64,000 nt of DNA, taken from NCBI GenBank assembly GCA_002257045.1, contig NCHD01000005.1:1-64000 (forward strand), given 5' to 3'. The notes beneath the pieces were generated by a model that saw only the letters and a program-made list of their open reading frames with translations, did not search any database and was not told the DNA's origin. The position numbers and the translations under genes are program-made. The DNA is from Hydrogenophilales bacterium 16-61-112. GTDB taxonomy: Bacteria > Pseudomonadota > Gammaproteobacteria > Burkholderiales > Thiobacillaceae. This document shows positions 1 through 64,000 of the stretch, one piece after another. Position 1 is the stretch's first letter, and each line of letters opens with the position of its first letter.

Positions 1-1780
1 CAATTTCTCCATCATCGCCCACATTGACCACGGCAAGTCCACGCTTGCCGACCGCCTGATCCAGTATTGCGGTGGATTGTCGGAGCGTGAAATGGAAGCG
101 CAAGTGCTCGATTCGATGGACCTCGAAAAAGAGCGCGGCATCACGATCAAGGCGCAAACCGCTGCCCTGAGCTACAAGGCGCAGGATGGCCTGACGTACA
201 AGCTGAACCTGATCGACACCCCGGGTCACGTCGACTTTTCCTATGAGGTGTCGCGCTCGCTATCGGCATGCGAAGGTGCGTTGCTGGTGGTCGATGCCTC
301 ACAGGGGGTGGAAGCGCAGACGGTGGCAAACTGCTATACGGCGATCGATCTCGGCGTCGAAGTCATCCCGGTGCTGAACAAGATCGATTTGCCTGCAGCC
401 GACCCGGATCGGGTGGCCGAGGAGATCGAGGACATCGTCGGTCTTGATGCCTCTGAGGCCGTCCGGGCCTCGGCCAAAACGGGCATCGGCATTGCCGAAA
501 TTCTTGAAGTGGTGGTCAAGCAAGTTCCGGCCCCCCGTGGCAATCAGGACGCGCCGCTGAAAGCGCTGATCATCGACTCGTGGTTCGATAACTACGTGGG
601 CGTCGTGATGCTGGTGCGGGTGGTGGACGGGGTGCTCAAGCCCAAGGACAAAATCCGCTTCATGGCGAGCGGCGCGCAGCATTTGACCGAACACGTCGGG
701 GTGTTCACGCCAAAGTCGGTGGATCGTCCCCAGTTGGCGGCGGGTGAAGTAGGCTTTGTCATCGCCGGCATCAAGGAGCTGAAATCGGCGCAGGTGGGCG
801 ACACCATTACCCTGCTCGACAACCCTGCGAGCGAGCCGCTGGCCGGATTCAAGAAGGTGCAGTCGCAGGTGTTTGCCGGGCTGTATCCGATCGAGTCGCA
901 CGATTTCGAAAACCTGCGTGATGCGCTGACCAAGCTGCAACTGAACGACGCGGCCCTGCAATTCGAACCGGAGGTCAGCCAGGCGCTGGGATTCGGTTTC
1001 CGCTGCGGTTTTCTCGGTCTGCTGCACATGGATATCGTGCAGGAAAGGCTCGAGCGCGAATACAACATGGACCTCATCACCACTGCGCCGACGGTGGTGT
1101 ACGAGGTGCTGATGAAAGATGGCACGATGATCAACGTCGAGAACCCGTTCAAGCTGCCTGAGTTGTCGAAGATCGAGGAAATCCGCGAGCCGATCATCAC
1201 CGCGACGATTTTCGTGCCGGAAGAATACGTTGGCAACGTCATCACCCTGTGCAACCAGAAGCGCGGGATGCAGGTCAACATGCAGTACCACGGTCGCCAG
1301 GTGATGCTGGTGTACGACCTGCCGATGAACGAAGTGGTGATGGACTTTTTCGACAAGCTGAAGTCGACCAGCCGCGGCTACGCCTCGCTCGACTATGAGT
1401 TCAAAGAATACCGCGCCGGCGATCTGGTCAAGCTCGATATTCTGGTCAACACCGAGAAAGTCGATGCGCTGTCGCTGATTGTTCACCGCGCCACCAGCGT
1501 GTATCGCGGGCGCGAACTGGCGTCGAAGATGCGCGAAATGATTCCGCGCCAGATGTTCGACGTGGCGGTGCAGGCGGCCATCGGCGCCAATGTGATTGCA
1601 CGTGAAAACGTCAAGGCGCTCAGGAAGAACGTGCTGGCCAAATGCTACGGCGGCGACATCAGCCGCAAGAAGAAGCTGCTTGAAAAGCAGAAGGCCGGCA
1701 AGCGCCGCATGAAGCAGGTCGGCAACGTCGAAATTCCGCAGGAAGCCTTTCTTGCGATTCTCCAGGTCTCGGACAAGTAA
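1..1780 (+). CDS. lepA: Elongation factor 4 (LepA), 5' end cut by window
   Basis: Ribosome-associated translational GTPase (EF-4, back-translocation/ribosome assembly factor). The reading frame is already open at base 2 with the G1 loop AHIDHGKST, so only about the first five codons of the family N-terminus are missing. The G3 motif DTPGH is near visible residue 72 and the G4 motif NKID near 126. Past the GTPase domain come the EF-G-like domains and the lysine-rich LepA C-terminal region ([17 protein letters not shown]). Visible length is 592 residues against about 597-600 for the family. It is followed after 5 bp by lepB on the same strand, the usual proteobacterial lepA-lepB pairing. The first in-frame start-like codon inside the window (TTG at 77) would delete the P-loop, so it is not the real start. 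Confidence 0.97.
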
Positions 1781-1785
1781 CCCTC

Positions 1786-2595
1786 ATGAACTTTGCCCTC
1801 ATTCTCTTTAGTGCGCTGGTAATCACCGGCGGCATCTGGCTGCTCGACGCATTGCTGCTCAAACGCAGCCGTGACCCGGGCGCCCGGGAGCCGATGCTGG
1901 TCGAATACGCCAAGAGTTTTTTCCCGGTCATTCTGATCGTGTTCGGCTTGCGTTCGTTTCTGGTGGAGCCGTTCAAGATACCGTCCGGCTCGATGATGCC
2001 GACGCTGCTGATCGGTGACTTCATCCTCGTCAACAAATACACCTACGGCATCCGCCTGCCGGTGATCAATCAAAAAATCGTGCAACTGAACAACCCCGAG
2101 CGCGGCGATGTCATGGTGTTTCGGTATCCGGCCGATCCCGGGCTCGATTACATCAAGCGCGTCATCGGCGTGCCAGGCGATGTGGTGGTCTACCGCAACA
2201 AGAAACTGACGATCAACGGCAAGCCTGTGCCCACCGCAGAAACCGGTATCTACAGTTACGTCGGCAACGGCCTCAACTACATCAGCGCAACGGTGTTCAA
2301 CGAATCGCTCAAGGCTGAGCCCCATGCCATGATGACCGAGGCAGACAAACCGTCCGTGTTTCCGCCGCAAGTGGCGGACTTCCCCTATCGTGAAAACTGC
2401 TCCTACAATGTCGACGGCGAAGGCTTCAGTTGCACAGTGCCGGCAGGCCAGTATTTCATGATGGGCGATAACCGCGATGCCAGTAACGATAGCCGCTACT
2501 GGGGATTCGTTCCGGACAGGAACATTGTTGGCAAGGCGTTTTTCATCTGGATGAGTTTCGACGATTTCAGCCGCATCGGCACCCGCATCAAATAA
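1786..2595 (+). CDS. lepB: Signal peptidase I
   Basis: Membrane serine protease (family S26) that removes signal peptides from Sec and Tat substrates at the outer face of the inner membrane. Two N-terminal hydrophobic segments (about residues 2-24 and 46-60) precede the catalytic domain. The nucleophile is Ser69 in IPSGSMMPTL and the general base Lys124 in DYIKRVIGVPGD; the C-terminal box GDNRDASNDSRYWGFV is intact. At 269 residues it has normal length. It lies 5 bp after lepA and 21 bp before the DUF4845 gene, so all three are probably co-transcribed. Confidence 0.96.
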   Translation: MNFALILFSALVITGGIWLLDALLLKRSRDPGAREPMLVEYAKSFFPVILIVFGLRSFLVEPFKIPSGSMMPTLLIGDFILVNKYTYGIRLPVINQKIVQLNNPERGDVMVFRYPADPGLDYIKRVIGVPGDVVVYRNKKLTINGKPVPTAETGIYSYVGNGLNYISATVFNESLKAEPHAMMTEADKPSVFPPQVADFPYRENCSYNVDGEGFSCTVPAGQYFMMGDNRDASNDSRYWGFVPDRNIVGKAFFIWMSFDDFSRIGTRIK

Positions 2596-2616
2596 ACCAA
2601 GAATCCAGGAGAGATC

Positions 2617-3018
2617 ATGCGTAATGTGTCCCCCATGCAGCATCGGCAACGTGGTTTGACCATGTTCAGCTTTTTGTTTTTTGCCGTGGTGTTTATTGCC
2701 ATCGCCATGCTGGCGATGAAGCTGGTGCCGGCTTATATCGAGTTTTTCTCGGTCAAGAAGATCCTGGCAACCATGGGTCAGGAGCCCGACCTCAAAGACA
2801 AAAGCAACGCCGATATTCGCAACGACTTTGCGAAGCGCGCCAGCGTGGGCTATGTCACGGTGGTCAAGCCTGAAGACATCAACGTCGTGCGTCAGGCTGG
2901 CGTGCCGGTGATTTCCGTCGATTACGCATTCCGTACCAAGCTGGTCGGCAACGTCAGCCTGGTCGTCGATTTCAGTGCCAGTTCGGACCCTAACGCGGCG
3001 CCCATCGAGGTTGAATAA
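2617..3018 (+). CDS. DUF4845 family membrane protein
   Basis: Small protein of 133 residues with one N-terminal transmembrane helix (about residues 13-30, [20 protein letters not shown]) and a soluble remainder probably facing the periplasm. Position between lepB and rnc and the overall pattern match the betaproteobacterial DUF4845 family, whose function is not known to me. A good ribosome binding site (AGGAGAG) precedes the ATG. Its 3' end overlaps the preferred TTG start of rnc by 8 bp, which suggests coupled translation. Confidence 0.85.
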
Positions 3019-3691
3019 TCCCATTCTCATCCAGCGCCTGCAACAGGCGTTGGGCTATACCTTCATTCGCGCCGAGCTGTTGACGCAGGCGTTGACACAC
3101 CGCAGTTATGGCTCGATCAACAACGAGCGGCTCGAATTCCTCGGTGACTCCGTTTTGAACTGCACGGTTGCCCGTGCGCTTTACGATGCCTTCCCGGGCT
3201 TGCCCGAAGGCAGCTTGTCCCGCTTGCGCGCCAATCTGGTGCGCCAGGAAACGCTTGCCGACATCGCCATCGCCCTGCGTTTGGGGGAAACTCTGCGGCT
3301 GGGGGAGGGCGAACTCAAAAGTGGCGGCTTCCGCCGACCTTCGATTCTGGCCGATGCGCTGGAATCCCTGTTCGGTGCGGTTTTCCTGGAAGCGGGCTTC
3401 GATCAGGCAGCGGCTGTCGTGCGCCGCCTGTTCGATCCGCTGCTCGCGCAGATCGACCCCAAGGCATCGGGCAAGGATCCCAAGACGCAGTTGCAGGAAT
3501 GGTTGCAATCGCACCGCCAGCCATTGCCGGAATACCGTTTGGTCGGCACCGAAGGCGAAGCGCACGACCAGAATTTCATTGTTGAGTGCGTGCTTGGCAA
3601 GCCTGCGCTCATCACCCGCGGCGTCGGTAAAAGCCGCCGTGCAGCCGAACAGGAGGCCGCACGCCAGGCGTGTGAGGCATTGCAAAAATGA
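3011..3691 (+). CDS. rnc: Ribonuclease III
   Basis: Double-strand-specific endoribonuclease that processes rRNA precursors and many mRNAs. The RNase III signature [10 protein letters not shown] is at residues 38-47, and a C-terminal double-stranded RNA binding domain runs from about residue 155 to 226. A GTG at 2975 is also in frame. TTG at 3011 was preferred because the protein then begins [10 protein letters not shown], matching the E. coli N-terminus, and has the family length of 226 residues. The stop overlaps the era start (ATGA). Confidence 0.94.
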
Positions 3692-4590
3692 ATCAGTCAG
3701 TCGAATCCAGTCCGTTCAAATGTGGCCTCGTCGCCATCGTGGGGCGCCCCAACGTCGGCAAGTCGACCTTGCTCAACCGCATCGTCGGGCAGAAAGTCAG
3801 CATCACCTCGAAAAAGGCGCAAACCACGCGCCATCGGGTGATGGGCATCCATACCACCGACGAAGCACAGTTTGTGTTTGTCGATACCCCGGGATTCCAG
3901 ACCCGCTATACCGGCACCATGAACCGCACGATGAACAAGCGGGTGCGCGAAACGCTGTCGGACACCGACGTGGTGATGCTGCTGGTGGAAGCCGGTCGCC
4001 TGAAAAAAGAAGACCGCCAGGTGATCGAGTTGCTGCCGACGGATCGTCCGGTCATCCTGGTCGCCAACAAGATCGACCACGTGTCGGATCGTGGCGAGTT
4101 GATGGCGTATTTGCAGGAAGCGGCTGCCGCGTTCCCATTTACCGAAATCGTCCCGGTGTCGGCCAAACAGTCCAAAAATCTGGACGAACTGCTCAAAACC
4201 ATTCAGACCCATCTGCCCGAAAATGCGCCGCTTTTTGGCGAGGACGACGTCACCGATCAAACCGAGCGTCAACTGGCCGCCGAATTGATCCGCGAAAAGG
4301 TCTTTCGCCTGTGCGGCGAAGAGATCCCCTATGCGGTGGCCGTGCAGATCGACAAATTTGAAGAAGAGGGCAACCTGCGCCGCATCTTCGCCACTATCCT
4401 GGTCGATCGCGATAGCCACAAGCCGATCCTCATCGGCAAGGGGGGCGAAAAACTCAAGACCATCTCCACCCAGGCACGCCTCGACATGGAGCATGCCTTC
4501 GACAGCAAGGTGTATCTGGAAGTCTGGGTCAAGGTCAAGGGCGGCTGGGCCGATGACGTGCGGATGCTGAAATCGCTCGGACTGGACTGA
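3688..4590 (+). CDS. era: GTPase Era
   Basis: Ribosome-biogenesis GTPase that binds the 3' end of 16S rRNA. The P-loop GRPNVGKST is at residues 19-27, DTPG at 66-69 and NKID at 127-130. The C-terminal KH domain carries [11 protein letters not shown]. At 300 residues the length is normal. Its start overlaps the rnc stop by 4 bp (ATGA), consistent with the widespread rnc-era-recO order and coupled expression. Confidence 0.97.
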
Positions 4591-4630
4591 AAGGCTGCAT
4601 GCCCTTCCGGGCACCCGCGGATAAAAGAAG

Positions 4631-5368
4631 ATGTCCACCGACGCCCGCATCAACAACGAACCCGGCTTCATCCTCCACACCTATTCCTTCAAGGAAACCA
4701 GCGTGGTCGCCGAGGTGTTTACCCGCAGCCATGGCCGCGTCGCCCTGATTGCTCGCGGCGCGCGTCGCCCGACTTCTGTGCTGCGCGGTCTGATGCAACC
4801 TTTCACGCCGCTGCTGCTGTCCTGGTTTGGCAAGTCGGACCTCAAAACCCTGCACGCAGCCGAATGGCATGGCGGCATTGTGCCCCCGCAGGGCCGCGCC
4901 CTGATGTGCGGGTTTTATCTCAATGAACTGCTGCTGCGCCTGCTGGCGCGCGGCGATGCGCACGAAACGCTTTACGCGCATTACGTTGGCACGCTCGCTC
5001 AACTGGCAGCAGAGGCTGAGACCCCGGATTTCGAACGCATTCTGCGCCGCTTTGAAAAACAGCTGCTCGGCGAAATCGGTTATGGCGCTACCTTTGATAT
5101 CGATGCCGACAGTGGGGCGCCAATTCAAGCAGACCGTCGCTATGTGTTCCAGCCAGAGCGCGGTGCGCTGCGCGCGAGCGGCCAACCGGGCTGCCCGGTA
5201 TCCGGCCAGACGCTGCTCGACCTGGCGGCCGACAGCTTCGAGCGGCCGCTGACATTGAGTGAATCGAAGTCCCTGATGCGCATGCTCATCAACCATACGC
5301 TCGGCGCCAAGCCACTTTATACTCGCCAGCTATTGCGCGAACTCACCGAACTGAATCCTTCTGCCTGA
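4631..5368 (+). CDS. recO: DNA repair protein RecO
   Basis: RecFOR-pathway mediator that helps load RecA onto SSB-coated single-stranded DNA. The N-terminal OB-fold region contains the family pattern YSFKETSVVAEVFTRSHG followed by ARGARRP. The 245-residue length and the position between era and pdxJ are typical. The zinc-finger cysteines of some RecO proteins are not conserved here, as is common in Proteobacteria. It begins 40 bp after era, and the pdxJ start lies 3 bp beyond its stop. Confidence 0.93.
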   Translation: MSTDARINNEPGFILHTYSFKETSVVAEVFTRSHGRVALIARGARRPTSVLRGLMQPFTPLLLSWFGKSDLKTLHAAEWHGGIVPPQGRALMCGFYLNELLLRLLARGDAHETLYAHYVGTLAQLAAEAETPDFERILRRFEKQLLGEIGYGATFDIDADSGAPIQADRRYVFQPERGALRASGQPGCPVSGQTLLDLAADSFERPLTLSESKSLMRMLINHTLGAKPLYTRQLLRELTELNPSA

Positions 5369-5371
5369 ATC

Positions 5372-6100
5372 ATGAGCATCTATCTCGGCGTCAACATCGA
5401 CCACATTGCCACCCTGCGCCAGGCGCGCAAGACCCGTTATCCCAGTCCGGTCGAAGCCGCATTGATGGCCGAAACCGCAGGCGCCGACTCGATCACCCTG
5501 CACCTGCGCGAAGACCGCCGCCACATCCAGGATGCCGACGTCGCCATCCTGCGCCAGGTGCTGAAAACCAAGATGAACCTGGAAATGGCCGTCACCGGGG
5601 AAATGCTCGGCATCGCACTCGCCACACAGCCGCAGGACGTTTGTCTGGTGCCGGAAAAACGCGAAGAGCTCACCACCGAAGGCGGCCTCGACGTCAAGGG
5701 CCAGTCGGACAAAATTGCCGACGCCTGCAAGTGTCTAGGCGACGCCGGAATCCGCGTTTCACTCTTCATCGACCCCGACTTCGCCCAGCTCGACGCCGCC
5801 CGCCAGTGCGGAGCGCCGGTCGTCGAAATCCACACCGGCGCCTATGCCGATGCGCTGATGGATGTAGCCCGCATCGCCGAGTTCGAACGCATCCGCACGG
5901 CCGTTGCCTACGGCCAGAGCATCGGTCTGAAGGTCAATGCCGGGCATGGACTAACTTATCACAACGTCCAGCCGATTGCCGCGCTGCCCGGCATCCATGA
6001 ACTCAATATCGGCCATGCGATCGTTGCGCAGGCCCTGTTCGTCGGATGGAAGGAGGCGGTGGCGGAAATGAAGCGGCTGATGATGGAAGCGGCTGGGTGA
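5372..6100 (+). CDS. pdxJ: Pyridoxine 5'-phosphate synthase
   Basis: Condenses 1-deoxy-D-xylulose 5-phosphate with 3-amino-2-oxopropyl phosphate in de novo vitamin B6 synthesis. The N-terminus [18 protein letters not shown] and the block [14 protein letters not shown] are family hallmarks, and 242 residues is full length. It is the last gene of the lepA-pdxJ run. The acpS gene that often follows pdxJ in Proteobacteria is absent; an unrelated lipoprotein unit follows instead. Confidence 0.96.
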
Positions 6101-6180
6101 AGCGGATGCAGCCTGGGTTTTGAGAGCCGGAAAAATGGGTTGATCGGTTTGCTGAAACCCCGGTTTTTACGCCGAGCCGG

Positions 6181-6208
6181 TTGCGCTGGAGAAGTGCGTC
6201 GTTATAAT
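6181..6208 (+). promoter_or_regulatory. Sigma-70-type promoter for the lipoprotein gene
   Basis: The -35 box TTGCGC (6181-6186) and a perfect TATAAT (6203-6208) are separated by 16 bp. Transcription would start near 6215, giving a leader of about 150 nt before the start codon at 6365. The start falls just before a perfect palindrome at 6220. Confidence 0.65.
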
Positions 6209-6219
6209 TCCCGGCCCAT

Positions 6220-6270
6220 CGGATATTGCAATATCCGGGGGGATGTAAACAGCACCAGTAAGAAGTGCTG
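6220..6270 (+). promoter_or_regulatory. Perfect 18-bp palindrome plus leader hairpin
   Basis: Bases 6220-6237 form a perfect inverted repeat CGGATATTG/CAATATCCG beginning about 5 bp after the predicted transcription start. A second hairpin, CAGCAC...GTGCTG, occupies 6250-6270. The first element could be a repressor operator or a hairpin at the mRNA 5' end that stabilises the transcript. No known riboswitch class was recognised. Confidence 0.5.
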
Positions 6271-6364
6271 CTCTTTGCCGGATGGACCGTTGAACCGTCA
6301 TCCATTCATGGCAGTTTGAATATTGCGGAGCTTCCCGAATTTTTTCTCACTTAAGGAAGAAGCA

Positions 6365-6769
6365 ATGAATCGAATGACACAATCCCTGCTGGTCGCAGCA
6401 ACAACAGGCTTTTTATTATCGGCCTGCGCCACGCCTCCCAAAACGGCAGCGACTAAAACCTATCACGTGAAGTCGCAAAAGCTCGTTTTTGGTGGAACGT
6501 TCAGCCCGGATGCCAATGAGTTGATCATTACCGTCAACGACGACCCGATCATGAAAGGTGGTTTTCCCCCTTACACGCCCACCCAGAATCTCAATGGAAG
6601 CTATAAGAACATACAAATATCTGCGCATTGCTATTTTGGGAGTGTCCTGGGATCGAAGGGCGGTAAATTCGGCTTGATCGCCGGTATGATCCAGTCAGCT
6701 AACAGCAGTTCGGCGGATAAATGCGATTTGACCGTGAACGCCAAAGCTGCTGAAACCCTGTATTTTTAG
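6365..6769 (+). CDS. Small predicted lipoprotein, unknown function
   Basis: Protein of 134 residues with a lipoprotein signal peptide ending in the lipobox LSAC (Cys about residue 20). The mature part has no domain I recognise. An upstream in-frame start at 6323 was rejected: the ATG at 6365 has a good ribosome binding site (AAGGAAG) and puts the signal sequence at the N-terminus. It is a single-gene unit with its own promoter, a structured leader of about 150 nt and a terminator at 6797. Confidence 0.75.
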   Translation: MNRMTQSLLVAATTGFLLSACATPPKTAATKTYHVKSQKLVFGGTFSPDANELIITVNDDPIMKGGFPPYTPTQNLNGSYKNIQISAHCYFGSVLGSKGGKFGLIAGMIQSANSSSADKCDLTVNAKAAETLYF

Positions 6770-6796
6770 TCAGCCGACAAGCTATCCCGTAGGAAA

Positions 6797-6840
6797 AAGA
6801 GCCCCTGTAACGCGATGCGTTGCAGGGGCTCTTGTCATTT
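6797..6840. terminator. Rho-independent terminator
   Basis: AAGAGCCCCTG pairs with CAGGGGCTCTT (6823-6833), and the inner stem continues with one G-T pair. Flanking A-rich and T-rich ends would allow it to end the lipoprotein transcript and possibly the converging dedA transcript. Confidence 0.8.
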
Positions 6841-6953
6841 GTGACTCGAATTCTCGTCTTGCACAAGTCGGGTTTAATGCGGCGTGCTGTGCTCATTGAG
6901 TCGAGCCGTCAAACGCGGGAAGAGCAAGTTGTCAGAGCGCGGAGCCCCGGGGC

Positions 6954-7550
6954 TTAATGACGCTTATGCCACCACACATAGCCGCCAATAATCAGGGTGA
7001 CGAAGGCGATCACGCCGATGGTGATGTGGTGCTGGTATTCCTTGATGAGCGCTTCGTTGCCACCAAGAAAATAACCGAACAGCGTGAGAATCAGCGACCA
7101 CAGGCCGGCGCCGAGGCAGGTGTAGAGTGCGAAGGCGCCGGGGTTCATGCGGGTGAGGCCGGCCGGGATCGAGATCAGGTGGCGGATGCCGGGGATGAGG
7201 CGGCCGGTGAAGGTGGAGACGGCACCATGCTTGAGGAAGAAAGCATCGGTCTTGTGCAGCAGTTCGGGGCGCACAAAAAAGTAGCGGCCCCAGCGTTCGA
7301 GGAAAGGGCGCCCCAGCCACATCGACACCACGTAATTCAACGACGCGCCAACCAGGCTTCCCAAGGTTGAGGCCAGCACGATCAGTCCAAAATTCATTTG
7401 TCCCTGGTGTGCCAGATAACCTGCGGGGATCAGCACAAGCTCGCTGGGTACCGGTAGCACGGTCGATTCCAGCGCCATCAGGATGAAGATGCCGGTGTAG
7501 CCCCAGTCGTGAACCGTGGCGAGAATCCAGTCGATGAAAGTGTGGAGCAT
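6954..7550 (-). CDS. DedA family membrane protein
   Basis: Integral inner-membrane protein of the DedA/SNARE-associated family, members of which act as undecaprenyl-phosphate or phospholipid flippases and support envelope integrity. It has several hydrophobic segments and the family block FTGRLIPGIRHLISIPAG, plus the ESTVLPVPSEL motif near the N-terminus. At 198 residues the length is typical. It lies downstream of secF on the same strand, separated by 88 bp filled with heptamer repeats. No clear ribosome binding site is visible just before its ATG. Confidence 0.9.
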   Translation of the reverse strand: MLHTFIDWILATVHDWGYTGIFILMALESTVLPVPSELVLIPAGYLAHQGQMNFGLIVLASTLGSLVGASLNYVVSMWLGRPFLERWGRYFFVRPELLHKTDAFFLKHGAVSTFTGRLIPGIRHLISIPAGLTRMNPGAFALYTCLGAGLWSLILTLFGYFLGGNEALIKEYQHHITIGVIAFVTLIIGGYVWWHKRH

Positions 7551-7557
7551 TTTTGGG

Positions 7558-7638
7558 TGAGCGGCGAGCGGTGAGCGGTGAGGGTGAGCGGTGAGTGGTG
7601 AGGACTCCCCTCACTGCTTACCGCTTACTGTTTACCCC
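7558..7638. repeat. Degenerate heptamer array (TGAGCGG-like), inverted arms
   Basis: On the plus strand, heptamers TGAGCGG, CGAGCGG, TGAGCGG, a 6-mer, TGAGCGG and TGAGTGG run head to tail. They are followed at 7611-7638 by TCACTGC, TTACCGC, TTACTGT and TTACCCC, which are roughly complementary. The two arms could form an imperfect hairpin. The array fills the whole secF-dedA gap and ends at the secF stop codon. Confidence 0.75.
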
Positions 7639-8571
7639 TCAAACAACCGCTTCTTCTTTCTTTTCGATGGGCTTGATGAAATGCTCGCGCTTGACGCCGA
7701 GCATCAGCAGTAGCGGGGAGGCAACGAGAACCGATGAATAGATGCCGAACATGATGCCGATGGTGAGCGCCAGCGCGAAGTTGTGCAGCGCCTCGCCGCC
7801 GAAGAAAAACATGGCCAGCACCATGAGCTGGGTCGAACCGTGGGTGATGATAGTGCGGCTCATGGTGCGAGTGATGGCGTCGTCGATGATCTCGGGAATC
7901 GTGGCGCCGCGCATCTTGCGGATGTTTTCGCGAATCCGGTCGAACACGACGACCGACTCGTTGACCGAGTAACCCAGGACAGCCAGCACGCCCGCCAGCA
8001 CGGTGAGGGTGAATTCCCACTGGAAGAACGCGAACACGCCCAGGATGATGACGATGTCATGCATGTTGGCGAGCATGCCGGCCACCGCGAAGCGCCATTC
8101 GAAGCGAATCGCCAGATAGGCCATGATGCCGAAGGCGACCACCAGCAGCGCCAGCGCACCGTTGTCGTAGAGTTCCTTGCCGACCTGCGGGCCGACGAAG
8201 TCGACGCGCTTGAGCTCGACTGTACTGTCGGCGGCTTGCAGGGCAGCCATCACGCGATTGCTGGTTTCAGCTGCATTGGTCTGGCCTTTGTTGGGCAGGC
8301 GGATCAGCACATCGTGGCTGGTGCCGAAGTTCTGCACCGATATTTCCGGCAGGCCGGTTTTTTCCAGCGTGCTTCGAACCGCCGGCAGGTTGGCGGCCTG
8401 GCTGTAGCGCACTTCGATCACGGTGCCGCCGGTGAAGTCGACGCCAAAGTTGAGCCCCTTGTCCCACAGCGCCCATATCGAGAACAGGAAGGTGAGCAGG
8501 GAAATGGCCGTTGTCGCCTTGCCCCAGCTCATGAAGGGGATGGTTTTTCTGAAGGGGAAAAATTCCAGCAT
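7639..8571 (-). CDS. secF: Protein translocase subunit SecF
   Basis: RND-like partner of SecD that uses the proton gradient to help complete Sec-dependent export. It has an N-terminal transmembrane helix, the block GVDFTGGTVIEVRY, a periplasmic domain and five further C-terminal membrane helices, including the conserved VNESVVVFDRIREN region. The 310-residue length is normal. It starts 9 bp after the secD stop on the same strand, forming the standard yajC-secD-secF operon. Confidence 0.96.
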   Translation of the reverse strand: MLEFFPFRKTIPFMSWGKATTAISLLTFLFSIWALWDKGLNFGVDFTGGTVIEVRYSQAANLPAVRSTLEKTGLPEISVQNFGTSHDVLIRLPNKGQTNAAETSNRVMAALQAADSTVELKRVDFVGPQVGKELYDNGALALLVVAFGIMAYLAIRFEWRFAVAGMLANMHDIVIILGVFAFFQWEFTLTVLAGVLAVLGYSVNESVVVFDRIRENIRKMRGATIPEIIDDAITRTMSRTIITHGSTQLMVLAMFFFGGEALHNFALALTIGIMFGIYSSVLVASPLLLMLGVKREHFIKPIEKKEEAVV

Positions 8572-8580
8572 GGGGGATCC

Positions 8581-10395
8581 TTAGATCGAAACTTTGGACA
8601 GCCGCGCCTGGCGGCCGTAGGTGAGGTTAACCATGGCGCGCGATACGGTGACGGCGCTGAACATGGAGGTGAGGATGCCCAGACACAGCACTACCGCGAA
8701 GCCGCGCACCGGGCCCGAGCCGAGCCAGAACAGCGCAACACCGGCGATCAGCGTGGTCAGATTGGAGTCGAGAATGGTTGCCCAGGCGCGGTCGTAGCCG
8801 GCGTGGATCGCCGCCTGCGGGGTGAGGCCGGCACGAATTTCTTCACGGATGCGCTCGTTGATCAGCACGTTGGCGTCGATCGCCATGCCGAGCGTCAGCG
8901 CGATTGCCGCCATGCCGGGCAGGGTCAGCGTGGCCTGCATCATCGACAGCAAGGCGATCAGGAAGAAGCCGTTGACGGCGAGCGCAACGGCCGAGAACAG
9001 GCCGAAGATGCGGTAGTAGATGATCATGAACAGGGCAACTGCAGCAAAACCCCAGATGTTGGAGTGGAAGCCCTTGCTGATGTTTTCTGCACCCATGCTG
9101 GGGCCGACGGTACGTTCTTCCACGATCTGCATTGGTGCGGCCAATGCCCCGGCGCGCAGCAGCAGCGCGACGTCGGAGGCTTCCTGCGCGGTTTCCATGC
9201 CGGTGATCTGCACCCGGCCGCCGCCGATTTCATCGCGGATGACTGGCGAGGTGATGGCTTCGGCACGGCCTTTTTCGATCAGCAGGATCGCCATGCGCTT
9301 GCCGACGTTTTCACGCGTGACGGCCTGAAAAATGCGCGCGCCCTTACCGTCCAGGTTGAGGTGCACCGCAGCCTGACCGCTGGTGCTGTCGAAGCCGGGC
9401 GAGGCGTCGGTGATCGAATCGCCGGTCAGCACGACATCCTTTTTGACCGCGATGTTGCCGCCTTCGCGGCTGGGGACGATTTCATCGCCAAATGGCGCCT
9501 GGCCCTGGCCCACCGCAATCGGGTCAGCCTGCTCGTCCACCATGCGGATTTCCAGCGTGGCGGTGCGGCCGAGAATGTCCTTGGCCTTGGCAGTGTCCTG
9601 CACGCCTGGCAGTTGCACCACGATGCGGCTGGCGCCTTGCTGCTGGATCACCGGTTCGGCCACGCCGAGTTCGTTGACCCGGTTGCGCAGGGTGGTGATG
9701 TTCTGCTGCAGGGCGAACTCCTGCACCTTGGTGGCCGCTTCGGGACGCAGGCGGGCGGACAGGCTGAAGCCTTCGGCCTGGTCTTCCGGGGTGAGTGCCA
9801 GTTCGGTGAATACCGTGCCCAGTTTGTTGATGGCGGCATCGCGCTGGTCCCGCGTGTTGAAATGCACGCTGACGACATTGCCTTCGCGGATGATGCGACC
9901 GTAGCGGATCTTGTCGGCGCGCAGCTCGGTACGGAAATCGTTCTGGTAACGAATGGCGGCTTTATCAAGCGCGGCCTTCATGTCCACTTCGAGTAGAAAA
10001 TGCACCCCGCCGCGCAGGTCGAGGCCGAGGTACATTGGCAGCGCCCCGATCGACGACAGCCAGGCCGGCGAGGCCGGCACCAGGTTCAGCGCGACGGTGT
10101 AACGATCGCCCAGGCCTGTCTGCAGTGCGTCCTTTGCCGCAATTTGCAAGTCGGTATTGGCGAAGCGTGCCTTGATGCTGTTGCCCGACAGCTCGATCCC
10201 GCTGGTCGCCAGCCCGGCGGCTTTGAGCAGGCTTTCAAGACGGCCCAACAGCGCGGTATCGACCTTCTCGCTGCTGCGAACCGGCGACACCTGCACCGCA
10301 GGCACTTCACCGTAAAAATTGGGCAGGGTGAAAAGAAAGGCGACCACCAGCGTGACGCCGATGAGCACATATTTCCAGAGCGGGAAGCGGTTCAT
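8581..10395 (-). CDS. secD: Protein translocase subunit SecD
   Basis: Large SecDF subunit driving late steps of protein export. It has an N-terminal helix, a large periplasmic region starting with GLDLRGGVHFLLEVD, and six C-terminal helices containing AIALTLGMAIDANVLINERIREE with the conserved Asp used in proton transfer. At 604 residues it matches the family (E. coli 615). It is preceded by yajC, and the 74-bp gap between them contains four in-phase heptamer repeats. Confidence 0.96.
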   Translation of the reverse strand: MNRFPLWKYVLIGVTLVVAFLFTLPNFYGEVPAVQVSPVRSSEKVDTALLGRLESLLKAAGLATSGIELSGNSIKARFANTDLQIAAKDALQTGLGDRYTVALNLVPASPAWLSSIGALPMYLGLDLRGGVHFLLEVDMKAALDKAAIRYQNDFRTELRADKIRYGRIIREGNVVSVHFNTRDQRDAAINKLGTVFTELALTPEDQAEGFSLSARLRPEAATKVQEFALQQNITTLRNRVNELGVAEPVIQQQGASRIVVQLPGVQDTAKAKDILGRTATLEIRMVDEQADPIAVGQGQAPFGDEIVPSREGGNIAVKKDVVLTGDSITDASPGFDSTSGQAAVHLNLDGKGARIFQAVTRENVGKRMAILLIEKGRAEAITSPVIRDEIGGGRVQITGMETAQEASDVALLLRAGALAAPMQIVEERTVGPSMGAENISKGFHSNIWGFAAVALFMIIYYRIFGLFSAVALAVNGFFLIALLSMMQATLTLPGMAAIALTLGMAIDANVLINERIREEIRAGLTPQAAIHAGYDRAWATILDSNLTTLIAGVALFWLGSGPVRGFAVVLCLGILTSMFSAVTVSRAMVNLTYGRQARLSKVSI

Positions 10396-10404
10396 TTTAT
10401 AGAG

Positions 10405-10432
10405 GGAGCAGTGAGCGGGGAGGGGTGAGCAG
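10405..10432. repeat. Heptamer array between yajC and secD
   Basis: Four heptamers in perfect phase: GGAGCAG, TGAGCGG, GGAGGGG, TGAGCAG. Same type as the array at 7558 and the one at 37681. It lies in the yajC-secD gap, immediately upstream of the secD start on the minus strand. Confidence 0.6.
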
Positions 10433-10469
10433 CGGCAGCAACATGAATGCCTTGTTCACGTCAGGATGC

Positions 10470-10796
10470 TTACAGACCTTTGATCGTGCCCTTGGGCAGC
10501 AGGGTTTGCACCGAGGATTTTTGCACGTGGGTGATCACGCCATCGGCGATTTCGAGTGCGACGTATTGGTCGCCCATCTTGGCGATTTTGCCCAGCTGGC
10601 CGCTGGCCGTGACCACTTCGTCGCCTTTGGCGAGTTCGGTCAGCATCTGCTTCTGTTCCTTTGCACGCTTCATCTGCGGACGGATGAGCATGAAATAGAA
10701 CAGCACAAAAATGATGACGAGCGGGAGGAATTGCTGGATCAGTTCAGCGCTACCGGGTGCGGCAGCGGCTGTTTGTGCGTGGGCAAGGGAAATCAT
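10470..10796 (-). CDS. yajC: Preprotein translocase accessory subunit YajC
   Basis: Small single-span membrane protein that associates with SecDF. The transmembrane helix is at about residues 22-43 (LIQQFLPLVIIFVLFYFMLI), followed by RPQMKRAKEQKQML and a small beta-rich domain. At 108 residues the length is typical. It lies between tgt and secD on the same strand, the standard queA-tgt-yajC-secDF order. Confidence 0.95.
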   Translation of the reverse strand: MISLAHAQTAAAAPGSAELIQQFLPLVIIFVLFYFMLIRPQMKRAKEQKQMLTELAKGDEVVTASGQLGKIAKMGDQYVALEIADGVITHVQKSSVQTLLPKGTIKGL

Positions 10797-10841
10797 GAAA
10801 ACTCCGAAATCAAAGGGACGATCGACTAAAGCCGGAAGATT

Positions 10842-12963
<2,122 letters not shown>

Positions 12964-12971
12964 GGGGCGCG

Positions 12972-12977
12972 ATTATA
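12972..12977 (-). promoter_or_regulatory. Candidate -10 box for queA
   Basis: Perfect TATAAT on the minus strand ending 9 bases before the queA ATG. Transcription would begin within a few bases of the start codon. The -35 region is poor, so this rests mainly on the -10 match. Confidence 0.4.
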
Positions 12978-12986
12978 GCCGCCGCC

Positions 12987-13016
12987 TTGCAGCGGGCCAC
13001 CCGCTTGGGCCATAAT
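12987..13016 (+). promoter_or_regulatory. Promoter for tRNA-Leu
   Basis: TTGCAG (12987-12992) and CATAAT (13011-13016) with an 18-bp spacer. Start would be near 13023, about 35 bp before the mature tRNA. Divergent from the queA promoter. Confidence 0.5.
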
Positions 13017-13057
13017 GCGCGGCTCTGTCGCCGGGCGCGTTCGCATCCGGCCCCTTT

Positions 13058-13144
13058 GCCGGGATGGCGGAATCGGTAGACGCAGCGGATTCAAAATCCG
13101 CCGCTGGTAACAGTGTGGGGGTTCGAGTCCCCCTCCCGGCACCA
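13058..13144 (+). tRNA. tRNA-Leu (anticodon CAA)
   Basis: Acceptor arms GCCGGGA (13058-13064) and TCCCGGC (13134-13140) pair perfectly, followed by discriminator A and encoded CCA. The anticodon stem GCGGA/TCCGC encloses loop TTCAAAA with anticodon CAA. A long variable arm and the T-arm GGTTCGAGTCC class it as a type II tRNA-Leu of 87 nt. Confidence 0.97.
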
Positions 13145-13561
13145 GTTTTACTCATCGTGGCTTTCGGCCCGAAAACCAAATTTATCCGAGTCTTAATTTG
13201 TTCGGGCCCGTGCAGATGGCGTTCAGGAAAAGACTGTTCCTGTTGGTGCATTCAACCAAGGGGTTTGCACTATTGAAGTGCGTCGACGCTGTAAATCAAA
13301 CGGATTTTTGGCCGGTTCCTGCGGGCGGCATGTGATGGGCGTGGGTCTGTCATATCCGCTTCACTCCTTTTTATTATTCTTTTCAAGGAACTTGCTGCAA
13401 AACGGCGCGTGCTGGCTTGAGCCTTGCTGTTCCACGTCTGTGGAGCAGTCATCTGAGCAAGCAAGTGCGCCGCGATAGGGCTATGCAAAGGAGGATCAGA
13501 TGCGCTGCGTATCGTGGATTGCAGCCTGTGAGTCGTTGTCGCACTGGATTATAGTGAGCAC
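13145..13561 (+). other. Intergenic stretch, no gene recognised
   Basis: About 417 bp between tRNA-Leu and the broken glk. Short open frames on either strand show no recognisable protein. Near the end, TATAGT at about 13548-13553 could serve glk as a -10 box. Nothing else was supported. Confidence 0.5.
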
Positions 13562-14486
13562 ATGAATTGGATTGCTGGCGATATTGGCGGGACCAAAAGC
13601 TGGCTGGCATGGTTGGCGCAGGCGTCTGTGGGCGGCGCCCGGCAACTGCGTTTTGAGCAGGTTTACGCCAGCGCTAATTTTGAATCGGCAGACAGCTTGA
13701 TTCGTCAGTTTATTGCCGATGCCGGCGCCTCTAATCCACCCGATGGCGTGCTGCTCGCCTTGCCGGGTGCGCTGGATGGGCAGCGTTCTCGCTTGACCAA
13801 TCTGGACTGGGTGATGGACGCGGCCGTAATGCAGCAATCGCTTGGGGTGGCCGTGGTGCGCTTCATCAATGACTTTCAGGCCGCTGCAGCGGGCGTGGCG
13901 ACGCTGACGGACGCCGATGTGATCGCGCTTAATCCGCAAACGGCGGTTTCCGGAGGGGTGCGCGCCATTACCGGCGCGGGTACCGGGCTGGGCATGGCGT
14001 TCATGGTGGCAGCGGCCGATGGCCGATATCAAAGCCTTGCTACGGAGGCGGGGCATGTCGATTTTGCTCCGGCCAATGCGTTGCAGGGGCGTCTGCTCGA
14101 TCGCTTGCGCGGCGAGTTCGGACATGTCTCGTGGGAGCGGGTGGTGTCGGGCTCGGCGTTGGGATGGCGCAGCGCTCGCGGTTCGCGCGGCGGCGGGCGA
14201 GGTGGCCGCCACGGCGGCGCTTGATCTCTTTATCGATCTGTATGGTGCGTGGGTAGGCAATGTGGCCTTGATGCTTCAGCCGTTTGGCGGCCTCTATATC
14301 GCGGGCGGGGTGGCGACGCACATGCTGGCGCGCATGCAATCGCCCCGTTTCATGGCGGCGGCTACGGACAAGGGTCGGATGCGCGGCGTGGTCGAGCGCA
14401 CCCCAATTTTTCTGATCACCACGCCGCGTCTGGGCGTGCAGGGTGCGATGGCCCAGACTCTGTCGGATGCGTTTGCAGTATCTTGA
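13562..14486 (+). pseudogene. glk: Glucokinase, broken by internal deletion/frameshift
   Basis: ROK/hexokinase-fold glucokinase feeding glucose 6-phosphate into metabolism. The first frame (13562 to about 14165) carries the phosphate-binding GDIGGTK, the GAGTGLG loop and EAGHVDF, up to SWERVVSGSALG. The protein then continues in another frame from about 14170 to 14486 with ALDLFIDLYGAW, GGLYIAGGVA and the C-terminal TPRLGVQGA. Joined, the product is about 305 residues, some 20-30 short of typical family length. The missing part lies exactly at the frame change, so a deletion not divisible by three best explains it. It is the first gene of the glycogen cluster. Confidence 0.8.
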
Positions 14487-14552
14487 AGCTGATCACGTGA
14501 GATCGTTTCGTTGCAGAAATTCATTCCAATATCAAGTCACCCTGGAGGGGAT

Positions 14553-15872
14553 ATGACGATTTCAAAAGAAGAGCAGGAACGCCTTTATCGCTATTACACC
14601 GAGCCGAAAACGGCCACCGAACTGGCACGCAAGACCCTGGCACTGGTGCTGGCGGGTGGGGAAGGCTCGCGCCTGAAGGATTTGACCGCCTGGCGCGCCA
14701 AGCCGGCCGTGCCGATTGGCGGCAAGTACCGCATCATCGATTTTCCGCTCTCGAATTGCGTGAACTCGGGCATACGCCGCATTGGCGTGCTGACGCAATA
14801 CAAGTCTCACTCGCTGATTCGCCATCTGCAGCGCGCCTGGGGGTTCATGCGTGCGGAGATCGGCGAGTTCGTGGAGATCCTGCCGGCGCAGCAGCGCACC
14901 AACAAGAAGGAGTGGTACCAGGGCACCGCCGATGCCTTGTTCCAGAATCTCGACATCATGCAGCGGCACAATCCCGAATATGTGTTGGTGCTTGGTGGCG
15001 ATCACGTCTACACCATGGATTATTCGGACATGCTGCTGTACCACGCGCAGAGTGGCGCGGATTTCACGGTGGGCAGCATCGAGGTGCCGGTGGATGAAGC
15101 GCGCGGGTTCGGCGTGATGTCGGTGGACGAGAACATGCGCATCGTCAGGTTCACCGAAAAGCCCGATCACCCCGACAGCATTCCCGGCAAGCCCGGCATC
15201 GCGCTGGCCTCGATGGGGATTTACATTTTCTCCAAGGACTTCCTCTACAAGACGCTGATCGACGACGCCTGCAATCCTGGGTCTTCGCACGACTTCGGCA
15301 AGGACATCATTCCGGCCAGCATCGCGGCCTCGCGCGCGATGGCCTACCCGTTCCGCAACAAGGCAGGCGAGCCGGACTACTGGCGCGACGTGGGCACGCT
15401 GTATTCCTACTGGCAGACCAACATGGAACTGTGCTCGGTGGCGCCCGACCTCAACCTGTACGACCGCAACTGGCCGATCTGGACCTACCAGCCGCAGTAT
15501 CCGCCCGCAAAATTCATCTTCGACGACGAGGGGCGGCGCGGTTCGGCGATTGATTCGCTGATCGCCGGGGGCTGCATCCTGTCGGGCGCGCTGGTCAAGC
15601 GATCGGTGCTGTTTTTTGCCACCACGGTGGAGAGCAGCAGCACCATCAAGGACAGCGTGATCCTGCCCAAGGTCAGTATCGGCAGCAACTGCCGCATCAC
15701 GCGCGCGATCATCGACAAGGGCACCAGCATTCCGGATGGCACGATCATTGGTGAAGATCGCGTCGAGGATGCCAAGCGCTTCCATGTCACGCCGGAAGGC
15801 ATCGTGCTGGTGACGTCGGCCATGCTGGGACAAAATCTCTATGCAAGGCTACAGAATGACTACGACAGCTAA
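14553..15872 (+). CDS. glgC: Glucose-1-phosphate adenylyltransferase
   Basis: Makes ADP-glucose from ATP and glucose 1-phosphate, the committed step of glycogen synthesis. The N-terminal nucleotide site [11 protein letters not shown] is followed by [22 protein letters not shown], and GTADALFQN marks the catalytic centre. The C-terminal part forms the left-handed beta-helix regulatory domain. ATG at 14553 was chosen over 14511 because GGAGGGG lies just before it; this gives 439 residues. The stop overlaps the start of the GH57 gene. Confidence 0.96.
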
Positions 15873-17685
15873 GACCCTGAATGTGGTGCTGTGCTGGCAC
15901 ATGCACCAGCCGTACTACCGCGAAGGGCTCAAGGGCGCGTATCACCTGCCCTGGGTGTATCTGCATGGCATCAAGGACTACAGTGACATGGCGGCGCATC
16001 TGGAGCGCTATCCGGCGATGCGGGCGGTGGTCAACTTCGCGCCGGTGCTGCTCGAGCAGATCGACGACTACGCGCAACAGATGGACGCGCTGTTGAAGCA
16101 CGGCAAGCCAACGCAGGATCACATGATCAATCTGCTGGCGGGCGTCGAGCGCATTCCGTCGGACGCGACGGCGCGCCTCGCCATCATTCGCGATTGCCAG
16201 CGATGCCATGCGCCACGGATGATTCATCCCTATCCCGCGTTTCACCACCTGCTGGAAATGGTTGGCGCCTCCTACGAGGCCGGTCAGGGCGATACGGCCT
16301 TGCCCGAGCACCTTGGGTATTTGTCCGAGCAGTACTTTCTCGATTTGCTGACCTGGTATCACCTGGTCTGGCTGGGGAATTCGTTGCGCCAGTTGCCGCT
16401 GGTGCGTCGTTTATTGACTCAGGGGCACGAATTCTCTGCCGCGGATCGCCACGAATTGCTGTACCTGATGCAGCATTGCATGGCGGGCCTGATCCCGCGT
16501 TATCGTGCGCTGGCCGAGCGCGGCCAGGTCGAGCTGTCGATGACGCCCTACGGCCATCCCATCGTGCCCTTGCTCAACGACTTCGCCAACATGCGCGACG
16601 CCATGCCCGATGCACCGGCCCCCGATGCCCCGGGCTACCCGGGCGGAGCGGAACGCGCGCGCTGGCATCTGCAGCACGGGGTCGAGGTGTTCGAGCATTA
16701 TTTTCGCCGCAAGCCCACGGGCGTGTGGCTGTCCGAGGGTGGGGTGAGCGAGGATGCGCTGGCGCAGCTCGACGAACTGAAAACTGCCTGGACCGCGACC
16801 GGCGAAGGCGTATGGCGCGGCAGTTGCGCCAAGTCCGGTACCCCGGTCGACGATACGCAGCCCAAACACGGTTTGTTTTCTCCGACGCACATCGACAACT
16901 TCAAGACCCGGGTGTTTTTTCGTGACGATGGGTTGTCCGACCTGATTGGCTTCAAATACAGCGACTGGCATGCCGATGATGCCGTGGGTGACTTTATCCA
17001 TCATCTGGAAAACATCGCCGTCGCGCTGGGCAAAAATGCGAACCAGCATGTGGTCTCGATCATTCTCGACGGCGAAAATGCCTGGGAGTATTACCCGGAC
17101 AACGGCCACCATTTTCTGGACGCCCTCTACTCGCGGTTGTCCAGCCACCCCACGCTCAATGTCAGCACGTTTGCCGAACAGGCCGCGCGCACGCCAGCCA
17201 AACCGCTGAAGCGGCTGGCCTCGGGTAGCTGGGTGTACGGCAGCTTTTCGACCTGGATCGGCTCGGCCGACAAGAATCGCGGCTGGGATTACCTGGTTGC
17301 GGCCAAGCGGGCGTATGACCGTACCCTGGCTGCTGGCAAGCTGGATGCGGAGCACCAGGCGATGGCGATACGCCAGCTTGCGGTATGCGAAGGCTCCGAC
17401 TGGTTTTGGTGGTTCGGCGATCACAACCCGGCGGGTAGCGTCAGCGATTTCGAGCAGCTCTACCGCACCCAGCTACGTGAGCTGTATCGCCTGCTCGGCG
17501 TGGCACCGCCGGCCTTGCTCGATGTGCCGCTGTCCCACGGCGGCGGCATGGCGGAAAACGCCGGCACCATGCGCAGGAATACTCCTTGCCGTCCGGCACC
17601 CTGGCGGACGCCAGGCGCTGGCTGGATTTTTTGCAGGCCGCTGGCGCGGGAATCTGGCAGATGCTGCCCCTGGGACAGCCCCTGA
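15856..17685 (+). CDS. Glycoside hydrolase family 57 protein (alpha-glucan hydrolase/transferase)
   Basis: GH57 enzymes act on alpha-1,4 or alpha-1,6 glucans (amylase, 4-alpha-glucanotransferase, branching enzyme). Conserved region 1 is WHMHQP (residues 14-19). The probable nucleophile is Glu294 in VWLSEGG, and the acid/base Asp405 is in [14 protein letters not shown] at 15856 gives [11 protein letters not shown]; an in-frame ATG at 15841 is also possible, and both overlap glgC. After about residue 572 (AENAGTM) the frame runs on into malQ and ends in non-family sequence ([11 protein letters not shown]...), so the true stop appears to have been lost. Which glucan activity it has cannot be told from sequence alone. 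Confidence 0.85.
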
Positions 17686-18908
17686 CCGGACTGTCGCCGT
17701 ACCAGTGCGCATCGGCGTTTGCGGTGAATCCGGCCTTGTTTCCGGCCGGAAGGCGCGTGGACATGCGACGCTTTTCACCCTGGCACCGGTCGCAGTCGCA
17801 CTGGCTCGACGACTACGCCCGCTTCAGCGTCATCAAGGCGCTAAACAACGGCGCGCAGTGGACGGACTGGCCGATTGCGCTGCGCGACCGCGATCCGGCC
17901 ACGCTGGCGGCATTCGATCGCGAGCATGGCGATGCCCTGCGCGACGTCATGCATGCCCAGTTTCGCGCCGCCGTGTTCTGGCGCGAGTTGCGAATGGAAG
18001 CGGCGCAACGCGGCGTCAAGCTGTTTGGCGACATGCCGATTTTTGTCGCGCACGACAGCGCCGATGTGTGGGCGAAACGCGACTTGTTCCTGCTCGATGC
18101 CGCGGGTCAGCCCACAGTGGTCGCCGGCGTGCCGCCGGATTACTTTTCCGAAACAGGGCAGCGCTGGGGCAATCCGCACTACAACTGGGCGGCGATGCAG
18201 GCGGACAGCTTTGCCTGGTGGCGGGCGCGTCTGGCGGCCCATTTCGACTGGTTCGACTGGGTGCGGATCGATCATTTCCGTGGCCTGGCGGCGGCGTGGA
18301 CGGTGCCGGCGAACGAACCAACGGCCATTCACGGCCAGTGGGTGCCTTCGCCGGGAGCCGATCTGCTGCGCGCGGTAGCCGACGAAATGGGCGACTTGCC
18401 GCTGGTGGCAGAGGACCTGGGCGTCATCACCCCCGATGTCACCGCGCTGCGTCATCAGTTCGGCTTGCCAGGCATGGCGGTGCTGCAATTTGCGTTTGAC
18501 GCCCACGCCGACAATCCGCACAAGCCCGAAAACGTCATGCCCGATACGGTGTATTACACCGGCACGCACGACAACGATACGGCGCTGGGCTGGTTGCGCG
18601 CGCTACCGGACGCTGTCCGCCAGCACGTGCGCTGGCAGCTGGGGGTAGGCGAAGCCGATGCAGCATCGGACGAGCAGCTCGTGGACGCGATGATTCGCAC
18701 CGTGCTGCACAGCCGTGCGGCGCTGGCCGTGCTGCCGCTGCAGGATGTGCTGCATCTGGGCACCGAAGCACGCATGAATACGCCAGGCACGGACAACGGC
18801 AACTGGAGCTGGCGGTTTTCCTGGGCCGATTTGCCCGAAAATCTGGCACCCCGTTTGCTTCAACAATTCCAACAGTCTGATCGGTGTGGCCCGCCCGACC
18901 CGTCATGA
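17586..18908 (+). CDS. malQ: 4-alpha-glucanotransferase (amylomaltase), N-terminus damaged
   Basis: GH77 enzyme that transfers maltodextrin segments between glucans. Catalytic regions are intact: VRIDHFRG (nucleophile Asp), LVAEDLGVIT (acid/base Glu) and YTGTHDNDT. The normal N-terminus (start codon plus about ten residues ending HPTSLPSG) is missing. The frame shows only [13 protein letters not shown] directly after the end of the GH57 gene, with TTG at 17586 as the first start-like codon. Between NPALF and SHWLDDYARF it is also some 40-60 residues shorter than many MalQ proteins. Both features may be deletions; the second could be natural. It overlaps glgB by ATGA. Confidence 0.82.
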   Translation: MPSGTLADARRWLDFLQAAGAGIWQMLPLGQPLTGLSPYQCASAFAVNPALFPAGRRVDMRRFSPWHRSQSHWLDDYARFSVIKALNNGAQWTDWPIALRDRDPATLAAFDREHGDALRDVMHAQFRAAVFWRELRMEAAQRGVKLFGDMPIFVAHDSADVWAKRDLFLLDAAGQPTVVAGVPPDYFSETGQRWGNPHYNWAAMQADSFAWWRARLAAHFDWFDWVRIDHFRGLAAAWTVPANEPTAIHGQWVPSPGADLLRAVADEMGDLPLVAEDLGVITPDVTALRHQFGLPGMAVLQFAFDAHADNPHKPENVMPDTVYYTGTHDNDTALGWLRALPDAVRQHVRWQLGVGEADAASDEQLVDAMIRTVLHSRAALAVLPLQDVLHLGTEARMNTPGTDNGNWSWRFSWADLPENLAPRLLQQFQQSDRCGPPDPS

Positions 18909-21115
18909 AAGCGCCCTTGAAAGCTACGACTAAAACAAGCCTGCCTGCAATCAGTGAGCCGATTCTTCGCCTGCAAAACGGGACGCACCACGATCCCTTC
19001 GAGGTGCTGGGCACCCACGAAACGCCTGACGGCGGCTCGCTGCTGCGCGCGTTTCTGCCCGCGGCCGAAGTCGTCGAGGTGGCCGGAACGCGCATGGCGC
19101 GCATCCCGGGCACCGACTGCTTCGAGCTGACGCTACCGCCCAGCCAGACGTTCGACCCCCACCCGCAGCTACGCTGGCAGGACAAGGGCGCGGGCGCATG
19201 GCATACGCTGCAAAGCCCGTATGACTTTGAACCACAACTCGGCGAGCTGGATTTGTACCTGCTTGGTGAGGGACGGCATTTCGAGGCCTGGAAAGTACTG
19301 GGCGCGCGCCTGAAATCGATCGATGGCGTGGTGGGTTGCCTGTTTGTCGTGTGGGCGCCGGCGGTGCAGCGCGTCAGCGTGATCGGCGATTTCAACGACT
19401 GGGATGGCCGCCGCAATCCGATGCGTTGCCGCGGCGCATCCGGCATCTGGGAGTTGTTCATTCCCGGACTCACCGCGGGCATGGCCTACAAATACGAAAT
19501 CCTCGGCAGCCGCGGCCAGCTGGCGAAAAAAACCGATCCCTATGCGCGCCAGATGTTTGCGCGTCCCGAAACGTCCAGCTGCATTACCAGCGACACGCCC
19601 TATGCCTGGGCCGACAGTCAGTGGATCACCGGTCGCGCAGAGTTCGACTGGCAGCATCGTCCGGTCAGCATCTATGAGCTGCATCCGGGTTCCTGGCGGC
19701 GCCATGCCGACGGCAGTTTTTACAGCTGGGGCGAACTCATCGTCGAGTTGATTCCCTACGTGCAGGACCTGGGTTACACCCATATCGAACTGCTGCCGGT
19801 GGCCGAGCATCCGCTCGATGCCTCGTGGGGCTATCAGGTGTCGGGGTACTACGCGCCGACCGCGCGCTTCGGCTCGCCCGACGACTTCCGCGCGTTTGTC
19901 GATGCTTGCCACCAGGCGAACATCGGTGTGCTGCTCGATTGGGTGCCGGCGCATTTTCCCAAGGACGATTGGGCGCTGGCGCGTTTCACCGGAGAAGCCG
20001 TGTACGAACACGAAGACCCGCGGCGCGGCGAGCACCAGGACTGGGGCACGCTGATTTTCAATTTCGGCCGCAACGAAGTACGCAACTTTCTGGTCGCCAA
20101 CGCCTTGTACTGGATCGACGAATTCCACATCGACGGCCTGCGCGTCGATGCGGTGGCGTCGATGCTGTATCTCGACTATTCGCGCAAGGCGGGCGAGTGG
20201 CTGCCCAATCAATATGGCGGGCGCGAAAATATCGAGGCAATCCATTTTCTGCGCGAGATGAACACCGAAGTGCATGCCCGCTTCCCCGGCGTGCTGACCA
20301 TTGCCGAGGAGTCCACCGCGTGGCCTGCTGTGTCACGTCCGGTCGAACTTGGCGGGCTCGGGTTCTCGATGAAATGGAACATGGGCTGGATGAACGACAG
20401 CCTCGATTACATCGAGAAGGAGCCGGTCTACCGCAAGTACCAGCACAACCAGCTGACCTTCAGCCAGATGTACGCGTGGACCGAAAACTTCGTCCTGCCG
20501 CTGTCGCACGATGAAGTCGTGCATATGAAGAAAAGCCTGCTCGACAAGATGCCGGGCGACGTCTGGCAGCGCTTTGCCAACCTGCGCCTGTTTTACGCCT
20601 GGCAGTACGCGCACCCCGGCAAGAAATTGCTGTTCATGGGCAGCGAATTTGGCCAGTGGAACGAATGGAAAGAAGCCGGGCAGCTCGACTGGATGCTGCT
20701 CGATTTTCCGGCGCACGACGGCATCCGCGCGCTGCTGCGGGACCTCAACCATCTGTATCGCAACGAAGCAGCGCTGCACGCGCTCGATTTCGATCCGCGC
20801 GGATTCCGCTGGATTGATTGCCATGACGCCGACCAGTCGGTATTGAGCCTGATTCGTCAGGGCCAGCACGATGCCGACAAGGTGGTGGTTCTGCTCAACT
20901 TCACCCCGGTTCCGCGGCACAGCTACCGGATTGGCGTACCGGGAAATCAGGCCTGGAAAGAAGTATTGAACACGGATTCCGGATTTTACGGCGGCGGAAA
21001 TATGGGTAATGGCCAGTTGCTGCATTCCCAGAATCAGCCCTGGATGGGATTCGATCACTCGCTGGTGGTCAGTTTGCCCCCCCTCGGTGCTATTTTTCTC
21101 AAACCCCACGCATAA
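18905..21115 (+). CDS. glgB: 1,4-alpha-glucan branching enzyme
   Basis: GH13 enzyme introducing alpha-1,6 branches into glycogen. N-terminal carbohydrate-binding (CBM48-like) modules precede the barrel. Catalytic motifs are GLRVDAVASMLYLDY (nucleophile Asp), TIAEESTAWP (Glu) and PLSHDEVVHMKKSL (transition-state His-Asp). ATG at 18905 overlaps the malQ stop (ATGA) and gives 736 residues, a normal length with the full N-terminal extension. An upstream in-frame start inside malQ was rejected. Confidence 0.96.
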   Translation: MKAPLKATTKTSLPAISEPILRLQNGTHHDPFEVLGTHETPDGGSLLRAFLPAAEVVEVAGTRMARIPGTDCFELTLPPSQTFDPHPQLRWQDKGAGAWHTLQSPYDFEPQLGELDLYLLGEGRHFEAWKVLGARLKSIDGVVGCLFVVWAPAVQRVSVIGDFNDWDGRRNPMRCRGASGIWELFIPGLTAGMAYKYEILGSRGQLAKKTDPYARQMFARPETSSCITSDTPYAWADSQWITGRAEFDWQHRPVSIYELHPGSWRRHADGSFYSWGELIVELIPYVQDLGYTHIELLPVAEHPLDASWGYQVSGYYAPTARFGSPDDFRAFVDACHQANIGVLLDWVPAHFPKDDWALARFTGEAVYEHEDPRRGEHQDWGTLIFNFGRNEVRNFLVANALYWIDEFHIDGLRVDAVASMLYLDYSRKAGEWLPNQYGGRENIEAIHFLREMNTEVHARFPGVLTIAEESTAWPAVSRPVELGGLGFSMKWNMGWMNDSLDYIEKEPVYRKYQHNQLTFSQMYAWTENFVLPLSHDEVVHMKKSLLDKMPGDVWQRFANLRLFYAWQYAHPGKKLLFMGSEFGQWNEWKEAGQLDWMLLDFPAHDGIRALLRDLNHLYRNEAALHALDFDPRGFRWIDCHDADQSVLSLIRQGQHDADKVVVLLNFTPVPRHSYRIGVPGNQAWKEVLNTDSGFYGGGNMGNGQLLHSQNQPWMGFDHSLVVSLPPLGAIFLKPHA

Positions 21116-21173
21116 CCAGTCAGCCTTGAAAATAATAATTAAAAAAGTGACCTAGCGGAGCAACTCAAAAATA

Positions 21174-22646
21174 ATGAAACGCGGAGCAACCAAAGTCCTG
21201 TTCGTCAGCAGCGAAGCCTACCCCCTGATCAAAACCGGCGGCCTGGGCGATGTGCTGTACAGCCTGCCGCATGCCGTGCATGCGCGCGGCGCAGACATCC
21301 GCCTGCTGTTGCCGGGCTATCGTGCGCTGTTGCGCCAGCTTGAACAGGTGCGCATTCTCGGCTGGATGGATGTACGCGGGGCCGAAGGCATGGTCACCGC
21401 ACGCGTCCTGGAAACGCGCCATCCCGATTTTGCCTTCCCGCTGTGGGTGGTCGATTGCCCGCCCTTGTTCGACCGGCCCGGCAATCCCTATACCAATGCC
21501 AGCGGCCAGGACTGGCCGGATAACGCCGAGCGCTATACCGTGTTTTCGCGCGTGGCAGCACAGCTTGCGATGGATGGGCTGGAACACGGCTGGAAGCCCG
21601 ACGTGGTGCACGCGCACGACTGGCAGACCGGTCTGGTGGCGGCGTTTCTGGCCGACCAGCCGGGGCGCCCCAAAACCGTCTTCACCATTCACAACCTCGC
21701 CTACAGCGGATTTTTTCCGCACGGGGAATTCATTCGTCTGCATCTGCCCAACCACTGGTGGTCGTCCGAAGGCGTGGAGTTCCACGGCGGCCTGTCGATG
21801 CTGAAAGCCGGCATTGTGTATGCGGACGCGATCACCACGGTGAGCCCAACCTATGCCGCCGAAATCTGCACCCCCGAATTCGGCTTCGGCCTCGACGGCC
21901 TGCTGCAGTCCCGCAGCTACAAGCTGCAAGGGATTCTGAACGGCATCGACGAAAATCTGTGGAATCCTCACACCGACCCGCGCCTGCCGGCCCATTATTC
22001 GATGAGCCGCATCCAGCCCGGCAAGCGCCGCAACAAGCAGGCCCTGCTCGAACGCTTTATGCCGCATGCCGACGAGGCCGCGCTGGCCGCCCCGTTGCTG
22101 GGGCTGGTCGGGCGACTGGTGGAGCAGAAGGGGATCGACTGGGTGCTGGCGGCGATCCCGGTGTTGCTGGCCGAAACCGATGTGCGCCTCGTCCTGCTGG
22201 GGAGCGGTCAGGTAGTTTACGAGCAGAAGCTTACGCGGCTGGCAAGGCAATATCCTGACCGGGTGTTTGTTGAAATCGGCTACGACGAATCGCTGGCGCA
22301 CCTGATCGAGGCCGGTGCAGACCTGTTCCTGATGCCGTCGCGCTTCGAGCCGTGCGGATTGAACCAGATGTACAGCCTGCGCTACGGCACCCCGCCCATC
22401 GTCTACAAAACCGGCGGACTGGCCGACACCGTGGTGGATGCCAACGAGGTCACGCTGGCGGATGCCAGCGCCAATGGCTTTGTGTTCGATACGCCGGACG
22501 CGTCGACGTTTCTGGCCACCATCCATCGCGCGCTGGCGCTGTATCGGCAACCCGCCCGCTGGCGGCGCCTGCAGCAGACCGGCATGCAGCAATCCTTCGA
22601 CTGGGCGGACAGCGCGGCGCATTACCTCGCGCTCTATGCCGCCTGA
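21174..22646 (+). CDS. glgA: Glycogen synthase (ADP-glucose type)
   Basis: GT5 glucosyltransferase that extends alpha-1,4 chains from ADP-glucose. The N-terminal KTGGLGDV loop binds ADP-glucose, HAHDWQTGL is conserved in the N-domain, and the C-domain has [19 protein letters not shown] with the catalytic Glu. At 490 residues it is full length. It follows glgB by 58 bp and precedes glgP, so ADP-glucose synthesis (glgC), elongation (glgA), branching (glgB) and breakdown (glgP) are all in one cluster. Confidence 0.97.
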
Positions 22647-22674
22647 ATTCAAACCTTTTTTATCGGGAACCCTC

Positions 22675-25155
22675 ATGCCAGATCAATCTATGTGCCGCCC
22701 CGGACAAATTTCGCTGGAGCCGATGCCAGTAACTGCTGAGGCCATCCAGCAGGATATCAAGCAGTACCAGTACTACCATCAGGGGCGCATTCAGGGGTGT
22801 CCGCCGGTCTACACCTACCGGGCGCTGGCGTGGACGCTGCGCGACCGCCTGATGTCCGACTGGATGAACACCTATGCCCGGCGCGATCAGCCGGGCAAGC
22901 GGCGTGCCTATTATTTATCGCTCGAATTCCTGATTGGCCGCGCCCTGTCCAATCATGTGCTGAATCTCGATCTGGACAAGACGACGCGCGTGGCGCTACA
23001 GGATTTTGGCCAGACGCTGGAAACGCTGGTCGAAGAGGAACCCGACGCCGGCCTGGGCAATGGCGGCCTGGGGCGGCTGGCTGCGTGTTTCATGGACAGT
23101 TGCGCCACGCTCGACCTGCCGGTGATGGGTTATGGCATCCATTACGAGTACGGCATGTTTCGCCAGCGCATCGAAAACGGTTACCAGAAGGAAGACGCCG
23201 ACCATTGGCTGCGCGATGGCAACCCGTGGGAAGTCGAGCGGGTGGAGTTTACCCAGTCCGTCCAGTTTGGCGGCCGCACCGAGCACTTTCATGACCACGA
23301 AGGCGTGCCCCACGCGCGCTGGGTCGATACCAACGACGTGCTGGCGATTCCCTTCGACATGCCGATATCGGGCTATCGCAATCACGCCGTGAATACCCTG
23401 CGCTTGTGGAAGTCGGCCGCCACCGATGCGTTCAATCTCGATGAGTTCAATGCCGGCAGCTACACCGAGGCGGTGCAGGCAAAAAATCATGCCGAGCACA
23501 TTTCCATGGTGCTGTATCCCAATGACAGCAGCGAAAATGGCAAGGAGCTGCGCCTGCGCCAGCAATACTTTCTCGCCTCGGCCAGTTTGAAAGACGCGCT
23601 GCGTCAGTGGCTGGCGGCAGGCAATAGCGATTGGTCGACATTTGCCGAACTCAACGTATTCCAGATGAACGACACGCATCCCACGATCGCAGTGGCCGAA
23701 CTGATGCGGCTGCTGACGGATGAATACAGGCTGACCTGGGACAAGGCCTGGGCGATCACCACCCAGTGCATGGCCTACACCAATCACACGCTGCTGCCCG
23801 AAGCGCTGGAGCGCTGGCCGGTTGCCTTGTTCGAGCGTTTGTTGCCGCGTTTGCTGGAGATCATTTACGAGATCAACGCCCATTTTCTGCGCGCCGTATC
23901 CTTGAAATGGCCGGGCGACATCGACCGCCAGCGCCGTATGTCGATCATCGAAGAAGGTGACGTGCGGCAGGTGCGAATGGCCTGGCTGGCGATCGTCGGC
24001 AGCTTCTCGGTCAACGGGGTGGCGGCCTTGCATTCGCAGTTATTGAAGGATGGCCTGTTCCGCGACTTTGTCGACCTGTGGCCCGGCAAGTTCAACAACA
24101 AGACCAATGGTGTGACGCCGCGCCGCTGGGTCGCACACGCCAACCCCGGCATGAGCGCGCTGATCACCCGCGAGATCGGCGATGGCTGGGTGGCGGATCT
24201 GTCGCAACTCGACAAGCTCAAGCCGCTGGCCGCGCTCGGCAACCAGGCGTTTCATGCCGAATGGCATGCGGCCAAGCGCGCCAACAAGCAACGGCTGGCC
24301 GCGCTGGTCAAGGCGGACTGCGGCGTCGAGTTCAACCCCGACGCGCTGTTCGACGTGCAGGTCAAGCGCATTCACGAATATAAGCGGCAATTGCTCAATG
24401 TCCTGCATGTGATTCATTTGTACAGCCGCATCAAGAAAGGCCACATGCAGGGCTGGGCGGATCGTTGCGTGCTGATTGGCGGCAAGGCCGCGCCGGGCTA
24501 TGCGATGGCCAAGCGCATCATCAAACTGGTCAACAGCGTGGCCGACGTGGTGAACAACGACCCCGACGTCAACGGCCGGCTGAAAGTGGCGTTCCTGCCC
24601 AACTACCGGGTGTCGAGCATGGAAATCATCGCCCCCGCGACGGATTTGTCGGAGCAGATTTCCACCGCCGGCAAGGAAGCCTCCGGCACCGGCAACATGA
24701 AATTCATGATGAACGGCGCGCTCACCATCGGCACCTACGACGGCGCCAATATCGAGATTCTCGATGCCGTGGGCGAAGACAACTTCTTCCTGTTCGGCTT
24801 GCGTGCCGACGAAGTCGACACGCTGCGCGGTCATTTCCAGCCGCATACTTATATTGAGCAGGACCATGAACTGCGCGACGTCATCGAGCTGATCGCCACA
24901 GGGCATTTCAATCCCTGCGAACCGGGCATTTTCGACATAATTCTCGGCGCGATCCAGAGCCCGAATGACCCGTGGATGACGCTGGCGGATTTCCGCAGTT
25001 ATGTCGATGCGCAGAATCAGGTGTCGCTGGCCTGGCACGACAAGGCCAACTGGACGCGCATGAGCATCCTCAACACCGCCTCATCCGGCTTCTTCTCGAC
25101 CGACCGCACCATGGCCGAATACAACCGCGATATCTGGAAACTGCGGCCGGCTTAG
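22675..25155 (+). CDS. glgP: Glycogen/starch/alpha-glucan phosphorylase
   Basis: GT35 enzyme releasing glucose 1-phosphate from alpha-1,4 glucan chains. The pyridoxal-phosphate lysine is Lys676 in SGTGNMKFMMNGAL. The N-terminal half holds AYYLSLEFLIGR and EEPDAGLGNGGLGRLAACF. ATG at 22675, 28 bp after glgA, gives 826 residues, the family length; a longer frame reading back into glgA was rejected. A strong terminator follows at 25229, so this is probably the last gene of the operon. Confidence 0.96.
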   Translation: MPDQSMCRPGQISLEPMPVTAEAIQQDIKQYQYYHQGRIQGCPPVYTYRALAWTLRDRLMSDWMNTYARRDQPGKRRAYYLSLEFLIGRALSNHVLNLDLDKTTRVALQDFGQTLETLVEEEPDAGLGNGGLGRLAACFMDSCATLDLPVMGYGIHYEYGMFRQRIENGYQKEDADHWLRDGNPWEVERVEFTQSVQFGGRTEHFHDHEGVPHARWVDTNDVLAIPFDMPISGYRNHAVNTLRLWKSAATDAFNLDEFNAGSYTEAVQAKNHAEHISMVLYPNDSSENGKELRLRQQYFLASASLKDALRQWLAAGNSDWSTFAELNVFQMNDTHPTIAVAELMRLLTDEYRLTWDKAWAITTQCMAYTNHTLLPEALERWPVALFERLLPRLLEIIYEINAHFLRAVSLKWPGDIDRQRRMSIIEEGDVRQVRMAWLAIVGSFSVNGVAALHSQLLKDGLFRDFVDLWPGKFNNKTNGVTPRRWVAHANPGMSALITREIGDGWVADLSQLDKLKPLAALGNQAFHAEWHAAKRANKQRLAALVKADCGVEFNPDALFDVQVKRIHEYKRQLLNVLHVIHLYSRIKKGHMQGWADRCVLIGGKAAPGYAMAKRIIKLVNSVADVVNNDPDVNGRLKVAFLPNYRVSSMEIIAPATDLSEQISTAGKEASGTGNMKFMMNGALTIGTYDGANIEILDAVGEDNFFLFGLRADEVDTLRGHFQPHTYIEQDHELRDVIELIATGHFNPCEPGIFDIILGAIQSPNDPWMTLADFRSYVDAQNQVSLAWHDKANWTRMSILNTASSGFFSTDRTMAEYNRDIWKLRPA

Positions 25156-25228
25156 GTCGCTTGCACGGGTGGCCGTTTGCGCCCGGTTGGCTGGCAGCGT
25201 GGATGTCGTCCCGCGTATGGCCGGAACA

Positions 25229-25264
25229 AACGCCCCCAGTGTGGCTACACTGGGGGCGTTTCCC
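25229..25264 (+). terminator. Rho-independent terminator after glgP
   Basis: Perfect 14-bp stem AACGCCCCCAGTGT / ACACTGGGGGCGTT with loop GGCT (25243-25246), followed by TTTCCC. It separates the glycogen cluster from the helicase gene that starts 17 bp later. Confidence 0.88.
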
Positions 25265-25280
25265 ATTCGCGCACCCATTC

Positions 25281-26528
25281 ATGTCCTTTTCTGCCCTCGG
25301 GCTTGTCCCGGCCCTGTCCCGCGCGGTAGCCAAACTTGGCTTCAGCGCGCCCACCGCGATTCAGGCCGCTGCCATACCGGCCGTGCTGGCCGGGCGCGAC
25401 GTACTGGCCACCGCGCAGACCGGGTCCGGCAAAACCGCCGCTTTTTGCCTGCCGCTGCTGCAAGGCGTGCTCGCAGGCGCAGCGACATTGCCTCATCGGG
25501 TGCGGGCCCTGGTTCTGGTGCCCACTCGTGAACTGGCGGTTCAGGTGGGCGGCGTGCTGCAGCAACTGGCACGCACGCTGGACCGGCCGGTCAAGGTCGC
25601 TGCGGTGTTTGGCGGCGTGTCGATCAACCCGCAAATGATGGCACTGCGCGGTGGTGCCGATGTGGTGGTGGCCACGCCTGGACGCCTGCTTGATCTGCTG
25701 CAGCACAACGCTGTGTCACTGGCTGCGGTGAACACCCTGGTGCTGGACGAAGCCGATCGCCTGCTCGATCTGGGGTTTGCCGACGAGCTGGCACAGGTGC
25801 TGGCGGCATTGCCCGCACGGCGGCAAAACCTGTTTTTTTCGGCGACGTTTCCGCCCGCCGTCGTGACGCTGGCGAAGGGGCTGCTGCATGATCCCCTGCG
25901 CGTGGCAGTCGAGGCCGAATCCCCAGCGGAGCCCGCTATTGTGCAGCGGGTGATCGAAGTCGATGCGCCGCGTCGAACGCAGCTGTTGCGTCATCTGATC
26001 CTGACCGGCGGCTGGGAACGCGTGCTGGTGTTCGTCGCCACCCAGCATGCCGCCGATCAGGTGGCCGCGAAACTGAATCGGGACGACGAGATATATGCCA
26101 CCTCGTTTCACGGTGGCTTGAGTCAGGGCGCGCGTGCGCAGACGCTGGATGAATTCAAGGACAAGCGCTGGGATGTGCTGGTGACGACCGACCTGACCGC
26201 GCGCGGCATCGATATCGTGCAGATGCCGGTAGTGGTGAATTACGATTTGCCACGCTCAGCCGACGATTACGTGCATCGCATCGGCCGCACCGGTCGCGCG
26301 GGGGAGTGCGGGCTGGCGATCAGTTTTGTGAGCGCCGACAGCGAGGCGCATTTCCGCCTGATCGAAAAACGCCAGAAGCTGAAGTTGTTGCGCGAACGGA
26401 TTGCAGGGTTTGAGCTGACTCAGGCCGCCGCCATTGCCGCGCCCGGCAACGGCGGCGTCAAGGGCAAGCGGCCCAGCAAGAAGGACAAGTTGCGGGCGGC
26501 GGCGAAGACCGCCGCTGAGTCAGCCTGA
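25281..26528 (+). CDS. rhlE: DEAD-box ATP-dependent RNA helicase (RhlE-like)
   Basis: RNA helicase likely involved in ribosome assembly or RNA turnover. Motifs in order: Q-motif region FSAPTAIQ, Walker A AQTGSGKT, PTRELAVQ, TPGRLLD, Walker B VLDEADRLLDLGF, FSATF, TDLTARGIDI, and HRIGRTGRAG. A short lysine-rich tail (GVKGKRPSKKDKLR) follows. ATG at 25281 gives 415 residues; the upstream extension reads through the glgP terminator and is not credible. The RhlE subgroup is the best fit, but the exact paralogue is uncertain. Confidence 0.9.
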   Translation: MSFSALGLVPALSRAVAKLGFSAPTAIQAAAIPAVLAGRDVLATAQTGSGKTAAFCLPLLQGVLAGAATLPHRVRALVLVPTRELAVQVGGVLQQLARTLDRPVKVAAVFGGVSINPQMMALRGGADVVVATPGRLLDLLQHNAVSLAAVNTLVLDEADRLLDLGFADELAQVLAALPARRQNLFFSATFPPAVVTLAKGLLHDPLRVAVEAESPAEPAIVQRVIEVDAPRRTQLLRHLILTGGWERVLVFVATQHAADQVAAKLNRDDEIYATSFHGGLSQGARAQTLDEFKDKRWDVLVTTDLTARGIDIVQMPVVVNYDLPRSADDYVHRIGRTGRAGECGLAISFVSADSEAHFRLIEKRQKLKLLRERIAGFELTQAAAIAAPGNGGVKGKRPSKKDKLRAAAKTAAESA

Positions 26529-26542
26529 CGCGTGGACGCGGC

Positions 26543-26923
26543 TCAGGCCGCCTGAACCGGAATCACGTGGCGCGTGTCGAGGATGCGGTTGTCTGCATCG
26601 ACGTATACCAGTTCCGGCTCGAAACGCGTCATTTCCAACTCGTTGTACACCCCGTAGGTGGCGATGATGATGAGGTCGCCCGGGTTGGCCTTGTGCGCGG
26701 CCGCGCCGTTGATTGAAATCACGCCCGACCCGCGTTGGGCGCGGATCGCATAGGTGGTGAAACGCTCACCATTGGCGATGTTGTAGATCTGGATCTGCTC
26801 GTACTCATGGATGTTCGCCGCGTCCAGCAGGTTTTCGTCGATCGCGCACGAGCCTTCGTAATGCAGCTCGGCATGCGTGACGGTTGCCCGATGGATTTTG
26901 GATTTGAGCATCGTGCGTTGCAT
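26543..26923 (-). CDS. panD: Aspartate 1-decarboxylase
   Basis: Pyruvoyl enzyme making beta-alanine for pantothenate. The self-cleavage site Gly24-Ser25 is in YEGSCAID, as in the E. coli enzyme, and [15 protein letters not shown] is the family signature. At 126 residues it is full length. It is convergent with the helicase gene and on the same strand as panC, 74 bp beyond the panC stop, so it may be read from the panBC transcript or from its own promoter. Confidence 0.96.
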
Positions 26924-26997
26924 AACGGTGCCCTCAGCAAATAAGGAAAGACTTCTATTATACCGACTGACTCCCGGTAATCTTCACCCAGGCTGGT

Positions 26998-27843
26998 TCA
27001 GTCCTGGACGAACAGATCGAACGCGAGGTTGTCGATCAATCGGGTCTTGCCCAGCCAGGCTGCGCCCAGGACCACAAGGTGTCGGCTTTCGGAGACAGGG
27101 AGTTGCAGGTTTTCAACATCACGCAATTCGACGTAATCGACCCGCCAGCCAGCCATTTTCAGATGACGGCAGGCGGTGGCGGTCAAGCCTGAAAAATCCC
27201 GTTCGCCCGACTGCACCGCTGCCTGGATCGCGGCGAGCTCGGCATGCAGGCGCACAGCCTGCATGCGCTCGGATGGATCGAGATAACCGTTGCGCGAGCT
27301 CATTGCCAGTCCATCGGGTTCGCGCAGGGTGTCACCGGCGACGATTTCGATGGGCAGGTTGAATTGCCGCACCAGCTCGCGAATGACCAGTAGCTGCTGG
27401 TAATCCTTTTTGCCGAACACCGCCACGCGCGGCTGCACCAGGTTGAACAGCTTCAACACCACCGTCGCCACGCCGCTGAAATGGCCCGGGCGAAATGCGC
27501 CGTCCAGGTCCTGGGTCAGGCTGGCGGATGGCTGCACGGTAAAGGTTTGCGGCACGGGATACATCTCGGCGACGTCCGGCGCGAATACGAGGTCGCAACC
27601 CGCTGCTTTGAGCTTCGCGCAGTCGGCATCCAGCGTGCGCGGATAGCGCTCGAAATCCTCGCCGGCGCCGAACTGCATGGGGTTGACGAAAATACTCGCC
27701 ACCACCGGCTGGCCGTGCTGGCGTGCCAGTTCAACCAGCGACACATGACCGGCGTGCAGATTGCCCATGGTGGGAACAAGCGCGGTGCCGGTTTGCCCGG
27801 CCAGTGCGGCGCGCAGTTCGGCGATGCTGTGCAGAACCTGCAT
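26998..27843 (-). CDS. panC: Pantothenate synthetase
   Basis: ATP-dependent ligase joining pantoate and beta-alanine. The adenylate-forming HxGH motif is in MGNLHAGHVSLV, followed by FVNPMQFG, and the KMSKS-like region is at the SSRNGYL block. At 281 residues it is full length. Its start shares one base with the panB stop, which suggests translational coupling. Confidence 0.96.
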   Translation of the reverse strand: MQVLHSIAELRAALAGQTGTALVPTMGNLHAGHVSLVELARQHGQPVVASIFVNPMQFGAGEDFERYPRTLDADCAKLKAAGCDLVFAPDVAEMYPVPQTFTVQPSASLTQDLDGAFRPGHFSGVATVVLKLFNLVQPRVAVFGKKDYQQLLVIRELVRQFNLPIEIVAGDTLREPDGLAMSSRNGYLDPSERMQAVRLHAELAAIQAAVQSGERDFSGLTATACRHLKMAGWRVDYVELRDVENLQLPVSESRHLVVLGAAWLGKTRLIDNLAFDLFVQD

Positions 27844-28637
27844 CAGAACGTGTGCTCGGCGTCGGGGAAACTGCCGTCCTTGACTGCGGCGACGTAGGCG
27901 CGCACGGCCGCTTCGATGCCGTCAGCGCCGGCTAGAAAATTCTTCGAGAACTTCGGCGCGCGCGGATAGAGGCCCAGCAGGTCGTACAGCACCAGCACCT
28001 GGCCAGAGCAGTCAGCGCCCGCGCCGATGCCGATGGTGGGAATGCTGAGCGCGTCGGTCACGGTTTTGGCCAAGGTGGCGGGCACCATTTCAAGCACGAT
28101 CAGCCCGGCACCGGCGGCTTCCAGCGCGCGCGCGTCGGCGATCAATTGTGCGGCGGCGGCGTCCTCGCGCCCTTGCACCTTGTAGCCGCCGAGCTGGTTC
28201 ACCGATTGTGGCAACAGGCCCAGATGCGCGCACACCGGAATGCCGCGCCGGGTGAGGAAGGCCACTGTCTCGACCATCACCGCGCCGCCTTCGAGCTTGA
28301 CCATGTGCGCACCTGCGGCCATCAGTCGGGCGGCGGCGGCAAATGCACGCTCGGGCGACGGCTGATAGCTGCCAAAGGGCAGGTCGGCAACGATCAGCGC
28401 GCGCTCGGTGCCGGCGGCCACGCAGCGCGTGTGGTAGCTCATTTCGGCGAGCTTTACCGGCAGCGTCGAGGCGTGACCCTGGATCACCATGCCGAGCGAG
28501 TCGCCGACCAGCAGCACGTCCATGCCCGTGGTATCGAGCACACGCGCGAAGCTGGCGTCGTAGCAGGTAAGCACGGCGATTTTTTCACCGCGCTCGCGCA
28601 TGGCGTTCAGTGTGGAAAGGGTGACTGTCTTGTTCAT
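27843..28637 (-). CDS. panB: 3-methyl-2-oxobutanoate hydroxymethyltransferase
   Basis: Forms ketopantoate from alpha-ketoisovalerate with 5,10-methylene-THF. The signature [15 protein letters not shown] is near the N-terminus, with LPFGSYQ and KLEGG metal/substrate motifs further on. At 264 residues the length is normal. It overlaps the upstream deoxynucleoside kinase by ATGA and leads into panC. Confidence 0.96.
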
Positions 28638-29275
28638 GCCGCCCGGCTGAAAAACTCGCGCGGACCGCGCATTTTGCTCATGCGTTCGAGCAGCAGGTCG
28701 AAGTCAGCTTCGCTCTGCGCAAAGTTGAGATTTTCGCTGTTGACGATCAAGAGCGGGGTGGCGTCGTAGCGATGGAAAAACTCGCTGTAGCTTTCCGCCA
28801 GCCGGCGCAGATAGTCTGCCGACATGCCGCGTTCAAACTCGATTCCGCGCTGCTTGACCCGCGCTTGCAGGCTGTCGATCGGCGCTTGCAGATAAATCAC
28901 CAGATCGGGCGTCGGCGCCTGCAGCGTGAGGTCGGCGTAGACCTTTTGATAGAGCTCGAACTCGTCGTCGTCCAGATTGAGGCGGGCGAACAGCATGTCC
29001 TTGTCGATGAGAAAGTCCGACACGGTGCCGCCGCGAAACAGGTCGGCCTGTGCCAGATCGCGTAACTGGCGCGAGCGCTCGAACAGGAAATGCAGCTGCG
29101 CCGGCAGGGCGTAGCGCCGGGGTTCCTGGTAAAAGCGCGGCAGAAAAGGGTTGTCGGTCGCATTTTCCAGCAGCGTGTTGGCGTTCAGGCGCTCGGCGAG
29201 CTTGTGCACGAGGCTGGTTTTGCCGACGCCGATGGGACCTTCGACCACGATGTATTTGTAACGGGAAAGGCTCAT
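28634..29275 (-). CDS. Deoxynucleoside kinase family protein
   Basis: Probable deoxyadenosine/deoxyguanosine-type kinase (dNK superfamily) for nucleotide salvage. The P-loop GPIGVGKTS begins at residue 13. Other family marks are [28 protein letters not shown] and the lid-like region [10 protein letters not shown]. At 213 residues the size fits. Substrate preference cannot be assigned. It overlaps folK and panB by 4 bp each; the folK-dNK-panB order is common in Betaproteobacteria. Confidence 0.85.
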
Positions 29276-29778
29276 GCGTTGACGGCAGCAGCAGGCGGTA
29301 GAAGGGGAATCACACTCTGGTCGCCACAGCGGGCGAGCCAGTCGGCTGCGCGACCCCGCCCCGGAATCACCGTGTCGGGCGCGATTTCCAGCAGCGGAAA
29401 CAGCACGAAGCCGCGTTCGTACATGCGCGGATGCGGCAGCGTCAGGCCATCTTCGTGGAAGTGCGCGTCGCCGTACAGTAGCAGGTCGAGATCGAGCGTG
29501 CGCGGCGCGTTACGAAAGCTGCGCTCGCGGCCGTGGCGGTGTTCAATATCCAATAGCGCGGCGAGCAGGGCGCGTGGGGCGAGCGTGGTTTCGACTTGCG
29601 CCACGGCGTTGATGAAATCGGGTTGGTCGACATAGCCGACCGGCGCCGAGGCGAACAGGCTGGAGCGTGCGATCAGGCGGGTGCCGGGCAGGCGGTCGAG
29701 TTCGGTCAGCGCGTATTCCACTTGCGCCGCCGGGTCGTTGAGATTGGCGCCCAGTCCGACGGTGGCGATGACTTTCAT
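29272..29778 (-). CDS. folK: 2-amino-4-hydroxy-6-hydroxymethyldihydropteridine diphosphokinase
   Basis: Pyrophosphorylates the pterin precursor in folate synthesis. The signature RTLDLDLLLYGD and TLPHPRMYERGFVLFPL are both present, with GLGANLNDP at the N-terminus. At 168 residues it is full length. It overlaps pcnB upstream and the deoxynucleoside kinase downstream, each by ATGA. Confidence 0.95.
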   Translation of the reverse strand: MKVIATVGLGANLNDPAAQVEYALTELDRLPGTRLIARSSLFASAPVGYVDQPDFINAVAQVETTLAPRALLAALLDIEHRHGRERSFRNAPRTLDLDLLLYGDAHFHEDGLTLPHPRMYERGFVLFPLLEIAPDTVIPGRGRAADWLARCGDQSVIPLLPPAAAVNA

Positions 29779-31130
29779 TCAGGCAACGTCTCGCTGGCGC
29801 CCTCGCCCGGGCTCTTGCGCTTGCGGCGCCGACGCGGCTTCGGCGCGGTGTCGGCAACCAGCATGCGTTCGCGTTCGCTATCGCTGACGTCCTGAAAGCG
29901 TGTCCACCACTCGCCGAGTTCAGCGGCCACTTCGCCCGACTCGGCGCGCAGCAGCAAAAAGTCGTAGGCAGCACGAAAGCGCGGATGCTCCAGCAGGCGA
30001 TACGGGCGTTGCCCGCCGCGCTGTTCAAAGCGCGGTTGCAGCGCCCAGACTTCTTTCATCATGCCGTCGTAGCGGCGCGGAATGGCGAGCTGCTCGCGTT
30101 GGGCGTCGAGCACTTCGTCCATCGCAAAAAACAATGCGGGCTGTGATTTTTCGCCCGCGGCTTCCAGCGCCTTCCAGCGTTGCACCACCTGCGGCCACAA
30201 CAGCGCGCCGAACAGGTAGGCGGGCGAAGCCGTCTTGTCCTGCACGATGCGCGCGTCGGTGGCTTTCAGCGCGGCGGTGATGAATCGCTCGCCGGTGGGA
30301 TCGTCCAGAATGGTGTCGAGCAGCGGCAGCATGCCGTGGTGCAGGCCTTCGGCGCGCAGCTGGTGCACGCCGCGCAGGGCGTGGCCAGACAGCAGCAGCT
30401 TCAGGGCTTCGTCGAAGATGCGTGCGCGCGGAATATTGCCGAGCAGTGACGCCAGCGTGGCAACCGGCTTGCGCGTGTCGGGATCGATATGAAAGTCGAG
30501 CTTGGCGGCAAAGCGTGCGGCGCGCAGCATCCGCACCGGGTCTTCGCGGAAGCGCGTTTCGGGATCGCCGATCATGCGAATCACGCGTTTTTTGCAGTCG
30601 GCCACACCGCCGAAATAATCGTGTACTTCGTCGCGCGCGGGGTCGTAGTACAGCGCGTTGATGGTGAAGTCGCGGCGTGCGGCATCGTCCGCCATGTTGC
30701 CGAACACGTTGTCGGTCAACAGACGGCCGTGTGCGTCGGTTGAGCGCTCGTCTTCTTCTTCGGTTTCTTTCTGGGTGTTGGAACGGAAGGTGGTGACTTC
30801 GATGGTGACGCGCCCGCACATCACATGCACGATCTGAAAACGGCGGCCGATGATGCGTGAGCGGCGAAACAGCTTGCGCACCTGTTCCGGCGTGGCATCA
30901 GTCGCCACGTCGAAATCCTTGGGCGTCAGCCCCAGCAGCAGATCGCGCACCGCGCCGCCCACCACGTAGCCCCTGAATCCTGCCTGCGCCAGGGTTTCGC
31001 AGGTTTTCAGCGCGCACTCGTCGAGCTGGTCGCGGCGGATGCCGTGTTTGGCCAGCGGCAGAATCTGCGCGCTGGAACCGGCGGCGCGCGATTTGCGGCC
31101 CAATACTTTGTTGATAAAACGACGAATCAT
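29775..31130 (-). CDS. pcnB: Poly(A) polymerase I
   Basis: Class II nucleotidyltransferase that polyadenylates RNA for degradation. The catalytic core has VVGGAVRDLLLG, then KDFDVATDA with the metal-binding DxD, then RRDFTINALYYD and RFREDPVRMLRAARFAAKL. The 451 residues include the PcnB-type extended C-terminus ending in a basic tail (RRRRKRK), which favours PcnB over a CCA-adding enzyme. It is the first gene of the pcnB-folK-dNK-panB-panC run. Confidence 0.93.
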   Translation of the reverse strand: MIRRFINKVLGRKSRAAGSSAQILPLAKHGIRRDQLDECALKTCETLAQAGFRGYVVGGAVRDLLLGLTPKDFDVATDATPEQVRKLFRRSRIIGRRFQIVHVMCGRVTIEVTTFRSNTQKETEEEDERSTDAHGRLLTDNVFGNMADDAARRDFTINALYYDPARDEVHDYFGGVADCKKRVIRMIGDPETRFREDPVRMLRAARFAAKLDFHIDPDTRKPVATLASLLGNIPRARIFDEALKLLLSGHALRGVHQLRAEGLHHGMLPLLDTILDDPTGERFITAALKATDARIVQDKTASPAYLFGALLWPQVVQRWKALEAAGEKSQPALFFAMDEVLDAQREQLAIPRRYDGMMKEVWALQPRFEQRGGQRPYRLLEHPRFRAAYDFLLLRAESGEVAAELGEWWTRFQDVSDSERERMLVADTAPKPRRRRKRKSPGEGASETLPE

Positions 31131-31181
31131 TGAATGCCGGAGCGGGGTAAAAAACGGAAGGCGTGATTATACAGGCAGGTA

Positions 31182-31916
31182 TCAGGCCTGCCGCCGCCAC
31201 AGCGCCGCCGTGCCTGCGCCGTACAGCGCTTCCAGCGAGTCCGGGGTGAGCAGCTCGGCCGTGCCACCCAATTGCCAGCGGCCGTCGCCGTGCAGAAACA
31301 GCAGGCGGTCGCACTGGCAGGCCGCCCAGTTGGGGTCGTGCAACGTCAACACCACCGTATGGCCCGCATCGGCCTCGCTGCGCGCCCAGGCCAGCAGCCG
31401 CGCCTGATGCGCCGGGTCCAGATGCGTCAGCGGTTCGTCGAGCAGGGCGATGCGCGGCGCCTGCACGGCCAGCTGCGCCAGCCGTGCGCGCTGGCGCTCG
31501 CCGCCGGACAGGGTGTCGAGCGGGCGTTGGGCCAGTTCGACGAGTTCCCAGCTTGCAAGCTGCGATGCCAGGTTGCCGGGGGCGTCGCCGAAGGGATAGC
31601 GCCCCAGCGCGATGAAATCGTTCACGCTGCCGAAAAATCCGCCTTCGTCTCCTTGTGGCAGCAGGCCAATGTAGTGCGCGCGGGTGAGCGGCGGTACCGT
31701 GTCGAGCGCCTGGCCGTCGAGGGTGACGCAGCCTTGCTCAGGTGCCGCAAGGCCGGCCAGAACGTTCAGCAGCGTCGACTTGCCCGCGCCGTTGGCACCG
31801 AGGATGCCGAGCACTTCGCCCGCCTCAAGCGTGAGGTCGAGCGCATCGATTAGCGTGCGCGCACCCCTGCGCAAACTGAGCGATTGAACAGCCAGATTGG
31901 ATGAGATGGTTCGCAT
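31182..31916 (-). CDS. ABC transporter ATP-binding protein (iron-siderophore/cobalamin type)
   Basis: Cytoplasmic ATPase of a BtuD/FecE-type importer. Walker A GANGAGKST, signature LSGGERQRARLAQL, Walker B RIALLDEP and switch His in VVLTLHDPNW are all present; 244 residues. The matching FecCD-type permease is on the same strand but 1.3 kb upstream, with a divergent PEP-CTERM gene in between. The substrate is not determinable; no binding protein or TonB receptor is in view. Confidence 0.87.
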   Translation of the reverse strand: MRTISSNLAVQSLSLRRGARTLIDALDLTLEAGEVLGILGANGAGKSTLLNVLAGLAAPEQGCVTLDGQALDTVPPLTRAHYIGLLPQGDEGGFFGSVNDFIALGRYPFGDAPGNLASQLASWELVELAQRPLDTLSGGERQRARLAQLAVQAPRIALLDEPLTHLDPAHQARLLAWARSEADAGHTVVLTLHDPNWAACQCDRLLFLHGDGRWQLGGTAELLTPDSLEALYGAGTAALWRRQA

Positions 31917-32007
31917 AAGTCGGGCCAGGCGGTAATCATGCCGAGCATATCAGCATGACCTGCGCATCTGGCCCGCGCGGGTTCGTTCTTTACATGTACT
32001 CACTGGC

Positions 32008-32026
32008 GCGTCGATATTTTTTACAT
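32008..32026 (+). promoter_or_regulatory. 19-bp PEP-CTERM upstream motif, distal copy A
   Basis: GCGTCGATATTTTTTACAT matches the pattern NNGTCGRNAWWNTTTACRY shared by five sites in this window. It lies 324 bp upstream of the sigma-54 element at 32332. Probable enhancer-binding-protein site, by inference. Confidence 0.5.
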
Positions 32027-32206
32027 AGGGAAATGGGCTGGGCAACTGGGCCAGGTTGATCCCATTCATCGGTTGCCTGCTGAGCTGCGCAGTGTGAGAC
32101 ATGGCTTACGCATCGCGTCGGTCAACACGAGCCAGCACAAGATTGAGCAAGAATCGGGCGTGTTTGCGGCGCAGACCGATGCTTGCGCTAAATTCCCCCG
32201 ATTATT

Positions 32207-32225
32207 TTGTCGGAATTATTTACGC
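32207..32225 (+). promoter_or_regulatory. 19-bp PEP-CTERM upstream motif, proximal copy B
   Basis: TTGTCGGAATTATTTACGC, same invariant columns GTCG, A and TTTAC. It starts 125 bp upstream of the sigma-54 element, a usual distance for a bacterial enhancer. Confidence 0.55.
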
Positions 32226-32331
32226 GCCCAATGGATTTGTTTTATTTTGGCCCCGCATCAATAATTTTGTTTCAAATTAACTTGATGATAATTAAGAGTA
32301 TTTAAGTGTGTGTGATTGGGTTTGAAAAACA

Positions 32332-32347
32332 TGGCATTTATATTGCT
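32332..32347 (+). promoter_or_regulatory. Sigma-54 promoter of PEP-CTERM gene 1
   Basis: TGGCATTTATATTGCT: the -24 GG (32333-32334) and -12 GC (32345-32346) are exactly 12 bp apart, as sigma-54 requires. Predicted transcription start is near 32358, leaving a leader of about 215 nt. Confidence 0.7.
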
Positions 32348-32360
32348 TATATCCGGCCAG

Positions 32361-32405
32361 ATATTTTGTACAAAAAGCAACAAGTATTGAATTTGTACAA
32401 AATAC
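32361..32405. promoter_or_regulatory. Paired TTTGTACAAA palindromes in the leader
   Basis: TTTTGTACAAAA (32364-32375) and TTTGTACAAA (32392-32401) are palindromes 28 bp apart and sit in inverted, extended copies (TATTTTGTACAAA on opposite strands). They lie immediately downstream of the predicted sigma-54 start, where a repressor or RNA-structure element would act. Confidence 0.45.
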
Positions 32406-32574
32406 TCCCCGGCCATCAAGAGCCAACCAGCTTCGTCAGTGCATCCGGCTGAACCGAAGACATAACAGATTGTTGTGCGTGAACCGAAAGAGCATCCAAC
32501 TGATGGACTTTTTTGCCGTCAGCGTGCGTGCGGTAGATCGGGTTATGACTGGTACATATAAGAGGAGATTGATT

Positions 32575-33114
32575 ATGGAAAACATTTGGCATCACAAACG
32601 CAGTGCTGCGCCCAAGCTGGCAGCGCTCACTCTGCTGCTCGGCCTTGCGGCTGCAAGCAGCGCCCAGGCGCTTACCTATAGCGTAGGTACGCTATCCACG
32701 ACGCCTTATATCAACACAGCCACCGTCGTTGGTGCATTCTCGGATACTTACAACTTTACCGTTGCCGCTTTGCCGAACGTGGCTGGCGCAAGCGTGGCGG
32801 CCAACCTTGACCTGGGAAGCCTTGGTCTCCACATCAGCGGTCTGACTCTGGATCTGTACACAGCGAGCAACACGATGCTGGATACCGACACGGTCACCGG
32901 CTCAACTGACGTACAAGTCAACCTGAACAGCACGCTGGCTGCCGGTAACTACTACTTCAAAGTCACCGGAATCGGCGATGGCGTTGCGACCAATGCAGGT
33001 GTTTATACCTTCACCGCTGCGGCCATCCCGGAAGCGGATACCTACGCCATGATGCTGGCTGGACTGGGCCTGGTGGGTTATAGCGTGAGTCGCCGCAAGC
33101 GCAACTTCAGCTAA
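32575..33114 (+). CDS. PEP-CTERM sorting-domain protein (secreted)
   Basis: Predicted surface/exopolysaccharide-associated protein processed by an exosortase. Of 179 residues, about 1-31 form a Sec signal peptide (LAALTLLLGLAAASSAQA). The middle is a Ser/Thr/Ala/Asn-rich beta-type domain. The C-terminus has the sorting motif IPEADTYAMMLAGLGLVG followed by a basic SRRKR end. The ATG at 32575 has ribosome binding site AGAGGAG. It has a sigma-54 promoter, two upstream 19-bp motifs and a terminator at 33131. It interrupts the ABC permease/ATPase pair on the opposite strand. Confidence 0.88.
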   Translation: MENIWHHKRSAAPKLAALTLLLGLAAASSAQALTYSVGTLSTTPYINTATVVGAFSDTYNFTVAALPNVAGASVAANLDLGSLGLHISGLTLDLYTASNTMLDTDTVTGSTDVQVNLNSTLAAGNYYFKVTGIGDGVATNAGVYTFTAAAIPEADTYAMMLAGLGLVGYSVSRRKRNFS

Positions 33115-33130
33115 GCACTCTGCCATATTG

Positions 33131-33168
33131 CCCCTTCGCCTGCCGACTGGCACGCGAAGGGGTTTTTT
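33131..33168 (+). terminator. Rho-independent terminator after PEP-CTERM gene 1
   Basis: CCCCTTCGC pairs with GCGAAGGGG, continued by TGCC/GGCA after one mismatch, loop GACT, then six T residues (33163-33168). Confidence 0.9.
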
Positions 33169-33219
33169 ATGCGCGCTTGCCAGCGCATCGCCGAACTATT
33201 TATTGGCGTAAAGCGGTGT

Positions 33220-34146
33220 TCACGGCTTGCGCAGCAGCCACAGCATCAGCGGCACCCCCAGCAAGGCAGTCAGCACGCCAACCGGCAATTCGCGCGGGGC
33301 GATCACGGTGCGTGCCAGGGCGTCGGCGAGCACCAGCAGGCTACCGCCGGCCAGCGCGGCGGCGGGCAGCAGGGTGCGGTGGCTGGCGAGGCCGAGCCGA
33401 CGCAAGGCGTGCGGCACCATCAGGCCGACGAAGCCGATGCTGCCGGCCTGGGCGACGACCAGCGAGGTGCAGAGTCCAGCGAGGGCAAACAGAATCCAGC
33501 GGGTGGGGGCGACGGCGACGCCGAGCGACGCCGCTTTGAGCGGGGAAAGCTGCAGGACGTCGAGCCGTTTCGCCAACCCCAGCGCGGCGGCGACGGCGAG
33601 CAGCAGCGCCGCCCACAGTAGCGCGGGCTGGCTGGTCCACGCCAGGTCGCCCATCAGGAAAAACAGCATGCCCGGCAGGCGCTCGGCGGGGGTGACGGAG
33701 AGTACCAGTGCGATGAGCGCACCGAAGCCTGCGGCGAGCATCACCCCGGCCAATAACAGCGGCGTGTGGTCGCGCGCCAGCATACGGCCACCGAGCGCGG
33801 CCGCAAGCGCCAGCGCCAGCAGGCTGCCGGCGAACGCCAGTGCCGACACCCACGGCCACGCCAGCCCCGCCGCCATGCCGAGCAGTGCCAGCAAACCGGC
33901 GCCACCCGACACGCCGAGCAGATAGGGTTCGGCCAGCGGGTTGCGGAACAGCGTCTGCATCAGCGCGCCCGCCAGCGCCAAGAGACCGCCGCAGGCGAAG
34001 GCGGCGGCGACGCGCGGGCCACGCAGCTCGGTGAGGATCTGCTGCGCCAGTTCGCGATCGCCCGGCAAGGCGCCGGCGGCCAGGCCGAGCGCCAGCGAAG
34101 CGGGCGCGGCCAGTGCAAGCAGCAGCAGTTTGGCGGCGGGCGACAG
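33220..34146 (-). CDS. FecCD/BtuC-type ABC transporter permease, start unclear
   Basis: Multi-span inner-membrane permease for siderophore iron or cobalamin. Family blocks include LRGPRVAAAFACGGLLALAGALMQTLFRNPLAEPYLLGVSGGA split over the first half and GSIGFVGLMVPHALR near the ATPase-contact loop. The frame opens just after the stop of the upstream isomerase, but no ATG, GTG or TTG occurs before the first membrane helix. The first is a TTG at 34068, which would remove that helix. CTG at 34146 is used here as a provisional start. The true start may be non-standard, or the gene junction may carry a small deletion. Confidence 0.82.
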   Translation of the reverse strand: MSPAAKLLLLALAAPASLALGLAAGALPGDRELAQQILTELRGPRVAAAFACGGLLALAGALMQTLFRNPLAEPYLLGVSGGAGLLALLGMAAGLAWPWVSALAFAGSLLALALAAALGGRMLARDHTPLLLAGVMLAAGFGALIALVLSVTPAERLPGMLFFLMGDLAWTSQPALLWAALLLAVAAALGLAKRLDVLQLSPLKAASLGVAVAPTRWILFALAGLCTSLVVAQAGSIGFVGLMVPHALRRLGLASHRTLLPAAALAGGSLLVLADALARTVIAPRELPVGVLTALLGVPLMLWLLRKP

Positions 34147-34152
34147 GATGGT

Positions 34153-34821
34153 TTACGGCTTGGCCGGTGCGGACTGGGCCGGACTGACAGCGGGCAACAA
34201 GGTGACGCGCGTCATCACGATGGGCTCGACCGGCACATCGCCATGCGGGCCGCGATTGCCGCGCGGCACGGCGACGATGGCGTCGACCACGTTCATGCCG
34301 TCGATCACCTGACCAAACACGGCGTAGCCCCAGCCTTCGAAGCTTTTGCCGCGATGGTTGAGGAAGGCGTTGTCGGCGACGTTGATGAAGAACTGCGAGG
34401 AAGCCGAGTGCGGTTCGCCGGTGCGTGCCATCGCCAGCGTACCGCGCAGGTTTTTCAGGCCGTTGTCGGCTTCGTTCTGGATCGGCGCACCCTTGGGTTT
34501 TTCAACCATGTCGGGGGTCATGCCGCCGGTCTGAATCATGAAGCCGGGGATGACGCGGTGGAAAGCCAGGCCGTTGTAAAACCCGCTTTTGACATAGCCG
34601 AGGAAATTCGCCGCCGACTTCGGCGCGTTGTCGGCGAACACTTCCACCGTGATGTTGCCCTTGCTGGTTTCGATCAGCACGCGCGGGTTGGCCGGCTGGC
34701 CGGCGGTGGGCGCGGTGGAAACGGTTTGCTTGCCGGGTTCGCTGGCGCTGCATCCGGCCACGCCGAGCATCAGAGTGAGCAGAAAAAAGGCGGCTTTCGA
34801 GGACAGGGTGGCATGTGACAT
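34153..34821 (-). CDS. Peptidyl-prolyl cis-trans isomerase, cyclophilin type, lipoprotein
   Basis: Periplasmic cyclophilin assisting protein folding. Signal peptide with lipobox GVAGC (Cys24), then a cyclophilin domain from about residue 47 ([15 protein letters not shown]) containing [14 protein letters not shown] and [17 protein letters not shown]. Total 222 residues, with a C-terminal tail rich in Ala/Pro. Its stop lies directly against the open frame of the ABC permease. Confidence 0.93.
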
Positions 34822-34893
34822 GGTGAACTCCGGAATGGAAAAGACGGGGGTGAAAAATCTGGGGGCATTTTACGCTGCGGACCCGACGGCCCG

Positions 34894-35523
34894 TCAGTCT
34901 GGACGCAGCAGCAGGCGGTCGAGTTCCGCCTGGACTGCATCCAGCGGCTGCCAGCCGTCGGTTAAGCGGTCGAGCCGGTCGCCGCGCTGCAGGATCAGGG
35001 TGGGAAAGCCGCGCACACCGGCCTTGCGCGATTGCGCGAAATGCGCCTGGGTTTTGGCGCGGGTGGCGTCGCTGTCAAACGCATGCAAGAACATGGCGGC
35101 GTCGATGCCGAGCCCGGCGGCCAGTTCGGCCAGCATGGCAGACTGAGTGACGTCGCGGCCTTCAGCATAAAACGCGCTCTGGATCGCCTTGAACATCGCG
35201 AAGATATTGCCCGGGTCGAGCCCGCCTGCGGTCACCACGGCGCGGCTGGCGGGTTCGGTGTCGTAGATGAAACCGTCCGGCAGCGCGTGGTCGAACCGAA
35301 ACGATTGGCCGCTGCGCTCGTGTACTTGATGCCAGTGATGCAGCCTATCCTCGCGTGCTTGTGCGGTTAGCGGCGCGGTTTCGCCAGGATGCAAACCGCC
35401 CAGCACCAACGCGATTTTCAGGCGCTCGTGATAGGCCTCGCGCACGGCCTCAATCACTGGCGAAAAGCCCCAGCACCAGGAACACATGGGATCGGCGAAA
35501 TACCAGATACAGGGCGTGTTCAT
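34894..35523 (-). CDS. DsbA family (FrnE-like) thioredoxin-fold protein
   Basis: Cytoplasmic oxidoreductase-like protein of 209 residues without a signal peptide. CxxC active site Cys14-Ser-Trp-Cys17 in DPMCSWCWGF, and cis-Pro region VRGFPTLIL. The CSWCWGF pattern matches the DsbA/FrnE subgroup often annotated only as DsbA family protein. Substrate unknown. Confidence 0.88.
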   Translation of the reverse strand: MNTPCIWYFADPMCSWCWGFSPVIEAVREAYHERLKIALVLGGLHPGETAPLTAQAREDRLHHWHQVHERSGQSFRFDHALPDGFIYDTEPASRAVVTAGGLDPGNIFAMFKAIQSAFYAEGRDVTQSAMLAELAAGLGIDAAMFLHAFDSDATRAKTQAHFAQSRKAGVRGFPTLILQRGDRLDRLTDGWQPLDAVQAELDRLLLRPD

Positions 35524-35600
35524 ACGTTTCGTTGAGAGACCTGCTGGGGTTGTAGTGCCCTCAGTCTGCGGCGGGGCGTGATGAAAGTATAGCCATCCGT

Positions 35601-36365
35601 TCAGATCAGGTTTAACCGCATCGCTCGGGCAATCGCCTGGGCTCGGTTCGAGACTTCTAATTTGGTGTAGCAGTTCGTGATATGGAATTTCACGGTACGT
35701 TCCGAGACAGCCAGGATCATGCCGATCTCCCAGGCTGTTTTGCCTTCTTTCAGCCAGTTGAGGACGTCAAGCTCACGCACGCTTAGTGAAGGGATTGCCT
35801 CTTCCTGATCGCCGCTGCACGCCCGCTGCACGAGATCATGGAGGTGCGGCAAGGCAAAACGAAGCGCTTCCGAGTGCGCATCCGAGATCGTCTCGCGGCC
35901 CGTTTCCAGGCAAATATAGCTCGCCTCCTTGCTTTGTTTTGTCGGACGCGAAGCGTAGGCAATGCCACGCTTGAGGCCATAGTCTTCTGATAAATGCAAA
36001 AGCGCTTGTACTTTGCCGGATGTCTCCGGGCGGGTATGCGAAGCAACGGCTTCGGCCCACGAGTAGGGAGCCAGCGAGTTCAGGCCGCGTGCAAACACCG
36101 GGTCGATTTTTGCATACTCCTGTTTTGAATACGTGCTCAGATACTCCGGCGAGAATCCCAGCGAGAATGTGCGTGTAGTCTGTTCCAGCACGCTGCCAGA
36201 CACACGCAAAGCGCCCACGATGCTGGCCTGAAACGGGATGATGGCATCCAGTCGGTTGAGCGCGGTGACCACGTCATCTTCATGTCGCGCAACGCGGCAA
36301 AATTCGATGAATTCCAGCAACCGATACAGGTCGTTGCGCGACAGTACTCGTTCCTGGACGCTCAC
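35601..36365 (-). CDS. LuxR-type autoinducer-binding transcriptional regulator (no luxI in view)
   Basis: Two-domain quorum-sensing-type regulator of 254 residues. The N-terminal part carries conserved acyl-homoserine-lactone receptor positions: Tyr residues in EYLSTYSKQEY, the DP pair in AKIDPVF, Trp in YSWAEA, and Gly in GLKRGIAYA. The C-terminal LuxR helix-turn-helix is SVRELDVLNWLKEGKTAWEI...SERTVKFHI. GTG at 36365 was preferred over ATG at 36410 because GGGAGGG lies before it. It is divergent from a two-gene operon that has a lux-box-like site. No synthase gene is present in the window, so it may be a solo receptor. Confidence 0.88.
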   Translation of the reverse strand: MSVQERVLSRNDLYRLLEFIEFCRVARHEDDVVTALNRLDAIIPFQASIVGALRVSGSVLEQTTRTFSLGFSPEYLSTYSKQEYAKIDPVFARGLNSLAPYSWAEAVASHTRPETSGKVQALLHLSEDYGLKRGIAYASRPTKQSKEASYICLETGRETISDAHSEALRFALPHLHDLVQRACSGDQEEAIPSLSVRELDVLNWLKEGKTAWEIGMILAVSERTVKFHITNCYTKLEVSNRAQAIARAMRLNLI

Positions 36366-36432
36366 GCTTACCCACCCTCCCTGAATCAAATTGCCCGACA
36401 GCCAACACACACCGCAATCTTGCCGGGCAGCA

Positions 36433-36478
36433 ACCTGTCCGAAAGGACAGTTTACCGCACCATCGTAAAGCGAATAAT
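36433..36478 (+). promoter_or_regulatory. Lux-box-like operator and promoter
   Basis: A 20-bp element ACCTGTCCGAAAGGACAGTT (36433-36452) contains perfect arms CTGTCC/GGACAG and the CT-N12-AG spacing of lux/las-rhl boxes. A -10 box AATAAT is at 36473-36478. With transcription starting near 36485, the palindrome is centred at about -42.5, the standard position for LuxR-activated promoters. It serves the gene at 36515 and could also affect the divergent luxR gene. Confidence 0.65.
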
Positions 36479-36514
36479 CCGTCCCAGTTAATCACGTCGA
36501 AGGACTGAGATGTC

Positions 36515-37015
36515 ATGTTGCAAAACCATCTGAAAGCGATCTTTGTCGACATTTACATGACCGGGAATATCGTCCTGTTCCTGGTGGCGGTTTACACGCT
36601 CATGTATGAGTCGCATTCACTGGCATGGGCTGGCACCGCGATTGCCAGTGGCGTGGTTACAGGTCTATTCGGCATGTATTACGCCGGCCGGCTTCCGCGT
36701 ACCTCGCGGCATATTCCCTTGCTGCTTGTTTTGGCCTTGCTGGGAAGCGCGGCATTGGCCAAACGCATGAACGTCCCCTTCCAATTCCTGACCGACCCTT
36801 GCGGGCAAGCCTCCCGCAAGCTGGGCATTGCGCATCAGGCGGGGCTTCCGCTGGGGCTACAGATTTTTGGTTATTACACCAATACCGTATTCCCGACCCT
36901 GATCGTGATTGATCAAAACGGCAAGATCGTATTCGTGGATCAAACCGAGAACTACAGGGTAAGGCCTGAACTTGATGTCGTGCTAGGCAAGATGGGAGTC
37001 CTCAGTGGAACGTGA
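36515..37015 (+). CDS. Membrane protein with redoxin-like C-terminus, unknown function
   Basis: Protein of 166 residues. There are three hydrophobic segments (about 13-32, 36-58 and 67-83). The C-terminal part, about residues 84-155, resembles the last half of AhpC/TSA-type peroxiredoxin-like proteins: VPFQFLTDPCGQASRKLG, FPTLIVIDQNGKIVFVDQT and ENYRVRPE. The N-terminal half of such a domain, with its catalytic cysteine, is absent; only Cys96 is present. It is either a real degenerate fusion or the product of an in-frame deletion. It is downstream of a lux-box-like promoter and overlaps the next gene by 11 bp. Confidence 0.65.
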   Translation: MLQNHLKAIFVDIYMTGNIVLFLVAVYTLMYESHSLAWAGTAIASGVVTGLFGMYYAGRLPRTSRHIPLLLVLALLGSAALAKRMNVPFQFLTDPCGQASRKLGIAHQAGLPLGLQIFGYYTNTVFPTLIVIDQNGKIVFVDQTENYRVRPELDVVLGKMGVLSGT

Positions 37016-37460
37016 ACTGTGTCCGCCAAGGCTTCTTCAGCGTTTGGCCAACTTGTTCAAGTCGCCGCTTCTGGGGGCGACCATATCCATTCATGATCGC
37101 CCGATTCGGGTGGAATGGACGCAACGTGCTCAACGCGAACTGGAGCAACGGTCATCGCCACTGGTGGCCGAACTGGAGGTGTATTTTTCATGCATGGTGA
37201 AAATGAATATCCACTTCCTGGATGCGCCGAAAAACGACAATCCAGCAACAACCGTAAGCGATAAGCTGCTTATATATTTTCGCCCTGTCACGTCGACGGA
37301 ATGCAGCCTGGAGCTTGGCGCTAGATTGGGGCGCCAGCCGGAGATGGAATTACACAATAAAGCGGTGGCGGGGATGGTTCCCAAGCACGTTTTTATTGAT
37401 TTCAAAGACGGGAAATGGAGGGGCGAGTTTGGTTACGATGATTGCAAAAAGCCAGGATGA
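37005..37460 (+). CDS. Hypothetical protein in LuxR-linked operon
   Basis: Protein of 151 residues starting at a GTG that overlaps the previous gene, preceded by GGGAG. I recognise no family. It has no signal peptide or membrane segment and is mixed alpha/beta with several charged stretches and two internal Cys. Overlap with 36515 indicates co-translation and so probable control by the same lux-type promoter. Confidence 0.7.
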   Translation: MERELCPPRLLQRLANLFKSPLLGATISIHDRPIRVEWTQRAQRELEQRSSPLVAELEVYFSCMVKMNIHFLDAPKNDNPATTVSDKLLIYFRPVTSTECSLELGARLGRQPEMELHNKAVAGMVPKHVFIDFKDGKWRGEFGYDDCKKPG

Positions 37461-37495
37461 CGCGTTCCCTATGTCGATTGACCTCCATCAGATCA

Positions 37496-37681
37496 TCAGG
37501 GCTTGGGTGAGTCGTCGGATGCATCCCTGGATGGGTGCGGGGTGTCGTCGTCCATGATGACGCTGTGCGCCGGGCCTTCGAGATCGTCGAACTGGCCGCT
37601 TTGGGTGGCCCACAACATGACCCAGGCGATGATGCCGACAAGGGCGAGGCTCAGGGGGATGAGCAGGATGAGGATATCCAT
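37496..37681 (-). CDS. ccoS: cbb3-type cytochrome oxidase assembly protein CcoS
   Basis: Short membrane protein (61 residues): one helix at about residues 2-24 (ILILLIPLSLALVGIIAWV), followed by the family pattern WATQSGQFDDLEGP. The ATG at 37681 is 8 bases past the ccoI stop; the longer upstream frame reads back into ccoI. Pairing with ccoI supports the call. The oxidase structural genes ccoNOP are not in the window. Confidence 0.88.
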   Translation of the reverse strand: MDILILLIPLSLALVGIIAWVMLWATQSGQFDDLEGPAHSVIMDDDTPHPSRDASDDSPKP

Positions 37682-37723
37682 GAGCGGGTTAGCGGGGAGC
37701 AGGAAGCGGCGAGGGGAGAGCGG
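37681..37723. repeat. Heptamer array across the ccoI/ccoS junction
   Basis: TGAGCGG, one extra base, then TTAGCGG, GGAGCAG, GAAGCGG, CGAGGGG, AGAGCGG. Same type as the arrays at 7558 and 10405. Here it covers the ccoS start codon and encodes the last residues of ccoI. Confidence 0.55.
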
Positions 37724-40172
37724 GCACGGCGGCTGGCGGCTTGGGTTGGTAGTCGGACAGGCGCAGCGCATTCAGCACCACCAGCAGCGAGCTAACTGAC
37801 ATGCCGATGCCGGCCAGCCACGGCGTGACATGCCCCAGCGCGGCGGCGGGGATGGCGACGAGGTTGTAGGCGAGCGCCCAGCCCAGATTCTGGCGAATGA
37901 TGTGCTGGGTCTTGCGGGCGAGGGCGACGCCGTCGGCCAGCGTGGCGAGGCGCGAGCCGAGCATGACCATGTCGGCGGCGGCTTGCGCCACGTCGGCGCC
38001 TTCGCCCATGGCGATGGAGACCTGGGCACCCGCCAGCACCGGTGCGTCGTTGATGCCATCGCCCACCATGGCGACGATGCGACGCTGCTGTTGCAGCGCC
38101 TTGACGTAAGCGAGCTTGTCTTCCGGTAGCGCCCCGGCGTGCCAATCGGTGATGCCGAGTTGCTGCGCGGTGGCTTTCACTGCCCCCTCGGCATCGCCCG
38201 ACAGCAGGTGCAGGCGCAGGCCTTGTTGGCGCAGGGCGGCGAGCGCGGCGGGAGCATCGGCGCGCGGCGTGTCGGCCAGCGCAAACCAGGCGACCAGCTC
38301 ATTGCCTTCGGCCAGAGCCACCCAGCTGGCACCGTCCGAGGCTTCGGGCGGGGTGTGATCGGACGCCACGAAGCGGGGTGAGCCGAGGCGATAGGTGCGC
38401 TTGCCGATTTCGCCTTCGACGCCGCGTCCCGGCGTGTTGCGGATGCCGCTGGCAGTGAGGGGCGAGTGGGCAGCTTCACGCAGCGCGCGCGCAATGAGAT
38501 GTTCGGACCCCGCTTCGAGCGCAGCGGCGATCTCACTGACTTCGTGTTCACTGCGTCCATTCAGCGGTATCACCCGGCGCACCGACAGGCGCCCCAGCGT
38601 CAGCGTGCCGGTCTTGTCGAACACCAGATCGGTGGCGCGCGCCAGGGTTTCCAGGGCATGGCCGCGCGTGGTCAAGAGGCCCAGCCGGGTCAGCCGCCCG
38701 GTGGCGGTGGTGAGCGCGGCAGGCGTGGCGAGGCCCAACGCACAGGGGCAGGTGACAACCAGAATCGACACCACGATCCACAGCACTTTCGACGGGTCGA
38801 TGACGTACCAGGCCACCCCGACCAGCACGGTAATCAGCAGCAGCAGACCGACGAACCAGGCGGCGGCGCGGTCGGCCAGCTGGCCGATGCGCGGCTTCTC
38901 GCTCTGCGCGCGGTCGAGCAGGCGCACGATGGCCGCCAGCCGGGTGTCCGCACCGAGCTTGTCCACCCGCACCACCAGCGGGCTGGCCTGGTTGAGGCTG
39001 CCGCCGACCACTTTTGCACCTTTGCTCTTCGAGACCGGCAGCGATTCGCCGGTCAGCATCGCTTCGCTCACCGCGCTGTCGCCGTCGATTACCACGCCGT
39101 CGGCGGGCAGGGTTTCGCCGGGACGCACCAGCACATGGTCGCCCACGGCCAAGCGCGCTACCGGCACCTGTTCCTCGCCGCGCAAAGGCCACTGCGGCAA
39201 TCGCGTGGTGGCGGCGGGGATCAGTTTGACCAGTTCTTCTACCGCTGCACCGGCGCGGCGGCGCGCGTTCATTTCGAGGAAGCGCCCGGTCAAGAGCAGA
39301 AAGATGAACATGGTCACCGAGTCGTAATACACCTCGCCATGGCCAAAGAAAGTGGCGTATACGCTGGCGATGAAAGCGGTGCCGACACCGAGCGCCACCG
39401 GCACGTCCATGCCGAGGGTGCGGCGCTTGAGGTCGCGCCAGGCGCCGATGAAGAACGGCGACGCCGAATACAGCACCACCGGAATGGTCAGGATCAGGCT
39501 CGCCCAGCGCATCAGCAGGCGGATGTCGTCGGTCATGTCGGTGGCGGTGTAGCTCGGCAGCGCGTACATCATCACCTGCATCATGCCGAGCCCGGCGATG
39601 GCCAGCCGCTTGATCGCGGTGTTGCGCTCGCGCTTGTAGATGTCGTCGGAGCGGCCGGGGTCGAACGGGTGGGCGATGTAGCCGATGTCGGACACGGCTT
39701 TCAGAATCGCCGACAGCTGGATCCGGCTGTTGTCCCAGCGCACCCGTGCGCGGCGGGTGGCGTAGTTGATTTCCACCGACAGCACGCCGGGCAGCGCCGC
39801 GATATGGCGCTCGTTCAGCCAGATGCACGCGGCGCAGACGATGTTCTCGAGGATCAGCGCGGCCTCGCGGATGTGTTCCGCTTCCACGCGTACAAAGCTT
39901 TCCTGGATTTCCGGCAGGTCGTACAAGCCCAGTTGCGCCAATTCGGCTTCGGCCACCTGCGGGGTGGCGGGCAGCACGGTGCGGTGGATGTAATACGCGC
40001 CCTGGCCGCTGTCGATGATGGTTTGCGCGACGGCCTGGCAGCCGCGGCAGCAGGTTTGCTGGGGCTTTTCTTCGTACTGGATGGGATAGTGGGCACCGTC
40101 AGGCACCGGCAGGCCGCAGTGAAAGCAGGCCAAAAAAGAGGGGGCGTCCGTGTGCCCAGGAGAGGAACTCAC
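37689..40172 (-). CDS. ccoI: Copper-translocating P-type ATPase for cbb3 oxidase assembly
   Basis: P1B-type ATPase that supplies copper for cbb3 cytochrome oxidase maturation. The N-terminal region has a CxxC pair (CFHCG), a CCRGC cluster and a heavy-metal-associated domain with CAACIW. The membrane metal site is Cys475-Pro-Cys477 in TCPCALGL. The phosphorylated Asp519 is in DKTGTLT, and the hinge is GDGINDAPVL. At 827 residues with the FixI/CcoI-type cysteine-rich N-terminus and an adjacent ccoS, it is assigned as CcoI rather than a copper exporter. Confidence 0.92.
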   Translation of the reverse strand: MSSSPGHTDAPSFLACFHCGLPVPDGAHYPIQYEEKPQQTCCRGCQAVAQTIIDSGQGAYYIHRTVLPATPQVAEAELAQLGLYDLPEIQESFVRVEAEHIREAALILENIVCAACIWLNERHIAALPGVLSVEINYATRRARVRWDNSRIQLSAILKAVSDIGYIAHPFDPGRSDDIYKRERNTAIKRLAIAGLGMMQVMMYALPSYTATDMTDDIRLLMRWASLILTIPVVLYSASPFFIGAWRDLKRRTLGMDVPVALGVGTAFIASVYATFFGHGEVYYDSVTMFIFLLLTGRFLEMNARRRAGAAVEELVKLIPAATTRLPQWPLRGEEQVPVARLAVGDHVLVRPGETLPADGVVIDGDSAVSEAMLTGESLPVSKSKGAKVVGGSLNQASPLVVRVDKLGADTRLAAIVRLLDRAQSEKPRIGQLADRAAAWFVGLLLLITVLVGVAWYVIDPSKVLWIVVSILVVTCPCALGLATPAALTTATGRLTRLGLLTTRGHALETLARATDLVFDKTGTLTLGRLSVRRVIPLNGRSEHEVSEIAAALEAGSEHLIARALREAAHSPLTASGIRNTPGRGVEGEIGKRTYRLGSPRFVASDHTPPEASDGASWVALAEGNELVAWFALADTPRADAPAALAALRQQGLRLHLLSGDAEGAVKATAQQLGITDWHAGALPEDKLAYVKALQQQRRIVAMVGDGINDAPVLAGAQVSIAMGEGADVAQAAADMVMLGSRLATLADGVALARKTQHIIRQNLGWALAYNLVAIPAAALGHVTPWLAGIGMSVSSLLVVLNALRLSDYQPKPPAAVPALPSPLPAPR

Positions 40173-40201
40173 GAAGCGCCCCGCAAAAGGACGTTACAAC
40201 A

Positions 40202-40233
40202 CGGCAGGCACGGGAGAGAGGTCGTGCCTGCCG
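40202..40233 (-). terminator. Terminator after ompW
   Basis: Perfect 11-bp stem CGGCAGGCACG / CGTGCCTGCCG with a 10-nt loop. On the minus strand it is followed by a moderately T-rich stretch. It separates ompW from ccoI. Confidence 0.65.
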
Positions 40234-40253
40234 CTTCCGTCAAACCATGCGTA

Positions 40254-40829
40254 TCAGAAACGGAAGCCGTAGCCGATGCCCCAGACAACGGGGTCGATGT
40301 CCAAGTCGGTGAGCTTGGCACCGTTGGCTTGAACTTCGGTTCCGATCCAGATTTTTTTGACATCCAGGTTGATATACCCATTTTCGGTGACTTTGATATC
40401 GACGCCTGCCTGCAGCGCGCCGCCAAAACTGTTGCTGTCCAGGGTCAGACCCGGTGCGAGGTCGACATTATAGAAGCGGGTGTAGTTCAGGCCGGCACCG
40501 ACATAGGGCTTGACCATGCCGGACGGCATGAAGTGATATTGCAGGGTGAGCGTGGGCGGCAGGTGATTGACCTTGCCCAGGCTGGCACCGTTCAGGGTCA
40601 CTTCGTGACGCGCCGTTGCCAGAATGAGTTCCATCCCGATGTTCGGCGTAAGGAAATAAGTGAAGTCGACTTCCGGAACCCATTCGCTGGAAACATCCAG
40701 CCCCGCGACAGATGAGCTGACATCGGGGGCGATATTGATGGCGCGGGCACGAATCATCCAGTTGTCGTCGGCGATGGCGGCGGCAGGAAGTGCAACGATC
40801 AGTGCAGCGGCGAGGAGAGTGGATTTCAT
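40254..40829 (-). CDS. ompW: OmpW family outer membrane protein
   Basis: Eight-stranded outer membrane beta-barrel, thought to carry small hydrophobic compounds. It has a Sec signal peptide of about 21 residues (ending AAAIADD) and the OmpW blocks LTPNIGMELILAT, PPTLTLQYHF, KPYVGAGLNYTRFY and a C-terminal GYGFRF ending in Phe, as outer membrane proteins do. At 191 residues it is slightly shorter than E. coli OmpW. The gene stands alone, divergent from aat. Confidence 0.93.
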   Translation of the reverse strand: MKSTLLAAALIVALPAAAIADDNWMIRARAINIAPDVSSSVAGLDVSSEWVPEVDFTYFLTPNIGMELILATARHEVTLNGASLGKVNHLPPTLTLQYHFMPSGMVKPYVGAGLNYTRFYNVDLAPGLTLDSNSFGGALQAGVDIKVTENGYINLDVKKIWIGTEVQANGAKLTDLDIDPVVWGIGYGFRF

Positions 40830-40920
40830 TTTTCAGTCCTTATCATCATTGAAGATATACAAATCTTATTATTCAATTTGATGGACTGCAAGTTCCATTT
40901 GCATCCGCTACCATGAAGTC

Positions 40921-41613
40921 ATGATCAAACGTCGCCAAAATACAACAGTCTTCCCGCCGGTCGAGACGGCGCTGACCGAGCCGAACGGCCTGCTGGCGCA
41001 AGGCGGCAGCCTGTCGCCAGAATGGCTCCTGGACGCCTATCGCCACGGCATCTTTCCCTGGTTCAATCCCGGCGAACCCATTTTGTGGTGGAGCCCCGAC
41101 CCACGCATGGTGCTGCTGCCGGGCGATATCCGCGTGACCCGGTCGCTGGCCAAACGCATGCGCAACGCCGGCTTCGAACTGCGCGTCGACACAGCCTTTG
41201 TGGGGGTGATGCGGGGTTGCGGCGAGCCGCGGGATGACGCCGGCGGAACCTGGATTTCAGAAGCGATGGTGGCGGCCTATAGCCGCCTGTTCGACGCCGG
41301 CTATGCGCATTCGGTAGAAACCTGGCACGACGGCCGGTTGGTGGGCGGCCTCTATGGCGTGGCTATTGGCCGCATGTTTTACGGCGAGTCGATGTTCAGC
41401 CGCGAACCCGATGCGTCGAAGTTTGCGCTGGTGCGGCTGGCGCGACAGTTGCAGCAATGGGAATTTGGCATGATCGACTGCCAGATGGAGACCGCGCATT
41501 TGTCCAGCATGGGCGCGCGCACGATCACGCGCGCGGCATTCGTGACGCGGCTGGCAGAGTTGGTAAACTTGCCGCATCGACCCGGCCCCTGGACTTTCGA
41601 TGTATCCGACTGA
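40921..41613 (+). CDS. aat: Leucyl/phenylalanyl-tRNA--protein transferase
   Basis: N-end-rule enzyme adding Leu or Phe to proteins with N-terminal Lys or Arg, marking them for ClpS/ClpAP. Family blocks include [35 protein letters not shown] and [15 protein letters not shown]. At 230 residues it is full length. It overlaps bpt by 14 bp, so both N-degron branches are in one operon. Confidence 0.96.
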
Positions 41614-42319
41614 GCCTCCCTTCCAGCGCATCCAGTTTTACCTGACCGCGCCCTACGACTGCAGCTACCTGCCAGGGCAGCGCTCGCGTTCGCAGGTTGC
41701 CACGCCGACCCATCTGATCGACCCCCAGGCCTACAGTGCGCTGATCCGCGCCGGCTTTCGCCGCAGCGGCCAGTTCACCTACCGGCCGCATTGCGAAGCC
41801 TGCCGCGCCTGCGTGCCGGCGCGGGTGCGGGTCGCCGAATTCGTCCCCAACCGCAGCCAGCGCCGCTGCGAAAAACGCAACCGCCATCTTGCCGCCCGGT
41901 TTTTGCCGCTGGATTACAGGGACGAACACTTCGAGCTGTACCGGCGGTATCAGGCCGAACGCCACATGGGCGGCGGCATGGATCGCGACGATGCCGACCA
42001 GTACCGGCAGTTTTTGCTGTCGTCGAATGTCGACAGCGTGCTGGTCGAGTTTCGCGACGGCGACACGCTGGTGATGCTGTCGGTCATCGACCAGATCGAC
42101 GACGGCCTGTCGGCGGTCTACACCTTCTTCGACCCCGCGCGCGAAGCGGACAGCCTCGGCGTCTATGGCGTGCTGTGGCAGATCGAGCTAGCGAAGCGGC
42201 TGGAGCTGCCGTATCTCTATCTCGGCTACTGGATCGCCGAAAGCCGCAAGATGGCTTACAAGCAGCTGTATCAGCCGCTGGAAGGGCTGCTCGACGGATG
42301 CTGGCAGGCCATCATCTGA
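41600..42319 (+). CDS. bpt: Aspartate/glutamate leucyltransferase
   Basis: Bacterial ATE-like transferase that adds Leu to N-terminal Asp or Glu. N-terminal [19 protein letters not shown] and the cysteine cluster [12 protein letters not shown] are typical, followed by [11 protein letters not shown] and the C-terminal [15 protein letters not shown]. At 239 residues it is full length. It starts inside the end of aat and overlaps the next gene by 22 bp. Confidence 0.95.
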
Positions 42320-43164
42320 GTCTTGCGCTGCTGTGCGCGCTGGCTCTTAATGGCTGTGCACTGACGGTCAGCAACCCGCGCGCGCTGATTCCGCTCGACC
42401 GTTTTGTCCCGCTGAAACAGGACAAGCGGGTCTGGGTCGAGCCCGGTTACGAAGCCTACGGCGCCCGCGTGGCCGCGGTGTTACCCGCCGCCATCGCCCA
42501 GGTCGAGGCCGCGCATTATCTGCCCTTCGCCCGTTCGCCCCGCGTCTACGTCTGCGGCACGGCTGCCTGTTTCAAGCGTTATGTGCTGACGCCCAAGCTT
42601 TCCGCTGCGGTGGTGCCGGACAATCGCCTGATCCTGTCGCCCAATCTCAACAACGGCGAAATCCAGCGTCTGCCTGCGTTGCTGGTCCACGAACTCGCGC
42701 ACCTGCACCTTGGACAGCGCATCGGCCACTATCACAGCAGCCTGCCGGTATGGTTCCACGAAGGCTGGGCCTCGCTGACCGCCAAGGGTGGGGGAGCGGA
42801 ATACGTCACCGATGCGCAGACGCGGCAAGCCATACGCGCCGGACACCGGGTCAATCTGACCCTGCGCGACCTGCCCGGGACGCGTCACCGCGCTGCGTCC
42901 TCCAGGCTCGGTGTGTTCGAGTTTTACCGTCAGTCGATGCTACTGGTCGGCTGGCTGAAGGCACAGGGCGAAGCACGTTTCCGCCAGTTCGTCCTCGCCG
43001 TGCAGAACAACACCGACTTTGAAATCGCCTTCTGGGATGTCTATGGCAAGGGATCCGCCAGCACACTCGCGGGCTATTACGATGAGGTTCTGGGCGATAA
43101 TCCCGCCGACGATCTGCCCGTTCAAGCGGCTCCTGCTGCCCCTAAATCAAATCCAGCGCCATGA
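42298..43164 (+). CDS. Predicted zinc-metallopeptidase lipoprotein
   Basis: Protein of 288 residues with a lipoprotein signal ending LNGC. The gluzincin-type motif HELAH (131-135) is followed 20 residues later by Glu155 in FHEGWAS, the pattern of peptidase MA-like proteins. It is likely a periplasmic lipid-anchored protease or a related metal protein; substrate unknown. ATG at 42298 lies in the end of bpt and places the signal peptide correctly. The stop overlaps thyA (ATGA). Confidence 0.8.
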
Positions 43165-43955
43165 AACCCTATCTCGACCTGATGCGCCACGTGCTCGAGC
43201 ACGGCACCCGAAAAGACGATCGCACCGGCACCGGCACCCTGTCGGTGTTCGGCTGGCAGATGCGCTACAACCTGGCCGAAGGCTTTCCGCTGGTCACCAC
43301 CAAAAAATGCCACCTGCGCTCCATCCTCCACGAACTGCTGTGGTTTTTGCAGGGCGACACCAACATCAAGTATTTGAAGGAAAACGGCGTCAGCATCTGG
43401 GACGAATGGGCCGACGAAAACGGCAACCTCGGCCCGGTTTACGGGCACCAGTGGCGCAGCTGGCCCAAGCCGGACGGCGGCACCATCGACCAGATCAGCG
43501 AAGTGGTCAACACCCTCAAGACCAACCCCGACTCGCGCCGCATCATCGTCTCGGCATGGAACGTCGCCGACCTCGACAAGATGGCGCTGGCGCCGTGCCA
43601 CGCCTTCTTCCAGTTCTACGTCGCCGATGGCAAGTTGAGCTGCCAGCTGTATCAACGCAGCGCCGACATCTTCCTCGGCGTGCCGTTCAACATCGCCTCC
43701 TACGCGCTGCTCACGCTGATGATGGCGCAGGTCACCGGGCTCAAGCCGGGCGACTTCGTCCACACCCTGGGCGACGCCCACCTCTATCTGAATCACCTCG
43801 ATCAGACGCGGGAACAGTTGAGCCGCGAGCCGCGCCCGTTGCCGACCATGACGCTGAACCCCGACGTGAAAGACATCTTCGCCTTCCGCTTCGAAGACTT
43901 CACGTTGAACGGCTACGACCCGCACCCGGCGATCAAGGCCCCGGTGGCGGTATGA
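43161..43955 (+). CDS. thyA: Thymidylate synthase
   Basis: Methylates dUMP with methylene-THF. The nucleophile Cys146 is in [12 protein letters not shown], followed by [23 protein letters not shown]. It begins [15 protein letters not shown] and is 264 residues, equal to E. coli ThyA. It overlaps folA by ATGA, pairing dTMP production with the dihydrofolate reductase that recycles its cofactor. Confidence 0.97.
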
Positions 43956-44482
43956 GCAGCTCGCAGAAGAAACCGCGCGTCAGCGTCATCGCCGCGCTCG
44001 CCAAAAACCGCGTCATCGGCATCGAAAACCGCCTGCCGTGGCGGCTGCCGGAAGACCTTGCCCACTTCAAGGCGCTGACGCTCAACCACCCGATTTTGAT
44101 GGGTCGCAAGACCTTCGAATCGCTCGGCCGCCCGCTGCCCGGGCGCACCAACATCGTCATCACCCGCAACCTCGACTACTGCAAGGATGGCTGCCTAGTC
44201 GCCGATTCCATCCCTGCTGCGCTAGCGCTGTGCGCGGACGTCGACGAAGTCTTCTTCATTGGCGGCGCCGATCTCTATGCTCAGGCTATCCCGCTGGCTG
44301 ACCGCCTGTATCTGACCGAAGTGGATATCGAAGCAGAGGGCGACGCCTGGTTTCCTGACTACGACAGCAGCGTGTTCAGGGAAGTTTCGCGCGAATCGCA
44401 CACCGGTGAGAAGGGCGATGCGCTGGGGTTTGATTTTGTGGTGTATGAGCGGGTGGCAATTTTGCCGTTGAAACAGAGTTAA
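43952..44482 (+). CDS. folA: Dihydrofolate reductase
   Basis: Reduces dihydrofolate formed by ThyA. Type-I signature [20 protein letters not shown] with the catalytic acidic residue in LPEDL, then [18 protein letters not shown] and [15 protein letters not shown] at 43952 overlaps the thyA stop; 176 residues. An earlier start inside thyA was rejected. Confidence 0.96.
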
Positions 44483-44493
44483 CCCTACCCATC

Positions 44494-45150
44494 ATGCTTA
44501 ACGAAGTCTTCGCTCGTCGCTTCAAAGAACTAGAGGCAAAATTCATGGTTCTTCGTTTCGTTCCGAATGCCAGTGGGATGTCTGGTACGCATGTATCCAC
44601 TGGTGAATGGAAGCAATGGGCAACAAGCGCTCAAAGTCTCATTCGGGCGGTCTACGGTGAAAGCGATCCACATCGCCAAAATTTTGATGACGCATATCGG
44701 GGCTGTAGCGGGTACGACTACGATATACAGGCACTCAAGGGCCTGTTTCTCAGCGCGAAAGAGGATTTTGAGGGGGGGTACGTCTTTGATGTAGACCTAC
44801 GAGTTTCTGGTGAGGTGTTTGGTGACTTCGTCGCACTCGCGCGACAGTCACTCTCAGAAGGGCATAAAGATGTGGCGGCTGTGCTTGCTTGCGCCGCGCT
44901 TGAAGATGCATTGAAGCGCTTCGCGATGGCCAACGGACTCGATGTGGGCGAGAAGAACATGCAAGAAGTCGTCAACTCGTTAAAGTCGAAGAGCCTTGTT
45001 GCTGGCGCGCAGAGGTCGTTGTTGGATGCTATGCCGAAAATTCGGAATATTGCTATGCATGCTGAATGGGGAAAATTATCCGAACCTGACGTCAATGGCG
45101 TCATCGGGTTCGTCGAGCAATTCATTCTTTCGAAGTTCAGCCCGAATTAG
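44494..45150 (+). CDS. HEPN-like (DUF4145-type) hypothetical protein
   Basis: Protein of 218 residues, less GC-rich than its neighbours. The C-terminal half (about 110-218) is all-helical and contains RNIAMH (Arg184 to His189), the R-x4-H pattern of HEPN RNases, preceded by a helix with ALEDALKRFA. The N-terminal half is unrecognised. HEPN proteins often act as RNA-cleaving toxins or defence effectors, but no partner nucleotidyltransferase is adjacent. It lies 11 bp after folA on the same strand and could be co-transcribed. Family and function are tentative. Confidence 0.6.
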   Translation: MLNEVFARRFKELEAKFMVLRFVPNASGMSGTHVSTGEWKQWATSAQSLIRAVYGESDPHRQNFDDAYRGCSGYDYDIQALKGLFLSAKEDFEGGYVFDVDLRVSGEVFGDFVALARQSLSEGHKDVAAVLACAALEDALKRFAMANGLDVGEKNMQEVVNSLKSKSLVAGAQRSLLDAMPKIRNIAMHAEWGKLSEPDVNGVIGFVEQFILSKFSPN

Positions 45151-45235
45151 TTTATATGGCTAATTTTTTAGAATTTCTAAAGGGAAATAGAGTGGATGTA
45201 AAAAACAACAACGCAACCTTGCAATGGGGTGCAGC

Positions 45236-45571
45236 ATGAGCGCGCCTAGATGCCCCCAGTGCGGTTCGGAATTCGCCTACGAAGACGGCACCCTGTACGT
45301 CTGCCCGGAATGCGCTCATGAATGGCCGCAGGATGCGGCCGCGGGTGCAGAGGAGGCACGCGTCGTGCGCGATTCCAACGGCAATGTGCTGCAGGATGGC
45401 GACACGGTGACGGTGATCAAGGACCTGAAGGTCAATGGCTCGTCGCTGGTGGTCAAGGTCGGCACCAAGGTGAAGAACATCCGCATCATCGAGGGCGATC
45501 ACGACATCGATTGCAAGGTCGATGGCATTGGTGCGATGCAGTTGAAATCGGAATTTGTGAAGAAGGTGTAG
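45236..45571 (+). CDS. yjdM: YjdM/PhnA-like zinc-ribbon protein
   Basis: Protein of 111 residues with an N-terminal zinc ribbon (CPQCG...CPECAHEW) and a C-terminal domain [15 protein letters not shown]...[23 protein letters not shown]. This is the family named PhnA or alkylphosphonate utilisation protein, although a role in phosphonate use is doubtful. ATG at 45236 places the first cysteine at residue 7, as is usual. It ends at a strong shared terminator. Confidence 0.9.
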
Positions 45572-45588
45572 CGCAGGTTGTGGCTTCC

Positions 45589-45634
45589 CAGCGCAATAAA
45601 AAACGGAGCCTTGGCTCCGTTTTTTATTGCGCTG
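45589..45634. terminator. Bidirectional terminator, 22-bp perfect stem
   Basis: Two perfect 22-bp arms around a TT centre; the inner stem AACGGAGCC/GGCTCCGTT is flanked by A and T runs, so it works in both directions between the converging yjdM and protease genes. Confidence 0.93.
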
Positions 45635-45679
45635 AAGGGTTTTCCCTGCTCGTCGTCGCCAGCTACCAGTTGCCGGCTC

Positions 45680-46855
45680 TTAATTGAGCTCCGGCTCGAC
45701 TTCTGGTGCGAGTGTGCGCTGCACAGGGCGTCGCCCGACCTGAACCTTCAGCACCTGCGATTGCTGCTTGCGCGAGACGGTTAGCTGCGCCTCGGCGCCG
45801 GGTTGCAGGGCGGCAATCAGGTTGAGCAGGGTGGCAGAGTCGTTCACTTTCTTGCTGTTGACGGCCAGCAGGATGTCGCCCGGGCGGATGCCGCCGACTT
45901 CTGCCGGCCCGCCTTTCAATACGCCGGCGATCAGCGCGCCTTCGACGGCCTTGAGGTTGAAAGAGGCGGCCAGTTCGGGCGACAGGTCCTGCACCTCGAT
46001 GCCGACCCACCCGCGCGTGACGCCACCGGACTGGATGATTTGTTCCATCACCTGGCGTGCAATGCTGACCGGAATGGCGAAGCCGATGCCTTGCGAGCCG
46101 CCGGTACGCGAATAGATTGCGCTGTTCACACCGACCAGGTTGCCGTTTGCGTCGACCAGTGCGCCGCCCGAGTTGCCGGGGTTGATGGCGGCATCGGTCT
46201 GGATGAAGTTTTCGAAGGTATTGATGCCGAGGTGGGTGCGGCCGAGCGCGCTGACGATGCCCGCGGTGACGGTCTGGCCGACGCCGAACGGGTTGCCCAC
46301 TGCCAGCACCCAGTCGCCGACCTTGAGGCTGTCGGCTTGGGCAAAAGTGATGGCGGGCAGCTGGTCGGCGTCGATTTTAAGCACGGCAAGGTCGGTCTCG
46401 GGATCCGTGCCGACCACGCGTGCGGGCAGGCTGCGGCCATCTGCCAGCGCGACCTGAATTTCGTCTGCGGCCTCAACCACATGGTGGTTGGTGAGGATGT
46501 AGCCGTTCGGGCTGACGATCACGCCCGACCCCAGGTTGGACGCCTGGCGCGGCCGCGCCTCCTGGCGGTCGCCAAAGAAATAGCGAAACACCGGATCCTG
46601 TTGCGCCGGGTGAGCCGGGCTGCGGATGGTTTGCTGGGTGAAAATATTGACCACCGCCGGGATGACTTTGGTTGCGGCGGTCGCAAACGATTCGCTGGGT
46701 TCGTGTCCTGCCGTTGCATGCTGCGCTTGCTGGATGGTGAGGCTTTGCGGCTGCGAAGACGTGTGCAAAAAATCAGGTTTGAACAAGGTGATGACGAACA
46801 ATACACCCAGCGCCACGGTGGCGGATTGGGCGAAAAGCAACCAGATTTTGCGCAT
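45680..46855 (-). CDS. S1C (Deg/HtrA family) membrane-anchored serine protease
   Basis: Periplasmic protease of 391 residues anchored by an N-terminal helix (about 7-26). Catalytic triad: His125 in TNHHVVE, Asp155 in TDLAVLK and Ser229 in NPGNSGG. A single C-terminal PDZ domain holds GWVGIEVQDLSPELA and GIRPGDILLAVNSKKV. One PDZ plus a membrane anchor is DegS/AlgW-like, so it may cleave an anti-sigma factor in envelope stress, but it could be a general quality-control protease. Confidence 0.9.
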   Translation of the reverse strand: MRKIWLLFAQSATVALGVLFVITLFKPDFLHTSSQPQSLTIQQAQHATAGHEPSESFATAATKVIPAVVNIFTQQTIRSPAHPAQQDPVFRYFFGDRQEARPRQASNLGSGVIVSPNGYILTNHHVVEAADEIQVALADGRSLPARVVGTDPETDLAVLKIDADQLPAITFAQADSLKVGDWVLAVGNPFGVGQTVTAGIVSALGRTHLGINTFENFIQTDAAINPGNSGGALVDANGNLVGVNSAIYSRTGGSQGIGFAIPVSIARQVMEQIIQSGGVTRGWVGIEVQDLSPELAASFNLKAVEGALIAGVLKGGPAEVGGIRPGDILLAVNSKKVNDSATLLNLIAALQPGAEAQLTVSRKQQSQVLKVQVGRRPVQRTLAPEVEPELN

Positions 46856-47011
46856 AGTGATTAAGTTTCAGTGACTTGGCGTAAATTGCCGCGGCACGAT
46901 TATAGCCGTGGCTATGCCGTGCACTAGCGAATACCCATGACGGGCTTCCGGAGAGGGCAGCAAATTGGTTAGAATATTGGTTTTATCGCAACACGTTCAG
47001 GTCAGGTAATC

Positions 47012-47617
47012 ATGAGCCAGGAAGTTGATGGACACAAAATGAACCCCAGTAAACGCAAATTTCTGATTGCCGCAACCAGTGCAGTCGGCGGTGTTGCTGC
47101 TGCGGCCGTCGTTATCCCCATGGTGCTCAGCATGCAGCCGAGCCAGCGTGCCAAGGCTGCAGGCGCGCCGGTCGAGGTGGATATCAGCAAGGTTGAGCCG
47201 GGCATGCTGCTGACGGTCGAATGGCGTGGCAAGCCGGTGTGGATCGTCAATCGCACCAAGGAAATGCTCGCCAAGTTGCCCACCATCGATGGCATGCTGA
47301 CCGATCCAAAAAGCGAGCAGCCGCAACAGCCGGCTTATTGCACCAATTCCACCCGCTCAATCAAGCCGGAATACCTGGTTGCGGTCGGTATTTGCACGCA
47401 CCTGGGGTGTTCGCCGACTTTCCGTCCGGAAGTGGGTGCTGCCGATCTGGGCGGAGACTGGCCGGGCGGCTTTTTCTGCCCCTGCCATGGCTCGCGTTTT
47501 GACCTTGCCGCACGCGTCTTCAAGAATGTCCCCGCCCCGACCAATCTGGTCATTCCGCCTCATCAATACCTCAGCGACGCCAAACTGCTGATCGGTGTGG
47601 ACGCAAAAGGAGCTTAA
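47012..47617 (+). CDS. petA: Ubiquinol-cytochrome c reductase iron-sulfur (Rieske) subunit
   Basis: 2Fe-2S subunit of the cytochrome bc1 complex that takes electrons from quinol. An N-terminal twin-arginine-like segment (KRKFLIAATSAVGG) with a membrane helix at about 18-40 anchors it. Cluster ligands are Cys128 and His130 in CTHLGC and Cys156 and His159 in CPCHGS. At 201 residues it is normal length. petB follows 3 bp later. Confidence 0.97.
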   Translation: MSQEVDGHKMNPSKRKFLIAATSAVGGVAAAAVVIPMVLSMQPSQRAKAAGAPVEVDISKVEPGMLLTVEWRGKPVWIVNRTKEMLAKLPTIDGMLTDPKSEQPQQPAYCTNSTRSIKPEYLVAVGICTHLGCSPTFRPEVGAADLGGDWPGGFFCPCHGSRFDLAARVFKNVPAPTNLVIPPHQYLSDAKLLIGVDAKGA

Positions 47618-47620
47618 AGA

Positions 47621-48856
47621 ATGTCTGCCCTGCAAAAAATGATGGGTTGGGTCGATGACCGATTCCCGCTCACCGCAACGTACAAGGCGCACCTGTCCGA
47701 GTATTACGCACCCAAAAACTTCAACTTCTGGTATTTCTTCGGCTCGCTGGCGCTGCTGGTGCTGGTGCTGCAGATCGTCACCGGCATTTTCCTGACCATG
47801 AACTACAAGCCGGACGCAGAACTGGCTTTTGCTTCCGTCGAGTACATCATGCGCGACGTCGACTGGGGCTGGCTGATTCGCTACATGCACTCCACCGGCG
47901 CGTCGATGTTCTTTGTCGTCGTCTATCTGCACATGTTCCGCGGCCTGATGTACGGTTCCTACCGCAAGCCGCGCGAACTGATCTGGATTTTTGGCGTGAT
48001 GATCTATCTGGCACTGATGGCCGAAGCCTTCCTCGGTTACCTGCTGCCTTGGGGTCAGATGTCTTACTGGGGCGCCCAGGTGATCGTCAACCTGTTCGCC
48101 GCCGTGCCCTTTATCGGTGAAGACCTGTCGATCTGGATTCGTGGCGACTACGTCATTGGTGACGCCACGCTGAACCGCTTCTTCGCTTTCCACGTCATTG
48201 CCCTGCCGCTGGTGCTGCTGGGCCTGGTGGTGGTGCACCTGGTGGCGCTGCACGAAGTCGGTTCCAACAACCCCGATGGTGTCGAGATCAAGAAACACAA
48301 GGATCCGGTCACCCACATTCCGCTTGATGGCATTCCTTTCCACCCGTACTACACGGTGAAGGACATCGTGGGTGTGATCGTCTTCCTGATGGTTTTCTCG
48401 GCGATCCTGTTCTTCGCGCCGGAAATGGGCGGCTACTTCCTCGAAGCAGCCAACTTCGTGCCGGCCGATCCGCTGAAGACACCGGAGCACATCGCGCCGT
48501 TGTGGTACTTCACCCCGTTCTACGCGATTCTGCGTGCGGTGCCGCCGCTGTTTGGCTCGCAGTTCCCCGGCGTGGTGGCAATGGGCATGTCGATCGTGCT
48601 GATGTTCTTCCTTCCGTGGCTGGACCGCAGCAAGGTCAAGTCGATCCGCTATCGCGGTCCGATTTACAAAGTCGCACTGGCGTTGTTCATCATCTCCTTT
48701 ATCGGCTTGGGCTATCTTGGCCTGCTGCCGTCCACTCCGGTGGCGACGATTTTTGCCCAGGTATTCTCAGTGATTTACTTCCTGTTTTTCCTGCTGATGC
48801 CCTGGTATACCTCGATTGATAAAACCAAACCGGAACCAGAAAGGGTGACTGGCTAA
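47621..48856 (+). CDS. petB: Cytochrome b subunit of bc1 complex
   Basis: Eight-helix membrane subunit with two b hemes and both quinone sites. Heme and Qo regions are visible: RYMHSTGASMFFVVVYLHMFRG, GYLLPWGQMSYWGA and FHVIALPLVLLGLVVVHLVALHEVG, plus PEWY-equivalent APLWYFTPFYA. At 411 residues it is full length. It is directly followed by petC with no gap. Confidence 0.97.
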   Translation: MSALQKMMGWVDDRFPLTATYKAHLSEYYAPKNFNFWYFFGSLALLVLVLQIVTGIFLTMNYKPDAELAFASVEYIMRDVDWGWLIRYMHSTGASMFFVVVYLHMFRGLMYGSYRKPRELIWIFGVMIYLALMAEAFLGYLLPWGQMSYWGAQVIVNLFAAVPFIGEDLSIWIRGDYVIGDATLNRFFAFHVIALPLVLLGLVVVHLVALHEVGSNNPDGVEIKKHKDPVTHIPLDGIPFHPYYTVKDIVGVIVFLMVFSAILFFAPEMGGYFLEAANFVPADPLKTPEHIAPLWYFTPFYAILRAVPPLFGSQFPGVVAMGMSIVLMFFLPWLDRSKVKSIRYRGPIYKVALALFIISFIGLGYLGLLPSTPVATIFAQVFSVIYFLFFLLMPWYTSIDKTKPEPERVTG

Positions 48857-49597
48857 ATGAAACGCTTGAAGAACTTTCTTTTATTGCTGGCGGCTGCTCC
48901 CGTTCTGGCTTTTGCATCGGGCGCGGGTCCTCATCTCGATAAAGCCCCGGTCAACCTGGCCGATCAGGATTCGTTGCAGCGTGGCGCACGTATGTTCGTC
49001 AATTACTGTCTTAACTGTCATAGCGCCAGCGCCATGCGTTACTCGCGCTTGCAGGACATTGGCCTGAGCGAAGACCAGATCAAGGAGAACCTGCTGTTTG
49101 CCAGCGAAAAGCCGGGCGAACTGATGAAAATCAGCATGCCCAAGGCTGAAGCCAAGGCCTGGTTTGGTGCTGCGCCTCCCGACCTCAGCGTGATTGCCCG
49201 TTCGCGCGGAGCAGACTGGTTGTATACCTATCTGCGCGGCTTTTACCGCGACGACAGCCGCGCCACTGGCTGGAACAACACCGTGTTCGACAAGGTCGGC
49301 ATGCCGCATGTGATGTGGAGCCTGCAGGGTGAACAGATTGCTCACTACAAGACCGTTGTCGATCATGAAGGCAAGGAGACGCATGTCTTCGATCGCTTTG
49401 AGTTGATCAAGCCCGGCACAGTCACCCTGGCAGAGTACGATGCCCAGGTCGGCGATCTGGTCAACTACCTGGTCTGGATGGGCGAGCCTGCGCAGCTTCA
49501 GCGTAAAAAGCTGGGCATCATCGTTCTGGTGTTTCTGGGGATCTTCTTCGTGGTGGCCTACTACCTGAAGAAAGAGTTCTGGAAAGACATACACTGA
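48857..49597 (+). CDS. petC: Cytochrome c1 subunit of bc1 complex
   Basis: Heme c subunit passing electrons from the Rieske protein to cytochrome c. Signal peptide to about residue 21, covalent heme site Cys51-Leu-Asn-Cys54-His55, axial Met region in MPHVMWSLQG, and a C-terminal membrane anchor (LGIIVLVFLGIFFVVAYYL). At 246 residues it is typical. It ends the petABC operon; a terminator follows at 49614. Confidence 0.96.
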   Translation: MKRLKNFLLLLAAAPVLAFASGAGPHLDKAPVNLADQDSLQRGARMFVNYCLNCHSASAMRYSRLQDIGLSEDQIKENLLFASEKPGELMKISMPKAEAKAWFGAAPPDLSVIARSRGADWLYTYLRGFYRDDSRATGWNNTVFDKVGMPHVMWSLQGEQIAHYKTVVDHEGKETHVFDRFELIKPGTVTLAEYDAQVGDLVNYLVWMGEPAQLQRKKLGIIVLVFLGIFFVVAYYLKKEFWKDIH

Positions 49598-49613
49598 TCC
49601 TGCTTGCTCGTTA

Positions 49614-49648
49614 GTCAACAGCCGGACTGTGTCCGGCTGTTGACGTTT
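49614..49648 (+). terminator. Terminator after petABC
   Basis: Perfect 14-bp stem GTCAACAGCCGGAC / GTCCGGCTGTTGAC with a 3-nt loop (TGT) and a short TTT tail. Confidence 0.8.
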
Positions 49649-49691
49649 AAAGCATCAAACACACGCAACATCACAACTAGGGACCCCCGCC

Positions 49692-50109
49692 ATGATGACC
49701 TTGTACTCAGGCAGCACTTGCCCTTACAGCCACCGCTGCCGCATCGTCCTGTTTGAAAAAGACATGGACTTTGAAGTCATCGATGGTGCTGTTCAACTTC
49801 GAGCATGACCTGTTCACCCACGTCGACACCCTGCAGCATTCGCTCGGCAAGGCATCCGACAAAGCGCGTGTGGAAATTCGTGACAGCCTGTCGCAACTGT
49901 CGCCCATCCTCACCAAGCAGAAGTACCTGATGAACGACGAGTTCTCCATGCTGGACGTAGCCATTGCGCCGCTGTTGTGGCGGCTCGAGCATTACGGCAT
50001 CGAACTGCCCAAGGTTGCCGCACCGGTACTCAAATACCGCGAGCGACTGTTCAGCCGTCCTGCTTTCATCAGTGCGCTGACGCCGACCGAAAAAGCGCTG
50101 CGCAAGTAA
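49692..50109 (+). pseudogene. sspA: Stringent starvation protein A, internal deletion and frameshift
   Basis: GST-fold RNA polymerase-associated protein. The gene starts normally (MMTLYSGSTCPYSHRCRIVLFEK) and runs to FEVID at about 49785. The next family-like sequence, VLFNFEHDLFTHVDTL, is in a different frame and continues to 50109 with the C-terminal helical domain (DEFSMLDVAIAPLLWRLEHYGIELP). About 55-65 residues, the second half of the thioredoxin-like domain, are absent exactly at the frame change. Read in frame, the product stops after about 39 residues. Position between petC and sspB is standard. Confidence 0.85.
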
Positions 50110-50126
50110 TCAAACGGGGATAGCGG

Positions 50127-50534
50127 GTGGCCGACCTTTCAACCAAGCCTTATCTGATTCGTGCCCTGTATGAGTGGTGCACGGATTCGGGTTACACCCC
50201 GCAACTTCTGGTTTCGGTGGATGCGCACACCCGGGTGCCGATGGGTTTCGTAAAAGATGGCCAGATTGTGCTGAATGTCAGCGCAGGCGCCACCCGCAAC
50301 CTTATGCTGGATAACGACTGGATCCAGTTTTCCGCGCGTTTTGGCGGCGTTTCCCATGAAATTTCTATCCCGGTTGAACGGGTAGCGGCCATTTTTGCGC
50401 GTGAAAACGGCCAGGGGCTGCATTTCGAGCCTGTCGATGCCGTTCCGCCACCGCCCGATCAGGTGGCGCCTGAACCCACCGGCGAAGCGCCCGTTCCGCC
50501 CAAAGGCAGACCCTCGCTTAAAGTCGTCAAGTAA
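50127..50534 (+). CDS. sspB: ClpXP protease specificity-enhancing factor SspB
   Basis: Adaptor that delivers ssrA-tagged proteins to ClpXP. The folded domain (about 1-100) has KPYLIRALYEWC, GFVKDGQIVLNVSAGATRNL and FSARFGGVSHEISIP. A flexible proline-rich linker and a conserved C-terminal tail (GRPSLKVVK) that docks on ClpX complete the 135 residues. It starts 17 bp after the damaged sspA. Confidence 0.95.
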   Translation: MADLSTKPYLIRALYEWCTDSGYTPQLLVSVDAHTRVPMGFVKDGQIVLNVSAGATRNLMLDNDWIQFSARFGGVSHEISIPVERVAAIFARENGQGLHFEPVDAVPPPPDQVAPEPTGEAPVPPKGRPSLKVVK

Positions 50535-50537
50535 TTC

Positions 50538-50565
50538 TTCAACTTGCGTGCGGGATCGTTATAAT
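50538..50565 (+). promoter_or_regulatory. Promoter for tRNA-Thr
   Basis: TTCAAC (50538-50543) and perfect TATAAT (50560-50565) separated by 16 bp; start near 50572, just before the tRNA. Confidence 0.55.
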
Positions 50566-50574
50566 CTCGCCCGC

Positions 50575-50649
50575 GCCGCTTTAGCTCAGGGGTAGAGCAA
50601 CCGCCTTGTAAGCGGTAGGTCGTCAGTTCGAATCCGACAAGCGGCACCA
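50575..50649 (+). tRNA. tRNA-Thr (anticodon TGT)
   Basis: Acceptor GCCGCTT (50575-50581) pairs with AAGCGGC (50639-50645), followed by ACCA. Anticodon stem ACCGC/GCGGT encloses CTTGTAA, anticodon TGT. T-arm GTTCGAATC is standard. An integrase gene of the P4/tRNA-targeting type follows, so this tRNA is probably the attachment site. Confidence 0.97.
50627..50649 (+). repeat. Putative attL (3' end of tRNA-Thr)
   Basis: The last 23 bases of the tRNA, from TTCGAATCC to CACCA, recur in degenerate form at 57743-57764, the expected arrangement for an element inserted in a tRNA 3' end. Confidence 0.5.
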
Positions 50650-50684
50650 CTAATACGTTTCACCCAGCATCATGAAGTAACCGG

Positions 50685-50717
50685 AACCCGCATCTAGCAA
50701 TGGATTGCGGGTTTTTT
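50685..50717 (+). terminator. Terminator downstream of tRNA-Thr
   Basis: AACCCGCA (50685-50692) pairs with TGCGGGTT (50706-50713), followed by four T residues. Would end the tRNA transcript inside the element. Confidence 0.75.
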
Positions 50718-50836
50718 GTTGTTTCACGCCGCAACATGGCATAGCATGGAAATACCGTCTATCTGACGGTACGTATGCGCGGTATGTGACATGCCGTCAA
50801 ATCGCCTACCGCCAAAACCCGTGAAAGGTAACTGCC

Positions 50837-52066
50837 ATGCCGCTATCCGACCAGGCAGCAAAGAAAGCCAAGCCAGCCGACAAGCCCTACAAGATGACCG
50901 ATGAAAAGGGGCTGTATCTGCTGGTGAATGCTGCCGGCAAGTATTGGCGGATGGATTACCGCCACGATGGCAAGCGCAAGACTCTGGCGCTGGGGGTCTA
51001 TCCAGACGTGAGCCTTGCCCGCGCCCGTGAGAAGCGCGACGAAGCCCGCACCCTGCTGGCGGATGGCACAGACCCAAGCGAAGCGCGCAAGCATCGCAAG
51101 CTGGCTGATATGGCCGCCAGTGCAAACAGTTTTGAGGCCGTCGCACGTGAATGGCACGCTGGCAAGTCGAAGTCGTGGGCGAAGGTGACAGCCGACAAAG
51201 CCATGACCCACCTGCAAGCCTATGCATTCCCCGAGGTGGGGCACTTGCCTGTCGCCAGCGTAAAGGCGGCACACCTGCTGGCGATGCTGCGCAAGATTGA
51301 GTCCAAGGGCATCGCCTACACCGCCACCCGCTTGCGGGAAATGTGCGGGCAGGTATTCCGTTATGCCGTGGCGACCGGCAGGGCGGAAGATAACCCGGCT
51401 GCGCACCTGCTGGGGGCAATGCAAAAGCCCGCCACCACCCACCGGCCAGCCATTACCGAACGGCGCGAGTTTGGCGCTTTCCTGCGTGATCTGCGGGCGG
51501 CCACCGGCTTTGAGCCTGTTACACGGTATGCGGCCTATTTCGCCATGCTGACGATGGTGCGGGCGCAAGAGTTTCGCTTTGCACGCTGGGAGGAAATAGA
51601 CGTTGAGGCGCGGGAATGGAAAGTGCCAGCGCATCGTATGAAGGTCGGCAAGACACTGCCAGCGCACACCGTTCCCTTGTCACGACAGGCGCTTGAGTTG
51701 CTGGACGAACTGCGCTTGCTGACCGGACACACCCCATTTCTGTTTCCCAAGTCCAAGGGCTACGGCGAAGCCGAAGTCATATCCGAAAACACCGTCGGCA
51801 AGCTGTTGAACAATCTGGGCTACCAAGGCCGCCAGTGCGTGCATGGCTTTCGCGCGTCGGCGCGCTCGATCCTGAGCGAGCAGGGTTGGAGTGTGGAAGC
51901 GATGGAACGCCAGTTAGACCACAAGGAAGCCAGCGGCACCGTGGCAGCCTACGCCCGCAGCCAGCATCTGCCCGAGCGGCGCAAGATGATGCAGCAATGG
52001 GCTGATACCTGCGACGCGCTTGAGGCGGGTGGGGAAGTGATAACGCTGCATGACAAGACGGCGTGA
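50837..52066 (+). CDS. Tyrosine-type site-specific integrase
   Basis: P4-family integrase of 409 residues. The N-terminal DUF4102-type domain contains KMTDEKGLYLLVNAAGKYWRMDYRH split over residues 20-45, then a SAM-like core-binding domain. The catalytic domain has the first Arg in MVRAQEFRFARWEEID, HGFRASARSIL (His and Arg) and LDHKEASGTVAAYARSQ with the nucleophilic Tyr. Adjacent to tRNA-Thr, which such integrases commonly target. All catalytic residues appear intact even though the right-end repeat is degenerate. Confidence 0.93.
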   Translation: MPLSDQAAKKAKPADKPYKMTDEKGLYLLVNAAGKYWRMDYRHDGKRKTLALGVYPDVSLARAREKRDEARTLLADGTDPSEARKHRKLADMAASANSFEAVAREWHAGKSKSWAKVTADKAMTHLQAYAFPEVGHLPVASVKAAHLLAMLRKIESKGIAYTATRLREMCGQVFRYAVATGRAEDNPAAHLLGAMQKPATTHRPAITERREFGAFLRDLRAATGFEPVTRYAAYFAMLTMVRAQEFRFARWEEIDVEAREWKVPAHRMKVGKTLPAHTVPLSRQALELLDELRLLTGHTPFLFPKSKGYGEAEVISENTVGKLLNNLGYQGRQCVHGFRASARSILSEQGWSVEAMERQLDHKEASGTVAAYARSQHLPERRKMMQQWADTCDALEAGGEVITLHDKTA

Positions 52067-52072
52067 TGTTAC

Positions 52073-52101
52073 TTGCGAAACGGACAATTGTGTCCGACAA
52101 T
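52073..52101 (+). promoter_or_regulatory. hicAB promoter with overlapping palindromic operator
   Basis: TTGCGA (52073-52078) and GACAAT (52096-52101) with a 17-bp spacer. Between them, CGGACA-ATTG-TGTCCG forms a perfect-armed palindrome, and ATTGT/ACAAT a second one, suited to autorepression by the HicB helix-turn-helix. Confidence 0.5.
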
Positions 52102-52114
52102 GCGGGGCAGGGTC

Positions 52115-52330
52115 ATGAAAGGTAGCGAGTTCATCAAACGGGTTCAAAAACTTGCCAAGGCGCGTGGCGTGCTGTGTTCATGGCACGCCGACATGGGAAA
52201 AGGTTCGCATGGCGTACTGAAGTTTGGTGACGCTAGAACCGTCGTCCGCAACCCCAAAGACGAACTCAAGACCGGCACCTATCACGCCATGCTGAAGCAA
52301 CTCGAACTGACCGAGAAAGACCTGTTCTAG
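52115..52330 (+). CDS. hicA: HicA-type mRNA interferase toxin
   Basis: Small toxin of 71 residues with a double-stranded-RNA-binding-like fold. It starts KGSEFIKRVQKLAKARG; the catalytic His is in MGKGSHGVLKFG; it ends with the ELKTGTYHAMLKQL helix. It is followed 9 bp later by hicB, in the classical toxin-first order. The ATG at 52115 was chosen over a longer upstream frame that would include the operator. Confidence 0.87.
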   Translation: MKGSEFIKRVQKLAKARGVLCSWHADMGKGSHGVLKFGDARTVVRNPKDELKTGTYHAMLKQLELTEKDLF

Positions 52331-52339
52331 GAGAACACC

Positions 52340-52768
52340 ATGCAGCGATTCGCTTATCCGGTTGCACTCACGCCCGACGCAGCCGACGGCGGCTTTACCG
52401 TCACTTGTCGGGATATTCCTGAAGCCATTACCCAAGGCGATGATTGGGAGTCTGCTATCGAAGCCGCAGAAGGCGCGCTAGAGGCAGCCGTTGAAATGCG
52501 CATCGCCGACAGCATGGTCATCCCCTTGCCGAGCAAGCCGCGCAAGGACGAGCAACTTATCGGGTTGCCGGTGGCTATAGCCATGAAGGCCGCCATTTAC
52601 CTGGCAATGGCCGAGCAGGGGGTGAGCAAGTCTGATCTTGCGCGGCGTATGCAGCTTGACGAGAAGGAAGCGCGGCGCATCCTCGATCCCCGGCACGCTA
52701 CCCGTGTGGGCACGCTGGAACGTGCGCTGCACGCCTTGGGCAAGCGGGCGGAAGTGGTGGTGGCGTGA
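52340..52768 (+). CDS. hicB: HicB-type antitoxin with C-terminal HTH
   Basis: Antitoxin of 142 residues. The N-terminal HicB fold has GGFTVTCRDIPEAITQGD and ESAIEAAEGALEAA. The C-terminal helix-turn-helix (GVSKSDLARRMQLDEKEARRI) should bind the palindrome upstream of hicA. A ribosome binding site (AGGAG) lies in the 9-bp hicA-hicB gap. Confidence 0.88.
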   Translation: MQRFAYPVALTPDAADGGFTVTCRDIPEAITQGDDWESAIEAAEGALEAAVEMRIADSMVIPLPSKPRKDEQLIGLPVAIAMKAAIYLAMAEQGVSKSDLARRMQLDEKEARRILDPRHATRVGTLERALHALGKRAEVVVA

Positions 52769-52806
52769 TGCTTTCCGTTTACTCTTTGCTTGAAGGGGTT
52801 GGAACG

Positions 52807-53109
52807 ATGAAAACTCTGTCGGAAGTTAAAGCTGGTCTATTGAAGGACACGGCTACCCGCGAATCTTATGCAGCACTGGAAGACGAATTTTCCATCGCGC
52901 ACGAACTCATCGCTGCCCGCCTGAAGGCCGGGCTGACGCAGATCGAAGTCGCCGAGCGCATGGGCACCAAGCAATCCGTTATCGCCCGAATGGAAAGCGG
53001 CCGAACGCTACCTTCGCTGCGCACGCTGTCACGTTACGCACAGGCGATAGGTTTCACGGCGACGGTGAAGCTGACGCGGGATCGGCCGGACAGGAAAACC
53101 GCCGCCTGA
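52807..53109 (+). CDS. XRE-family regulator, HigA-like orphan antitoxin
   Basis: Protein of 100 residues with a Cro/C1-type helix-turn-helix (LKAGLTQIEVAERMGTKQS...MESGRTLPSL). Its N-terminal leader, KTLSEVKAGLL, is like HigA antitoxins, whose toxin gene normally lies just upstream. Here hicB lies upstream and no HigB-like frame is visible, so it is an orphan or serves the element as a regulator. An in-frame GTG at 52765 overlapping hicB was rejected. Confidence 0.75.
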   Translation: MKTLSEVKAGLLKDTATRESYAALEDEFSIAHELIAARLKAGLTQIEVAERMGTKQSVIARMESGRTLPSLRTLSRYAQAIGFTATVKLTRDRPDRKTAA

Positions 53110-53222
53110 TTACATCGAAGCGCATAACGAGTTTGCTACGCCTAGCCCGACGGGGCGAAAACCGGGACACCCTTACCCGGCTGGCGTGGCTTCTGCTTAG
53201 GGGGCGTGAAAGGGAGCGCAAT

Positions 53223-54152
53223 ATGGAAAAAAAAGAACCTTCAACAATTCTTGAGCGATTGTCGAAAGAAGGCTTCCCGTTGTCGCAACTTTATGCGGCA
53301 AGAGGCAACGCTAACAGTGCGCCGCTTGCTGATTTGATCCTAGCAAGTGAGCAGATCATGGAACAGTCTATGGAGCCATGGACCTTCAAAAGCTTGGCGC
53401 AAAACGGTCGCGAAGAGTTTATTCGCACCGGCCAGATTTATGAGTTCGATAGGTGGGAGCGGAATGCACAAAGGAGTTTCGCCGAGTGCATAGGCCGTTA
53501 TATCTATTACGAAGAGGCGGAAGGGCTGTTATTTTTCGTTAGAGATGGACACGGGAAATTTCGCGTGGCCCAGCCTGGTGATGAGGCTTATGACTTCGTC
53601 AGACGATTAAACAAAGAAGGGTCTGTATCTGATTTACGATTTATGAAGGCCCCAACTTGGGCGGAAGAATTGTTTCTTGGGCTGCATAATTTTGAAGCCT
53701 ACAAATTGATCTGGTATGACAATTCAGGGGCAGATTGCGAGGCGGCAAAAAAGCTGAAGTCAGATACGGTGATTCGTGAAACTTTGCGAAGAATGGGTAA
53801 GGTGACTGGCCTACCAATAACGAATGAAATGGTGGATACGGCCTCCCAGATGCCGGGCGAAATGCGTAGAGACCACGAGGCGGCGTCTGAAACAGATTCG
53901 AGCGATGTATGCAGCACTGTAACGGTCACACTTCCCCATATGACACAGGCGCTTGCTGCCATATTTGAAATCATGCGGGACAACTGGACGGATTGCGACC
54001 CTAGACGATTACCTAAGCAAGTTAACATCGCCCGAGAAATCGACAGGGCGCTTGGGTGGGGTAAGAGCGGCGATCTAAATGAAGACCCTTCAAGGAATGC
54101 CAAGGTAGTCGCCCAAATAATCAAACCGGACGTCACGCCTGACACTGAATAG
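53223..54152 (+). CDS. Unknown element-encoded protein
   Basis: Protein of 309 residues; I recognise no family. Start ATG at 53223 follows AGGGAG. The first half is helical and charged (ERLSKEGFPLSQLYAARG, GREEFIRTGQIYEFDRWER); the C-terminal part has a helix AALAAIFEIMRDNW-like and REIDRALGWG. Lower GC than the chromosome around it. It stands alone between the HigA-like gene and the AlpA-like gene. Confidence 0.6.
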   Translation: MEKKEPSTILERLSKEGFPLSQLYAARGNANSAPLADLILASEQIMEQSMEPWTFKSLAQNGREEFIRTGQIYEFDRWERNAQRSFAECIGRYIYYEEAEGLLFFVRDGHGKFRVAQPGDEAYDFVRRLNKEGSVSDLRFMKAPTWAEELFLGLHNFEAYKLIWYDNSGADCEAAKKLKSDTVIRETLRRMGKVTGLPITNEMVDTASQMPGEMRRDHEAASETDSSDVCSTVTVTLPHMTQALAAIFEIMRDNWTDCDPRRLPKQVNIAREIDRALGWGKSGDLNEDPSRNAKVVAQIIKPDVTPDTE

Positions 54153-54270
54153 CGCGCGAAACAGGGCACCATGACCCGCTTCCGTGCCCTGCGCACGGAA
54201 CATAAGAATACGCCATGCATTGCCAAGCCATTGTGTGCGCTTGGCTGCTTTTCCACGAAAGGGAAACAGC

Positions 54271-54483
54271 ATGGCGAATCAAATCGCTCCCAACCTCGAC
54301 ACCCTGCCGGACTCCGGCTTCATTTCCTGTAACACGCTTGCAGCCGCACTCGAAACCAGCCTCACAACGATATGGCGCTGGTCGAAATCTGGCAGGCTGC
54401 CAAAACCACACCGCCTGGGTGAAGGAACTACCCGCTGGCGTGTTGGCGAAGTACGCGAAGCACTCTCAAAGCTGGCAGCCTGA
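54271..54483 (+). CDS. AlpA/MerR-like helix-turn-helix DNA-binding protein
   Basis: Protein of 70 residues: GFISCNTLAAALETSLTT followed by IWRWSKSGRLPKPHRLGEGTTRW, the pattern of excisionase/AlpA-type winged helix proteins, which commonly control integrase or replication in integrative elements. ATG at 54271 follows AAAGGGAAA. Confidence 0.7.
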   Translation: MANQIAPNLDTLPDSGFISCNTLAAALETSLTTIWRWSKSGRLPKPHRLGEGTTRWRVGEVREALSKLAA

Positions 54484-54495
54484 GCGGAGCCGACC

Positions 54496-54783
54496 ATGGA
54501 AAAAGAAAAAGGCCACCCGCAGGCAGCCCAAAACACACACGGCGATCATAACGACAACTCAGCTCACACTCAACGCTTGCACCTGCTGGCGGCGTTCGAG
54601 AAGCAACATTCACTGACGACGATTGAAGCCCGGCGCGATCTGGATATTCTGATGCCCGCCGCGCGCGTGTTCGAGTTGCGCGCGATGGGGTATGACATTG
54701 CGACGATTTGGACACAAGGCAAAACCGAGTGCGGGCGCAAGCATCGCATTGCACGCTATGTGTTCAGAAAGGCCGCGCCATGA
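54496..54783 (+). CDS. HTH_39-like helix-turn-helix protein
   Basis: Protein of 95 residues. The C-terminal portion SLTTIEARRDLDILMPAARVFELRAMGYDIAT matches the small phage/plasmid helix-turn-helix domain in which IxELRxxGxxI follows the recognition helix. The N-terminus is a low-complexity Gln/His/Asn-rich segment. It overlaps the next short gene by 4 bp. Confidence 0.65.
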   Translation: MEKEKGHPQAAQNTHGDHNDNSAHTQRLHLLAAFEKQHSLTTIEARRDLDILMPAARVFELRAMGYDIATIWTQGKTECGRKHRIARYVFRKAAP

Positions 54784-54920
54784 ATAGCGAATGGCTGGAA
54801 CACCTGCAATCGCTCTGTGAGCGGTTTTCTCACCTTGGCATGGGGGCTGACCTTGCTGCCTTGTCTTTAATCGAGCTGTGGGGCGTGTACTGCTACTTGT
54901 CCCGGCTGGTGGATGGTTGA
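54780..54920 (+). CDS. Small hypothetical protein (46 residues)
   Basis: Short frame starting at ATG 54780 in an ATGA overlap with the previous gene and ending 3 bp before the next. The sequence is acidic-helical (WLEHLQSLCERFSHLGMGAD). No family recognised; the tight packing supports it being real. Confidence 0.5.
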   Translation: MNSEWLEHLQSLCERFSHLGMGADLAALSLIELWGVYCYLSRLVDG

Positions 54921-54923
54921 GCC

Positions 54924-55436
54924 ATGGCCGAGAAGAAACAGAAGCGACCTGCTGAGGCGATCAGCGGCTTGTACGGTGCTATCCCTCACGCGGTTATGGA
55001 TGGCAACGCGTTCAAGGGCGCGAGCCATCCGGCCAAGTCCCTGCTGTTTGAGTTGATGCGTCAGCACAGCGGGAAAAATAACGGGCACTTGCAACTGTCG
55101 TTTGCATGGCTGCAAAGCCGGGGCTGGAAATCGCGTGACGTGATCCAGCGGGCAAGGGATGAAATCATCGAGCGTGGCTTGTTGATTCAGACACGGCAGG
55201 GCGGACTGAATATCGGCGCATCTCGGTATGCGGTGACCTGGCTAAAAATCTCGAACTTCGTCGGGCTGGAAATTCAGGGGAAGGACTATCACCCCGGCGC
55301 ATGGGGGTTTATGGACACCTTGCCCATTGCCAAACAAAACGCGCCCACCAGCCCGCCTAACGGTAAAGGCAATACCGGCAGCCGGTACAGTCCACGCCCG
55401 CCAGCCGGTACAGGTGAAGCCCTTGCTGTACCGTGA
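54924..55436 (+). CDS. Winged-helix-like protein, possible replication or regulatory factor
   Basis: Protein of 170 residues. HPAKSLLFELMRQHSGKNNGH then LSFAWLQSRGWKSRDVIQRARDEIIERGLL resembles winged-helix domains of phage/plasmid replication proteins. The C-terminal tail is Pro/Gly/Thr-rich and ends at a TGA (55434). Beyond this stop the same frame continues the tail pattern (AGTKTGV, VPPAGNN) for about 37 more codons, which suggests that the present stop is a recent nonsense change. Function is uncertain. Confidence 0.55.
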   Translation: MAEKKQKRPAEAISGLYGAIPHAVMDGNAFKGASHPAKSLLFELMRQHSGKNNGHLQLSFAWLQSRGWKSRDVIQRARDEIIERGLLIQTRQGGLNIGASRYAVTWLKISNFVGLEIQGKDYHPGAWGFMDTLPIAKQNAPTSPPNGKGNTGSRYSPRPPAGTGEALAVP

Positions 55437-55787
55437 GCAGGTACGAAAACGGGGGTATTGGGTGGGTTCACTGTCCCGCCAGCCGGTAACAATGAATGTA
55501 TTACCAATCCCTACCTGCAATTTGTTTGATGCTCGGCAGGATGGGATAGGGGGAGGGCATGGGAAAACTCGCCAGCCATCACAGGCTAGATCGTGCATGA
55601 AGGCATTTATTGGCACGGGCAGAATGGAAAAACGCGTTTTCTCAACTGCACACCGGGTAGGGCGGGTGAAATGTCTGGGCGACCACCAAGCTAGACCGGG
55701 CATTAAGAATTTGTTTAACGCTACCCCGGAAAAAGCCTGCTGTACGCGCGCGTGGTGACGGGGAAGCTATAACCATGAGGCTAAACG
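55437..55787 (+). other. Non-coding stretch after the winged-helix gene
   Basis: About 350 bp. The first 110 bp look like the former C-terminal end of the upstream gene (in frame after the TGA). The rest shows no convincing gene on either strand; a 143-residue frame across it (from 55327) lacks any recognisable pattern. Confidence 0.45.
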
Positions 55788-56453
55788 ATGGCAAGCAAGC
55801 AGAAGAAAACAGCAACACCAGAAACCAAGAAATTCCCGCGCAAGGAGGTGCAAGTGTTTCTTGAAAAAGGTGACAGCGATGAAATGGCTGCGCGGAAAAT
55901 GACAGCGTTTATGACAACTCCGGAACTGGCGGCACTTCGGGTGATGCGCGGAGCCGAGCAGAAATCCGGCAACTGGGAAGACATCGACGTTCCCGCCCTG
56001 ATGGATCAATTGCGCGACCAGGCATCGGCAGTGAGTCGCGGCGACCTGACGCAAGCCGAAGCCATGCTGATGAATCAGGCAACGGCGCTGCAAAGCCTGT
56101 TTGCAAGGTTGGCTGAACGCGGCATGGGCTGCGACAGCGCACCAGCATTCGAGGTAAACATGCGGATGGCGCTGCGGGCGCAAAACCAATTCCGGGCGAC
56201 ACTGGAAACGCTGGCAGCGATCAAGAACCCACCCGTGATATTTGCCAAGCAAGCCAACATTGCGAACGGGCAACAGCAGATTAACAACGGGGCACCATCG
56301 CGTGCGCTGGAAAGCGAAAGCCAGCAAAGCAAACTATTGGAGGCACAGCATGGCGAATGGCTGGACACCGGAACGGCAGGCGCGGCAATCGGAGTTGATA
56401 AGGCAATGGCAGCCGTGGGCGAAATCGACCGGGCCGAAAACAATCGAGGGTAA
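55788..56453 (+). CDS. Unknown island protein (221 residues)
   Basis: Starts at ATG 55788. N-terminus is lysine-rich (ASKQKKTATPETKKFPRKE); the middle is helical with QAEAMLMNQATALQSLFARLAERG and MRMALRAQNQFRATLETLAAIKNPP. The last 104 bp overlap the next gene in another frame. Similar short Lys-rich/helical proteins are common in integrated elements, but I cannot name a family. Confidence 0.62.
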   Translation: MASKQKKTATPETKKFPRKEVQVFLEKGDSDEMAARKMTAFMTTPELAALRVMRGAEQKSGNWEDIDVPALMDQLRDQASAVSRGDLTQAEAMLMNQATALQSLFARLAERGMGCDSAPAFEVNMRMALRAQNQFRATLETLAAIKNPPVIFAKQANIANGQQQINNGAPSRALESESQQSKLLEAQHGEWLDTGTAGAAIGVDKAMAAVGEIDRAENNRG

Positions 56454-56556
56454 ATCGACCGTTTCGCAAAATGCCTTCAAGGGCGGATGGCGTGAACAGA
56501 TGCGGGAGTTGGCAAAGGCATTGCGTGAACATAGAAACGGGCTGGAGGGGGGCTAG
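56350..56556 (+). CDS. Small island protein with STGPKT motif (68 residues)
   Basis: ATG at 56350 with ribosome binding site GGAGG eight bases upstream. Sequence WTPERQARQSELIRQWQPW then STGPKTIEGKSTVSQNAFKGG resembles a small conserved protein of integrated elements (pattern STGPxTxxGKxxxxxNA). It overlaps the end of the previous gene by 104 bp in a different frame. Function unknown. Confidence 0.65.
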   Translation: MANGWTPERQARQSELIRQWQPWAKSTGPKTIEGKSTVSQNAFKGGWREQMRELAKALREHRNGLEGG

Positions 56557-56615
56557 AAAAGCTGCTTACTACGTAAGAATGACTCCATTTTTCTGCCTAA
56601 AACCTGGCAAGGTTG

Positions 56616-56634
56616 TTGTCGAGAAACTTTACAT
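56616..56634 (+). promoter_or_regulatory. 19-bp PEP-CTERM upstream motif, copy C
   Basis: TTGTCGAGAAACTTTACAT with the invariant GTCG, A and TTTAC columns; starts 90 bp upstream of the sigma-54 element at 56706. Confidence 0.55.
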
Positions 56635-56705
56635 TTTCCGTTTCTCTCTTCCTCTTGGTGAATAAATACTATTTATAAACAGTCACCTTGGGAATCATGC
56701 TGTTT

Positions 56706-56721
56706 TGGAATGAAACCTGCT
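56706..56721 (+). promoter_or_regulatory. Sigma-54 promoter of PEP-CTERM gene 2
   Basis: TGGAATGAAACCTGCT: GG (56707-56708) and GC (56719-56720) at the required 12-bp spacing; one mismatch in the TGGCA block. About 60 bp before the start codon when the start site is counted from the -12 element. Confidence 0.6.
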
Positions 56722-56793
56722 TTGAGCATGCTACGGCGACACAAGACGCGCCCCCCTCAGCGGCCTTCCCACCCAATGACGAAGAGACTCCCC

Positions 56794-57462
56794 ATGACCA
56801 TCCAAACCACTCTGATTGCGTCCGTCGCCCTGTCCGTTTTTACGTTATCGCCGGTCGAGGCCGCGACATGGAATGCTGTTTCCCTAGGTTTTACGCCCGA
56901 TACGGCGACGGCACCATATAAATACTCTGCCGCGCCGTTCATCGATGGCCAATATGTACCGTATGACTCTGCCAAAGGCCCAACGTCGTTCATTCTTTCA
57001 GATAACCCCAACATTTCAGCTACGCCCACAGCGGTAGGGGAAAGTCGAAACACCATCACATTTACAGGTTTTTCAGGTAGTAATGGCACGCCAGTTGTCG
57101 ATACGATCTCAAAAACGATAGACGTCAGTTCAATCTTCTTTGAAGCAATGGTGGGGGACTCGGATTGCAATGTCGATCCTAATTATTGCGACCAACGCTT
57201 TCCAAAATTAGTCTGGAGAGGCCAAATCGGGGGGCCTTTTGGCCCGACAACCCCAGTCTCATATACCCAAAATATCGACGGCACGTTCACGGCAGCGTGG
57301 ATCGCTACCACTGATACCCTGGCTTTTTTCAGTCCCTTTGGAACCAGCCCGATCTATTTCACATTCGCAGCTCAAGTGCCTGAGCCAGCTCCGGTAGCGA
57401 TGTTGGCAACGGGTCTTGCGATTCTGTTTGGAGTAAAGCGTCGCCGTTTTCTGAATAACTGA
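56794..57462 (+). CDS. PEP-CTERM sorting-domain protein (secreted)
   Basis: Secreted protein of 222 residues. Signal peptide IQTTLIASVALSVFTLSPVEA (about 3-23), then a beta-rich domain with two Cys, then the canonical sorting tail VPEPAPVAMLATGLAILFG and the basic end VKRRRF. ATG at 56794 has GAAGAG upstream; ATGs at 56776 and 56710 are in frame but lie too far from a ribosome binding site or overlap the sigma-54 element. It sits at the right end of the tRNA-Thr element. Confidence 0.87.
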   Translation: MTIQTTLIASVALSVFTLSPVEAATWNAVSLGFTPDTATAPYKYSAAPFIDGQYVPYDSAKGPTSFILSDNPNISATPTAVGESRNTITFTGFSGSNGTPVVDTISKTIDVSSIFFEAMVGDSDCNVDPNYCDQRFPKLVWRGQIGGPFGPTTPVSYTQNIDGTFTAAWIATTDTLAFFSPFGTSPIYFTFAAQVPEPAPVAMLATGLAILFGVKRRRFLNN

Positions 57463-57742
57463 ACGCAATCGCAATCAAGCCTGTGAAGTCGTATCAACTA
57501 AGCGCGGTGCCTCTCTCTCGGGAGGCTTCAGGTTCGAGATCAGATGTCTGTCCGCATGGTTGATAGCCGCAGAAACAGGTTATGCGAAGAAGATTGAGCA
57601 ATACGCGCACGCGCGCGAGGCGGTCGGCGGGACTGCTCCAAGCTGGTAGTAGGGGCACTGAAAATGTTTGGCGGTAGTTCTGGCGGTATCTTTGAAATTC
57701 TAAATATCTAGATCAAGTATAGACAAGGCCTGTAGCTTGTTA
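57463..57742 (+). other. Intergenic stretch, nothing recognised
   Basis: About 280 bp between the PEP-CTERM gene and the att-like repeat. It contains a short CGCGCACGCGCGCG-like alternating run near 57606 but no gene or clear signal. Confidence 0.4.
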
Positions 57743-57764
57743 TTCGAGTCAGACAAGCGCACCA
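57743..57764 (+). repeat. Putative decayed attR (copy of tRNA-Thr 3' end)
   Basis: TTCGAGTCAGACAAGCGCAC plus CA aligns with the tRNA-Thr 3' end at 50627-50649 with two substitutions and one missing base (20 of 23 columns identical). It is followed 17 bp later by a terminator, as the original end of a tRNA gene would be. Confidence 0.5.
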
Positions 57765-57781
57765 ATATAATCAATCACTTA

Positions 57782-57805
57782 GGCCACCTTTGCAGGTGGC
57801 CTTTT
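57782..57805 (+). terminator. Terminator beyond the att-like repeat
   Basis: GGCCACCT / AGGTGGCC stem with loop TTGC, followed by TTTT. It could be the original tRNA-Thr terminator displaced by the element, and now ends transcription from the PEP-CTERM gene. Confidence 0.8.
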
Positions 57806-57907
57806 GGCGTCTACTGGTTCCATGTAACCACGTGCCAGGGGTTTTTTCGCCCGGCGGGTATTGGACTTCCCCCGAATCTTATAAGAATGCGGGTTTTTCA
57901 TTTCCAG

Positions 57908-59230
57908 CTATTCGATTCCCAGCCGTTCCAGCCGGTAGCGCAGGCTGCGAAAGGTGACGCCGAGCACACGGGCGGCAGCCGTTTTGTTGAAGCGCGTTTG
58001 CTCCAGCGCTTCGAGGATCGCGGCGCGCTCCATCTGGTCGAGGTAATCCTGCAGAGGGTATTTGCTGCCGGGCGCGGCGTGGGTGGCGGGCAGGGCGGGC
58101 GCGAGGTTGAGGTCCGCGGCCTGGATATGCTGGTTGTCGCACAGGGCCAGTGCGCGTTCCAGTGTGTTTTCCAGTTCGCGCACATTGCCGGGGAAAGCAT
58201 AGGCGCTGAGCGCCTTTTCGGCCTCGCGGTCGAGCTTGACGTCGGCGCCGCCCAGTTTTGCGAGTAGAAAACGCGCCATCTCGGGAATGTCTTCGACCCG
58301 CTCGCGCAGGCTGGGCATCATGAGGTCGATGACGTTGAGACGGTAATACAAGTCCTGGCGAAAGCGTCCGGCCTCCACCAGCGCGGCCAGGCTCTGGTGG
58401 GTGGCACTGACGATGCGCACGTCGATGGACTCTTCGGCCGTGGCGCCGACCTTGCGCACTTTCTTTTCCTGCAGCACACGCAGCAGCTTCACCTGCATCG
58501 ACAGCGGCAGGTCGGCGACTTCGTCGAGAAACAGCGTGCCGCCGTCTGCCGCCTGGAAGAAGCCATTGCGATCAGCCTCGGCGCCGGTGAACGCACCTTT
58601 GCGATAGCCGAAGAATTCGCTTTCCATCAGGGTTTCGGGAATCGCGCCACAGTTGACCGCGACGAAAGGCTGTTCCGCTCGGCTGCCAAGCCGGTGAATC
58701 AGCCGCGCCGCGAGTTCCTTGCCGCTGCCGGATTCGCCCGCGATATGCACCGGTGCCTGGGTGCGCGCCAGCTTGGCGATGCGTACGCGTACGTCCTGCA
58801 TCGCGGCGGACTGGCCGATCAGGTCGCGTGCCGGGTCGTCGGCCTGCGCCGTTCCCGGCACGTTGAGCGCCGACTTGATCAAGGCGCGCAGCTGGTCGAG
58901 CGCCACCGGCTTGGCCAGATAATCGAAGGCGCCCGCCTTGAGTGCCGCGACGGCATTGCCTGCATTGCCGAACGCGGTAATCACCGCCACCGGCACCGGC
59001 AAGGGCAGGGCGCTGGCCAGGGCCACGACCTCCAGCCCTTCGCCGTCGGGCAGCCGCATGTCGGTGAGGCAGAGGTCATAAGTGTTGCGCGACAGTTGCG
59101 CGCGCGCCTCGGCCACGCTGGTCGCGCGGTCGGTTTCCAGCCCCATCTTGACGAGCGTGAGCTCCATCAGGTCGAGCAGGTCGGGTTCGTCATCCACCAG
59201 CAGGATGCGTGGGCTATGTGCCATGTTCAT
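57908..59230 (-). CDS. pilR: Sigma-54-dependent response regulator PilR
   Basis: NtrC-family activator, in other bacteria controlling type IV pilin transcription. Receiver domain with phosphorylatable Asp57 (LTDMRLPDGEG). The AAA+ domain has Walker A GESGSGKE, the sigma-54 contact loop GAFTGA and Walker B TLFLDEVADL. The C-terminal Fis-like helix-turn-helix NKTAAARVLGVTFRSLRYRL is of the PilR form. At 440 residues it is full length. It starts inside the end of pilS (4-bp overlap). It could also be considered as an activator for the sigma-54 PEP-CTERM promoters in this window, but nothing shows this directly. Confidence 0.93.
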   Translation of the reverse strand: MNMAHSPRILLVDDEPDLLDLMELTLVKMGLETDRATSVAEARAQLSRNTYDLCLTDMRLPDGEGLEVVALASALPLPVPVAVITAFGNAGNAVAALKAGAFDYLAKPVALDQLRALIKSALNVPGTAQADDPARDLIGQSAAMQDVRVRIAKLARTQAPVHIAGESGSGKELAARLIHRLGSRAEQPFVAVNCGAIPETLMESEFFGYRKGAFTGAEADRNGFFQAADGGTLFLDEVADLPLSMQVKLLRVLQEKKVRKVGATAEESIDVRIVSATHQSLAALVEAGRFRQDLYYRLNVIDLMMPSLRERVEDIPEMARFLLAKLGGADVKLDREAEKALSAYAFPGNVRELENTLERALALCDNQHIQAADLNLAPALPATHAAPGSKYPLQDYLDQMERAAILEALEQTRFNKTAAARVLGVTFRSLRYRLERLGIE

Positions 59231-60807
59231 TCACTCCCATACAAACCGAGGCGGAAATGCGCGCCCCACAAACCTGGCACATAGGCCAGTTCCGCATGAT
59301 TGGCCTCGGCCAGTTCACGGGCGAGAAACAGGCCCAGCCCGGTGCCCTGCGCGCCCGTTGTGAAAAACGGCTCGAACAGCTTGCCCTGGTGTTCGGCCGA
59401 CACGCCGGGGCCATCGTCCAGAATGTCGAGCTGTACCTGATCGCCCAGCTTTTGCATGCGAATCTGGATGCTGCCGGCTTTTTTGCTGCAAACCTGCCAG
59501 GCGTTGCGCAGCAGATTCCACAGAATCTGGCGCAAGTGATCGGGATCAAACTGAAAATGCAGGCGCTCGGGCAGGTTGACGGCGACGACGTCTTGCGGAA
59601 TGTTTTCGGCGTGAAGCAGCTCGGCGATCAACGGCTCGAGCGTCTGCTTGTTGATGATGGCCGGGTTCAGGCGGTCGCGGCGGTTGAGCGTTAGCACCTC
59701 TTCGACCAGCCGGTCGAGTCGCCGCGCATTGTTTTCGATGATGCCGGTCAGCTTGGTTTGGGTCGCATCGTGCGACTCCTCGCTCAACAGCTGCGCCGCA
59801 TGGCTGATGGCGGAAAGCGGATTGCGGATTTCGTGCGCGATGTTGGCGGTCAGCCGCCCCAGCGCCGCTAGCTTAAGCCGTTGCGCGGCCTGCGCGGCCT
59901 GGCTTTGGTCTTCCAGCACCAGCACCCGGCTGCCATCCGCCGTGGCCAGCGGAATGCAGCGCACCCGCAAGGGGCCGTGCGGCGCGTTCAGGGTGGGCGT
60001 GACATGCGGCGACAGTTGCCGCGCCAGTTGCGCCAGCTCGGGCGCGCAGGTTTCAAGTCGGGTGATGCCCGGCACCACCGGGACGCTTACGCCCAGCAGC
60101 GTAAGCGCGCGTGGACTGGCGTGGCGCACCACGCCGTCGCCGCGCACGGCCAACAAGCCATCGGGTGAGTTTTCGATCGCCAGCGCGTTGATGCGGTTCA
60201 GCAGCGCCAGCTCCTCGCCCTGTTGCTGCGCCAGCGTTTCTGAGCGCAGCGCTCGCTGGGTCAGCGTGTGCGCCAGCCAGCCGATGGCGAAATAACCGAT
60301 ACAAAGCAGGCCAATCTGAAAGTAGGAACTGCTGCCCGAACTGTTGCCCAGCACGCTCAGGCCGTGTTGCAGCAACAGGGCAATCGACGCGATGGACGCA
60401 TACAGCAAGGTTAGCCGGCCGCTGCCGACCAGCCCGCCCGACGCGATCGACACCACCAGCAGCAAGCCCATGCCGTCTGCCAGACGTGGACTGGTGCCCA
60501 TCAACAGCATGGTAAAAAGAATGTCGGCAAAAATATGCGCGGTGAGCTGAATCTGAAATCCCGGCCAGCGCGCGCGGATGCCCAGCACAAACAGGGCGGC
60601 GGCCACCAGATACGCGTAGGCATACGCCTGAAACACCTCGCCCGAGCCTTCGGCAAACATATCAGAGGTGCCGAACAGCAAGCTGGTGAAGACCAGCGCC
60701 ATCGCCAGGGTCAGGCGGTAGAGATTGAAGTAGTCGAGACTGCGCCAGTGCGACGCGTAATACCCCTGGGTGGCTTGCCGCGGCCGGGATGCCGCATCAG
60801 CCCTCAT
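59227..60807 (-). CDS. pilS: Sensor histidine kinase PilS
   Basis: Membrane-bound kinase partner of PilR. About six hydrophobic helices in residues 25-185, a linker helix, a PAS-like domain (ALAIENSPDGLLAVRGDGVV), the His box NIAHEIRNPLSAISHAAQLL, and an ATPase domain with DPDHLRQILWNLLRNAW, DDGPGV and GTGLGLFLARELAE. At 526 residues it is typical. It overlaps the PP0621-like gene upstream by 4 bp and pilR downstream by 4 bp. Confidence 0.92.
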   Translation of the reverse strand: MRADAASRPRQATQGYYASHWRSLDYFNLYRLTLAMALVFTSLLFGTSDMFAEGSGEVFQAYAYAYLVAAALFVLGIRARWPGFQIQLTAHIFADILFTMLLMGTSPRLADGMGLLLVVSIASGGLVGSGRLTLLYASIASIALLLQHGLSVLGNSSGSSSYFQIGLLCIGYFAIGWLAHTLTQRALRSETLAQQQGEELALLNRINALAIENSPDGLLAVRGDGVVRHASPRALTLLGVSVPVVPGITRLETCAPELAQLARQLSPHVTPTLNAPHGPLRVRCIPLATADGSRVLVLEDQSQAAQAAQRLKLAALGRLTANIAHEIRNPLSAISHAAQLLSEESHDATQTKLTGIIENNARRLDRLVEEVLTLNRRDRLNPAIINKQTLEPLIAELLHAENIPQDVVAVNLPERLHFQFDPDHLRQILWNLLRNAWQVCSKKAGSIQIRMQKLGDQVQLDILDDGPGVSAEHQGKLFEPFFTTGAQGTGLGLFLARELAEANHAELAYVPGLWGAHFRLGLYGSE

Positions 60808-61052
60808 TTTTTGCCGAGTTTTTGGTGCTCGGGACTGCAGAACAACTCGCCACCGCTCAAGGTGGCTTCGCTGCGGGGCAGGTTAACCCCGCAATGTGCG
60901 CATTTCACCATGTCCTCGACCACCGTTTCGCGGGTCGAAACAGGCGGTTTGTTCAAAGATCGCAGGTAGGAGCGGAACAGCGTCCACACCACAAAACCAA
61001 TCGCAATCAACAGCAGAATTTTGATCAAGCCATGCTCCCAAAAATGGCGCAC
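60804..61052 (-). CDS. PP0621 family protein
   Basis: Small protein of 82 residues: one membrane helix (about 9-26, IKILLLIAIGFVVWTLF) and a C-terminal zinc-ribbon-like segment MVKCAHCGVNLPRSEA ending FCSPEHQKLGKK. It matches the PP0621 family that precedes pilS in many Beta- and Gammaproteobacteria. Function is unknown. Confidence 0.85.
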   Translation of the reverse strand: MRHFWEHGLIKILLLIAIGFVVWTLFRSYLRSLNKPPVSTRETVVEDMVKCAHCGVNLPRSEATLSGGELFCSPEHQKLGKK

Positions 61053-61363
61053 AGAATATCATGGGGCCGCAGCGGGCAGCGTGGCGCGGGGTGCTTGGGT
61101 GACTGTGAGTGGTCACCTGGCCGGTAGATAGAGTCGACTTTTCGGGGTTCTTTGCCGTTTCTGGTCAGCCGGACGGCCAGATGACTCTGCCGCCAGTCAG
61201 GCACGCGGCGGACTTGGTTTCACACGATCTATCAAAATTCACAATGTTTGTTGGATAATGCAAAAGCCGCCATGACCCAGTCTGGCTGGGGAGATGCTAA
61301 TCAATTACAAGCCTGCCAACGAGCAGTCGGGAGAAACCGCATCGTGACGATGCCTGTGAAGTA
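61053..61363. other. Intergenic stretch between PP0621 and the sugar transferase
   Basis: About 310 bp between divergent genes. No gene, no copy of the 19-bp motif and no clear sigma-54 site. A weak GGATAAT near 61253 could be a -10 box for the plus-strand gene. Confidence 0.4.
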
Positions 61364-62746
61364 ATGCCAAACCACAACCAGTGGCTGTTCCGGCAGCAGC
61401 TTTCCGTTGTATCGCTCACCAAAATCCTGCTCGACCCGTTTGTGGCCGTGCTGGTGCTGATTGGCTGCGCGCTGTATTTCGACGAGCCCTTCAAGGGGCC
61501 GTACCCCATCCTGGCGCTCATCGTCTTTACCCTGACTTTTCCTGGGAAATGGCCAGAGGTCACCCTGCGCGCCTTCTGGAACGAGTCCGTCATGCCCTGG
61601 TTTTTCCTGTCCGGGCTGATTCTGCTGTTTGGGTACTCTACCGGCTATCTCGATTTCTTCCCCCCCAATCTGGTGATGGCGTGGATGCTGGTGACTCCTG
61701 TTGCCATGTATGTCGCCCACCGCATCACCCGCAAACTGCTGCCACGCCTGCTGCTGCTCGAAGGCGGCAGGCGCCGCGCCATCATCGTGGGCGCGGGGAG
61801 TCTGGGGACAGAATTACGCGGTCGTTTTGTCGATGACAGTTCGCTGGGCGTTGATGTGATCGGGTTTTTTGACGACCGCAGCCTCGATCGCACCGACCTG
61901 ACCGACCCCAAAAAACTGCTGGGCAAACTCACCGACATTCCCGAATACGTCAACCGCAACAGCATCGACCTCGTTTACATCACCCTGCCCATGGCCGCAC
62001 AGCCACGCACCTTGGGGTTGCTCGACGCGCTGCGCGACACCACCACCTCGGTTTATTTCGTGCCGGATATTTTCGTTTCCGACCTCATCCAGGCGCGGGT
62101 CGATCACATCCATGGCATGCCCGTCGTCGCGCTCACCGAAACCCCCACGCTTGGCGTCAGCGGCATCGGCAAGCGCCTCAGCGACCTGGTCATCGCCAGC
62201 CTCATTTTGCTGATGATCTGGCCGCTGCTGCTCATCCTTGCGTTGGGCGTCAAGCTGTCCTCCCCCGGCCCCATCATCTTCAAGCAGTGCCGCTACGGCC
62301 TCGACGGCCACGAAATCCTCATCTACAAATTCCGCTCCATGCGCGCCCATGCCGAATCCGGCGTCATCCAGCAGGCCGGCCGCGAAGATCCGCGCATCAC
62401 GCCTTTTGGCCGCTTCATCCGCCGCACCTCGCTCGACGAACTGCCGCAGTTCATCAACGTGCTGCAAGGCCGCATGAGCGTCGTCGGCCCGCGCCCGCAC
62501 GCCGTCTCCCACAACGAGCAATACCGCAAGCTCATCAAAGGCTACATGCTGCGGCACAAGGTCAAGCCCGGCATCACCGGCTGGGCGCAAGTCAACGGCC
62601 TGCGTGGCGAAACCGAAACCCTCGACAAAATGCGCGCCCGCGTCCAGTACGACATCGACTACATGCGTAACTGGTCGCTCATGTTCGACCTCATGATTAT
62701 CGGCAAGACGCTGGCTGTGGTGTGGCGGGACCAGAACGCTTATTGA
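61364..62746 (+). CDS. Undecaprenyl-phosphate sugar phosphotransferase (EpsB/WcaJ type)
   Basis: Priming enzyme that loads the first sugar phosphate onto undecaprenyl phosphate for exopolysaccharide synthesis. Several N-terminal membrane helices, a central nucleotide-binding-like domain (AIIVGAGSLGTELRGRF), and a C-terminal bacterial sugar transferase domain: FKQCRYGLDG, YKFRSMRAHAE, FIRRTSLDELPQ, GRMSVVGPRPHA and VKPGITGWAQVNG, ending VVWRDQNAY. At 460 residues it is full length. Such enzymes often head exopolysaccharide/exosortase loci, which fits a PEP-CTERM-like gene downstream. The sugar is probably glucose but not provable here. Confidence 0.92.
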   Translation: MPNHNQWLFRQQLSVVSLTKILLDPFVAVLVLIGCALYFDEPFKGPYPILALIVFTLTFPGKWPEVTLRAFWNESVMPWFFLSGLILLFGYSTGYLDFFPPNLVMAWMLVTPVAMYVAHRITRKLLPRLLLLEGGRRRAIIVGAGSLGTELRGRFVDDSSLGVDVIGFFDDRSLDRTDLTDPKKLLGKLTDIPEYVNRNSIDLVYITLPMAAQPRTLGLLDALRDTTTSVYFVPDIFVSDLIQARVDHIHGMPVVALTETPTLGVSGIGKRLSDLVIASLILLMIWPLLLILALGVKLSSPGPIIFKQCRYGLDGHEILIYKFRSMRAHAESGVIQQAGREDPRITPFGRFIRRTSLDELPQFINVLQGRMSVVGPRPHAVSHNEQYRKLIKGYMLRHKVKPGITGWAQVNGLRGETETLDKMRARVQYDIDYMRNWSLMFDLMIIGKTLAVVWRDQNAY

Positions 62747-63232
62747 ATTGCAAGACTCAAGCTATCGATCCTCGCGCGTGCGCCATAGCCGCAGCACCTA
62801 AATCGTGGATTTCTGAATTGCGTAGCGCATTTCATCGTGCCCAACGCGAGTCCACCGTACATCGCGTGGTTCGAAACTCTTCCAGCTTTTCATCCAAACG
62901 TGGATTCGCCAGCAATGTGCTCGGCGCGGCCGTGAGCGCCTGCATCGTGTGTGCAGCGGCCAGCTTGTTTCACGGGCGCCAAAAAGTCGTATGCGCTCAG
63001 GATTCTTGCTGCGCCAAACAGAGCAGCAACAGCGACGCGGTTTCAGCAAGACTTATGTGGCGCTCATGAAGGATATCTAAACCTCTCCCGCCCGTTGGCG
63101 TCATGCATAACCAAGCGTTTCGAGCCGAGGGGCGCACGGCGCTCGACACCGTAGCGCCACGTCCCAGGGTTTGACGGTCAGGCACCCGCTTCTTTGCTTA
63201 TGTATAAATAAGTTTTATTTATCAGCAACTGT
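62747..63232. other. Non-coding stretch with possible gene remnants
   Basis: About 490 bp. Short frames on both strands are interrupted repeatedly and show no protein I recognise. The GC content falls sharply after about 63190, where the upstream regulatory region of the next gene begins. Confidence 0.4.
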
Positions 63233-63251
63233 TTGTCGATAAATTTTACAC
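63233..63251 (+). promoter_or_regulatory. 19-bp PEP-CTERM upstream motif, distal copy D
   Basis: TTGTCGATAAATTTTACAC, the best match to the shared pattern; starts 264 bp upstream of the sigma-54 element at 63497. Confidence 0.55.
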
Positions 63252-63378
63252 GTGAGCGGATGGGGTGGGCGGATGGTAGTAACGTACTGATTGAACATGT
63301 GAAATTATGCTTGTCGCGCTGGCGGTCCGTTGTGGTAATTCGAGGATGGATCAGTTTTCTGCTCATGCAGGCCGAATT

Positions 63379-63397
63379 ATGTCGGAAAATTTTACAC
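63379..63397 (+). promoter_or_regulatory. 19-bp PEP-CTERM upstream motif, proximal copy E
   Basis: ATGTCGGAAAATTTTACAC, same invariant columns; starts 118 bp upstream of the sigma-54 element, close to the 125 and 90 bp seen for the other genes. Confidence 0.58.
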
Positions 63398-63496
63398 ATT
63401 CAGGGCTTGGTCTTTCAGCCTGTGGAGGCTTGAAGCCATTCAATGAGCTTTTATCTTGTTGATTTGTAATGAGTATAAGTAAATGTTTAATTAGAT

Positions 63497-63512
63497 TGGC
63501 ATTGCCATTGCT
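63497..63512 (+). promoter_or_regulatory. Sigma-54 promoter of the gene at 63627
   Basis: TGGCATTGCCATTGCT: GG (63498-63499) and GC (63510-63511) 12 bp apart. It shares TGGCATT and ATTGCTT with the element at 32332. Confidence 0.7.
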
Positions 63513-63626
63513 TTATGTGAAGCGCCGCGATGGGAATTAATCGGAGCCAAGTACTCCGCCCAAAGGGTAACAACAAAATGTAGTTGTTTAATCGATCGAT
63601 AATTTTTCTACATGAGGAGATTTACA

Positions 63627-64000
63627 ATGAATTTCACAATGACAAAGATTGCTGCTGCTGCTGTTCTGGCTTTTGCTGCTTCGGGCGCGCAGGCTGTTAC
63701 CGTTTCGTCGGCCTCTGTTACCGGCGGCACTTTCGAGATGTATGGTTTCGGCGCACCCATTGCGTTTGTAAACTTTGGCACCGGCTCAGCGGATATCCTC
63801 GGTTATGACGGAACCACCCCTGGCTCCGCTGTTGCCAATACTTCTTATAGCGCAGACGGAATCGTTGGTTTTGGATTCGGCGCGGGCATCCCTGGTTCAA
63901 CCCAGAAAACGGTTAACACCTACACTGCCGCAGCCAATCTGGGTGATGCCAATTCGCCGGCAGGTACCATTTCCGGTTTCGCCCCGGTAACCTTCAACGT
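63627..64000 (+). CDS. Secreted protein, probably PEP-CTERM type, 3' end cut by window
   Basis: Open frame from ATG 63627 (ribosome binding site GAGGAG) to the window edge, 124 full codons. Signal peptide about 1-23 (KIAAAAVLAFAASGAQA), then a Gly/Ser/Thr/Asn-rich beta-type domain. The C-terminal sorting signal is outside the window, so PEP-CTERM status is inferred from the signal peptide type and composition and from the sigma-54 element plus two 19-bp motifs that it shares with the two proven PEP-CTERM genes. Confidence 0.75.
   Translation, partial: MNFTMTKIAAAAVLAFAASGAQAVTVSSASVTGGTFEMYGFGAPIAFVNFGTGSADILGYDGTTPGSAVANTSYSADGIVGFGFGAGIPGSTQKTVNTYTAAANLGDANSPAGTISGFAPVTFN

Follow-up and report, generated by a model that had tools for sequence, protein, structure and literature searches.

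CviR of Chromobacterium violaceum, for which an ideal site of CTGNCCNNNNGGNCAG has been given (PMC12114271), and the LuxR solos (PMC4338825, PMC10134790) are the described systems closest to the locus analysed here. The LuxR-type regulator of the locus has the recognition-helix stretch SERTVKFH in common with CviR, and its putative operator fits the ideal CviR site, although CviR is paired with CviI and no synthase was found for the regulator studied here. As with the solos, PF03472 is combined with PF00196, no luxI was found, and a 20-bp palindrome precedes the neighbouring operon. In contrast, a membrane redoxin or the small-protein family found here is not met as a neighbour of a solo in the available text of PMC4338825 and PMC10134790, and the terms redoxin and ketoacyl are absent from the main text of the latter. 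Judged by titles and the beginnings of abstracts, none of the open-licence papers listed describes the locus, a statement that does not extend to all print.

The analysed stretch of DNA, 64,000 nucleotides long, is called the window. Two other genomes of the same order are referred to throughout: G087, from another family, which carries the orthologous locus (L015; G087:C8:28000-46000), and G103, which carries a luxI-luxR pair. The features of the locus are as follows.

34894-35523, minus strand: dsbA-like flanking gene (PF01323)
35524-37495, no strand: accessory islet, with ends set by the flanking genes and not mapped exactly
35601-36365, minus strand: luxR solo with autoinducer-binding domain and LuxR-type HTH (254 aa, GTG start at 36365)
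36433-36452, no strand: lux box ACCTGTCCGAAAGGACAGTT, a CviR-type palindrome, identical in G087 and one base off in G103
36451-36478, plus strand: candidate promoter TTTACC-16 nt-AATAAT from a consensus scan, TTTACC overlapping the box end
36515-37015, plus strand: gene 1, a membrane redoxin remnant of 166 aa with an in-frame internal deletion relative to the G087 homologue
37005-37460, plus strand: gene 2, of an uncharacterised small-protein family (151 aa), with its GTG start inside the end of gene 1
37496-37771, minus strand: flanking gene that we take to be ccoS-like

In our best reading, which we consider probable, the window holds an acquired and partly eroded LuxR-solo islet that controls a shrunken operon. 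The solo, when loaded with its signal, would bind the CviR-type lux box that separates luxR from the divergent gene 1. The signal would be diffusible, probably an acyl-homoserine lactone (AHL) from other cells, and the bound LuxR would recruit RNA polymerase to the promoter of genes 1 and 2. The fuller form, represented by G087, would have genes for an intact membrane redoxin, a ketosynthase and a haloperoxidase-like protein downstream of the same box, and in the window species all that is left of this run would be a redoxin lacking the active site and the small gene 2. The insert looks like a cut-down relic of a larger signal-controlled cluster, because one of its probable target genes has lost its catalytic centre. 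Read in this way, the locus would provide a LuxR solo whose operator is conserved in sequence and whose target unit is defined, and a case of a regulator and operator outliving the catalytic part of their target gene.

The regulator and its putative ligand

The luxR product matched PF03472 (1.6e-13) and PF00196 (1.6e-19), both above the Pfam cut-off, and is 69% identical to its G087 orthologue over the full length. CviR was its top solved-structure match (8.7e-24), followed by QscR and RhlR, and the stretch SERTVKFH is also present in the regulators of G087 and G103. The top NCBIfam match was EpsA (TIGR03020, XrtB/PEP-CTERM-associated), yet it scored 77.9 bits against a curated cut-off of 170 and spanned residues 159-265 only. 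At E 1e-45, an orthologue of the regulator was found in two of 399 genomes of the order (the window's own and G087) and in one of 369 genomes of the class (its own). Two pattern scans of genome contigs for the regulator returned 18 and 65 stretches, none of which was confirmed; such scans may leave out near records. A plasmid search with LuxR yielded 721 records, all below 60% identity.

The initial annotation had called the regulator a LuxR solo without luxI, and both the domain content and the genome-scale searches agree with this. Neither the PF00765 profile nor the LuxI of G103 found a match in the window's own genome, and PF00765 found none in G087 either; these searches covered synthases of the luxI type. 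The profile search works, as seven of 100 relatives pass its cut-off (11 match); none of the 14 named control genomes gave a match. At 94% completeness, the draft genome (2.9 Mb, 206 contigs) may have missed a luxI.

Nine residues, listed in TraR numbering in PMC4338825, are invariant in quorum-sensing LuxR proteins. Eight of the nine are kept in the LuxR of the window and in that of G087, as mapped by eye via alignments of CviR, QscR and the G103 regulator (TraR itself was not in the alignment, and L182 and G188 were placed by spacing from E178). The position of TraR W57 is Y in the window, F in G087 and W in CviR. Given this replacement, the ligand is perhaps not an AHL, and the regulator could instead respond, in the manner of PAB-type or PluR/PauR-type solos, to a compound that is plant-derived, fatty or made by a pathway. 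PluR/PauR-type solos provide the analogy for a pathway-made, non-AHL ligand. The lack of a PF00765 match in both genomes points in the same direction, and the ketosynthase behind the same box in G087 means that a pathway could make the ligand. On the other hand, the five AHL-pocket residues other than W57 are kept in the window LuxR, Y or F in place of W keeps the residue aromatic, and the most similar operator found outside this locus precedes a luxI (that of G103). PAB solos, moreover, have M at position 57 and W at position 61 (PMC10134790), which are not seen here. We therefore regard a non-AHL ligand as possible but somewhat unlikely, and an AHL as the likely rather than the settled ligand of the window LuxR.

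The putative target genes and the orthologous locus

In L015, a divergent luxR is followed by genes for a 285-aa membrane redoxin, a 249-aa protein, a 436-aa protein, a FabF-like ketosynthase, the 141-aa homologue of gene 2 and a vanadium-haloperoxidase-like protein, in this order, which are presumably co-transcribed. The 249-aa protein has no family, and the 436-aa protein has a nitroreductase match below the cut-off. The start of the redoxin gene was taken at 8064, since it matches the start in the window; a longer frame from 7917 would enclose the box. The search of relatives for the luxR-box-gene arrangement, proposed together with the initial annotation, found it in one genome, G087, with a larger gene set behind the box.

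Gene 1 aligns with the G087 redoxin with 67% identity over the aligned part, interrupted by an in-frame gap of 123 columns. The gap takes out the fourth hydrophobic segment together with half of the redoxin domain, the first, including the CxxC motif (C166 and C169 of G087), and the product of gene 1 has a single cysteine, C96. Correspondingly, Redoxin and AhpC-TSA are below the cut-off for gene 1, whereas AhpC-TSA matches the G087 protein at 7.1e-22; the latter is a full-length AhpC/TSA-type redoxin that has both the CxxC and all four hydrophobic segments. A catalytic redoxin or peroxiredoxin is recognized by a thioredoxin fold with active-site cysteines. As the CxxC region is missing, the gene 1 product cannot do CxxC chemistry, and we infer that it has lost redoxin activity. 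An assembly error is a conceivable source of the gap. The initial annotation of gene 1 as a membrane/redoxin-like protein is thus right as to kinship, but the protein is internally deleted and without the CxxC.

A homologue of gene 1 was found in two of 100 genomes (the window's own and G087, the latter copy being full-length), and the short form had no second copy among them. There was no match to gene 1 in 55 genomes of the same genus, and none was found on plasmids. A plasmid search with the G087 redoxin gave 53 records, none covering 80% of the query, and that with the 436-aa protein gave 19 records, two of which were inspected and had no similar neighbourhood.

Genes 1 and 2 overlap (the stop of gene 1 ends at 37015 and the GTG of gene 2 is at 37005), in agreement with the translational overlap that had been noted earlier. 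Gene 2 is 55% identical to its G087 homologue and had no Pfam or NCBIfam match. To this extent the earlier description as an unrecognised 151-residue protein stands; it is, however, a member of a family present in 39 of 399 genomes of the order, its own included, according to a model built from the window and G087 sequences. No match to the G087 homologue was found on plasmids. Structure predictions made without an alignment had mean pLDDT values of 45.5 and 50.3 and were left aside, that of gene 2 as too poor.

We also considered whether gene 2 is a steady partner of this LuxR, and rejected this. Twenty of the 38 other places of the family were fetched, the second copy in the window's own genome included and several ending at contig ends, and none had the other genes of the locus (tblastn at 1e-4 with luxR, the redoxin, the 249-aa and 436-aa proteins, the ketosynthase and the vanadium haloperoxidase as queries). 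This second copy (L065:9675-10646, on contig C152 of G000, the window's genome) is weaker and lies beside a frame that is TetR-like by reading.

The same genes could alternatively form a compact functional operon under LuxR control, in which a shortened redoxin-like membrane protein has a new, non-catalytic role beside gene 2. The frame continues through the gap, the genes overlap, and the regulator, the box and both genes are kept without stops. We nevertheless think this unlikely: with the CxxC, one of four hydrophobic segments has been lost, and consequently the remnant would lie on the opposite membrane face (according to the predicted topology), and no second copy of the short form was found in the 100 genomes, the one other homologue being full-length. 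Under our preferred reading of a partly eroded islet, the absence of the three intervening genes from the window would reflect their loss there, although a gain in G087 could also account for the difference.

A further possibility is that the locus is a mobile LuxR-solo module, whose full form in G087 would be a signal-controlled oxidative natural-product pathway (FabF-like ketosynthase, vanadium-haloperoxidase-like enzyme, weakly nitroreductase-like protein and membrane redoxin), and whose window form would be shrunken with gene 2 as the functional core. We consider this quite doubtful. If true, bacteria without their own synthase could answer foreign AHLs, and gene 2, as the kept output, would give a regulatory context to an uncharacterised small-protein family across the order. 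The oxidative and ketosynthase run behind the box in G087 was not matched to a described cluster. As an observation in its own right, the part from the 249-aa protein to the vanadium-haloperoxidase-like protein (L015:8983-14515) is a possible pathway, for which no match to a described one was found.

The putative operator and promoter

The box lies between the divergent luxR and gene 1 (ATG at 36515), and its perfect CTGTCC/GGACAG arms, already pointed out in the initial annotation, are located at 36435-36450. A palindrome alone proves little, because perfect 6-bp arms with 4-nt spacing are common (27 in the window). Within the 2.9-Mb genome, CTGTCC-N4-GGACAG had one exact place (36435-36450) and one with a single mismatch (on contig C172), while a control pattern, read backwards, had four places, more than the box arms; box-type sites are therefore not enriched as a class in this genome. 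A second target with exact box arms was looked for in the genome and not found.

The case is carried by identity with G087 rather than by palindromy. The longest string common to the luxR-gene 1 spacers of the window and G087 is 25 nt (the box plus TACCG), and the second-longest is 8 nt, the spacers being otherwise unalignable. For 1000 pairs of dinucleotide shuffles, the longest common string had a mean of 7.9 and a maximum of 12. The box lies 62 bp before the start codon of gene 1 in the window and 61 bp before that of its homologue in G087, although the entire spacers are 149 nt and 584 nt, respectively. The longer G087 spacer is partly explained by an element between luxR and the box (L015:7755-7909), a MITE-like inverted repeat with 25-nt arms that are 96% complementary around 105 nt. 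Loss of the palindrome upstream of orthologues had been named beforehand as evidence against the operator, and the palindrome is kept in the one orthologue found. Because one orthologous locus was found, this conservation concerns a single pair of loci (plus G103). It is extremely improbable that the inverted repeat arose by chance and that luxR has nothing to do with genes 1 and 2, as the 25 identical letters, equally spaced from gene 1 in both genomes, outweigh the frequency of such palindromes in the window and of the reversed control in the genome. From these comparisons, 36433-36452 is very likely a quorum-sensing operator.

The sequence CTGTCCGAAAGGACAG fits the ideal CviR site and is the sole match in each of the window, L015 and L072, the locus of G103 (plus strand; reverse complementation leaves the pattern unchanged). 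When ACCTGTCC-N4-GGACAGNT was searched in the 399 genomes of the order, four had a match (G000, G087, G280 and G103), and the reversed control matched one genome (G312). The G280 box was dismissed as a chance match: the surrounding 20 kb gave no tblastn match to luxR, the redoxin, the ketosynthase or the vanadium haloperoxidase. The box of G103, ACCTGTCCGAAAGGACAGGT, is fully palindromic and differs from the window box by one base. It lies 63 bp before a TTG-started LuxI-family frame (PF00765, 59 bits) that adjoins luxR; thus a near-identical box precedes luxI in G103, a gene absent from the window, and the G103 regulator is 29% identical to the window LuxR. By reading, luxR and luxI of G103 (L072:7717-9204) lie beside chemotaxis-like genes. 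A near-palindrome scan of four further luxI loci in the order, made without a chance control, showed the arms CTGTCA (L004, L005) and CTGCCC (L006) immediately before luxI, and ACCTGTACAAAAGGACAGGT about 190 bp before luxR in L007, together with a weaker near-palindrome.

The class-II promoter suggested in the initial annotation has a less firm basis. The AATAAT is present (36473-36478, 16 nt from TTTACC), which places the box centre at about -42.5, but the assignment depends on a weak -10 consensus, and the two promoter-like sites found in the stretch, against 1.1 expected, are about the number given by chance. TTTACC is kept in G087, where the like register has a weaker CAAAAT only. Given this count and the weaker counterpart, a class-II geometry, with the box centred at -42.5 and overlapping the -35 element, is plausible rather than shown. 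Binding of LuxR to the box would activate this putative promoter.

The islet and its site in the genus

We searched for the flanking genes in 56 genomes of the genus, the window's own included. Among the matches listed, 40 of the 55 other genomes had both flanks on a single contig, and the islet was absent at all 41 readable junctions of these 40 genomes. The flank matches were separated by 6-165 bp at 31 junctions and by 1.2-2.3 kb at the other 10, with G037 in both groups. The 10 long junctions and six short ones were fetched, and none matched the window islet by blastn. At eight of the 10 long junctions, by reading, a frame starts like that of L081, which is a nitroreductase by Pfam. In several junctions the nitroreductase gene lies beside a regulator gene that is presumably HxlR-like, and the gap of G010 has a gene that we take to be LysR-like. 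Across the genus, the dsbA-ccoS gap (35524-37495 in the window; L080-L089) is near-empty or holds the nitroreductase gene, the presumed LysR-like gene or the islet, and is thus a site of variable content.

The GC content of 35560-37480 is 0.544, compared with 0.602 for the window, and the islet is below the neighbouring genes tested in both GC and GC3. Of 130 overlapping stretches, five have a GC content this low, those covering the islet included, and the value is accordingly low but not extreme. The islet was probably acquired horizontally, as judged from its composition and its distribution in the genus. Elsewhere in the window, at 50575-52066, a tRNA-Thr is followed by a phage-type integrase (PF00589, PF22022), which likely marks one end of an integrated element.
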